The notes under the pieces: model-generated
Told to the model about the DNA's origin: nothing
Seen by the model: the letters and a program-made list of their open reading frames with translations, nothing else
Databases searched by the model: none
Shown: positions 1 to 27,258 of the stretch, piece after piece
Layout of the letters: each line of letters begins with the position of its first letter
Position numbering within the stretch: the stretch's first letter is position 1
Translations under genes and position numbers: made by a program
From: a virus
Length of the DNA stretch: 27,258 bases
IMG/VR virus record: IMGVR_UViG_3300030116_002299
Location: 17,550 to 44,807 of that record
Strand: one strand, 5' to 3'

Positions 1-80
1 ATAATCATACCTACAGTAACTAAGATACTAATACCTGTTTCTATAGATAATGTAAATTTAGTGTCTTTACCTACTTCCAT
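1..80 (-). CDS. Small membrane protein, partial (cut by window edge)
   Basis: An ATG at 78-80 opens a leftward frame that runs off the window after 26 codons without a stop. The visible N-terminus is a short charged segment (MEVGKDTKFT) followed by a hydrophobic stretch rich in Ile, Val and Gly that looks like the start of a transmembrane helix. It is the last visible gene of the structural transcript, 18 bases after the neighbouring small membrane protein. Small membrane proteins beside tail-fibre genes are often holins or spanin-like lysis proteins in phages, but that role is inferred only from size, hydrophobicity and position. Confidence 0.6.
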   Translation of the reverse strand, partial: MEVGKDTKFTLSIETGISILVTVGMI

Positions 81-98
81 TTTATAGTCCCCTACGTT

Positions 99-323
99 TT
101 ATTTTTTGTAAACCTTTTCTGATGCTGAAATACCAAATGACCCTAGAGTAACCCAAACAAATGAATTATAAATATAATCATTTACCATTAACTCTATACC
201 TATGATACCCATAGCCAAATCAACAATACCAAATATACACATTAGTGCAAATGATAAAAATCCAATAATATTCTTTTCGTTATATTCATTTTTGTCTTTA
301 AATAATTCCCACATTTTATTCAC
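99..323 (-). CDS. Small two-helix membrane protein, holin-like
   Basis: This 74-residue protein has a charged N-terminus (about residues 1-18, MNKMWELFKDKNEYNEKN). Two hydrophobic stretches follow, at about residues 19-40 (IIGFLSFALMCIFGIVDLAM) and 49-66, and it ends with a short basic tail (EKVYKK). The size and topology fit a class of small phage membrane proteins that includes holins. It overlaps the upstream Hint-domain gene by 8 bases and is followed by another small membrane protein, so a lysis or membrane-associated pair at the end of the late transcript is plausible. No sequence signature proves holin function. Confidence 0.65.
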   Translation of the reverse strand: MNKMWELFKDKNEYNEKNIIGFLSFALMCIFGIVDLAMGIIGIELMVNDYIYNSFVWVTLGSFGISASEKVYKK

Positions 324-1425
324 CTATCTCTGAGTGTACTAGTACGCCATTTGCATAAAAGTTATTATTCTTTGTTAAAATTGTATATGTCCAATGTTTC
401 TTTGGAAATCCTTCTAATCTATGAACTTGTGCATAATATTTACCATCTAATATTTTTAGCAAATCATTAGGCTGTATAGCAGCTGCATCTAAATCATAGT
501 TTGCTGATGTTCTACTTGGATCATCAGATACCATACTACCATCTTCTTTATATACAGGGTGGTCTTGTGTAAGTATCAACTCTTTTAATTCTTCACCATC
601 TGTTTCATCGTTCGGGTCTGATAGCATAATCTTATATAAGTTATCATGTAATCTTTTTTCTATTTGTAATATTTCTACTTCTTCTTCTTCTCCAGTTTCC
701 CAGTTGTAAGACATAATCATATCTCCAACATTTAAATCATGTATGTTTGCAGTTCCTTCTTTTAAATTAACTGGTATGTTTTCATAAATACATAAACCAA
801 ATCCGCCACCACCACCAGAAAATGTAATATTACCTGTAATAGTTGCACTAACACTATTATTTGTAAGTGTTAATGTGTATGCACCTGTACCATCTTTATT
901 AGAAGGTGAGTGAGCCCATCTAGTTCTAATATATCTTGTTCCTGAATTATGTCCAGTGTATAAACTATTACTATTAGATGATGACACACTTATAAAATTT
1001 GTACCACTATTACTTGTACCCATAAAACCAGGGTCTCCACTAGAAGATGTAGCCATTGTAAATGTACCAAACGGTCCACCAGTTGTTGATAAAGAAAGAC
1101 TTGTACCGCCACTACCATTAGATACTGTCATCTGTGCATCTTTAGTACTTGTACCAGTACCTCCTGGTAAATCGGTAAGATTTAATCCAGTATTGTCTGT
1201 AGTGCTCCAAGATGTACCAGCTAAGTCATGGTCATAACTATAGAACTCACTCATAGCATGAGGTGCACTACCATCTGGTCTGTCTGCACTAGCATTTTGT
1301 GTGTTAATAGTAGCTACAGTTCCATCAGATAAATCTTCTAATGAACTGTTAGCAGTAGTTCCACTTCTACCAAACTCAACATTAATATCGTTCATACTAA
1401 TTTGTCCTGATGAAGTAAGAGCCAT
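316..1425 (-). CDS. Tail-associated protein with C-terminal Hint (hedgehog/intein) domain
   Basis: 369 residues in two parts. Residues 1 to about 207 are Ser/Thr/Gly/Asn-rich, low in charge and likely beta-structured, as in phage fibre or adhesin proteins; they end in a glycine run (GGGGGFG, 205-210). From C212 the sequence changes to an acidic Hint-type module: C212 begins block A, LNVGDMIMSYN (231-241) follows, TQDHP at 286-290 matches the block-B TxxH motif, and FYANGVLVHS (356-365) matches the C-terminal block. The usual terminal His-Asn is His364-Ser365, so Asn cyclisation is not expected and a hedgehog-like N-terminal cleavage or thioester chemistry is more likely. It overlaps the long fibre gene by one base. 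The Hint call is strong; self-processing is inference. Confidence 0.8.
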   Translation of the reverse strand: MALTSSGQISMNDINVEFGRSGTTANSSLEDLSDGTVATINTQNASADRPDGSAPHAMSEFYSYDHDLAGTSWSTTDNTGLNLTDLPGGTGTSTKDAQMTVSNGSGGTSLSLSTTGGPFGTFTMATSSSGDPGFMGTSNSGTNFISVSSSNSNSLYTGHNSGTRYIRTRWAHSPSNKDGTGAYTLTLTNNSVSATITGNITFSGGGGGFGLCIYENIPVNLKEGTANIHDLNVGDMIMSYNWETGEEEEVEILQIEKRLHDNLYKIMLSDPNDETDGEELKELILTQDHPVYKEDGSMVSDDPSRTSANYDLDAAAIQPNDLLKILDGKYYAQVHRLEGFPKKHWTYTILTKNNNFYANGVLVHSEIGE

Positions 1426-4118
1426 TATTTTTTTAACTCCTCTATCTCTGCTTTTAATTCTTTAATAGACTCAATTAATAATGGAACAAGTTTTTCATAC
1501 TTAACTGCTTTATATCCATTATCTCTTGTAGTTACTATTTCTGGTAATACTTCTTCTACTTCTTGTGCTATAACACCTACATCATGTCCTTTAAAGGTTT
1601 CTTGTTTATCGTTCCAATCAAATTCATAACCAGATAGCTTAGAAAGTTTGTCTAAAGAATTTTCAATAGGTTTTAAATTATCTTTTAATCTTTTATCTGA
1701 TGAAGCATAAGCAACAACATCTTCTCCAGCATTAAGAGTTTTAGCAACACCTAGACCACCACTTATCTTTACTGCTCCAGTAGTTTTAGATGTAGAGTTT
1801 GTTGTATTACTAAAAGTTATAACTCCACTTGCAGTGTCTGTAGCATTGCTTCTTAAATACTTTGAGTCTGTATGTTGTGTAATACTTGATGCAGCTATTC
1901 TAGCATCTGCAATAGTACCACTAACTATTTTACTTGCAGGAATGTCATCTACTAACGCCAGATCTCCTAATCCTAAAGCTGAAGCAGTAGTATATCCATA
2001 ACTTAAAATTTTATCTTCTACCGCTGCAGAAGTCATAATGTGAGCATCATTGTTAGTAAACTCTCCTGAGTCATCTACACCTGTAATAGTATTACCGTCA
2101 AGAGTAAACCCACCAGTTAATGTTGATGTGCCACCAACCTTTAATGCTCCACCAGCATAAATACCCTCTTCGTGTGCAAATCCGTAAGTGTCTAAATCTT
2201 CTAATGAATTTCCGTGTACAGAATAACCAGTTTTAGTATTTTCTATTACAGGAGTATGTACTGAATGGTCACCATAATGAGCATCGTCTCCCATACGAAA
2301 TATCTTTACATCATAAGAAGAATTTGCTTCAACATAAACTTGTAATAATTTTGTTCCATAAGTATTATCACTATCTTGGCTTAATACTCTTACCCCAGTA
2401 ATTCTATTTTGGTGTCCACCACAATTTATAACAGTAAAGTTGCTATCCATAAAACTTCTTAACCAATGTATTCTAATAAATCCGTGGTCTCCAGAATCTG
2501 CGTCTGTAACTAATATTTCTCCAGCTTTTCTACCACTTGAATTAGAAGCTACTGTCATCCAACCTGGACCTACTGTAGCAGAATCACTTCCTTGTCTTCT
2601 AAAAAATCTTGTCGAATCATAATTATCTAATGTAGTAGCATTAATGCCTAAAGCATCTATATCAGATTTAGTTTGGTCTGCAGTAGCTCCACTTTCTATT
2701 CCATCTAATTTACTATGGTCAGAACTTGTAAAAGCAACTGATGTTGTGCCATTTATTGTTAAAGCGTCAGTTTCTAATGTTCCATCTACATCTACATTTC
2801 CAGATATGTCAAGAGTAGCTGCTGTCACTGTACCAGATGTAGTAAATCCAGCAGCAGTTATTGTTCCACTTGTAGTATCATTACCATTATTTTTTAAGAA
2901 AGCATCATCAACATTTAAAGTATCCCCACTCAAAGTAATATTTGTTCCTGCACTCAAATTAGTTTTAGATGAAATATCAATCGTTGGTATTCTTGCAGCG
3001 TCAAATGTACCAGATGTAATTTTACTAGCTGCTAAGTTAGGTATTCTGGCAGTTCCAAATGTTCCAGAAGTTATTTTACTTGCTGCTAAATTAGCAATTC
3101 TTGCTGCAGCTACTGTACCACTTGTAATTAAATCTCCACTATGATTAGGAACAGAAGTTAAAAATGCAGATGCGTGACTACCATCTAATGTATCAGCATC
3201 TAATCCATTTCCACTACCCTCATCTGAAGTAGTTAAAAGTCTTTGCCAATCTTGCCAGTCATCTGTTGTATCTCTTAATGTTCTAAAATATAAATTCGGA
3301 GTACCAGAATACCATTGAGCTCCTATTTGTGCAGAGCCACCAGTTCCTTGTCCAAAAGCTAATACTGAATAATATCCAGAAGCTGTACCAGTTCCCAATG
3401 TTCCATTATTTCTGTTAAATGTATATATACCAGTTTCGTGTACACTTCTACCAGTTTCAGCTGTTGTATCTCCAATATCAAAAGAGTTGTGTGCTATTCT
3501 TGCTGCATCAAATGTACCACTAGTAATCTTAGAAGTTGCTAAATTTGGTATTCTAGCAGTTGCTAATGTACCAGATACAACTTTACTTGCAGGAATATCA
3601 TCTACTAATGCTAAGTCACCTAAACTTGCAGTAGTTGCTAATCCACTAATTCTAGTAGTTACATGGTCATATATTTGGTCGCCAGTTGCTAAAGTTGCAG
3701 CACCATTAGCTACTGCAGCAGTGTCTAAAACAGCACCAGTGCCTAATCCTAAATTACTTCTAGCACCACTAGCACTAGATGAACCAGTACCACCATTAGC
3801 TACTGCTAAGTCAGTGCCACTCCAATTAGAATTATTTATTGTAGATAATGTTGATAAAGAACCTAGTCCTAAATTACTTCTAGCACCACTTGCATCACTT
3901 GCTCCAGTACCTCCATTCGCAACTGCCAAATCAGTACCAGACCAATTAGAGTTGTTAACAGAAGATAGTCCACCTCCACCTAATTGACGATATGTACCAC
4001 CATCATTAATATATAGCTCTGTTGTACCAGTTCTATATCCTAACTCATAATGTTCTAATACATCATTAGTTGAAGAGGGTACACCCGACCCTCTTTTTAT
4101 TTTTATTACATTACCCAT
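1425..4118 (-). CDS. Long tail fibre / tailspike with C-terminal S74 intramolecular chaperone
   Basis: 897 residues. The N-terminal part starts MGNVIKIKRG, similar to the start of the neighbouring 311-residue protein, and is followed by low-charge repeats: a 32-residue unit with NWSGTDLAVANGGTG occurs twice, and a KITSGTFDAARI-type unit recurs several times. The middle is Gly/Ser/Thr-rich and beta-like. The last 91 residues form a peptidase S74 (intramolecular chaperone) domain: SDKRLKDNL with S807 and K812 as the likely Ser-Lys dyad, then VGVIAQEVEEVLPE, VKYEKLVPLLIESIKEL and a coiled-coil end. In known phages this domain trimerises the fibre and then cleaves itself off. The protein probably binds the host surface. 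It abuts the 311-residue gene with no gap. Confidence 0.88.
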   Translation of the reverse strand: MGNVIKIKRGSGVPSSTNDVLEHYELGYRTGTTELYINDGGTYRQLGGGGLSSVNNSNWSGTDLAVANGGTGASDASGARSNLGLGSLSTLSTINNSNWSGTDLAVANGGTGSSSASGARSNLGLGTGAVLDTAAVANGAATLATGDQIYDHVTTRISGLATTASLGDLALVDDIPASKVVSGTLATARIPNLATSKITSGTFDAARIAHNSFDIGDTTAETGRSVHETGIYTFNRNNGTLGTGTASGYYSVLAFGQGTGGSAQIGAQWYSGTPNLYFRTLRDTTDDWQDWQRLLTTSDEGSGNGLDADTLDGSHASAFLTSVPNHSGDLITSGTVAAARIANLAASKITSGTFGTARIPNLAASKITSGTFDAARIPTIDISSKTNLSAGTNITLSGDTLNVDDAFLKNNGNDTTSGTITAAGFTTSGTVTAATLDISGNVDVDGTLETDALTINGTTSVAFTSSDHSKLDGIESGATADQTKSDIDALGINATTLDNYDSTRFFRRQGSDSATVGPGWMTVASNSSGRKAGEILVTDADSGDHGFIRIHWLRSFMDSNFTVINCGGHQNRITGVRVLSQDSDNTYGTKLLQVYVEANSSYDVKIFRMGDDAHYGDHSVHTPVIENTKTGYSVHGNSLEDLDTYGFAHEEGIYAGGALKVGGTSTLTGGFTLDGNTITGVDDSGEFTNNDAHIMTSAAVEDKILSYGYTTASALGLGDLALVDDIPASKIVSGTIADARIAASSITQHTDSKYLRSNATDTASGVITFSNTTNSTSKTTGAVKISGGLGVAKTLNAGEDVVAYASSDKRLKDNLKPIENSLDKLSKLSGYEFDWNDKQETFKGHDVGVIAQEVEEVLPEIVTTRDNGYKAVKYEKLVPLLIESIKELKAEIEELKK
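3741..3956 (-). repeat. Tandem 40-codon repeat inside the long fibre gene
   Basis: Residues 55-86 and 95-126 of the fibre are almost identical 32-residue units: both read NNSNWSGTDLAVANGGTG and end ASGARSNLGLG, differing only around ASD versus SSS. They start 40 codons apart. Copies of this kind are typical of recombining fibre shafts and could expand or contract by slippage. Confidence 0.85.
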
Positions 4119-5054
4119 TTAGAATGTTCCGCAATCTATATCGTATTGATCTATTGTATTATGTACTGATGAACTAATACCTTCTAAGTTTGCACATATA
4201 GTATGTGATTTAGCTAATGCATTTACATTAATACTAGCTGCTGCACCTGGCTTTTCTGGTAATCCTTTAAAGAAGAACCATTTAGCTGCTGAACCATCAT
4301 AACCTAAACCATCGTATACATACAAATCAGTACCGCCTGTGTCATTATCTCTTGGGAAAAAGATACCAACATCAACAGCATTTGCTTCTGTCCCTGCATC
4401 TTCAATCTCATCACCAAGTTCTAAGAAGTTATCACCTATAGAAACTGTAGTTGAATTAACTGTTGTAGTAGTACCATTAACAGTTAAGTTTCCAGCTAAT
4501 GTCATGTTTCTAATTCCAGTAATATCTTTATTGCCGTCCAATATTACTGCTTTACTTGCAGAAGCTGTACCTGCTGTAATACCATCTACTAAATTTAATT
4601 CAGATGTAGATGCAGTTACTCCATCTAATTTATTTAATTCACTAGCTGAAGCAGTTATTGATGTTCCTCCAATCTGTAAAGTTGTAGCATTTACTTCTCC
4701 ACTTGAACCGTAAATAACTGCTTTGCTATTTACTATTGTTCCAGCTGAAGAACCATCTACTAAATTAAGTTCTCCTGTGTTTGAAGTAATTCCGTCTAAG
4801 ACGTTCAACTCACTTGTTTGTACTGTTGCACCGTCTAGAATGTTTAATTCTGAAGCCGATGAACTTGTAAACCCTCCTACAATCAAAGCATTTAACTCTG
4901 TTGTAGATACTGTACTATTATCACTACCTAATTTACCTATGTATAGTTTGTTGTTACCATTAGACCATGCTAACTCACCGTATGCTAATGTCAAACTAGA
5001 TACATCTGTGGCATTATAAGTAGACGTTCTTTTAATCTGTATTTTATTTGCCAT
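4119..5054 (-). CDS. Repeat-rich tail fibre or fibre-associated protein
   Basis: 311 residues. It opens MANKIQIKRTSTYNATDV, resembling the N-terminus of the long fibre that follows, which suggests a shared attachment or trimerisation segment. Residues about 60-175 hold at least five SELNxLDG/ELNLVDG units (for example SELNILDGATV, SELNVLDGIT, SELNKLDGVT), a motif common in fibres of aquatic phages. A more varied C-terminal part has an NLTVNGTTTTVNST segment and FFPRDNDTGGTDLYVYDGLG. It sits between two small structural genes and the long fibre with one-base junctions, so it is probably a fibre base or a second receptor-binding subunit. The exact role is not determined. Confidence 0.75.
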   Translation of the reverse strand: MANKIQIKRTSTYNATDVSSLTLAYGELAWSNGNNKLYIGKLGSDNSTVSTTELNALIVGGFTSSSASELNILDGATVQTSELNVLDGITSNTGELNLVDGSSAGTIVNSKAVIYGSSGEVNATTLQIGGTSITASASELNKLDGVTASTSELNLVDGITAGTASASKAVILDGNKDITGIRNMTLAGNLTVNGTTTTVNSTTVSIGDNFLELGDEIEDAGTEANAVDVGIFFPRDNDTGGTDLYVYDGLGYDGSAAKWFFFKGLPEKPGAAASINVNALAKSHTICANLEGISSSVHNTIDQYDIDCGTF

Positions 5055-5305
5055 TAGAATATCCCTCCATTTATATCCTCATTTTGCAGAAGTACATCTG
5101 CGTCTTTTATACTAATTGTTGTTTGTCCTCCAGCTTCAGATGTAACTATACCAGTACCTGCTACTATATCTGAACTAAAGTTATCTGCTTGTGTTATGGT
5201 AACATCAGCAGTTCCGTTATCAATTTTTAATTTATTGTCATCATAAAAAACAATTTTTTTATACACATCTTTAATTTTATTTGGTCCTGTTAAACTTCCA
5301 CCCAT
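5054..5305 (-). CDS. Small structural-region protein of unknown function
   Basis: 83 residues, starting MGGSLTGPNKIKDVYKKIVF and rich in Asp, Thr and Ile. It contains VTITQADNFSSDIVAGTG and ends NEDINGGIF; the next protein ends in the similar DQYDIDCGTF. It overlaps both neighbours by one base, so it is translationally coupled in the fibre operon. The pattern is consistent with a short fibre-linker or baseplate-type protein, but no family is recognised. Confidence 0.7.
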   Translation of the reverse strand: MGGSLTGPNKIKDVYKKIVFYDDNKLKIDNGTADVTITQADNFSSDIVAGTGIVTSEAGGQTTISIKDADVLLQNEDINGGIF

Positions 5306-5562
5306 TATGTTGTCACTCCTATGTCGCTATAAGTTGGTACATTCGGCTGAGGAACATTAGTATATGTTGGCTCAGCAACCTTTCCTAATGGTGCTGGTAT
5401 TAAAGTAAACACTGCATCATCAACCTTTCCATCAGGTGTTGGTATATCTGTAAAATTACCATCTGTGTTATCGTTAAAATGTTGGTGAAGATCATCAAAT
5501 GATGCATGAATATCACTAAATGATGCTAAACCAAAGTTTCCTTTTTTCCACGGGTTAGCCAT
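5305..5562 (-). CDS. Small structural-region protein, proline-rich C-terminus
   Basis: 85 residues. The first 35 are mixed (MANPWKKGNFGLASFSDIH, then a His/Asp-rich stretch). The second half repeats short Pro units: IPTPDGKVDDAVFTLIPAPLGKV, followed by VAEPTYTNVPQPNVPTYSD. This PxPxGKV repetition suggests an extended linker. Its start overlaps the stop of the preceding 47-residue gene by 8 bases, and its stop overlaps the next gene. No family is recognised. Confidence 0.7.
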   Translation of the reverse strand: MANPWKKGNFGLASFSDIHASFDDLHQHFNDNTDGNFTDIPTPDGKVDDAVFTLIPAPLGKVAEPTYTNVPQPNVPTYSDIGVTT

Positions 5563-5698
5563 TTCTACCTTGACCTATATATCTTTTTTTATAATTAGGA
5601 CTCATCTTATTACTATACTTTGTATTGTGACTATTCCCTTGTCTTGTTTTCTTTTTTCCATTTGTATGTCTAGCTTGTTGTGGTTTTAATCCTCTCAT
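5555..5698 (-). CDS. Tiny basic protein (47 aa)
   Basis: ATG at 5696-5698 and TAA at 5555-5557 give 47 residues starting MRGLKPQQARHTNGKKKTRQ and ending YKKRYIGQGRNG. It is very rich in Lys, Arg, Asn and Gly. It overlaps the upstream gene by 4 bases (ATGA) and the downstream start by 8 bases, the same packing as its neighbours, which supports real translation. The function is unknown; it belongs to the run of small cationic proteins at 5.5-6.7 kb. Confidence 0.65.
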   Translation of the reverse strand: MRGLKPQQARHTNGKKKTRQGNSHNTKYSNKMSPNYKKRYIGQGRNG

Positions 5699-5958
5699 GC
5701 GAATGTCTTTACATTAATAGGTTTTTTACCATCACGTTTTTGAGTTCTTTCTGCTCTTCTTTTTCTATCAACAGCACTTTTAATTTGTTTTAATGTCATA
5801 TTATTTGCTGTAGCTAAAGGAACACATTTAGGTTTTCCACGTTTACTATTTCTAGCATTTTTTCTACCGCAAGGAACCCAACTACCATTTTTTTTAGGTT
5901 GACTTATATCTACCCATTTTTCTTCATTAAACCATTTATCTAAACCAGTCTTAGCCAT
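5695..5958 (-). CDS. Small basic phage protein (87 aa)
   Basis: 87 residues with a mixed N-terminal segment (GLDKWFNEEKWVDI, then PCGRK) and a strongly basic C-terminal half (AVDRKRRAERTQKRDGKK). The N-terminal WF..EKWVDIS...PCGR pattern resembles a small uncharacterised domain (possibly DUF5872-type) seen in viruses of aquatic microbes; I recall this rather than having searched it. Two Cys lie at about 28 and 45. Overlaps on both sides show tight coupling. A nucleic-acid-binding or virion-internal role would fit the charge but is unproven. Confidence 0.7.
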   Translation of the reverse strand: MAKTGLDKWFNEEKWVDISQPKKNGSWVPCGRKNARNSKRGKPKCVPLATANNMTLKQIKSAVDRKRRAERTQKRDGKKPINVKTFA

Positions 5959-6110
5959 TACTTGCCCTTTCTATATCTTCCGCCTTTTTTCTTATAACAT
6001 CTTACAAGCCATCCATTTGCATATGCAGACGGATATACTTTAAACTTTTTTTTAGCCTGTGATTTACAAGCAGCGTATAACTGTTTATCTATTGGAATAT
6101 TCTTAGCCAT
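5958..6110 (-). CDS. Tiny basic protein (50 aa) with YPSAYAN motif
   Basis: ATG at 6108-6110 and TAA at 5958-5960 give 50 residues: MAKNIPIDKQLYAACKSQAK, then KKFKVYPSAYANGWLVRCYK and a basic glycine tail ending RYRKGK. The VYPSAYANGWLV..YKK.GG segment recurs in small proteins of aquatic phages and larger viruses, as far as I recall. The stop overlaps the next gene's start by one base. The function is unknown. Confidence 0.7.
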   Translation of the reverse strand: MAKNIPIDKQLYAACKSQAKKKFKVYPSAYANGWLVRCYKKKGGRYRKGK

Positions 6111-6111
6111 C

Positions 6112-6213
6112 TTACTTCTTCTTTTTCTTTTTCTTACCTAATATTGCTTCTTGTAAAAATTTAGGTAATGTTTTTTGTTTTTTAGTTAAACCAACTTTCT
6201 TTTTTTTAGGCAT
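6112..6213 (-). CDS. Tiny lysine-rich protein (33 aa)
   Basis: ATG at 6211-6213 and TAA at 6112-6114 give 33 residues: MPKKKKVGLTKKQKTLPKFL, then QEAILGKKKKKKK. About half the residues are Lys, flanking a short amphipathic core (LPKFLQEAIL). It shares one base with the stop of the preceding gene and lies one base from the following start. Position, packing and start context support a gene despite the low complexity. Confidence 0.6.
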   Translation of the reverse strand: MPKKKKVGLTKKQKTLPKFLQEAILGKKKKKKK

Positions 6214-6362
6214 TATTTACCTCCATGCGTTTTCATTACAGGTAAGTTCATTGTCAATGAAGCTCCTTTATGTGGTTTATATCCACCTTTAGGGTTTTTC
6301 ATTAAAGACATTTTGTTACCCTTCTTCATAAAATGATATCCCTTTGGTGCTTTCACTTTCAT
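6213..6362 (-). CDS. Tiny basic protein (49 aa), KAPKGYHFMKKG type
   Basis: ATG at 6360-6362 and TAA at 6213-6215 give 49 residues: MKVKAPKGYHFMKKGNKMSL, then a Gly/Lys/Pro/His-rich tail ending PVMKTHGGK. It is rich in Met and His as well as Lys. Start and stop overlap the neighbours by a few bases. KAPKGYHxMKKG-like openings recur in aquatic phages, a recollection rather than a search result. The function is unknown. Confidence 0.65.
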   Translation of the reverse strand: MKVKAPKGYHFMKKGNKMSLMKNPKGGYKPHKGASLTMNLPVMKTHGGK

Positions 6363-6403
6363 TTTTTCTTACCCTTCTTTTTTTTACCTTTATGATATGG
6401 CAT
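6359..6403 (-). CDS. Possible 14-residue lysine-rich peptide
   Basis: ATG at 6401-6403 and TGA at 6359-6361 encode MPYHKGKKKKGKKK. The stop overlaps the next ATG by 2 bases (ATGA junction), and upstream lies a GGAGGATAAC sequence on the minus strand, which is a good ribosome binding site 6 bases from the start. That spacing argues for translation, but a frame this short could be chance. Confidence 0.45.
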   Translation of the reverse strand: MPYHKGKKKKGKKK

Positions 6404-6412
6404 GTTATCCTC

Positions 6413-6709
6413 CTACCATTTAACTTTGTTAGCCCAGTATGCTGCAGAACATACACCTTTAGCTATATTTTTTCTATGTCTTGCTTTAAAACTTTTTCTT
6501 TTCATTTTCATAGCTCTAGATTCACCAGCTTTAGGTTTACCTGCAGTCTTTGCACCTTGTTGTCCAAATCTAATAACTTTACCATTAGGACACCCAGCAC
6601 CTTTTGCAACCACTACATGTGATTTAGTTGGATGATTCGGTGTACGTTTTGGTTTATTATAACCTGAAACTCCTACTCTTTTAAGTCTTGGATCTGTTTT
6701 TTTAGCCAT
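6413..6709 (-). CDS. Conserved-type small basic phage protein (98 aa)
   Basis: 98 residues, basic throughout. An N-terminal part (MAKKTDPRLKRVGVSGYNKP) is followed by VIRFGQQGAKTAGKPK, then KRKSFKARHRKNIAKG and SAAYWANKVKW at the C-terminus. The RKSFKARHxKNIAKG...SAAYWANKVKW ending is one I recognise as recurrent in aquatic phages near head and tail genes; no function is known to me. Its high charge suggests nucleic-acid contact, for example internal to the virion. It is separated from its neighbours by under 10 bases. Confidence 0.75.
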   Translation of the reverse strand: MAKKTDPRLKRVGVSGYNKPKRTPNHPTKSHVVVAKGAGCPNGKVIRFGQQGAKTAGKPKAGESRAMKMKRKSFKARHRKNIAKGVCSAAYWANKVKW

Positions 6710-6717
6710 AAATACTC

Positions 6718-7128
6718 CTAATAACTAGACTGTTGTACGTGTCTCATACCAGAAACTCTATTTCTATTAGCAAAAGTTTTACCCTCTTTAACACCTTTTT
6801 CAAATTTATTATCAAAATATGGTGCTAATTGTATTGCTTCTGGCTTAGTTTCATACCCTAAAGCAATAGCTTTGTCAACTAAATACTGATGAAACTGACC
6901 TGGTAACTCACTTTGGTCAGCCATACCAGCACTATTATCATCTAAAGTTTTAAAATGATCTGCTTTTTTGTGATAAAATAATGTAATGGTAAATGCTGCA
7001 TCAACAGATGTAAATCTATTCTTCTCACTTCTTAGTGGATCATATAATGCAATACCTATTGAATCACGTTCAAACCAATAAACATACTGCTTTGTTGTTC
7101 TTGTATATACTCTACTATAATTTGGCAT
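6718..7128 (-). CDS. Head-tail region structural protein, unknown
   Basis: 136 residues, mixed charge, aromatic-rich N-terminus (MPNYSRVYTRTTKQYVYWFE), with FTSVDAAFTITLFYHKKADH in the middle and a basic C-terminus. It shares one base with the preceding gene. Its place after the capsid and two adaptor-type genes suggests a head-completion or connector protein, which is a positional inference only. Confidence 0.65.
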   Translation of the reverse strand: MPNYSRVYTRTTKQYVYWFERDSIGIALYDPLRSEKNRFTSVDAAFTITLFYHKKADHFKTLDDNSAGMADQSELPGQFHQYLVDKAIALGYETKPEAIQLAPYFDNKFEKGVKEGKTFANRNRVSGMRHVQQSSY

Positions 7129-7406
7129 TATGTTATATCCCTATATTCTGGTCTACCTATTAATCTTTTAATTTCTTTTACGTTTCCATCAGCATCTTGT
7201 AAATCAACTGACTTAACTTCTAATATTGAATCTTTCAATCCATAAAATCTTTGGTCAGCAACTGTATCAAATTGAGTTGCTTCATCTAATATTAAAGTTC
7301 TTTGACAAAACTCATCAGATGCTTGGTTTAATAAGTGAATAATTTCATTGATTCCAAGTTCTGGATGATGTTTCTTAACTTGATCAACCATCTGTTGCAA
7401 CTTCAT
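7128..7406 (-). CDS. Putative head-completion / adaptor protein
   Basis: 92 residues, helical at the N-terminus (MKLQQMVDQVKKHHPELGIN), with LLNQASDEFCQRTLI in the middle and then short beta-like segments (FYGLKDSILEVKSVDLQDAD). An N-terminal helix pair with a LNxAxxEFCxR-like pattern is seen in head-tail adaptors of short-tailed phages. Its start lies inside the preceding gene (23-base overlap). The call rests on position and weak pattern similarity. Confidence 0.6.
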   Translation of the reverse strand: MKLQQMVDQVKKHHPELGINEIIHLLNQASDEFCQRTLILDEATQFDTVADQRFYGLKDSILEVKSVDLQDADGNVKEIKRLIGRPEYRDIT

Positions 7407-8226
7407 TTTGCCCTCCTACTGTTATATATGTAGTTAAAAAACTTAATAAATCTTGTGTTACTTTTACATACTGACTTTCATACCACTGGTATTGCTGTGT
7501 GTCAGCAGTTAAATCAACTTGATAATTCTGTAAATAAGTTTGTATTTGATTCATCATTGTTTGTGCTAGCTCTACATCTTCATCTGCTATAAAATCCATG
7601 GAAATATCAAAGTATTTATCGTAATCTCTTTTATCTGCATCTGTTCCTATTGCACCTGCAGCCATGTCTGCTGTTAATGTTGTGCCATTAGTAACATTAG
7701 GTTTACGTATTTGATTCATAATATATCTTAATAATTCTCTTGAAGCATATAACACTACCCCTCTTTCATATTCATTAGGAAAATTAGATACTGATGTACC
7801 ACCCAATGATATACTTGATGCTTCTATTTTTCTTATTACAGCATTTTCACTAGCTGTTGGTGTTGGAGTAACATATAAAGTATCATTCATAACAGCATAA
7901 ACTGGATCAAATTTGTTTGTATAGTATATACTATTAGCATCACTGTAGTCAGCAAAGTCTTCAAAAGCTACTTCTTTTGCTTTTCTGTTTCTTGTACCAT
8001 CCCCTCTTTCTACAGCTACAATAGATAAAATATTACTAGTATCTAATGTTGTACTAGTATTATTTAATATAGCGTTGCTTGTAAGTTTTTGTGCTACAAG
8101 TCTATTAGTTGATATAGTCTTAATAATAAAGTTCAAACCCTCTGTCAAATACAGTTGAGCTTGTGCTGTATAATCAGGACTATCTATATCACCTACTATT
8201 GCTTCTATTTCTGTTTTAAAACTCAT
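7384..8226 (-). CDS. Putative head-tail connector / adaptor protein
   Basis: 280 residues, starting MSFKTEIEAIVGDIDSPDYT with helices around LYLTEGLNFIIKTI, then beta-type segments (IVAVERGDGTRNRKAKEVAF, YVTPTPTASENAVIRKIEA) and FPNEYERGVVLYASRELLRY. This order (helix, YxxPxP strand segment, E..VVLYAS.ELL helix) is common in phage adaptors that sit under the portal. It is the first gene after the capsid hairpin, with a good ribosome binding site (AAGGAGAG). It is probably part of the neck; the exact family is unresolved. Confidence 0.65.
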   Translation of the reverse strand: MSFKTEIEAIVGDIDSPDYTAQAQLYLTEGLNFIIKTISTNRLVAQKLTSNAILNNTSTTLDTSNILSIVAVERGDGTRNRKAKEVAFEDFADYSDANSIYYTNKFDPVYAVMNDTLYVTPTPTASENAVIRKIEASSISLGGTSVSNFPNEYERGVVLYASRELLRYIMNQIRKPNVTNGTTLTADMAAGAIGTDADKRDYDKYFDISMDFIADEDVELAQTMMNQIQTYLQNYQVDLTADTQQYQWYESQYVKVTQDLLSFLTTYITVGGQNEVATDG

Positions 8227-8243
8227 ATCTCTCCTTGTTGTGT

Positions 8244-8267
8244 GGGGGAGTATATTTCAACTCCCCC
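8244..8267 (-). promoter_or_regulatory. GC-rich hairpin directly after the capsid gene
   Basis: GGGGGAGT (8244-8251) and ACTCCCCC (8260-8267) form a perfect 8-bp stem with an 8-base loop. It lies between the capsid stop and the next ribosome binding site. No T-run follows on the minus strand, so it is more likely a partial terminator, processing site or 3'-end stabiliser than a full terminator. It could keep capsid mRNA more abundant than the connector genes. Confidence 0.75.
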
Positions 8268-8274
8268 GTATGCA

Positions 8275-9699
8275 TTAACTAAACTGTAACACAGTGTGTG
8301 TTTCAGGAAGTTGAATTTCAAGACCTGCTTCTGTAAGAATCATGTCTTTTCTTCCGTCAACATCTCTGTTTTGAACATTAGTAATAATTTGAGTATCTCT
8401 TGATACACCATTACCAACTAATGGTCTGTAAGCTACGTTGTTTAGATCAATCATAATAGCAGTATTTTCATACTGGTTTCTGAATAATGGTTCCATTACA
8501 AGGTTTAAATTACCATATAATGTTGATATTCTAGTTACCAAATGACCAAATTGTCCTTCGATATTTTGAATATCCATACCACTACCAACTTGTGAGTTCA
8601 ACGCCATAGTGTTACCTAAGAATGAAGAACCACCTAATTTGTTAAAATATGACATAACTTTTCTTGAACATAGAACAAGTTTCTCTCCACTGTTTCCAGA
8701 TTCTGGTGAGAATACATCTTCCATTGCATCAATAAAAGTGTCATATGAAGCTGCACTATAACTGAAAGTTTTTACTTTACCAAAACGTTCAGTGTAAGGT
8801 ACAATACCGTGAGTTCTACGTACTGGTCCAGTAGCTGTTGAATCATCTACTCCAATACCGAATAACATAGCATGCTCAAGATCCATCTTATGTTCCATAA
8901 GTTTTTCTTGATATACTCTCATGTATTCGTTGTTTACTCCACGGTATCTTGTTGCAAGAGCTGTACCAGAGAATAAAGGAACTGCAGTCTTAAAGATCTG
9001 ACAGTATCCTTCTCTGTTGTAGAACTCATCGCTCCAAGATTCTGGGTCTGCAGAACCTTCAGCAAAAGCTGAACCAATTACTTGTCCATCTGCGTCTGCA
9101 TCAAAACGTAATTTAGATGCTGATGCTGGGGAAATAGTTCCAGCGTTAGTTGCTGTAGCTCCATTAGAACCACTTGGTTTATACATTAAATATAAGAACT
9201 GCAAAGTTAATCTTGCAGCTGCTGCATCTGAAGTTAAATCAGGTGCTGCTGTAATCTTATAATATGCGATTGCACCAACGTCACTACCGTCACTACCGTC
9301 TGCGTCATATTCACACTCAATAGATAGAATTTGACCTTCTAGTAAGAAGTTAGGTTGTTGGTCTGCTACCTCTCTACCAAATTTATCATAACCGCAATCT
9401 ACATCAAAAGCCGCTCCAGAAGCAAAGTTCCAGTTAGCATCAGAACCTGAATGTGCTGATGTAACTTTAGCTGCTTGAACCTGGAAGTTACGTCTTTGAT
9501 ATTGATGTCTTTGCTCTAAGAATTTAAATACAGGATCGTCTGTAGGCACCTTAGATACGTTAGACAAATATGTGAAGAAAGGCGATTGTTGAGGAGCAAG
9601 TTCAGCTACTCTTTCACCAAAGTTGAAGATTCGTCTATCAACATTGATGGAAGTACCCTGTACTGCTTCTCCTGGTGTCATGCTATATACATTTGACAT
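8275..9699 (-). CDS. Major capsid protein
   Basis: 474 residues. The N-terminal segment (INVDRRIFNFGERVAELAPQ, then SPFFTYLSNVSKVPTDDPVF and FLEQRHQYQRR) resembles large HK97-like capsid proteins of aquatic phages (SU10/DUF5309-like, tentatively). The middle contains a variable Ser/Ala/Asp-rich insertion, and the C-terminal part has LNLVMEPLFRNQYENTAIMI and VGNGVSRDTQIITNVQNRDV. It follows the scaffold gene by 17 bases with a strong AAAGGAGAG ribosome binding site, the standard portal-scaffold-capsid order. The capsid role is well supported by context; fold assignment is inference. Confidence 0.88.
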   Translation of the reverse strand: MSNVYSMTPGEAVQGTSINVDRRIFNFGERVAELAPQQSPFFTYLSNVSKVPTDDPVFKFLEQRHQYQRRNFQVQAAKVTSAHSGSDANWNFASGAAFDVDCGYDKFGREVADQQPNFLLEGQILSIECEYDADGSDGSDVGAIAYYKITAAPDLTSDAAAARLTLQFLYLMYKPSGSNGATATNAGTISPASASKLRFDADADGQVIGSAFAEGSADPESWSDEFYNREGYCQIFKTAVPLFSGTALATRYRGVNNEYMRVYQEKLMEHKMDLEHAMLFGIGVDDSTATGPVRRTHGIVPYTERFGKVKTFSYSAASYDTFIDAMEDVFSPESGNSGEKLVLCSRKVMSYFNKLGGSSFLGNTMALNSQVGSGMDIQNIEGQFGHLVTRISTLYGNLNLVMEPLFRNQYENTAIMIDLNNVAYRPLVGNGVSRDTQIITNVQNRDVDGRKDMILTEAGLEIQLPETHTVLQFS

Positions 9700-9716
9700 C
9701 TTGTCTCTCCTTTAAA

Positions 9717-10601
9717 TTAAAATGGATTCTTCTTTTTATATCTGTTAATCATAGAATCCATCATTTGATCTTCCACACTTTTTGATGACTGCGTACTAGC
9801 ACCTGGTTGTACACCTATTGGCTTAGGAATACTTAGTTTTTCTTGTCTATTACTCATTAGTTGTTGCTTCTGTAAGGCTTCAGGTGTAACCTGTGCTACC
9901 TGTCTAGGAGCTGCATTACTATCCATTTGATGTAATTTAACTAAATTATCTAAAGACAAGGACTGTGGACTGCTCATTTTATTTATAAAATCATTAGCTT
10001 GTTCAGCAGTATAGTTATATTGAGACTGTAAATCTGAAATTACTTTCTGATTACGTGTAAATACTTCTTGTTGTTGTATTTGTTGCTCCATAACTTTACT
10101 TCTGTTAGCCTCTATTGAATCCATATAATCAGCTAATCCATCCAAATACTGCTCCTGTTTTGCCAGGTATTTACCTGACGCACTTTCAGGGTCAGCCAGT
10201 GCTTCAGAATGATCATAATCAGCAGGCTTACGAGGTTTAACAGGTCTTTCTATTTTAACTGTCTCCTCTTTCGGCTGTTCTGCAGGTGTAGATGCTTGAG
10301 CTTTCATAAGCTCTGTAACTTGTGATTTCAGTAAATCTACTTCAGCTGCACGTTTATCTGCTTGACTTTGCCAGTATTTATAACTGTCATTATCATTCTT
10401 TGGATCTTCTACACTCGGAACATCGGAAGGTTGACTTTCAACGACTATCTCTGGCTCTGAGTCAGCTTTTGCAACAAACTCCTCAGATTGTGGTTGACCA
10501 AAAACTTCGGCGAAAATGTCTTCTTGTGTAGTAGGTTCAGTTGCAGTCTGACTTTCTACTTTTTGTTCTTGTGTATTATCCATGTTTTTTGCTTCTTCCA
10601 T
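9717..10601 (-). CDS. Capsid scaffolding protein
   Basis: 294 residues, very rich in Gln, Glu, Ser and Pro, with little hydrophobic core. It starts MEEAKNMDNTQEQKVESQTA, has helical/coiled segments about residues 70-100 and 160-210 (ANRSKVMEQQIQQQEVFTRN), and ends in a basic patch (MMDSMINRYKKKNPF), the kind of tail that contacts capsid protein. It lies between portal and capsid genes with an AAAGGAGAT ribosome binding site. Composition, length and position all match phage scaffolds. A second ATG six codons in (MDNTQ) is possible, but the upstream start has the better-spaced site. Confidence 0.85.
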   Translation of the reverse strand: MEEAKNMDNTQEQKVESQTATEPTTQEDIFAEVFGQPQSEEFVAKADSEPEIVVESQPSDVPSVEDPKNDNDSYKYWQSQADKRAAEVDLLKSQVTELMKAQASTPAEQPKEETVKIERPVKPRKPADYDHSEALADPESASGKYLAKQEQYLDGLADYMDSIEANRSKVMEQQIQQQEVFTRNQKVISDLQSQYNYTAEQANDFINKMSSPQSLSLDNLVKLHQMDSNAAPRQVAQVTPEALQKQQLMSNRQEKLSIPKPIGVQPGASTQSSKSVEDQMMDSMINRYKKKNPF

Positions 10602-10613
10602 TTTATCTCCTTT

Positions 10614-12947
10614 CTAACTCTCCATTTCCTCTGCTGGTATATCGAAGATATTCTCAGTCTCTTCCATTTCATCCAGCTGTTCAGGTGTAACAGAGTTTAT
10701 CAGATTTGATTTTGCATCATTAAGTCTAGCTTTATATAAGCTAGCTGCCATATCAGCACGATTAGATATTTGATCTAAATCTTTACTGAATTTTTCTACT
10801 TCTAAACGTTTCTTAGCATGTATTTCTTCACGTTCAGCAGTCTGAAGGTCTCCCTTGACCTTCTTCAATTCTTCTTGCAACCCTTGTATTTGTTGCATCA
10901 TTTGTGCCATTTGACTAGAACGTTCCATAACTCCTTCGATATCTACAAGTTCTGTCTTCTTTAACACTTCTACTTGGTCTATTAAACCCATTTGGAACAT
11001 TTGCATATAAGTATTTAACAATGCCATTCTATTTGTTGGTAATGTAGAACCAGATACAACAACAATATCATATCTTCCTACACCCACATCATGAAACTTA
11101 ACAATGTCCCCATCTTCTACTTGTTTATAAAAATTAATTTTTTCTTCTTTTTCTAACCCATTAGGTTGTATTAGACGTATAACTTTTTCTTCAGTATATA
11201 TTTGCTGTATTAATGGTATTGAAACTTTAGCACATTGATTTAAAAAGTTTTCTATATCATCACGTCTTGATTTAATTCTACGCTGGCCAAACTCGTCTAC
11301 AACTAATGTTCCTCTATAAGTCGACGGTGCACTTTGACCACTACCTTGCATAAGTTCAAAAATACCAAAGCCATATTCTAAATCATATTTAGCATCAGCT
11401 TCATTCTTATACAACTCATTTGGTAGTGGGACTGGGCCAGCTACAATCGGTGCACCCAATTCAGCATCAAACTCAATTACACTAGTACCAGCTTTACTCC
11501 ATTCTTGTTCTATTTGATTTAAATCAGCAGAACCTCTAGGTATTAAAAGCTTTACATTTGTACTTGTACTTGCATGTGCTATAATTAATGAACGTATTTT
11601 ATTAATATACTCTTGTAATGGTCTATACAACCTTACATCAGACTCAGGATATGGATTTCTATGATGTACATTCATTAATGGTATAATAGGATAGTCTTCT
11701 GTTGGTAGCATTCTTTTATATAATAAATGATCTCCAACAGACACTACCATCTCTATACATGGTTTTTCTATTTGATTACTTACCACATCTTTCATAGCAA
11801 TCAATTCTTCTATACCTATAGGCACTAATACTGTAGTACTACCTGGTATAGAGTTTTCATCTTCTTCTCCTGGAACTCTTACTGGAGGTTGAGGTATTAC
11901 TTGCCCATCTTCTCCCATAACAGGTTCTGCTATTTCATAATGAAACACTCCTCCTGTTTCTGCTATAACATCAAATAAACCAAATACTGCTTCATCATCA
12001 AAGATAATTACTTCTTCTCCAGTTATTTTTCTAATCTTAATATAAGTTCTAGTTAAATATTTATTATAATCTGATGGATTAAATAAAAACTCTCTTTGTG
12101 AAAAAGGTTCAAAAACATTATAATAGATTTGATTCATCTTAGTATAACGTTCTGTATATCTTCTTTTAGTATGCATTTGTGTATCATCGTCACCAAAAAA
12201 CATTTGTCCTTCAGTTGCAGCTAAATTAGTTACAGGATAATCATCCTCATTGTCTGGTTCTGGATTAGATTGCTCTATAATATCCATATATTCTGGATAT
12301 ACTTGTTGTGCATATTCATCTGTCATATACTTAACAACTAAAATATGTGCAGCATCTCTAGCATAAACATCTTTTGCATTAGGATCTATAAATACATCTA
12401 AAGGATTCAAAGATTTAATACATACTTCACCTTTACCTAAGTCAGCATTAGGGTCTTGATACACTTGCATTACACCCATTCCACCAACATAATAGTCGTC
12501 TATAATCTTTTTAAGTTCTTCATCTCCAGATGATTGTTGCCATATATACTGAAATAAATCAGAAAATACACTTGCAGTTTTTCTGTCAGAATCTTCTCTA
12601 GCTGTGGCTCTAAATTGAGGTGAGTTGTATGTTAATAACGATTTTGCTGTTTCTACAATAGGGTGAATACGATTGACTACGATAGGTGCTTGACCACGAG
12701 ACTCTAATACTTCTTGTTCTTCGTTGGTCCATTGAGCCCCAGCTCTAAATTCGATTGACTCTTGAAACTTTTGTGCCCAAAGTTCTCTTGAACTTCTATA
12801 TTCTGTGTATAATTCTCTTGTTAATTCTACTTCTTCAGGTGTTTCATATGAGCTAATAGTACCATTCTCATATCCAAAGACAGTTTGTTTGTCCTTTCTA
12901 GACTGTGTCCTTGTTGCTTTTTTCTTTTTTTGTATGCTTGTTGGCAC
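10614..12947 (-). CDS. Portal protein (P22-like, large)
   Basis: 777 residues. The N-terminal region (YTEYRSSRELWAQKFQESIE, QWTNEEQEVLESRGQAPIVV, NRIHPIVETAKSLLTYNSPQ) is typical of P22-type portals. YYVGGMGVMQVYQDPNADLG and IKSLNPLDVFIDPNAKDVYA follow. A long C-terminal helical part about residues 650-760 (MERSSQMAQMMQQIQGLQEE) would form the crown/barrel. The start is GTG at 12945-12947 behind TTGAGGT. The portal is the dodecameric DNA channel at one capsid vertex, and the gene lies between terminase and scaffold in the classic order. Confidence 0.9.
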   Translation of the reverse strand: MPTSIQKKKKATRTQSRKDKQTVFGYENGTISSYETPEEVELTRELYTEYRSSRELWAQKFQESIEFRAGAQWTNEEQEVLESRGQAPIVVNRIHPIVETAKSLLTYNSPQFRATAREDSDRKTASVFSDLFQYIWQQSSGDEELKKIIDDYYVGGMGVMQVYQDPNADLGKGEVCIKSLNPLDVFIDPNAKDVYARDAAHILVVKYMTDEYAQQVYPEYMDIIEQSNPEPDNEDDYPVTNLAATEGQMFFGDDDTQMHTKRRYTERYTKMNQIYYNVFEPFSQREFLFNPSDYNKYLTRTYIKIRKITGEEVIIFDDEAVFGLFDVIAETGGVFHYEIAEPVMGEDGQVIPQPPVRVPGEEDENSIPGSTTVLVPIGIEELIAMKDVVSNQIEKPCIEMVVSVGDHLLYKRMLPTEDYPIIPLMNVHHRNPYPESDVRLYRPLQEYINKIRSLIIAHASTSTNVKLLIPRGSADLNQIEQEWSKAGTSVIEFDAELGAPIVAGPVPLPNELYKNEADAKYDLEYGFGIFELMQGSGQSAPSTYRGTLVVDEFGQRRIKSRRDDIENFLNQCAKVSIPLIQQIYTEEKVIRLIQPNGLEKEEKINFYKQVEDGDIVKFHDVGVGRYDIVVVSGSTLPTNRMALLNTYMQMFQMGLIDQVEVLKKTELVDIEGVMERSSQMAQMMQQIQGLQEELKKVKGDLQTAEREEIHAKKRLEVEKFSKDLDQISNRADMAASLYKARLNDAKSNLINSVTPEQLDEMEETENIFDIPAEEMES

Positions 12948-13062
12948 GTTTTACCTCAATATAGTTTTTAGGAATGTCAGTTTTAAACAAACTATCCACC
13001 TGATTTATAAATTTTTTAAAGCTAAAATTGTATTTCGTAAAGTCAATCAAAATTTTATCTGT

Positions 13063-13091
13063 AATTTAATTTAAAATAAAACGCTTGTCAA
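13063..13091 (-). promoter_or_regulatory. Candidate leftward promoter upstream of the portal gene
   Basis: On the minus strand TTGACA (13086-13091) is a full -35 match, followed after 17 bases by TAAATT (13063-13068), a 4-of-6 match to a -10 box. It lies 7 bases beyond the terminase stop in the 151-base gap before the portal. The gap is very AT-rich and otherwise shows no gene. The -35 and spacing are good and the -10 is weak. Confidence 0.45.
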
Positions 13092-13098
13092 GTCTTTT

Positions 13099-14583
13099 TT
13101 ATAGTAATTTCCAACTTTTTTTAGTTGGCATATAATAATCTTCTTCTTCTACATAAACTCTTTCAGCATCATGTGCTGGTTTGTAGCAATTTTTGTTAGC
13201 ATAATAAAATCCATCTAACAAGTCATCATGCTTACCTCTAGGGTATAATGTTAGCTCATCTACTAATGCTTGCATACTTTTTTGTATAAATACTTTACCA
13301 TTAGCAAAGATGGGCTGTAAACTTTCTAACCTGTAAGATTTTCTAGTTCTAGGATTTTCTTTTATTTCTAATCCTGGTATAAACATACCCATCTCTTCTG
13401 CCTTCTCTTTAATGTATTGACGCAACATTTCTTGATAACCAACAGATTCTATTCTTGTTTTAGAACTTTTATAGTTTTTAAAGTTCTGTATAATAGCATC
13501 TGCTAAATCTAAAGGAGTCGCCCTCTTTCTGAAATACGGGAGTACCCAACGATTATTATCACTATCAATAGCAATATTGAATATAACACTATAGTCTGCT
13601 CCTTTCTTAGTACTAGATGCGGGATCGACACCAGTAAACACGTTTACAGGTCGAACATCCTGCACTTCCTCACCATTTACGTTCGTCAGTACAAGATTCG
13701 ACAATCCCTGTTGATCTCTTTCGATGTATCCATCGTAGTAGTTAATATCTTCGGCACGAAATAGATTGTCTTCATCTCCTACGATTTGACACAAATATTC
13801 TCTATAAAATACCGACAACCTGTTAATACTGTCTAATTCTGATTTCTTTTCCTTTAATTTATCTATGGGCCATACTTCTGGCCATAAACTTATATTAGTT
13901 TCTAAGTCTGGACTGAAATGCATATTCTTCCAACCCTTCATATCTTTTAACGTCTCAACCATACATCGCTCATGCTGCGGAGTACCAATGACACAGATTC
14001 TACCACGTAACGGGTCAAGGGATGGAACACCACTCTGCAACAACCAACGTAGATTATATTCCATTGCCTCAGAAGTCTTTGTATTATTCTCATCTTCTGG
14101 ATCATCAAGTACCAACAAAGTAGGTCTCTGGTTCCCATGCTTAATCCCCCTTATCTGTTGTCCTGTTCCTTTACATATAATTAAACTACCATCTTTAAGT
14201 TCTACCTCTGTATTTGTCCACTTCCTTGCCGATTGTTGACCCCAATAGCCAAAAAAGTATCTAAACTCTTGAGAATAGTCTAATACATCTTTTATAGTAC
14301 CTAACAACTTTGTAGCATGTGATTGTGTTCTAGATACTAATACAATAACTTTTATACCTTTATCAAACATTAAATGCCATAAAGGATAAACACCAGCAAC
14401 AATAGATGACTTAGCATGACCACGTGGTGCTATAATATTTATTTGTTTATGTTCTCCAGATAACTCTTTTACTATATCGTAATGAAACCCTGGTGAGTTC
14501 TCACTAAACATGTTGGGCATAACCATACGACCAAACAACAACATATCTTGTTGCATTTCTAATAATATTTTCTTTTTATCCAT
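13099..14583 (-). CDS. terL: Terminase large subunit
   Basis: 494 residues with the two-domain plan of packaging motors. The N-terminal ATPase shows the Walker A-type IAPRGHAKSS (51-60), Walker B LLVLDDPEDE (156-165) and a motif III-like CVIGTPQH (197-204). The C-terminal RNase H-like nuclease has FTGVDPAS with D320, RIES with E379, and KHDDLLDGFYYA with D453/D454. It cuts concatemers and pumps DNA through the portal. It starts within the stop of the nested 36-residue frame downstream of the small subunit. The assignment is secure. Confidence 0.95.
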   Translation of the reverse strand: MDKKKILLEMQQDMLLFGRMVMPNMFSENSPGFHYDIVKELSGEHKQINIIAPRGHAKSSIVAGVYPLWHLMFDKGIKVIVLVSRTQSHATKLLGTIKDVLDYSQEFRYFFGYWGQQSARKWTNTEVELKDGSLIICKGTGQQIRGIKHGNQRPTLLVLDDPEDENNTKTSEAMEYNLRWLLQSGVPSLDPLRGRICVIGTPQHERCMVETLKDMKGWKNMHFSPDLETNISLWPEVWPIDKLKEKKSELDSINRLSVFYREYLCQIVGDEDNLFRAEDINYYDGYIERDQQGLSNLVLTNVNGEEVQDVRPVNVFTGVDPASSTKKGADYSVIFNIAIDSDNNRWVLPYFRKRATPLDLADAIIQNFKNYKSSKTRIESVGYQEMLRQYIKEKAEEMGMFIPGLEIKENPRTRKSYRLESLQPIFANGKVFIQKSMQALVDELTLYPRGKHDDLLDGFYYANKNCYKPAHDAERVYVEEEDYYMPTKKSWKLL

Positions 14584-14693
14584 TAATCTTTTATAACTAT
14601 AGTAAGTTGAAAGTCTTCTAATACTTGAGTTAATACTGCTAAAAACTCTATGACATTGACTTTCTTACCTTCAATCTGTATCGTTTTCTTCAT
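14583..14693 (-). CDS. Small nested protein between terminase genes (36 aa)
   Basis: ATG at 14691-14693 and TAA at 14583-14585 encode MKKTIQIEGKKVNVIEFLAV, then LTQVLEDFQLTIVIKD. It begins inside the 3' end of the small-subunit gene in another frame, and its stop overlaps the large-subunit ATG by one base. It therefore fills the gap and could couple translation of the two terminase genes. The composition looks like a compact alpha/beta mini-protein. The function is unknown. Confidence 0.55.
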   Translation of the reverse strand: MKKTIQIEGKKVNVIEFLAVLTQVLEDFQLTIVIKD

Positions 14694-15444
14694 CTACCAT
14701 TCTCGTTTGTGTTGCTTTTAACTTTTTAGTTTGCTTATCATACGTATCAGCTATTTGATGTGACATATCCATTTCTATAGACTCTGTAACCTGTTTGTTC
14801 TTAGGTTGCATATCTAAAAATACGGACAACTCTTTAGCTGCACGTATCATATTAGCTGGATCTTCTTTTACTTTAGCTGTATCTATCGCATCTTTCATTA
14901 CATCTAATACATATCCTTCGTCAATTTGTTTATCAACTAGTATTTCTTTTAGCTTATCAGCCATAATCTTCTTTACCTCTTTAGTTCTTAGTAGTTTTCT
15001 TACAGCAACCTCTGGATTTTTTTGATCAGGTCTGTATATTCTACCTATTTTGTCCATATCTGGCGTTTCACCTGCCATTTTGTAGGCTAAAAACGCATCT
15101 ATTGCTAAATCTGCTCTATTTCTAGTAGATTCTAGCTCTGCATAACTTTTTGTAGACACATTACTATAGTTTTTACTATAATAATGGGGTTCAAACTCTA
15201 GTTTAGCAGTTTTTTTAGCCCATTGCCTACCATACGGAAACACCATTTCAATGCTTGTACCGTAAATGTTACGCTGTAAACACTCAGCCACATAACCATC
15301 GTCACTAATTCCCCAATCACCTGGGTTACACTTGTTCCAATGTTTGTATTTCTTACCAATCTTTTGAAATTCTTCTTTGGTATATACTTCATAATCAGTG
15401 GATTCAAAGTTATTTACTTTCAGTCTTCTTGTTATCTTTATCAT
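14671..15444 (-). CDS. terS: Terminase small subunit
   Basis: 257 residues. The N-terminal 100 residues have a WxK-rich segment (YKHWNKCNPGDWGISDDGYV) ahead of a helical DNA-binding-type region, NRADLAIDAFLAYKMAGETP. The NPEVAVRKLLRTKEVKKIMA segment and YVLDVMKDAIDTAKV...MIRAAKELSVFLDM then match the helical oligomerisation region of many phage small terminases. The gene is directly upstream of the large subunit. It recognises phage DNA and regulates packaging. It begins 35 bases inside the preceding gene, with no strong ribosome binding site visible. The assignment is good by architecture and position. Confidence 0.8.
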   Translation of the reverse strand: MIKITRRLKVNNFESTDYEVYTKEEFQKIGKKYKHWNKCNPGDWGISDDGYVAECLQRNIYGTSIEMVFPYGRQWAKKTAKLEFEPHYYSKNYSNVSTKSYAELESTRNRADLAIDAFLAYKMAGETPDMDKIGRIYRPDQKNPEVAVRKLLRTKEVKKIMADKLKEILVDKQIDEGYVLDVMKDAIDTAKVKEDPANMIRAAKELSVFLDMQPKNKQVTESIEMDMSHQIADTYDKQTKKLKATQTRMVDEENDTD

Positions 15445-15637
15445 CTAATGGGTATTTTTTTTCTAAAAATTTTAGAAAGTTTTCTTTGTCACCTTTCATA
15501 TCCATATATTCATCTAGGGCCCTATCACCGTTGAAAACTTGCAACTTTAATTGCTCTAACTGAACCATCAAGGCCCCAATCATACCTGCCATCTCTTTTA
15601 TAGAAGGTTTTTTTGTATTTTTTTTACCTGTAATCAT
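15410..15637 (-). CDS. Small coiled-coil protein, unknown
   Basis: 75 residues: a basic start (MITGKKNTKKPSIKE), a helical segment AGMIGALMVQLEQLKLQVFN with heptad-like Leu spacing, a second segment ENFLKFLEKKYPLDDKD, and a Lys-rich end. It is the first gene of the leftward structural transcript, just left of the control region. It could be a regulator or a packaging accessory; nothing visible decides between these. Confidence 0.65.
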   Translation of the reverse strand: MITGKKNTKKPSIKEMAGMIGALMVQLEQLKLQVFNGDRALDEYMDMKGDKENFLKFLEKKYPLDDKDNKKTESK

Positions 15638-15644
15638 TTTTTTC

Positions 15645-15673
15645 TTGACATCCTTGTTTTTTCTTAGTATACT
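15645..15673 (+). promoter_or_regulatory. Consensus-like sigma70 promoter reading rightward
   Basis: TTGACA at 15645-15650 is a perfect -35 box. After exactly 17 bases, TATACT at 15668-15673 matches the -10 consensus at 5 of 6 positions. It is the best promoter seen in the window. It would start transcription near 15,680, run antisense through the leftward 70-residue gene, and feed the rightward genes from 16,073. Its -10 box lies inside one of the operator-like repeats, suggesting repression. Confidence 0.75.
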
Positions 15674-15715
15674 CTAAGTACTACTTAACACATGTGTTAG
15701 TATACTTTAAGTATA
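15663..15715. promoter_or_regulatory. Operator-like cluster of repeats and palindromes
   Basis: Two 17-base copies of TTAGTATACTYTAAGTA, differing at one base, lie at 15664-15680 and 15697-15713, 33 bases apart (about three helical turns), so a protein could bind both on one DNA face. Between them is the perfect 14-base palindrome TAACACATGTGTTA (15686-15699). The second copy is part of a 7+1+7 inverted repeat (15701-15715). The first covers the -10 box of the rightward promoter. This layout is typical of a repressor-controlled early switch; the binding protein is not identified. Confidence 0.7.
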
Positions 15716-15716
15716 G

Positions 15717-15929
15717 CTAGTTTAATGTTCTAGCAATTCTTATTCCTAATTCTAAAGTTTCATATACAAAATCTATTTCAGCCTGAGCATAGTGCATACT
15801 CTTAACATGTATATGTTCTTCGTTACCTGGTTCAAAATCAAACTCAATCCACTTATCTGTAGATCTATCAAGTTTTTGTAACTTTCCAGTCATAACCATC
15901 TCAAACAGCATTTTCTTAGGAATTTTCAT
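15717..15929 (-). CDS. Small unknown protein between control regions (70 aa)
   Basis: 70 residues: MKIPKKMLFEMVMTGKLQKL, then an acidic middle (WIEFDFEPGNEEHIHVKSMH) and a helical end (YETLELGIRIARTLN). No DNA-binding motif is evident. It is the only gene in the 15.64-16.07 kb control region. It would be transcribed against the strong rightward promoter and has no visible ribosome binding site. A role as a switch regulator is suggested by position alone. Confidence 0.6.
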   Translation of the reverse strand: MKIPKKMLFEMVMTGKLQKLDRSTDKWIEFDFEPGNEEHIHVKSMHYAQAEIDFVYETLELGIRIARTLN

Positions 15930-15939
15930 AATTTCATAT

Positions 15940-15968
15940 AATATAAAACCAATTATTTAAAAATGCAA
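15940..15968 (-). promoter_or_regulatory. Candidate leftward promoter for the 70-residue gene
   Basis: On the minus strand TTGCAT (15963-15968) and TATATT (15940-15945; 5 of 6 match to the -10) are 17 bases apart. The -10 ends 10 bases before the ATG at 15929, so the transcript would start at or within a few bases of the start codon. That agrees with the lack of a ribosome binding site and suggests a leaderless mRNA. The -35 match is poor (3 of 6). Confidence 0.4.
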
Positions 15969-16072
15969 CTAGAATGTGTGTGCGTGGTATATAGTATACC
16001 TACCTCACCTTATTTTGCCTTTGTTTTTCTAAAAAAGGTTTATTTTAATTAAATTAATGAAAGGTTAAAAAA

Positions 16073-16387
16073 ATGGATAATGAAAATAGAACAGTTAAAT
16101 GTGTTGGATATACTATTGCGTCTGATAGTTATACAACCCACGAAGTAAAGAAAACATCTGATTTACCAAACAACTTGGTATCGGGACAATTTGTAGAGTT
16201 TGATTATAAATTGACAGATGATGAAAGACAAGCACAATCAACCCGACTATGTGCTAATGGTTATGAAATATCTGAAAGTAATTCGGCAGATAGTGATACT
16301 ACTTGGCCGAAACACTTTTCTGATAGTGTGAAGTATGCTATCCAGAAAGTTAAAGCGTCTAAATCTTGTAAAGGATTAGGTGCTTAG
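16073..16387 (+). CDS. First rightward gene, unknown (104 aa)
   Basis: 104 residues, hydrophilic, starting MDNENRTVKCVGYTIASDSY, with FVEFDYKLTDDERQAQSTRL in the middle and a helical basic end (SVKYAIQKVKASKSCKGLG). The start follows ATGAAAGG, the ribosome binding pattern used throughout the rightward genes. Being first after the control region and followed by a terminator, it probably makes an early single-gene transcript. No family is recognised. Confidence 0.7.
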   Translation: MDNENRTVKCVGYTIASDSYTTHEVKKTSDLPNNLVSGQFVEFDYKLTDDERQAQSTRLCANGYEISESNSADSDTTWPKHFSDSVKYAIQKVKASKSCKGLGA

Positions 16388-16401
16388 TCAGTTAGTTAGT
16401 G

Positions 16402-16442
16402 AGTAGATAGATAATTAAGTTTGTCTATCTACTTGCTTTTTT
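16402..16442 (+). terminator. Rho-independent terminator
   Basis: AGTAGATAGA (16402-16411) pairs perfectly with TCTATCTACT (16424-16433) across a 12-base loop, and TTTTTT follows at 16437-16442. It lies 14 bases after the stop of the first rightward gene. The stem is AT-rich, so some read-through to the next genes is likely. Confidence 0.75.
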
Positions 16443-16482
16443 ATATAATACCCTACAATAAGGGCAATGAAAGGAAAGAGTA

Positions 16483-16701
16483 ATGGATATAGAAACTACC
16501 AAACTTGCTATTAAATTAATTAATCAGTTTAATCACGAGTTTGACAATAGAACTATTCTACCAGATTCAATAACAATGATATCACTTAGTAAGTTAAGTC
16601 AGAAACAATTATTGGATTTGATAGGCTTAATAGATCGTAAGAAAGTAGTTATTGCAATGCGTCAACTACTTAAGATGATGAAACAGAAAGGAGAGAGTTA
16701 A
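16483..16701 (+). CDS. Unknown helical protein (72 aa)
   Basis: 72 residues, mostly predicted helix: MDIETTKLAIKLINQFNHEF, then SLSKLSQKQLLDLIGLIDRK and a basic end (MRQLLKMMKQKGES). The ribosome binding site is AAAGGAAAGAG. The stop overlaps the next start by one base. It could be a small protein-binding or regulatory factor; no family is recognised. Confidence 0.65.
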   Translation: MDIETTKLAIKLINQFNHEFDNRTILPDSITMISLSKLSQKQLLDLIGLIDRKKVVIAMRQLLKMMKQKGES

Positions 16702-16820
16702 TGGAATATGAACTATTGATTATATTGCTAGGGTTCAGCATGCTACTGAATATAGTATTTATGTTAGTCAATGCAGAACATTTAGGCTACAAACGTGGTT
16801 TGAGAGATGGCAAAGAGTAA
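16701..16820 (+). CDS. Small single-pass membrane protein (39 aa)
   Basis: ATG at 16701 to TAA at 16820 gives 39 residues with one hydrophobic helix (about residues 4-24, LLIILLGFSMLLNIVFMLVN) and a short basic tail (YKRGLRDGKE). The ribosome binding site AAAGGAGAG lies inside the preceding gene, and the end overlaps the next start by 14 bases. Tight coupling supports a real gene. The role is unknown. Confidence 0.65.
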   Translation: MEYELLIILLGFSMLLNIVFMLVNAEHLGYKRGLRDGKE

Positions 16821-16998
16821 AAGCAAAGAGCAAAGTCCTATCATATATAAAGGTAGGGCTTTGACTCGTCAACAAATAAAACAACTATTCAAAGCAGGTA
16901 TAGTAATACCTGAAGTAGAACTAAGAAGGATAGAACTACTTGAAAAGATAGATGAAATAGAAGATAAGTTAATGGACTTATCAGAGAGATATAGATAG
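16807..16998 (+). CDS. Small unknown protein with C-terminal coiled coil (63 aa)
   Basis: 63 residues: a basic start (MAKSKSKEQSPIIYKGRALT), a short helix (RQQIKQLFKAGIVIP) and a charged coiled-coil-like helix (ELRRIELLEKIDEIEDKLMD). It begins within the preceding membrane protein gene. It is the last gene before the structured non-coding stretch. Confidence 0.65.
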   Translation: MAKSKSKEQSPIIYKGRALTRQQIKQLFKAGIVIPEVELRRIELLEKIDEIEDKLMDLSERYR

Positions 16999-17003
16999 AT
17001 TTG

Positions 17004-17223
17004 AAGTATGTTTATATGCGTGGTGAATAATGTGACACTGACATAAACCACCTTGAGTCAAGAGCGTGCAAGAAATACACGCTTGTAGTTAGGCAATGGC
17101 CAAATGGCTGAGCAAACCTATGACATATCAAGATATTACTAACAGTGAAAACGCACGTGTAATTCGTGAGTAATATTGTAGGGGGATAGCTTCCCAATGC
17201 GTAGTCCTACTATAAACATACTT
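17004..17223 (+). ncRNA. Structured non-coding RNA candidate 1 (~220 nt)
   Basis: AAGTATGTTTATA (17004-17016) is perfectly complementary to TATAAACATACTT (17211-17223), so a 13-bp stem closes a 220-base unit with no plausible gene. Inside are GTGGT/ACCAC (17020-17024/17047-17051), AGCGTG/CACGCT (17063-17068/17078-17083), ATATTACT/AGTAATAT (17133-17140/17169-17176) with CACG/CGTG nested (17154-17157/17165-17168), and GTAGG/CCTAC (17178-17182/17206-17210). The last abuts the closing stem, as for coaxial stacking. It has no tRNA-like T-arm. The class is not recognised. Confidence 0.7.
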
Positions 17224-17231
17224 TAAAAGAT

Positions 17232-17479
17232 TTAGATAGATAAAAATAGAATGTTTTATAGAGCAAACGAAGGTACATATGTGGGATAATATGTTTAGCT
17301 AACATACCTAGTAGAGTATTTCATGGTAAGTACACCCATTAGCACTTACGATACTGTATGTAGATCCAGAATACTTATCATAAAACAAGAACACTGTCTC
17401 AAGAGAGTAAGTTCTATACAACATCTGGAATGTCAGATGACAAGTAGAGCTGGTGCATCCGTGGCTTTTATCTATCTAA
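17232..17479 (+). ncRNA. Structured non-coding RNA candidate 2 (~248 nt)
   Basis: TTAGATAGATAAAA (17232-17245) pairs perfectly with TTTTATCTATCTAA (17466-17479), a 14-bp closing stem. Internal stems are TGTTTTAT/ATAAAACA (17252-17259/17380-17387), AGGT/ACCT around ACATAT/ATATGT (17275-17280/17289-17294), AGTAT/ATACT (17315-17319/17351-17355) around GTAAGT/ACTTAC (17326-17331/17344-17349), and CATCTG/CAGATG (17422-17427/17434-17439). It starts 8 bases after candidate 1 ends and has the same multi-branched plan. No known class is recognised. Confidence 0.7.
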
Positions 17480-17496
17480 TATAATTCGGTGGCTGA

Positions 17497-17560
17497 TGTG
17501 TGGTGAAAGAGATTGATATTCTTTCCTGAACAGCCCATTCAGTTCTTGAGTAACCACACA
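17497..17560 (+). ncRNA. Compact three-way-junction RNA element (64 nt)
   Basis: TGTGTGGT (17497-17504) pairs with ACCACACA (17553-17560). Immediately inside, with no linker, come GAAAGA/TCTTTC (17505-17510/17520-17525) and then CTGAA/TTCAG (17526-17530/17538-17542), followed by a 10-base unpaired strand. It lies 26 bases before the next ATG, so it may be a leader element, the third part of the RNA array, or a processing signal. Confidence 0.6.
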
Positions 17561-17585
17561 CGCTTAACAAATGAAAGGATAAATA

Positions 17586-17993
17586 ATGAGTGATGTAAAT
17601 ATAAAAACAGCCTTGTATCAATACAGGGAAGATACTGGATATACGATAGAAGATTTATTTCAACATCCAGATATTGATTTTGACATAGATGTAAATGATA
17701 TAGATCATATAGAATTATCATACAATAGATATAGCCACAATGAATGTTGGGCATACTTTCAAACTCGTAGGAGTGATGAAGAGATAGCACAAGATCAAGC
17801 GTTTGGCTTGCCAATGCATAGTCATAATTGGTATGCTGGTATGCGTCTAGATGTAAATATATTACGAGAAATTATTAACTTGGAAAGAAGTTCAATACCA
17901 TATAGATTATATGTAAAGTTTGCAAGAAAGTATATGCATATTAAACTTGAAAGGAAAGATAATGAAGACGGAAGTAATACAACCACATCCTGA
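17586..17993 (+). CDS. Unknown acidic protein (135 aa)
   Basis: 135 residues. The N-terminal half is acidic (YREDTGYTIEDLFQHPDIDF, then DIDVNDIDHIELSY), the middle is aromatic and His-rich (NECWAYFQTRR, LPMHSHNWYAGMR), and the C-terminal part is basic (LYVKFARKYMHIKLERK). The ribosome binding site ATGAAAGGATAA precedes the ATG. It is the first gene after the RNA elements and leads the run of genes into the ubiquitin-like cassette. No family is recognised. Confidence 0.65.
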   Translation: MSDVNIKTALYQYREDTGYTIEDLFQHPDIDFDIDVNDIDHIELSYNRYSHNECWAYFQTRRSDEEIAQDQAFGLPMHSHNWYAGMRLDVNILREIINLERSSIPYRLYVKFARKYMHIKLERKDNEDGSNTTTS

Positions 17994-18156
17994 TACATAT
18001 ATAATGAATGATAAGGATAGACAAAAAGCACTAGAAGAGTTCTATGATAGATTTGGAGCATGGTACTTTTTCAATTTTAAAAAGTATGGTGGATACAAAA
18101 AGTCTTGGATAGAACGATATGATAGAGAAATAATGAATCACAGAAAGAGGGTGTAA
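17962..18156 (+). CDS. Unknown small protein (64 aa)
   Basis: 64 residues beginning MKTEVIQPHPDTYIMNDKDR and rich in Tyr, Phe and Arg (FYDRFGAWYFFNFKKYGGYK). I chose the ATG at 17962 because GAAAGGAAAG lies just upstream; an in-frame ATG at 17920 has no such site. It overlaps the preceding gene by 32 bases and the next ATG by one base. The function is unknown. Confidence 0.6.
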   Translation: MKTEVIQPHPDTYIMNDKDRQKALEEFYDRFGAWYFFNFKKYGGYKKSWIERYDREIMNHRKRV

Positions 18157-18569
18157 TGGCAAAAGGAAATAATCGTGAGATTAAAATTAGGTTCGAAAAA
18201 GAAATGCGATTTGCTGGTGAACAGTTAGAAGCAGTAAATGATATTACTTGGAACGAACGAGATGAAGTAGTAAAAGAAGTAATGAAATTAGTATCAGAGA
18301 GATTGGATGCTGGTGCTATTAAGTACAATGAACAAGTTCCAATTACTTTACAAGAGTGTCTTGAATCTAAAAGAGATAATCTTGTAGAGTCAATAGAAGA
18401 AGACGTAGATAGTCTTGTTTACTCAATACCTGAAGTTATTTTACAGACTCAGTTATCAGATAGTATAACATACAACTTGCTACGTAAAGCTAATGTGTAT
18501 AAGTTCTATGCATTGTATTATTCAATGTTAGCACTTAAACACGATACGAAAAGGAAAGAAAATGAGTAA
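18156..18569 (+). CDS. Unknown helical protein, weakly MazG-like pattern (137 aa)
   Basis: 137 residues, mostly helical: MRFAGEQLEAVNDITWNERD, LVSERLDAGAIKYNEQVPIT, and NLVESIEEDVDSLVYSIPEV. The last element, preceded by an AGAxKYxEQVP segment, recalls all-alpha nucleotide pyrophosphohydrolase-like (MazG-type) phage proteins, where a VESIEE..D helix binds metal; the similarity is weak. It overlaps the ubiquitin-like gene start by 8 bases, so the two are coupled. It may be unrelated to the conjugation cassette. Confidence 0.55.
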   Translation: MAKGNNREIKIRFEKEMRFAGEQLEAVNDITWNERDEVVKEVMKLVSERLDAGAIKYNEQVPITLQECLESKRDNLVESIEEDVDSLVYSIPEVILQTQLSDSITYNLLRKANVYKFYALYYSMLALKHDTKRKENE

Positions 18570-18861
18570 CTCAAGTCGCCTATTCACTGGCGTTAAATAC
18601 AAAGTAGATCAACAAGATTGGACAACCGATATGAATGTTCCAGAAAATGTAACAACTGTAGATCAGTTTATTCAATACCTGAATACAGTAGACACTGGTG
18701 CATACAATAGTATTGGTAGAGACAGTACAATCAATGTTAATGTACAGCAAGGTAACAGAGCTACAGAGCTAAGTGCTATTAGGCCAGACGCTCCAGGTAG
18801 TGATGTAGATGGCCACTTATGTTTCATTACATTTAATAGAAACAGTAAAAGAGGTGGATAA
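18562..18861 (+). CDS. Ubiquitin-like modifier (Ubl) with C-terminal Gly-Gly
   Basis: 99 residues ending FITFNRNSKRGG followed directly by TAA, so the chain ends in Arg97-Gly98-Gly99 with no extension. That is the mature form needed for adenylation by an E1 enzyme. The rest fits a beta-grasp-sized protein: strands around TGVKYKVDQQDW, a helix VTTVDQFIQYLNTV (about 30-43), strands INVNVQQGN and HLCFITFN. The fold is inferred from size, layout and context rather than identity. The next three genes encode E2-like, JAB and E1-like proteins, which makes this the obvious modifier. GAAAAGGAAAG precedes the start, which overlaps the upstream gene by 8 bases. Confidence 0.8.
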   Translation: MSNSSRLFTGVKYKVDQQDWTTDMNVPENVTTVDQFIQYLNTVDTGAYNSIGRDSTINVNVQQGNRATELSAIRPDAPGSDVDGHLCFITFNRNSKRGG

Positions 18862-18873
18862 CTAATACAATAT

Positions 18874-18898
18874 GGGGGGTGACAATATGTTGCCCCTC
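18874..18898 (+). promoter_or_regulatory. Strong hairpin between Ubl and E2 genes
   Basis: GGGGGGTGACA (18874-18884) pairs with TGTTGCCCCTC (18888-18898) through 11 pairs, three of them G-U, around a 3-base loop. It lies between the Ubl stop and the ribosome binding site AATGAAAGGAAAGG of the E2-like gene. With no T-run it is not a simple terminator. It could lower downstream expression or define an mRNA end, so that the modifier is made in excess. Confidence 0.7.
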
Positions 18899-18919
18899 AA
18901 TGAAAGGAAAGGAAATAAT

Positions 18920-20755
18920 ATGTGGATTAAAGAAGATATTGAACAACTTAATATCGATATTGATTTACTATCTCAAGAACTAATACTTGGTCCAAGTAAT
19001 ATGGTAAACAAAAAGATTGCAGCACTGAACAGAAGGTGGATTACAAACACTTATGTTAGTGGCAATAGGTCTTACCTAGAACCACTTGAACCATTACGAT
19101 TCACTAAGAAGTATCGTTGGTCACCTGGCTACAAAGACATAGTTAAACAAGTAACAGTAGAAAGACTATTGCAACTTGAAAAGCCTGGTACATTGTCAAC
19201 GATGAGAAGTAGAATGAATAATCAAGAATGGAATATGAAATACTTTTGGGAAGATCTGATGGCTATTGAAGACCTGATGAAAGAACTCAGAAGTAGAAAA
19301 GCAAGTACAGATGATGATATGACATCAGCAAAGAACAACTTGAATAATGTGATTACAACACTACTAAAGAAAGTTGAAGACGCAAAAGTTCTATTCGATT
19401 CATATCCAAATATGGAATATCTATTTAGATTTATTTACAAAGATCCAGATAGATACGATCCAGAAACACAAGATAGAATGCAGTTTGATGAAAGTCAAAT
19501 GTCAGCATTGAAACTCTTGACTGGTCAGATTGAGTTGTCTTTTAAGTTTGAAAATCCTACAATGGAAGTTCATACAACAGATAATACATTTGCAAAAGAC
19601 TATGAAGGAAGTAAATCGTATGGTACAATACAGTTCAAGAAACCTGTATACCTGAACTTTAGATTACCTTTGTTTGAATTGTTTCAAGCATTGTATACAT
19701 CTGACTTAGAATCTGTAACTGAAAGTGAGATATATGGTAGATTGTCACACGATAGTTTGATGACTAAAAGAAACTTTCTATCAATATATGGGTTCGGTGA
19801 TTTATTGAATAACAGATATTCATTTAATAACAATTCAGTTAGAGGTTGGTTTGATGATGGAAATATAAGACATCCATACATTAATCATCGTGATAATCGT
19901 GAACAAGATTCAGTTGATTGTTTTGATGTATGGCAAGTTCCAGATACAAGTGTTTGTTTAGGTAACATGCAAAACGATATGTTGAATGCATTTGTTCAAA
20001 TGGATTTTATCCAGTTACTTACACTGATACAACAATGGAATAAGTATTGTATGTACAATACAAACCCACTAAACAATATATCATATTCATTTGATAGATT
20101 TATTAGTGCAGATGATTTCAGTGAAGATATGTTTACAGATCATGTGAACTTTCAATTTGATACATTGCATCGTCAATCTATGATAGATATTGGTTTCAAT
20201 CCTAATGAACTTGATATCAAAACAACATATCAAGATAGTAGTTGGGACAGAGGTGGTGCATTCTGTTACACTAATGCATTTGGTTATGATCAGATTGGTC
20301 GTGAAGATGGAGTACATTTTGGTATTGATATGACAAGTAGAGATTATCGTGCACATATAAACTCTGTTAGATATTATCTTGATAGATATGATAATCCAGA
20401 TGGTGAATATATATATGATGATATAATCACAGCAGAAGATGTAGCAACATACGAATCAATTAAGATTGCATTGATGCAAGAGTGGATTGATTGTCTTGAA
20501 AGTAATAACTGTATTACAAGTAAGTATGGTAAAGCATATGAAGTAAAACAGATTCTAGATAAAATCAATAATGTAGAAATGGAATCAGAAACAATAGAAC
20601 CAGTGGAAGAAGATGATGATGATGGTTGGGAACCAGTTGTCAATCCACATGCAGACTTACCATTTGGTAGCGATGAAACTATCGTAGCAAGTGAGTTTGG
20701 AACTGCAGAAGAAATACAATCAGCAATGGAACAACAAATGATGGAGGATATGTAG
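18920..20755 (+). CDS. Large E2-like ubiquitin-conjugating protein
   Basis: 611 residues from the ATG at 18920, which follows AAAGGAAAGGAAAT; an in-frame ATG at 18872 lies in the hairpin and lacks such a site. Residues 318-348 carry an E2/UBC-type signature: HPYI (318-321), then DTSVCLGN with C346 (codon 19955-19957) as the likely thioester cysteine, then a long helix FVQMDFIQLLTLIQQW, as in HPN...G.ICLG active sites. Strands before it (IELSFKFENPTMEVH, YGTIQFKKPVYLNFRLP) fit the E2 sheet. The N-terminal 190 and C-terminal 230 residues are not from a recognised family; the C-terminus has an acidic run (PVEEDDDDGWEP). Typical E2s are about 150-200 residues, so the large flanks may hold ligase or target-binding functions. 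It carries the Ubl from E1 to substrate. Confidence 0.78.
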   Translation: MWIKEDIEQLNIDIDLLSQELILGPSNMVNKKIAALNRRWITNTYVSGNRSYLEPLEPLRFTKKYRWSPGYKDIVKQVTVERLLQLEKPGTLSTMRSRMNNQEWNMKYFWEDLMAIEDLMKELRSRKASTDDDMTSAKNNLNNVITTLLKKVEDAKVLFDSYPNMEYLFRFIYKDPDRYDPETQDRMQFDESQMSALKLLTGQIELSFKFENPTMEVHTTDNTFAKDYEGSKSYGTIQFKKPVYLNFRLPLFELFQALYTSDLESVTESEIYGRLSHDSLMTKRNFLSIYGFGDLLNNRYSFNNNSVRGWFDDGNIRHPYINHRDNREQDSVDCFDVWQVPDTSVCLGNMQNDMLNAFVQMDFIQLLTLIQQWNKYCMYNTNPLNNISYSFDRFISADDFSEDMFTDHVNFQFDTLHRQSMIDIGFNPNELDIKTTYQDSSWDRGGAFCYTNAFGYDQIGREDGVHFGIDMTSRDYRAHINSVRYYLDRYDNPDGEYIYDDIITAEDVATYESIKIALMQEWIDCLESNNCITSKYGKAYEVKQILDKINNVEMESETIEPVEEDDDDGWEPVVNPHADLPFGSDETIVASEFGTAEEIQSAMEQQMMEDM

Positions 20756-20756
20756 T

Positions 20757-21620
20757 ATGAGTAAGTTCGTAATGTCTAATGAAGATTGGACAACACTAAT
20801 GCAGTATGCCAAATATGCATACGATGAACATAAATCAGAGATAGGTGGATACATGGTTGTTAAATATGTAGACAAACAGTTTGTATTTTCTGAGCCAGTT
20901 ATACTTCAACAAGAAATAACAGCTAGCAATACAGACATCACAACAGAAGCACTAGGTAAATACTTTACTGAAACAGAAATCAAATATGGTGGTGAACCGT
21001 ATTGGTTGTGCTGGTGGCATAGTCACCATACAATGGATGTATTTTGGTCGGGAACAGATAAGACAGCAATAGAACAATCTGTTAATGACAACTATGCATT
21101 TTCATTGGTAATCAATCTGAAACAAGAACAGATACTTAGAATCAGTGATTGGAAAACTGGTACACAAACAGATACAAAAGTTAAAATACTTGGTAAAGAA
21201 TTTGAAATACCACAAAGTATTAAAGATGAAGTAGAAAGTTTGTGCACTAAACCTACACTTGTAAGAACTAATACTGGTTGGTATGGTCAACATTATTCTA
21301 AAAAGATAAGTAAAGAACAATTAACAATGTGGCAAGATGAACTAGATGATGAAAGAGTAAATCTTGAAGCAGACATTGATAACATATTGCAAGACTATCT
21401 GATAGATAATGACTACCCAACTGCAAGAAAACGATTTGGAACTTTGAATCGTAAACTTGGACAAAGTAAAAGTGAACTAAGAGTAATCAAACTTGAACAA
21501 GATGAGTTGGATACAGTAATAAATTATGCATTAGCAGAACAATATATCTATGCTAAAGGCACAGAGCCTGACAAAGCAGAGATGATTGCTGATGCATCAT
21601 TTGAAAGGAGTTTTAAATGA
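20757..21620 (+). CDS. JAB/JAMM-family metalloprotease (deubiquitinase-like)
   Basis: 287 residues. The N-terminal 130 residues form a JAB1/MPN+ domain with the full zinc motif: E28 in SEIGGYMV, then WWHSHHTMDVFWSGTD giving H88, H90, S98 and D101 (HxH-x7-S-x2-D). Such enzymes hydrolyse the isopeptide or peptide bond after the Gly-Gly of ubiquitin-like proteins. The C-terminal 150 residues are helical and charged (QDELDDERVNLEADIDNILQ, FGTLNRKLGQSKSELRVIKL), possibly a coiled-coil docking segment. It starts one base after the E2 stop and overlaps the E1 gene by 4 bases. Because the Ubl is encoded already mature, removal of conjugates is a likelier role than precursor processing. Confidence 0.9.
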   Translation: MSKFVMSNEDWTTLMQYAKYAYDEHKSEIGGYMVVKYVDKQFVFSEPVILQQEITASNTDITTEALGKYFTETEIKYGGEPYWLCWWHSHHTMDVFWSGTDKTAIEQSVNDNYAFSLVINLKQEQILRISDWKTGTQTDTKVKILGKEFEIPQSIKDEVESLCTKPTLVRTNTGWYGQHYSKKISKEQLTMWQDELDDERVNLEADIDNILQDYLIDNDYPTARKRFGTLNRKLGQSKSELRVIKLEQDELDTVINYALAEQYIYAKGTEPDKAEMIADASFERSFK

Positions 21621-22267
21621 ACGAGAGATATGCAGGCTTAGTAAATAACTTTGATAATTATGCATATCATTTCCTAGGTTGCGGTGCTATTGGTAGTGCC
21701 GCAGCTGTAACTATGGTTAAGATGGGTGCTAAATGTATTCACTTGTATGATATGGATAAAGTAGAAAGACCCAATGTTGGTGTGTCAGTATACGATACAA
21801 ACGATATCAATAAAGATAAAGTATCAGCATTGAAAGATAGATTGCTTCTAATAGATCCATATCTAGAAGTACATACACATCATGGTATGTTTGAACAATA
21901 CAAACCAGAAGATAACAATGTAGTTATACTAGGTTTTGATTCAATGGAATCTAGACTATATGCAGTAGAACAAATATTGAAACATAAGAAACCAGATGTT
22001 TTGATTGATGGTCGAATGGGTGCTGAGCATTATCAACAGTACACATTTAAAAATCCAACACTATCACAATACAAGAAGACTTGGTATTCAGATAGTGAAG
22101 GTGATGACGAACCTTGCAATGCAAAAGCAACTAGTTATTGTAGTAGTATGACTGGTAGTTTTATATGCAACAATGTCAAAAAGATATTGAAGGACGAGCC
22201 ATATTTGAATAATTTTTCTTTTAATTTTCAAACAATGGCACTAAATTCAAATGGTTTCGTAAGTTAA
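21617..22267 (+). CDS. E1-like (ThiF/MoeB superfamily) Ubl-activating enzyme
   Basis: 216 residues, a Rossmann adenylation domain. GCGAIGS (21-27) binds ATP; LYDMDKVERPNVG (43-55) has the Asp pair D45/D47 and N53; NKDKV supplies K66/K68; VVILGFDSMESR (102-113) has D108 and R113. C167 in DDEPCNAKATSYCSS is the best candidate for the Ubl thioester cysteine. In the usual SNLNRQ motif the Arg-Gln is replaced by Val56-Ser57, so the canonical arginine finger appears missing or moved. The length matches minimal ThiF-type E1s without extra domains. It has a strong AAAGGAG site and is coupled to the JAB gene. It should adenylate the Ubl Gly99 and pass it to C346 of the E2. Confidence 0.88.
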   Translation: MNERYAGLVNNFDNYAYHFLGCGAIGSAAAVTMVKMGAKCIHLYDMDKVERPNVGVSVYDTNDINKDKVSALKDRLLLIDPYLEVHTHHGMFEQYKPEDNNVVILGFDSMESRLYAVEQILKHKKPDVLIDGRMGAEHYQQYTFKNPTLSQYKKTWYSDSEGDDEPCNAKATSYCSSMTGSFICNNVKKILKDEPYLNNFSFNFQTMALNSNGFVS

Positions 22268-22278
22268 ATTAAACTGGT

Positions 22279-22332
22279 GTGGGGGGCTATATACCTCTTC
22301 TATATCCACAGTATCTCATCGCAGTCCCCCAC
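22279..22332 (+). promoter_or_regulatory. GC-rich hairpin closing the conjugation cassette
   Basis: GTGGGGGGCT (22279-22288) pairs with AGTCCCCCAC (22323-22332), ten pairs with one G-U, around a 34-base loop. The loop holds a small ATATA/TATAT hairpin. It lies directly after the E1 stop and before the ATGAAAGG ribosome binding site of the next gene. No T-run follows, as with the hairpin before the E2 gene. Confidence 0.7.
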
Positions 22333-22355
22333 CTAGACAAATGAAAGGAAAACAA

Positions 22356-22490
22356 ATGTACTATGACGTAGATTTAGATGTACTTTATCTTAAATGTTTT
22401 ACAACAATCGAACTAATATTCTTTATTGTTTGTATACTTGTATTGTATGAAGCAATAAAATATATTGTAAGGTTAAAAAGAAATGGCTAA
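22356..22490 (+). CDS. Small single-pass membrane protein (44 aa)
   Basis: ATG at 22356 to TAA at 22490 gives 44 residues with an acidic start (MYYDVDLDVLYLKC), one hydrophobic helix (about 17-36, IELIFFIVCILVLYEAIKYI) and a basic tail (VRLKRNG). An in-frame ATG at 22341 is part of the ATGAAAGG ribosome site, so the later start is preferred. It overlaps the next gene by 8 bases. The function is unknown. Confidence 0.6.
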   Translation: MYYDVDLDVLYLKCFTTIELIFFIVCILVLYEAIKYIVRLKRNG

Positions 22491-22770
22491 GGTAATAGAT
22501 AAGAGTTGGTCAATAAAACATGAGGGTAAATTAAATCCAAATAATATCATCTTCAGTAATAAATATAAAGAAGTATACAAAAAGATGAAAGAAGTTGACG
22601 ACTCAATAAAAAAAGTAAATGAAGATGATGATCCAGGATTGTTAGTATGTACAGTATGTAATACAGGTTCAAACCCAGCAGGACATGCTGAAGAGTTTGG
22701 TGATATATGGGTTGCATACTGTCATGGTTGTGGTGATTATGGTGAATTTATTTACGAAAAAGACTTGTAA
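22483..22770 (+). CDS. Zinc-ribbon protein (95 aa)
   Basis: 95 residues. The first 50 are charged and helical (NKYKEVYKKMKEVDDSIKKV). The C-terminal part has two CxxC knuckles, C56-T-V-C59 and C80-H-G-C83, about 20 residues apart, flanked by short strands (GLLVCTVCN, IWVAYCHGCGDYGEF): a zinc-ribbon layout. Such proteins bind nucleic acid or partner proteins. It is two genes downstream of the E1 gene, so a link to the conjugation pathway is possible but is positional only. Confidence 0.7.
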   Translation: MAKVIDKSWSIKHEGKLNPNNIIFSNKYKEVYKKMKEVDDSIKKVNEDDDPGLLVCTVCNTGSNPAGHAEEFGDIWVAYCHGCGDYGEFIYEKDL

Positions 22771-22815
22771 AAGTCAATACTTAGGAGTATATTATGAGGC
22801 TCAATAGAGCATAAT
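22762..22815 (+). other. Three tandem small hairpins before the annealing-protein gene
   Basis: GACTT-gtaa-AAGTC (22762-22775, GNRA-type tetraloop) spans the zinc-ribbon stop. ATACT-tagg-AGTAT (22777-22790) follows directly, then ATTAT and GCTC paired with GAGC and ATAAT around a 4-base loop with a 3-base bulge (22791-22815). Side by side they fill the gap before the next ribosome binding site. They may be protein or RNase sites. Confidence 0.45.
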
Positions 22816-22844
22816 AATAATAAGAAACGAAAGGCAATTTGAAT

Positions 22845-23429
22845 ATGAAGTTCAAAGGTAAAGAATATACTGAAGTCAAAGATCGTATCGATGCATTCTT
22901 ATCTGAATATCCTGAAGCTACAATAGAAACAACATTAGTTTCAGTAAACAATATAACAGATACACCAACAGGTGAAAGATGTAATGAATACTTAATCTCT
23001 GCTAAAGTATACCCTTCAAAAGAGAACAATCCAGATCAATACTATACAGGTCATGCAGCTGAACGTGACAATACTGGATTTGTTAACAAAACATCAGCAC
23101 TAGAAAATTGTGAAACATCAGCAGTCGGTAGAGCATTAGCCTTTGCTGGGTATGGTGGTGGATACGCAATAGCTTCAAAAGAAGAAGTGGATAATGCAAA
23201 AGCTGCACAAAAGAAATCTCATGTAACAGTAAAAATGTTAGAAGAGTTAGATGCTAGTTTTAAAAGAGCAGTACCATTCTTAGAAGAAGCAATGATAAAG
23301 AGGTATAAAGAACAGCGTACAGCTGGACACTTTGATACTAAGTTAAGAGTCAATGCTACAATGCAATACTTTAGTCAAATGATTAAGGAGGGCAAGGATG
23401 TCGGAAAAGACAAAAAGAATGCCAAGTGA
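22845..23429 (+). CDS. Putative ssDNA annealing / recombination protein
   Basis: 194 residues from the ATG at 22845; a TTG at 22839 is closer to GAAAGG and would add two residues. The central segment GFVNKTSALENCETSAVGRA with ALAFAGYGGGYAIASKEEV is a signature of phage ERF-like/single-strand annealing proteins as I know them. A helical C-terminal part (MLEELDASFKRAVPFLEEAM, QYFSQMIKEGKDVGKDKKN) follows. It lies upstream of the ssDNA-binding-type protein and the primase-helicase, which suits recombination-dependent replication. The family call is by motif; the biochemical role is inferred. Confidence 0.6.
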   Translation: MKFKGKEYTEVKDRIDAFLSEYPEATIETTLVSVNNITDTPTGERCNEYLISAKVYPSKENNPDQYYTGHAAERDNTGFVNKTSALENCETSAVGRALAFAGYGGGYAIASKEEVDNAKAAQKKSHVTVKMLEELDASFKRAVPFLEEAMIKRYKEQRTAGHFDTKLRVNATMQYFSQMIKEGKDVGKDKKNAK

Positions 23430-23655
23430 GCATAGAATATCTGGCTTAGAACCAGGTGAAATACAAACTATATCAAACGATTTCGGTGAGTTTATATTAC
23501 TAAGACTACCATTTAAAGATGGTGAATATGGATATAAATTTATTGATAACAATAAAGTCATTGATGCAGTTACTAATCATTGTGATAATCATAATGATAT
23601 GATGAACGATGCAATCAATGAAAAGACAAATGAATACATGGAGGATAGTAAATAA
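23398..23655 (+). CDS. Unknown small replication-region protein (85 aa)
   Basis: 85 residues: a basic start (MSEKTKRMPSEHRISGLEPG), a strand-rich middle (FGEFILLRLPFKDGEYGYKF) and an acidic, Asn/His/Met-rich helix (NHCDNHNDMMNDAINEKTNE). It overlaps the annealing-protein gene by 32 bases and shares one base with the next start. It is probably an accessory of the neighbouring DNA-binding proteins; no family is recognised. Confidence 0.65.
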   Translation: MSEKTKRMPSEHRISGLEPGEIQTISNDFGEFILLRLPFKDGEYGYKFIDNNKVIDAVTNHCDNHNDMMNDAINEKTNEYMEDSK

Positions 23656-24179
23656 TGGCTATTACAGGTACTAAACATAGTAATGCTAGTAAAACATTAA
23701 GAAATTATTTTGTTAATGATACTACTATTACAGAAGTTGAAGTTATGGATTCACAATACACAGATCTAAGTTTGAAATTATTATTGACAGATGATAATAA
23801 TGGATACACTTATACTTGTTTTGTAAATCAAAAGTTCGAGAAAGACAACAATGGTGTTGTAACAGGATTAGCATATCCTGATGATTTAAACACATTGTAT
23901 GTTGCAGCTAAGTGTGACTTAAATGTTAGTGATGCTGGTATCTTAGATACTAAATCACTTGAGTCATTGCAAGATAAGAAAGTATCTTGTATTACTTACA
24001 AGTCTACAGGTAAATACAAACGTCAAACTTGGGGTGTTGTATCAAGTCCTGCAGATAAAGAACAACTTGAATCTAGGTTCAATCAACAACTGAAAAAAGG
24101 TTATCCTAAAGATTATGATAAGGGTGAAAACTTAACACCAGATGATGTTAAAGAAGCTCTTGATGGGATGCCATTTTAA
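23655..24179 (+). CDS. Putative ssDNA-binding protein
   Basis: 174 residues. The N-terminal 110 residues look strand-rich (TEVEVMDSQYTDLSLKLLLT, YTYTCFVNQKFEKDN), as in an OB-fold, and KKVSCITYKSTGKYKRQTWG is basic and aromatic, suitable for DNA binding. The C-terminus is acidic and ends DDVKEALDGMPF, close in character to the DDDIPF-type tip by which SSB proteins recruit partners. Context between annealing protein and primase-helicase agrees. The SSB call is inferred from composition and tip, not from a recognised family. Confidence 0.5.
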   Translation: MAITGTKHSNASKTLRNYFVNDTTITEVEVMDSQYTDLSLKLLLTDDNNGYTYTCFVNQKFEKDNNGVVTGLAYPDDLNTLYVAAKCDLNVSDAGILDTKSLESLQDKKVSCITYKSTGKYKRQTWGVVSSPADKEQLESRFNQQLKKGYPKDYDKGENLTPDDVKEALDGMPF

Positions 24180-24433
24180 TGTCTGCACAAGATATCATAA
24201 TTGCATGGATTAAAAGTATAAAATCTAAAAATCCAGTGTTTTATAGTTATGATTTAGAAGGTGCATTACCTACATATGGAAACCTAGTACATCAAAAGAT
24301 GCACACTGGAAGTACTTATGCTAGGGCATTTAGAAAGATTCGTGAAGAAAATACTTTAAGTAGACACGGATTAAAGTTAGAAGAAGTTGAACATAGCAAT
24401 AGTAAGGTAAAAGGATGGAAGATAACAGACTAA
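24179..24433 (+). CDS. Small protein, possibly winged-helix (84 aa)
   Basis: 84 residues, helix-rich and basic: MSAQDIIIAWIKSIKSKNPV, then VHQKMHTGSTYARAFRKIRE and a strand-like end (LKLEEVEHSNSKVKGWKITD). The order helix, helix (S/T-rich turn), helix, beta-hairpin would fit a winged helix-turn-helix DNA-binding protein. It overlaps the primase-helicase gene by 19 bases, so it may be an accessory or loader, but this is not shown. Confidence 0.6.
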   Translation: MSAQDIIIAWIKSIKSKNPVFYSYDLEGALPTYGNLVHQKMHTGSTYARAFRKIREENTLSRHGLKLEEVEHSNSKVKGWKITD

Positions 24434-26208
24434 TAGAAGTTGTAAAAGGTAGCATTAGAAATAGAAATAATGTTATGTCTTACAAAGACTATTTAGAAGT
24501 AGAAAAACAAAACTACTTTGGTACTGAAATGTATAGATCATATTATCTTTTTGATAACACTTTACAAAATCATGTTGCTTTGTCTAAGTCAGTAAGAAAG
24601 TTTGATGGCTTAGCATATTTAGATAGAATATTAATAGATATAGATAAAGGAGATATCGATGGAAATGATTTACAAGATTATATTAGACATTGTTGTAATG
24701 AGCTTTTCGATTATGGTATTAATTCTGAGCATGTTAATATTTGGTTTAGCGGCAGTGGCTATCATATTGAGCTACTTAATGTTTTTGGGTTTCAACCTAA
24801 TAAAAACCTACATACAAAAGTTAAATCTACATTAACAGAGCACTTCAGTTTTGGTGACAACATATACGATAAAATGAGAATCATTAGATCAAATTGGTCA
24901 TTAAACAAGAAGACTAGTCTATATAAGGTATGGATACCTTTAGATGATATTTGGACAATAAGTTACGATGAAGTTTGCAGTATAGCAAAATCCAAAGCAG
25001 CTTATACTAAATATAGCAAAACAAAAACAAACTTTTATGCTACATTTAATGCTTCAGATATATATATAGAACCTTATTTACAAAGTTCTATAGTATCAAA
25101 AGTAAGTGCAAGTTCAAATGTAATACCAATGAATACAGGTAAAACTAATTCAGTTGTTACTTGTGTTCAACACATCTTTAATGAAGGGCCTTCACAAGGT
25201 TCAAGAAATATGAAGATGATGCGTATGATAAGTTCATATAAAAGAGCAGGTATTCCATTTATAGTTGCATACAACGGTATGATACAATGGGCACAAGGTG
25301 AGTTAGAATTAGATGAAATAAATAGAACAGTACAAAACATATATGATAATCAATATATATATGGCTGTGATGATTCTATTCTAATGGAGTATTGTGATCC
25401 AAAATGTATACACTTTAAACGTAAAGACTATGTATTAGATATACGTGATGTTAGTTCATTAGAAGATACATTCAAAGAATATATTACTAATGACTTAACA
25501 ACAAGAAGTGTAAACATGCAAGATATATTTGATGGTGCACCAGACTATGCATTTAGACCAGGTGAACTTATTATATTTAGTGGTGATACAGGTATGGGTA
25601 AGACAGCTTTTGTACAGAACATAGTTGCAAAAGCAAAGAAAGATACTTTGTTTTTATCATTAGAAATGAATGAGATATTAACTTGGAGAAGATTTGGTCA
25701 GATTGCTAAAAAGAAAAACAGTGATTGGATTATAGAACAATATAAAAACAATCCAGACTTTTCTTTACAAGATGAACTAAGTCATCTAAAGATAATGGTG
25801 ATAGCACCTGAGATTGAGGCTGTAAAGAAAGTAGTAGCACAATATGAACCTAATATATTAGTAGTAGATACTACTGATGAAATGCAAGTAGATAGGTTTG
25901 ATGGTGATATACAAAAACAAAATGTTATTATAGATGCATTGAAACAGATTGCACAACGTAATAATACTTTGATCTTTGCTATACATCACCTGAACAAAGC
26001 TAGTGCTTCACAAGGTACAGTTGGGCTACACTCTCTTAAAGGTTCATCAAATGTAGTACAGAAAGCTGATAAAGTTATTGTTTTAAAGGGTAATCGTAAC
26101 GAAATTTATAGAACTGTTATGTCTGAGAAATCTAGAGATGACGGTAAATTAGAATTTGTTACAGAGTTTAATCCTGAAACAATGACATTTAAAAAAGTAA
26201 ACATATAA
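24415..26208 (+). CDS. Bifunctional primase-helicase (AEP-type primase + DnaB-like helicase)
   Basis: 597 residues. The N-terminal part resembles an archaeo-eukaryotic primase: LIDIDKGD with D75/D77, IWFSGSGYHIEL with H117, and MRIIRSNWSLNKKTSLYKV as the following basic segment. A linker has C318, C327 and C331 (YGCDD, EYCDPKCIHF), possibly a metal site. The C-terminal RecA-fold helicase has GDTGMGKT (390-397, Walker A), LSLEMNE, ILVVD (481-485, Walker B), FAIHHLNKAS and GSSNVVQKADKVIVL. It would unwind the fork and make primers. It is the central replication gene; no DNA polymerase is seen in this window. Confidence 0.85.
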   Translation: MEDNRLIEVVKGSIRNRNNVMSYKDYLEVEKQNYFGTEMYRSYYLFDNTLQNHVALSKSVRKFDGLAYLDRILIDIDKGDIDGNDLQDYIRHCCNELFDYGINSEHVNIWFSGSGYHIELLNVFGFQPNKNLHTKVKSTLTEHFSFGDNIYDKMRIIRSNWSLNKKTSLYKVWIPLDDIWTISYDEVCSIAKSKAAYTKYSKTKTNFYATFNASDIYIEPYLQSSIVSKVSASSNVIPMNTGKTNSVVTCVQHIFNEGPSQGSRNMKMMRMISSYKRAGIPFIVAYNGMIQWAQGELELDEINRTVQNIYDNQYIYGCDDSILMEYCDPKCIHFKRKDYVLDIRDVSSLEDTFKEYITNDLTTRSVNMQDIFDGAPDYAFRPGELIIFSGDTGMGKTAFVQNIVAKAKKDTLFLSLEMNEILTWRRFGQIAKKKNSDWIIEQYKNNPDFSLQDELSHLKIMVIAPEIEAVKKVVAQYEPNILVVDTTDEMQVDRFDGDIQKQNVIIDALKQIAQRNNTLIFAIHHLNKASASQGTVGLHSLKGSSNVVQKADKVIVLKGNRNEIYRTVMSEKSRDDGKLEFVTEFNPETMTFKKVNI

Positions 26209-26218
26209 AGGAAAGATA

Positions 26219-26425
26219 ATGATAAAATACAAACATACAAATAATAATGACGTAAATATGAGAAAGTTAACACTGTTTAGTTTATTTGATTTATGTTATT
26301 ATGTTGACTCTAATATTGGTAAACACTATGGTATATCAATAGGAGTTGGTACTAAACAATTACATTTATTATTACGTAATTGGGATACCAGTATAACAAT
26401 GAGATCGCCTAAGTATGACGCATAA
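26219..26425 (+). CDS. Unknown small protein (68 aa)
   Basis: 68 residues: MIKYKHTNNNDVNMRKLTLF, then SLFDLCYYVDSNIGKHYGIS and LHLLLRNWDTSITMRSPKYD. It has a clear GGAAAG site and overlaps the nuclease gene by 11 bases. Tyr, Asn and Leu dominate. No family is recognised. Confidence 0.6.
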   Translation: MIKYKHTNNNDVNMRKLTLFSLFDLCYYVDSNIGKHYGISIGVGTKQLHLLLRNWDTSITMRSPKYDA

Positions 26426-26750
26426 AAATAAAGTTCGTGGCAACAATCTTGAAAGAGAAGTTGTTAATGCAGCTAAAGAAGTGGGGCTCTCTGCAAAGAG
26501 GGCCTATGCTTCTGACGGCAGATCATTAGGTAAATCAGAAGTCGTTGATGTAATAGTAGAAGACTATTGCGTGCAAGCAAAACGAAGAAAAAGAATAGCT
26601 GAATGGTTATATCCAGATAATCATGGTGAAGACGTAGATGTAGTAGTAACTAGAATGGATAGAAAAGAACCTTTAGCTGTAATACCATTGAAAGAATGGT
26701 TAAGACTAATAAAGATAGAAAGGGAAAATAATGATGATAGAGATGAATAA
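26415..26750 (+). CDS. Holliday-junction-resolvase-like nuclease (PD-(D/E)XK)
   Basis: 111 residues. The Hjc-type layout is clear: RGNNLEREVVNAAKEVGL with E13, KRAYASDGRSLG, then VVDVIVEDYCVQAKRRKR with D45 and Q54-x-K56. These are the E...D...(E/Q)xK elements of the PD-(D/E)XK fold; the usual Glu before the Lys is Gln here, a change also seen in active members. It would cut branched recombination intermediates, fitting the annealing protein and packaging of concatemers. It overlaps both neighbouring genes. Confidence 0.75.
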   Translation: MTHKNKVRGNNLEREVVNAAKEVGLSAKRAYASDGRSLGKSEVVDVIVEDYCVQAKRRKRIAEWLYPDNHGEDVDVVVTRMDRKEPLAVIPLKEWLRLIKIERENNDDRDE

Positions 26751-26904
26751 AGACGAGGCAACCGTAATAATTAAATTAGCACAGAAGATTATCACAGCAC
26801 TAGAAGATGAACTGAAACAAAAACATAACAAACAGATCAGGAAATCAGAAGATAGTGAAGATACTACTGATGGCTATGTAAACCAAAGTGGGAGTTATGA
26901 ATGA
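26731..26904 (+). CDS. Unknown small helical protein (57 aa)
   Basis: ATG at 26731 to TGA at 26904 gives 57 residues: MMIEMNKDEATVIIKLAQKI, a helix through ITALEDELKQKHNKQ, and an acidic, Ser/Thr-rich end (SEDSEDTTDGYVNQSGSYE). AAAGGGAAAAT precedes it. It overlaps the nuclease gene by 20 bases and the next ATG by 4 bases. The function is unknown. Confidence 0.6.
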   Translation: MMIEMNKDEATVIIKLAQKIITALEDELKQKHNKQIRKSEDSEDTTDGYVNQSGSYE

Positions 26905-27053
26905 GTAAAGATCAAATAACTTTAGTATTTTATAATCCAGCAGAAGTATTATTAATGAAAGCAGCTTTAGTTAATTATAAAAAAGCACCTTTTGTTTCTA
27001 AACAAGAAATGATTATATTAGAAGAATTACTAGATCGTGTAAACGAACTGTAA
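26901..27053 (+). CDS. Unknown small protein (50 aa)
   Basis: ATG at 26901 to TAA at 27053 gives 50 residues, MSKDQITLVFYNPAEVLLMK then a helical end (SKQEMIILEELLDRVNEL). The site GGGAG lies 5 bases before the start codon, and the ATG overlaps the preceding stop (ATGA). It is the last gene before the right-edge RNA region. The function is unknown. Confidence 0.6.
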   Translation: MSKDQITLVFYNPAEVLLMKAALVNYKKAPFVSKQEMIILEELLDRVNEL

Positions 27054-27258
27054 TATGTGAACATATACTCCTATGAAAACGAGCAAGGCAGGTTTAACCT
27101 TTAGACGAGATTATTCATTTGCCTGTCTTGTTCGTAAGATTTGGCCTACATAATAGCAGTTAAAAGGACTGTTGCAGGTATTAAACCCTGTTCACCCTTA
27201 CTAGTTGCTATATGTATCTTTCGTAAACTAATTGGTTAGGCTCATATATTAAGATAGA
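27054..27258 (+). ncRNA. Structured non-coding RNA candidate 4 (may continue past the window)
   Basis: No plausible gene covers these 205 bases. CGAGCAAGGCAGG (27080-27092) pairs with CCTGTCTTGTTCG (27122-27134), 13 pairs including two G-U. GGCCTA (27143-27148) pairs with TAGGCT (27237-27242), and next to it ACATAATAGCA (27148-27158; one base shared) pairs with TGCTATATGT (27206-27215) with one bulge. CAGT/ACTG (27157-27160/27168-27171) and CAGG/CCTG (27175-27178/27187-27190) lie inside. The G-U substitutions that keep the first stem support RNA folding. No tRNA T-arm is present. Confidence 0.6.

Follow-up and report, generated by a model that had tools for sequence, protein, structure and literature searches.

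Structured noncoding RNAs of phages are already known. The early mRNA of phage T7 carries RNase III processing sites, short hairpins located between the early genes. The put RNA of phage HK022 is approximately 70 nt in length, forms two stem-loops and lies downstream of the early promoters (PMC9378689), while GOLLD and ROOL are very large ornate RNAs (PMC12286853). We describe here a site in the early operon of an uncultured phage that has some likeness to each. As at the T7 sites, stem structures are found between early genes of what would be one long early transcript, but here the stems are long-range and enclose 50-220 nt with conserved scaffolds. One of the elements, unit 3, resembles HK022 put, a processive antitermination element that suppresses termination through contact with RNA polymerase, in being a short structured RNA of a phage early operon with a presumed action in cis; it differs in sequence, in having a single main stem plus a variable apical domain, and in its location at a stop codon between two early genes. 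GOLLD and ROOL, which often lie near tRNA genes, are likewise noncoding RNAs of unknown function carried on phages, although in contrast to these the units described here are short, independent modules of 60-250 nt, with no covariance-model match and no tRNA island. As an analogy only, integron gene cassettes also combine a fixed slot with exchanged and reordered modules; in the present case, however, the modules are noncoding RNAs and the exchange looks like short-repeat recombination. No description of a swappable closed-RNA slot was found in the open-access literature searched and, as far as we have checked, such a slot is new.

The window, i.e. the whole stretch of DNA that was analysed, comprises 27,258 nt (positions 17,550-44,807 of IMG/VR record IMGVR_UViG_3300030116_002299) and forms the right-hand 27 kb of a 44.8-kb record. 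A comparison by DNA similarity with an annotated phage collection gave no real or close match to the window. Among the late genes are those for a P22-like portal and for a large terminase subunit, and the phage is therefore classed, from these gene assignments, as podovirus-like. The RNA slot sits in the plus-strand early operon, in a gap of 587 nt between a stop codon at 16998 and the next ATG at 17586, which belongs to a gene with a ribosome site. An earlier, sequence-only reading had called this stretch gene-free, and indeed no credible gene is present: the remaining ORFs can be set aside as short, as devoid of a ribosome site or as encoded on the minus strand. The gap is instead filled by three closed units in a row, unrelated to one another in sequence. 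The features are as follows.

16807..16998, + strand: gene for a small basic protein of 63 aa; in relatives, homologues lie directly 5' of unit 3
16987..17000, + strand: direct repeat copy 1, AGATATAGATAGAT, 14 nt; overlaps the stop codon of the small gene
17000..17227, + strand: unit 1, closed RNA; arms 17000-17016 and 17211-17227, 17 bp including one G-U
17228..17241, + strand: direct repeat copy 2, AGATTTAGATAGAT; overlaps the 5' arm of unit 2
17232..17479, + strand: unit 2, closed RNA; arms 17232-17245 and 17466-17479, 14 bp, perfect
17483..17573, + strand: unit 3; full match to model R1
17485..17496, + strand: conserved 5' box of unit 3, TTCGGTGGCTGA
17497..17504, + strand: 5' arm of unit 3 stem P1; 8 bp, perfect, with the 3' arm
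17505..17507, + strand: GAA adjoining P1 of unit 3; makes up a motif with AGTA at 17549-17552
17508..17548, + strand: hypervariable apical domain of unit 3; approximately 10-110 nt in relatives
17549..17552, + strand: AGTA of unit 3, partner of GAA
17553..17560, + strand: 3' arm of unit 3 stem P1
17586..17993, + strand: next early gene, 135 aa, function unknown; homologues follow the slot in many relatives, different genes in some

Structure prediction for the 63-aa protein gives two helices at low confidence (pLDDT 70). A promoter scan returned sites no commoner than in shuffled sequence, and a single terminator-like site was located at 16398-16437, upstream of the RNA array. ARAGORN finds no tRNA or tmRNA in the window and no tRNA gene is present in 25 relatives, in agreement with the sequence-only reading, which had seen no tRNA features. 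A type III toxin-antitoxin RNA, in which identical RNA repeats stand in tandem upstream of the gene for an endoribonuclease toxin, was considered and rejected, as the units are not repeats of each other and neither PHROG nor Pfam gives a match for the 135-aa protein encoded downstream. Elsewhere in the window, further stretches without ORFs of at least 60 aa occur at 5959-6343 and 22268-22482. The early region also contains, at 18872-22267, a trio of genes conserved in most of the phage group, consisting of a 627-aa protein of unknown family together with, at 20757-21620, a weak JAB-domain protein and, at 21617-22267, a ThiF/E1-like one, a combination that suggests a phage-encoded ubiquitin-like modification system.

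As had been proposed, a stem closes each of the three units, with 17 bp (one of them G-U) in unit 1 and perfect runs of 14 and 8 bp in units 2 and 3. The 587-nt stretch was compared with 300 dinucleotide shuffles, counting Watson-Crick pairs only and allowing 100-300 nt between arms. The real stretch yields runs of 14 and 13 bp; a 14-bp run was reached in 1 of the 300 shuffles, and one of 14 together with a second of at least 11 in none. The two long closing stems are thus beyond chance, as the sequence-only reading had argued from their length and spacing. Among all long-range stems of the 44.8-kb record, the one that closes unit 1 scores highest, at 17.5; the one that closes unit 2 reaches 16.0, and four other places score 15.0-16.0. 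The same reading had described the units as multi-branched inside, and for units 1 and 2 this finds no support. While the whole units fold with z-scores of -3.81 (unit 1) and -1.98 (unit 2) relative to shuffles, the interiors without the closing stem fold like shuffled sequence (z = -0.83 and +0.24, respectively). It is therefore the stems that are special, as opposed to ornate interiors, and we rejected interior folding energy as a sign of complex structure.

Searches with blastn and nhmmer found no relatives of unit 1, which is bracketed by a 14-nt direct repeat with copies 93% identical. Relatives of unit 2 were found in contigs L045/L140, L147, L137 (two) and L008, all of which keep its ends and vary in the middle, and the unit 2 ends TTAGATAGATAA occur at different sites in distant phages. 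The arms of the unit 2 stem are conserved in sequence across these relatives, hence the pairing is hardly tested by them. Covariation of the closing stem, the check put forward in the sequence-only reading, supports unit 3.

Unit 3 is the best-supported part of the array. Its 8-bp stem is unremarkable in one sequence; what is remarkable is its conservation across relatives, with unit 3 present in at least 16 distinct related phages. In an alignment of 11 members, 98.9% of P1 cells are paired and four pairs have changed on both sides. The covariation score of 0.545 compares with 0.184 in shuffles, none of 500 reaching the observed value, and slid partners score at most 0.134. Because the members of this alignment were chosen partly by complementarity, a search with the 5' box, made without that filter, serves as an unbiased check. 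The box sequence CGGTGGCT was found 18 times in early regions, 17 of these at the slot. An exact 8-bp partner accompanies 16 of the 17 slot occurrences, as against 125 of 900 random starts (14%), and in the 17th (L129) the partner extends over 7 bp. Model R1 matches further contigs, and all strong, above-background matches are in the early-gene orientation.

The placement of unit 3 is precise. At its start, TTCGGTGGCTGA overlaps or abuts the codon that terminates the small basic gene, and where the slot holds no other insert, as in the compact phages, its end falls 5-18 nt before the next ATG. Unit 3 is the sole occupant of a slot of approximately 65-105 nt in L010, L016, L005, L006, L018, L024, L025 and L004. 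The upstream gene belongs to one family that is kept, while the families of downstream genes differ among phages, which ties unit 3 to the upstream gene. A role in stop-codon readthrough was rejected, as phages differ in the reading frame that follows the stop. On the apical side of P1, most members carry the GAA/AGTA motif pair, whose form is that of a bulged-G (sarcin-ricin/loop E) module, an identity that we infer from the motif. The pair is missing and the apex different in L018, L017, L004 and L015, and in L005 it is altered (AATA). These comparisons establish unit 3 as an RNA element with a stem kept through compensatory change and a hypervariable apical domain. At gathering scores, Rfam gives no match in the window or in 16 relatives, and relaxed searches (E up to 5) return nothing relevant for the 587-nt stretch or the sister contig described below. 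At least one new RNA family unlisted in Rfam, unit 3, is hence present at this locus, and several further units are candidates.

A close relative allows for inspection of how the slot changes. The sister contig L002 is 97.6-98.6% identical to the window on both sides of the slot. Within the slot, unit 3 is kept and units 1 and 2 are absent; in their place is a closed unit of 130 nt, uA (L002 3215-3344, TTAGATAGACA...TGTCTATCTAA), with the outer nine base pairs of its stem the same as those of unit 2 in the window. An additional unit of approximately 230 nt, uB, lies 3' of unit 3. With the contents of the slot replaced and the flanks approximately 98% identical, it follows that the slot has changed wholesale and the flanking genes hardly at all. 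The order of units is uA-u3-uB in L002 and u3-uB-uA in L019 and L127 (u3 denoting unit 3). Between L002 and the latter two, uB is 91-94% identical along approximately 230 nt, while the downstream genes align at approximately 60%. Other relatives present further arrangements: L008 has a unit 2 relative 5' of unit 3, L014 a different closed unit 3' of it, L034 a second unit 3 in tandem, and L015 and L017 carry another unit, uD. The number, identity and order of closed RNAs in the slot thus vary among relatives, which demonstrates a turnover of units between close relatives, by gain, loss, exchange and changes of order. Short direct repeats flank uB in L002 (16 nt, 94%) and an insert in L130 is flanked by identical direct repeats of 16 nt; insertion or loss of units by recombination between short repeats would explain this pattern. 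We read the gap as a place where RNA modules, and not gene cassettes, are exchanged.

To what extent closed units occur across the phage group was assessed in 78 distinct early regions, obtained from 80 of 221 terminase matches and 80 of 328 matches to the ThiF-like protein. Across relatives, uA retains its closing stem and a 3' hairpin, with one domain variable. In the case of uD the core is near-identical and the closing stems have been exchanged, 8 of 12 pairs being changed on both sides with 100% pairing retained. The claim that the array consists of structured noncoding RNAs is supported by covariation in unit 3 and, strongly, in the closing stem of this other slot family of relatives. 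The 414 kb of early sequence contain 55 closed stems with a score of at least 16, compared with 9 and 16 in two shuffles, and a comparison of early and late sequence gave 27 in 173 kb and 5 in 241 kb, respectively. In noncoding closed stems G-U outnumbers A-C by 64 to 27, whereas the coding control has 25 G-U and 33 A-C, counts that are not independent, the phages being related. The excess of G-U over A-C points to early-strand RNA as opposed to DNA inverted repeats, and the closed units as a class bear the signature of early-strand RNA.

Several other elements were observed in relatives and at the far end of the record. L173, L174, L179, L210 and L225 share a closed RNA family at one fixed site; its core is TTACGGCTAAAACCACCA...AAGCGTGGTC, and its variable domain ranges from a few to more than 60 nt. 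The left end of the virus record from which the window is taken (L228) contains at 93-220 a closed stem of approximately 128 nt, TTTTGCCCTACT...AGTAGGGCAAAG. A closed unit with a perfect tRNA T-arm, GGGTTCGAATCCC, occurs in L055 (early region 1499-1591), L072 and L147 (early region 1973-2061); ARAGORN calls no tRNA in the L055 unit, and the element is a possible tRNA mimic. In another branch, the gene-free region is filled by a highly conserved noncoding stretch of approximately 400 nt with marker ACAAGAGTGGAGACACTATCAAACTTG, found in L016 (approximately 2.05-2.45 kb upstream of terL) and also in L018, L059, L067, L070, L073, L074 and L079. The members tested have no Rfam match, and the stretch looks like a large new structured RNA. 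Several RNA units open with mini-ORFs made up of a ribosome site, ATG, one codon and a stop (ATGATTTAA, ATGTTTTAG; ATGAGATAA elsewhere), at sites including L002 3428-3457, L128 early region 1620 and L130 early region 1749. On the early strand, 45 of 1105 ATGs with a ribosome site belong to such mini-ORFs, as against 3 of 222 on the other strand. The mini-ORFs resemble the bar minigenes of phage lambda.

The explanation we favour, by a modest degree of confidence, is that of a variable RNA slot in a podovirus-like phage early operon, in which unit 3 probably acts in cis and units 1 and 2 are probably freed to act in trans. The units would be transcribed within the early polycistronic RNA, where each long closing helix could allow its unit to fold on its own, insulated from the remainder of the transcript. 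The closing helix is probably cut by an RNase III-type double-strand ribonuclease, which would release small RNAs, and freed RNAs of the unit 1 and 2 type would then target the host in trans as the phage takes it over. Such a role would account for the rapid turnover of units as well as for scaffolds that are conserved but bear variable domains. Unit 3 is more likely to act in cis, controlling processing or translation at the gene junction, because its position, after the same small gene and before the next ribosome site, is fixed; the small basic 63-aa protein perhaps binds it. Tentatively, the site may go further and constitute an RNA-cassette locus, with interchangeable closed RNAs, each a conserved scaffold with a hypervariable domain, supplying small RNAs with which the phage counters or rewires its host in an arms race.

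In the main rival account every unit is a cis-acting portion of the early mRNA and serves as a processing site, a 5' stabiliser, an insulator between genes or a put-like antitermination element, with an interior that is spacer and hence variable. The units do lie between genes, often just 5' of a ribosome site, their interiors are not unusually stable, and put RNAs are themselves early-operon RNAs of approximately 70 nt with two stem-loops (PMC9378689). Spacer would not, however, be expected to contain the scaffolds conserved within the stems of unit 2, uA, uB and uD, nor to remain more than 90% identical along approximately 230 nt between diverged flanks, as uB does, and we consider this account rather unlikely, if a serious contender. 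It is improbable that the units are small MITE-like mobile DNA, the inverted ends of which mimic RNA stems and the direct repeats of which are target duplications. Inverted ends, variable interiors, flanking direct repeats and the recurrence of the same unit 2 ends at different sites in distant phages are all consistent with such elements. On the other hand, above-background matches to the unit 3 model occur in the early-gene orientation only, the excess of G-U over A-C indicates selection on the RNA of one strand, the closing stems of unit 3 and uD covary with the end sequences not kept, and the units fit exactly into the interval from stop codon to ribosome site.

It is very improbable that a single large ornate RNA, of the GOLLD/ROOL type, contains the three units as its domains. 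The phage origin, the total of 587 nt and the succession of several closed domains would fit such an RNA, and the sequence-only reading saw a resemblance in plan, though not in sequence. This resemblance is not supported: no Rfam match is obtained even when relaxed, no tRNA cluster or island lies nearby, and the units are separate modules, each of which can be exchanged, missing or in another order in relatives independently of the others. Chance or an assembly artefact has a negligible probability and is already refuted for the stems and unit 3, for although AT-rich sequence gives many weak stems, as the shuffle control confirms, none of the 300 shuffles matches both long stems, unit 3 is conserved in many separate contigs and the sister contig is independent.

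The variable RNA slot, with unit 3 probably acting in cis and units 1 and 2 probably in trans, remains the reading we prefer. Phage accessory loci are normally viewed as sites of protein-gene exchange, while the modules swapped here are RNAs, and the slot is found in a widespread group of uncultured phages. If the RNAs are agents of host takeover or anti-defence, an almost unexplored layer of phage biology would be opened. Even if they are cis elements, they represent new regulatory RNAs that are directly testable.

Follow-up and report, generated by a model that had tools for sequence, protein, structure and literature searches.

Complete gene sets encoding a ubiquitin-like protein (Ubl), an E1, an E2, and a JAB protease occur in bacteria and plasmids, and those that have been characterized resist phages. 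The account of Iyer et al. 2006 (PMC1779556) covers bacterial operon types 6a to 6e as well as the phage proteins TAPI and TAPK. Equated from gene content, the PRTRC cassette, which comprises protein C (Ubl), F, B (E2), A (JAB), and ThiF, corresponds to operon type 6d. Bil operons provide the same four activities and are described as anti-phage in bacteria; BilA has a pair of Ubl domains, and BilD combines a Cys domain with inactive and active adenylation domains (reviewed in PMC11354881). In the CBASS system containing Cap2 and Cap3, the JAB protease reverses conjugation (PMC10097602). A search limited to open-access journal papers found no description of the phage set reported below.

The window analyzed here consists of 27,258 nucleotides (positions 17,550 to 44,807) of IMGVR_UViG_3300030116_002299, a 44.8-kb virus contig. 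A P22-type portal, an SU10-type capsid protein, and a terminase were all found on this record, and no DNA-level similarity of the window to named phages was detected. The virion genes are located on the minus strand and the replication genes on the plus strand, the tagging set being among the latter. An earlier note on this DNA had claimed four consecutive genes at 18562-22267, in a phage genome and beside replication genes of the same strand. All four ORFs were found at these positions on the plus strand, and a DnaB-like helicase and a RusA-like resolvase are encoded downstream. The features are as follows.

18156-18569 (+): upstream helical neighbor, 137 aa, conserved and kept in set-free sister phages
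18562-22267 (+): four-gene set Ubl-E2-JAB-E1, tightly packed ORFs
18562-18861 (+): Ubl, 99 aa, ending SKRGG; mature Gly-Gly end, tail absent in the window copy
18920-20755 (+): E2-like candidate, 611 aa, putative acceptor C346 after HPY(I/V); C346 and C531 invariant
20757-21620 (+): JAB/JAMM metalloprotease of 287 aa, with putative roles in Ubl maturation and deconjugation; Prok-JAB, JAMM residues
21617-22267 (+): minimal ThiF-type E1, 216 aa; Pfam ThiF, invariant residues
22839-23429 (+): downstream flank, recombination-type protein of unnamed PHROG 11717, kept in set-free sister phages
24415-26208 (+): DnaB-like helicase, downstream of the set on the same strand
26415-26750 (+): RusA-like resolvase, downstream of the set on the same strand

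The helical gene at 18156-18569 was assigned to the flank, outside the set, because set-free sister phages have it too. The E2-like ORF stays open back to a further ATG, at 18872. Shine-Dalgarno-like leaders are common, which argues against a Bacteroidota host. Elsewhere in the window, the C-terminal ~160 aa of the protein encoded at 316-1425 (minus strand), from LCIYENIPV to FYANGVLVHS, resemble a Hint/intein-type self-processing domain; phmmer matched this protein to the NrdJ-1 intein (E=0.006) and Pfam matched nothing. The adjacent ORF (1425-4118, minus strand) encodes a long repetitive tail-fibre-like protein, the C terminus of which (SSDKRLKDNL...) resembles, by eye, a peptidase S74 chaperone. 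Outside the window, a 3014-aa ORF with 0 Pfam matches (L082:277-9321, minus strand) is kept in all sister phages compared. A calcineurin-like phosphoesterase gene (L082:14660-15427, minus strand) is present in 14/15 sister-phage records; its product is 80 to 88% identical across the sister phages having it, exceeding the conservation of most of the genome.

The Gly-Gly end, the E2-like Cys, the intact JAMM motif, and the ThiF/E1 domain read in the earlier note are not chance occurrences, since they are invariant across relatives. Pfam ThiF matched the E1 of the window with an E value of 5.8e-19. The protein contains GCGAIGS, D45, D47, K68, D108, and C167; in its family, R4, the GxGxxG motif, D45, D47, K68, D108, and C167 are invariant (C167 and C175 in 62/62 homologs), and the 'NRQ' Arg typical of MoeB is not conserved. 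Among solved structures, the E1 family profile matched UBA5, UBA6, ThiF, MccB, Cap2, and BubCD. The assignment to the E1/ThiF adenylating enzymes is secure. The JAB/JAMM assignment is likewise secure: Pfam Prok-JAB matched the window protein at 9e-5, just below the cut-off, the metal-site residues are E28, H88-S-H90, S98, and D101 (H88, H90, S98, and D101 kept in 64/64 homologs and E28 in 61/64), and the best match of the JAB profile was archaeal Rpn11 (4.7e-6). Unlike with the E1, plain tblastn with the JAB found no phage relative.

Searched alone, the Ubl of the window had no meaningful Pfam, PHROG, or NCBIfam match, its nature being revealed by the family view alone. The AlphaFold (AF2) model of this protein shows a beta-grasp (pLDDT 84.6). 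Foldseek searches with the model returned FAT10, NEDD8, ubiquitin, and MoaD at the top and also matched SUMO and Atg8; nearly all matches listed were ubiquitin-like proteins, with probabilities of at most 0.99 and E values of 0.01 or worse. Pfam ThiS was matched by 12/34 Ubl homologs (best E value, 1.9e-5). The fold was assigned because the match probability, the topology, and the ThiS matches were taken together; on the model, the 99-residue protein has the beta-grasp fold that the earlier note had expected of it. The homologs are single-domain proteins of 67 to 100 aa, and many relatives are compact (66 to 77 aa). The Gly-Gly motif is invariant in the 34 aligned homologs and C-terminal in the window copy. 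Among 75 matches, 22 end exactly with Gly-Gly, 45 have 1 to 8 residues past it (L030, for example, ends NKTGGVPAVA), and 8 have no terminal Gly-Gly. The tails suggest that Ubl precursors are processed by JAB. The Ubl of the window is already mature, and its JAB would therefore mainly deconjugate.

The 611-aa protein, searched alone, also gave no meaningful Pfam, PHROG, or NCBIfam match, and Pfam found no UBC domain among 49 members of its family. C346 and C531 are invariant in all 56 homologs. A (H/F/Y)P(Y/F)(I/V) motif precedes C346, with P319 conserved in 55/56 homologs, and W373 and a TxPLN motif follow it; P319, W373, P383, and N385 are near-invariant. This series is much like the HPN...C...PNP pattern of E2 enzymes, and the relative L042 shows HPFVSSHGGNIC, in which the spacing of an HPN-like motif and Cys is nearly canonical. 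In the family, the His of that motif is not universal and an aromatic residue is present in place of the Asn. The E2 fold that the earlier note placed around C346 is likely. As expected for such a fold, the AlphaFold model contains a helix (residues 191 to 201), four strands (203 to 250), a loop with C346, and helices (348 to 373), but Foldseek retrieved no UBC fold from the PDB and the full-length model had no PDB match of any kind; long insertions in the model probably hinder the search. Against BFVD, the full 611-aa model matched six unnamed viral proteins and, far more weakly (probability 0.18), a 435-aa protein of the phage cr128_1, 435 aa being the length of the cr128_1 gene that precedes JAB and ThiF. 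We retain the protein as an E2-like candidate that probably adopts the fold. Most homologs also contain a Cx4Cx4C motif at residues ~520 to 540, possibly zinc-binding; in the window copy of this region, the strictly kept residue is C531 only (56/56).

A Ubl, a JAB, and a ThiF-type E1 might instead form a sulfur-carrier system of the ThiS/MoaD type, in which the sulfur acceptor would be a cofactor, nucleotide, or metabolite and no protein would be conjugated. Bacterial ThiS-JAB-E1 sulfur operons exist, one of them found on an Aliarcobacter plasmid, the Ubl homologs match Pfam ThiS, and the E1 is like ThiF in size and profile. Such a system does not account for the invariant third partner with its absolutely conserved Cys, which is always present, and no rhodanese, ThiG, MoaE, or cysteine desulfurase was recognized nearby. 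In addition, the JAB has the HSHxxMxxFxSGTD pattern also found in the cassettes of crAss-like phages. We consider sulfur transfer improbable.

The families named in the earlier note (PRTRC, Bil/BUB, and CBASS) do not accommodate the set, which fits none of them on the features tested. The PRTRC cassette resembles it by the order Ubl, E2, JAB, E1, by a standalone single Ubl, and by the E2 acceptor motif (I/V)CxG. Alignment of the E2-like family with PRTRC protein B was limited to the CxG motif (score, 19.1; highest score among 40 shuffles, 18.2), and a PF14460 search of the phage's own genome gave 0 matches, as did its controls. The phage E1 scores 16.1 bits, whereas the TIGR03736 cut-off is 144.75, and the E1s lie on a separate tree branch. 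No ParB, protein E, or protein F was recognized in the window, and the phage JAB lacks the JAB-N domain. PRTRC protein B has a conserved His downstream of the Cys, whereas the phage E2 has no invariant His after C346. PRTRC membership was rejected on the E1 score, the missing ParB, E, and F proteins, and the E2 His. Bil/BUB operons likewise combine Ubl, E1, E2, and JAB activities within one operon, but the phage Ubl is single-domain, the E1 is minimal (216 aa), and the E2 lacks, after C346, the conserved Glu/His set of the CEHH motif (PMC11354881). With the two-domain Ubl, the double-adenylation E1, and the CEHH motif all missing, Bil/BUB membership was rejected. Type II CBASS shares E1, E2, and JAB activities with the set; it differs by its CD-NTase, none of which was recognized in the window, and by the fused Cap2, the phage E1 and E2 being unfused and the Ubl encoded by a separate gene. 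Both the CD-NTase and a fused Cap2 being missing, CBASS membership was rejected. TAPI and TAPK of lambda and T1 are a phage-encoded Ubl and JAB protease, but they come with no E1 or E2, the JAB is fused to NlpC/P60, and the genes belong to the tail gene cluster. Membership was rejected on the features tested.

A related set in the same order is carried by crAss-like Steigviridae (Kehishuvirus/crAss001, cr106_1, and cr128_1) and by Flavobacterium Fipvunavirus phages. It consists of genes for a Ubl-domain protein, a ~430-aa protein in which CxG is invariant, a JAB, and a ThiF E1, annotated as encoding hypothetical proteins, a 'metalloprotease' (JAB), and a 'thiamine biosynthesis protein' (ThiF). 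These sets are located in the replication block, mostly between the primase and UDG genes. The crAss JABs are clearly homologous to those of the window and its relatives, hereafter the marine phages (hhalign, 96.6%). The E1s of the two groups are ~25% identical and have R4, K68, D108, and C167 in common. The E2s and Ubls are too divergent for confident alignment, with no hhalign signal between the marine and crAss E2s. The marine Ubl is standalone, whereas the crAss/Flavobacterium Ubl is a beta-grasp-like N-terminal domain of a longer protein and ends with KxSG. As far as known, the host phylum differs between the groups. In cr106_1 (L084:2722-3925), an HNH endonuclease gene splits the Ubl-domain gene directly behind the KSG end, separating the Ubl domain from the helical C-terminal part.

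Searches of IMG/VR retrieved 218 relatives with the E1 and 346 with the JAB profile, of which the best 80 of each were used, and 107 distinct JAB loci were assembled from viral contigs and cultured phages. Ubl and E2 were present in 67/67 marine loci having at least 3.5 kb upstream, E1 was present in 101/101 loci having enough downstream sequence, and the order Ubl-E2-JAB-E1, the conservation of which in related phages the earlier note had left to be checked, was found in 71/72 loci, these counts being partly circular because some of the same loci had gone into the models. Relatives fetched independently via the helicase and terminase genes showed the same gene set and order. The E1 also found crAss-like and Flavobacterium psychrophilum phages (74 records), and in the E1 tree the marine, crAss/Flavobacterium, and PRTRC sequences formed three separate groups (99/99, 89/86, and 100/99, respectively). 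A scan of ~85,000 bacterial and archaeal species, which used two short patterns and could have missed distant bacterial relatives, found this E1 lineage on one contig only, from a Spirochaetia MAG. This contig was rejected as a source of a bacterial E1, since it groups inside Kehishuvirus and is a crAss-type phage contig.

The set is accessory, since sister phages lack it at the same spot. In L225, L229, and L212 to L214, the terminases of which are 81 to 83% identical, the flanks are the same (the upstream helical gene, the downstream recombination gene, and the helicase) and exactly the four genes are absent. No E1 or JAB was found anywhere in the available records of the set-free sisters, some of which are incomplete contigs. 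Thus, neither the virion genes nor the replication genes need the set to work. In two phages devoid of the tagging set, the gap after the upstream flank gene is occupied by an unrelated pair of genes (342/345 aa and 110/112 aa; L231:6519-5159 and L249:6341-4966, minus strand). Comparison of 10 records with the set and 5 without it revealed no co-occurring gene; since no other gene tracks the presence of the set, no co-acquired phage substrate is visible. In the pair G013 and G014, the core genes are ~90% identical and the E1s only 56%, whereas the E1s of the less related pair G011 and G013 are 67% identical. This mismatch suggests that the set is exchanged between phages.

Among 11 set-bearing records, the products of the set had low median identities (E2, 20%; Ubl, 27%; JAB, 41%; E1, 58%), versus 64 to 82% for the helicase, portal, terminase, and capsid proteins. 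E2 and Ubl are the quickest-changing products of the four genes. In close pairs, dN/dS was below 1 for E1 (0.03 to 0.27), JAB (0.05 to 0.23), E2 (0.16 to 0.43), and Ubl (0.05 to 0.66). As judged from the sequences, all four genes are functional and under purifying selection; the fast evolution of E2 could also stem from weak constraint.

These comparisons bear on the targets, for which the earlier note had offered host proteins, host defence enzymes, or virion or replication proteins of the phage itself. Modification of the capsid, portal, helicase, or recombination proteins, regulating assembly or replication, would fit the location in the replication block of marine, crAss-like, and Flavobacterium phages, and in the tail assembly of lambdoid phages a Ubl (TAPI) is coupled to a JAB protease (TAPK) (PMC1779556). 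Against it, sisters manage without the set although their portal, capsid, terminase, helicase, and recombination genes are the same, so that the phage is less likely to depend on the set for maturation of its virion or replication proteins; no phage gene is gained or lost along with the set, and any such target is far slower to diverge than E2 and Ubl. We regard modification of own proteins as unlikely. Action on host or competitor proteins is more likely.

The four genes probably encode a self-contained, phage-owned Ubl conjugation pathway, the targets of which are most likely proteins of the host, tagged to counter its defence or to take it over, or of competing phages. No E3 accompanies the four genes. 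Host or competitor targets are favored over own core proteins because the set is dispensable, is located on the replication side, and shows the fastest divergence in E2 and Ubl. As predicted from the enzyme families and the invariant residues, the E1 would use ATP to adenylate the Ubl at its C-terminal Gly and would take the Ubl onto C167, from which it would pass to C346 of the E2-like protein. The large, fast-evolving extra regions of that protein may choose the target, on a lysine of which the Ubl would end as an isopeptide. The JAB would remove the Ubl from the target again, by analogy with the Cap3 precedent (PMC10097602), and, in relatives with residues after the Gly-Gly, would first trim the Ubl precursor. 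We infer from gene position only that the set is expressed early.

Targets in a competing phage could also imply superinfection exclusion, in which the set would tag the structural proteins of the competitor and work like bacterial Bil/BUB. In bacteria, Bil-type operons, which provide these four activities, are described as anti-phage (PMC11354881), and the set is accessory, exchangeable, and fast-evolving, as defense genes are. However, its place is in the early replication block and not in a moron or lysogeny region. Neither an integrase nor a repressor was recognized here, so that lasting protection of the host is not obvious, and the E1 and E2 fall outside the Bil and BUB families. Superinfection exclusion of this kind is therefore doubtful.

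Conjugation to host or rival proteins early in infection leads to a broader proposal, which we advance tentatively: two distant phage groups, the marine SU10-capsid phages and the crAss-like/Flavobacterium phages, may own a dedicated Ubl tagging pathway, belonging to a lineage that bacterial genomes essentially lack, as an offensive viral counterpart of the bacterial anti-phage Ubl systems. A distinct, widespread lineage of such sets owned by phages reverses the question, which becomes what phages tag, and cultured gut phages of the crAss001 type offer a system in which tagging can be tested. The set may widen the evolutionary record of ubiquitin-type signaling to phages.

Follow-up and report, generated by a model that had tools for sequence, protein, structure and literature searches.

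The 27,258-nucleotide window analyzed here (positions 17,550 to 44,807 of viral record IMGVR_UViG_3300030116_002299) carries a cassette of four plus-strand genes. These encode a 99 aa ubiquitin-like modifier (Ubl, 18562-18861), a putative E2-like conjugating enzyme of 610 aa (18923-20755), a 287 aa JAB/JAMM metalloprotease (20757-21620) and a 216 aa E1-like adenylating enzyme of the ThiF/MoeB/UBA5 type (21617-22267). A 137 aa ORF on the same strand (18156-18569), conserved in 17 loci, overlaps the Ubl start by 8 bases, possibly reflecting translational coupling; the ORF itself gives a weak match to the PADLOC model SduA (DUF4263, E 8e-4). The cassette adjoins a plus-strand replication/recombination module (22839-26750) annotated with PHROGs, which includes a DnaB-like primase-helicase (24415-26208), a RusA-like resolvase (26415-26750) and a 196 aa protein matching uncharacterised phage families. 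No Rfam family or tRNA was found in the window.

The Ubl gene ends in AAC AGT AAA AGA GGT GGA TAA, read as N-S-K-R-G-G-stop, with codons K96-R97-G98-G99 at 18847-18858 and the TAA at 18859-18861; positions 18820-18861 thus comprise codons 87-99 and the stop. The first-pass annotation had claimed that the frame closes right after Gly99 and that no protease is needed before activation, and both statements hold for the window Ubl. The AF2 model is a β-grasp fold (pLDDT 85.8, pTM 0.76) whose closest solved structure is MoaD (Z 8.2, rmsd 2.5 over 71 residues), with further matches to SAMP1 (Z 7.1), CysO and Urm1 (Z 6.4) aligned up to residue 96-98. By itself, the window Ubl had no match in Pfam, PHROGs, NCBIfam or PADLOC, so that a family-wide scan was needed to see the Pfam ThiS family, which is matched by 17 of 44 Ubl family members (best 1.9e-5). 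The first PDB match of the Ubl profile is E. coli MoaD (E 0.0037). The protein is thus modelled as a single MoaD/ThiS/Urm1-like β-grasp domain, by sequence and predicted fold nearer to these proteins than to ubiquitin. The earlier comparison of its ending with mature ubiquitin is a loose one: most ubiquitin in cells arises from a fusion precursor, while Urm1, ATG12 and FAT10 are translated mature (PMC11354881), as is the window Ubl.

Using Ubl and E1 as protein queries against viral contigs, which are metagenomic, we retrieved about 150 loci, or 97 after duplicate E1s were dropped; the Ubl and E2 alignments had diverged too far to serve for a contig scan. A recognisable Ubl is encoded in 63 of the 97 loci. 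GG is found in every one of these 63 distinct relatives and a Lys at -4 in 61, in a set of which part was initially picked by a K-x-GG pattern and the wider portion by profile and gene position. The homologue alignment proposed earlier as a check gave the predicted picture: GG is invariant while the remainder of the protein diverges to about 15-58% identity to the window Ubl. Of the columns in the 44-sequence Ubl alignment, G98 and G99 alone are invariant, and K96 is conserved in at least 90%. Among other ORFs of the same loci, a set that includes spurious ORFs, just 11 of 1893 end in GG. The ending is therefore unlikely to have arisen by chance, as had been proposed, and a chance stop at GG was rejected.

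Wherever all four genes are present (62 loci), they keep the order Ubl-E2-JAB-E1, the only flagged exception (L022) being an over-long JAB start call. Where at least 5.2 kb of sequence is available upstream of the E1 (n = 52), E2 and JAB are always present and Ubl is found in 51 loci. Some lineages have small ORFs between Ubl and E2, and no constant fifth gene lies between Ubl and E1 across related loci. Downstream of the cassette, ERF and AAA_24 genes occupy the corresponding position in relatives, and the helicase family is found in 72 of the 97 loci. Searched by tblastn against annotated phages, the window Ubl and JAB matched no phage record. The bacterial genome search returned generic short E1 matches in Bradyrhizobium only, so no chromosomal home was found.

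The E1-like protein matches ThiF (PF00899, 5.8e-19) and, as a profile, UBA6, UBA5, ThiF and MoeB in the PDB. It is a single adenylation domain of 214-244 aa across the family, with the GxGxxG nucleotide motif and the acidic and Lys ATP residues of ThiF/MoeB/E1 enzymes. Invariant residues in the alignment are GCGAIGS, D45, D47, K68, D108, C167 and C175, and the motif PCN-x-K/R-AT-x-YC is found by strict pattern in 61 of 63 loci. C167 also occurs in the E1s of the crAss-like phages discussed below and would be a more likely catalytic Cys than C175.

Of the four cassette proteins, the 610 aa protein between Ubl and JAB varies most (median 18% identity). Its ATG lies at 18923, while an alternative longer frame begins at 18872. 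In the window, the motif HPYI (19871-19882) is followed by V-C345-L-G, W372 and P382-L-N384, corresponding to a family signature HP[YF][IV]...VC[LFY]G...W...PLN. The predicted catalytic Cys345 (codon 19955-19957) forms an invariant column, and its placement after HP[YF][IV] is that of E2 enzymes. The asparagine of the HPN motif is replaced by Tyr or Phe in this family and the upstream HP His is found in 38 of 67 members. In the VIA structural comparison, which covered mostly residues 20-375 of a model searched whole (the core alone may match better), Ubc7 (Z 4.5) and Ubc12 (Z 4.4) come first, both weak, followed by RWD and UEV folds. Foldseek with the 610 aa model returned no match under E 0.001, Pfam E2 families gave no match and the E2 profile found coiled-coil noise only among PDB sequences. 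The motifs and the fold matches are each weak alone; combined with the constant place between Ubl and JAB, they lead us to assign the protein as an E2 with fair though incomplete confidence.

Given the weak structural match, the presence of RWD/UEV folds among the matches and the variability of the protein, it might instead be an adaptor, a substrate or an RWD-like scaffold, with tagging driven by the E1 and independent of any E2, in the style of Urm1 and SAMPs. We consider this improbable, as an invariant Cys345 (49/49) placed after HP[YF][IV], with W and PLN behind it, forms an active-site pattern of the E2 type that is unexpected in RWD/UEV folds. A second Cys of the putative E2, Cys530 (codon 20510-20512), is like Cys345 invariant in 49 of 49 proteins. 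In most distant members it lies within a small Cys cluster of the type YC-x4-C-x2-R-x2-C, of which the window's clade keeps Cys530 only, so that a plain zinc site is no explanation.

A 12-bp RNA hairpin is predicted at 18873-18899 on the plus strand, in the gap that separates the Ubl stop from the E2 start (-17.8 kcal/mol, z -3.8); the longer E2 frame would include it. Like hairpins are found 3' of the Ubl gene in five related loci (L002, 6301-6345; L004, 3268-3320; L006, 1603-1650; L011, 3185-3232; L012, 3294-3345). Within the window's clade, the hairpins have 10-12 bp and z-scores of -3.6 to -6.0, lack a T-run and lie ahead of the E2 ribosome-binding site. Covariation is weak, with one compensatory pair. 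The hairpin may shield the Ubl message or demarcate it, leading to Ubl in excess.

We interpret the cassette as a phage-encoded ubiquitin-like conjugation cascade, and the K-R-G-G ending as the C-terminus of its modifier, translated ready for activation; we give this reading as a whole a probability of about 0.72. In the proposed mechanism, the ThiF-type E1 would adenylate the free C-terminal Gly99 and then hold the Ubl as a thioester on Cys167 or Cys175. The E2-like protein would receive the Ubl on Cys345 and pass it on to an amine of a target protein, and the JAB metalloprotease would cut after GG, removing the tag. The cassette adjoins replication and recombination genes, so its time of action is probably that of genome replication or host takeover, not of virion assembly.

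The same Ubl and E1 could also belong to a sulfur carrier system, for which QbsE/QbsD and CysO/Mec provide precedents. Here, a ThiS/MoaD/CysO-like Ubl would receive a thiocarboxylate on Gly99 from the E1, and the JAB would hydrolyse an adduct or expose the GG. The nearest Ubl folds and profiles (MoaD, ThiS and CysO) and the minimal ThiF-type E1 are compatible with such a function, and the combination of a GG-ending β-grasp protein, E1 and JAB occurs in sulfur carrier systems too. However, an E2-like protein of the 610 aa type with an invariant Cys345 is present in all 52 long loci, the recognised neighbours are replication and recombination genes, and no sulfur gene was found among the conserved neighbour families scanned. 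We thus regard a sulfur carrier role as unlikely and retain the conjugation cascade as the preferred reading.

Stopping exactly at GG is not the rule in this family. Homologues lacking the GG or carrying long extensions, named in the first-pass annotation as the observation that would count against it, were looked for, and while none of the 63 Ubls lacks GG, only 25 stop exactly there. The other 38 run 1-60 residues further (median 3), with tails of at most 10 residues in 34 of them and no residue conserved after GG. Four Ubls have tails of 21-60 residues, in which another small domain may be fused to the Ubl (L048, 674-1111; L055, 1075-1512; L120, 2591-2905; L079, 2575-2952). In an E1+JAB tree (62 rows, quick method, long branches), the window clusters with the GG-terminal loci L002 and L004; its next sisters L006, L008 and L009 end in GGCLN, GGNLN and either GGCLN or GGNLN, respectively, and L011 ends in GGQ. 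Supported branches of this tree force at least 7 changes between the GG-terminal and tailed states, and the DNA after GG indicates that one stop codon gained or lost would suffice for a change of state.

We take the requirement for a free GG to be constant, whereas the presence of a stop codon directly behind it drifts. The exact stop may alternatively be an adaptation, with tail-less lineages having dropped regulated maturation so that their Ubl is constitutively ready; this would be compatible with a conjugation cascade and competes only with drift. Besides the at least 7 state changes, the uniformity of some large clades and the fact that there are fewer changes than in each of 500 shuffles could be taken as signs of selection, although any inherited trait is expected to cluster on a tree. 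The tails are moreover short and unconserved and the switch needs only a single stop codon; neutral drift fits equally well, since an always-present JAB would tolerate it. Adaptation is therefore possible but doubtful. Repeated switching between the two states within one conserved cassette makes it possible to ask if the JAB serves maturation, de-conjugation or both.

The JAB protein matches Prok-JAB (9e-5) and, as a profile against the PDB, an archaeal Rpn11-like protease (7.3e-6). Its metal site of the form E...HxH-x10-D with S-x2-D is complete (E28, H88-S-H90, S98-x2-D101) and invariant in the alignment, and the active-site residues are intact in all 25 GG-terminal and all 38 tailed lineages. 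A role as tail-tip peptidase was rejected because the cassette is not located in the structural module. The first-pass annotation had argued that the JAB takes off conjugates and does not process a precursor. An intact motif in lineages where there is nothing to trim supports the de-conjugating role, but the exclusive wording does not survive, as the tailed relatives, among them the window's sisters, need a protease to expose the GG. Most simply, the same JAB would trim the precursor in these phages, or a host protease would do so. A dual-purpose JAB, acting in both de-conjugation and precursor trimming, is thus more likely, and both roles have already been proposed for the JAB of such operons by Iyer and colleagues (PMC1779556).

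The components and logic of the cassette are already known from the type 6d operon and from Bil systems; the window family differs from both in some of the features tested and is phage-borne. BilABCD comprises the same four roles, named in the same order (Ubl, E2, JAB, E1), and BilC is reported to trim BilA (PMC11354881), with the window JAB likewise expected to act at the C-terminal glycine. In contrast to the two-domain, ISG15-like Ubl of Bil systems (PMC11354881), the window Ubl consists of one β-grasp domain of 99 aa. The Bil E2 carries a CEHH motif (PMC11354881), whereas no E/H/H pattern follows C345 in the window protein (CLGNMQNDMLNAF). BilD combines an inactive and an active adenylation domain with a Cys domain (PMC11354881), compared with the single 216 aa adenylation domain of the window E1. 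Further, the window cassette is phage-encoded and its Ubl needs no trimming.

The type 6d operons of Iyer, Burroughs and Aravind resemble the window in combining a standalone Ubl with a C-terminal Gly, an E2-like protein, a JAB and an E1 (PMC1779556), a correspondence in gene content that depends on the E2 call. However, type 6d JABs are preceded by an α+β JAB-N domain, for which the window protein has no space, its JAB match beginning at residue 19. Type 6d operons also contain a constant α-helical partner gene, for which the window family shows no clear counterpart, the upstream 137 aa ORF being limited to its 17 loci. Finally, type 6d E2s have no upstream His and use a downstream one, in contrast to the upstream HP seen in part of the window family.

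Clusters in crAss-like and Flavobacterium phages (e.g., cr106_1 and FpV4; L086, L087 and L088) consist of a β-grasp-like ORF (by eye), an ORF in the E2 position, a JAB and an E1. They adjoin primase, UDG and resolvase genes and are annotated mostly as hypothetical. Their E1s are 27-30% identical to the window E1 and share C167, while C175 is found in one of three. Unlike the window Ubl, their Ubl-like ORFs end in KSG-KF or run into another domain. A text search of the crAss-like phage paper for cassette terms found no mention, and a literature search, with most subscription journals outside its scope, returned no description of a phage-encoded Ubl-E2-JAB-E1 cassette. Urm1/Uba4, SAMP/UbaA and MoaD/MoeB share with the window a β-grasp protein with C-terminal GG, a minimal homologous E1 and the nearest folds. 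Urm1/Uba4 and MoaD/MoeB systems are not known to use an E2. The same applies to SAMPs (PMC11354881), whereas the window family always has an adjoining E2-like protein and JAB.

Anti-phage defence is the function of the best studied E1-E2-JAB cascades of prokaryotes. The cassette could be a counter-defence that mimics or sabotages Bil- or CBASS-type conjugation in the host, through a decoy Ubl, a thioester trap or a JAB stripping host tags. Such host defences exist, as described in PMC10097602 and, for Bil, in PMC11354881, and phages would benefit from blocking them. However, a self-contained set of four genes, E1 and E2 included, exceeds what a decoy needs, and the PADLOC models match the generic E1 and JAB only, making sabotage of a host system rather unlikely. 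Starting instead from the preferred conjugation cascade, we tentatively propose, at somewhat less than even odds, that a lineage of marine tailed phages possesses its own complete Ubl conjugation and de-conjugation cascade, which acts on phage or host proteins during replication and switches freely between precursor and ready-made modifiers. If this is true, the switching would provide a natural experiment on the reasons for producing modifiers as precursors in the first place. A full phage-borne cascade tied to replication genes would mean that bacterial viruses themselves use reversible protein tagging.

Terminase, portal and major head genes are located on the minus strand of the 44.8-kb viral record and identify the virus as a tailed phage; the marine assignment of the group rests on a mostly marine-looking contig collection. 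Additional features were noted elsewhere in the window. A sequence resembling an intrinsic terminator, with 17 pairs and a T-run, lies at 16398-16437, just 3' of an ORF at 16073-16387, and falls within the initial portion of the rightward gene block. On the minus strand, the C-terminal part of a tail-region protein (316-1425) is by eye similar to Hint domains of the intein/hedgehog type (CIYENIPV...DHPVY...NNFYANGVLVHS). The adjacent minus-strand ORF (1425-4118) has a C-terminus resembling, again by eye, the peptidase S74-like intramolecular chaperone of tail fibres (SDKRLKDNLKPI...).
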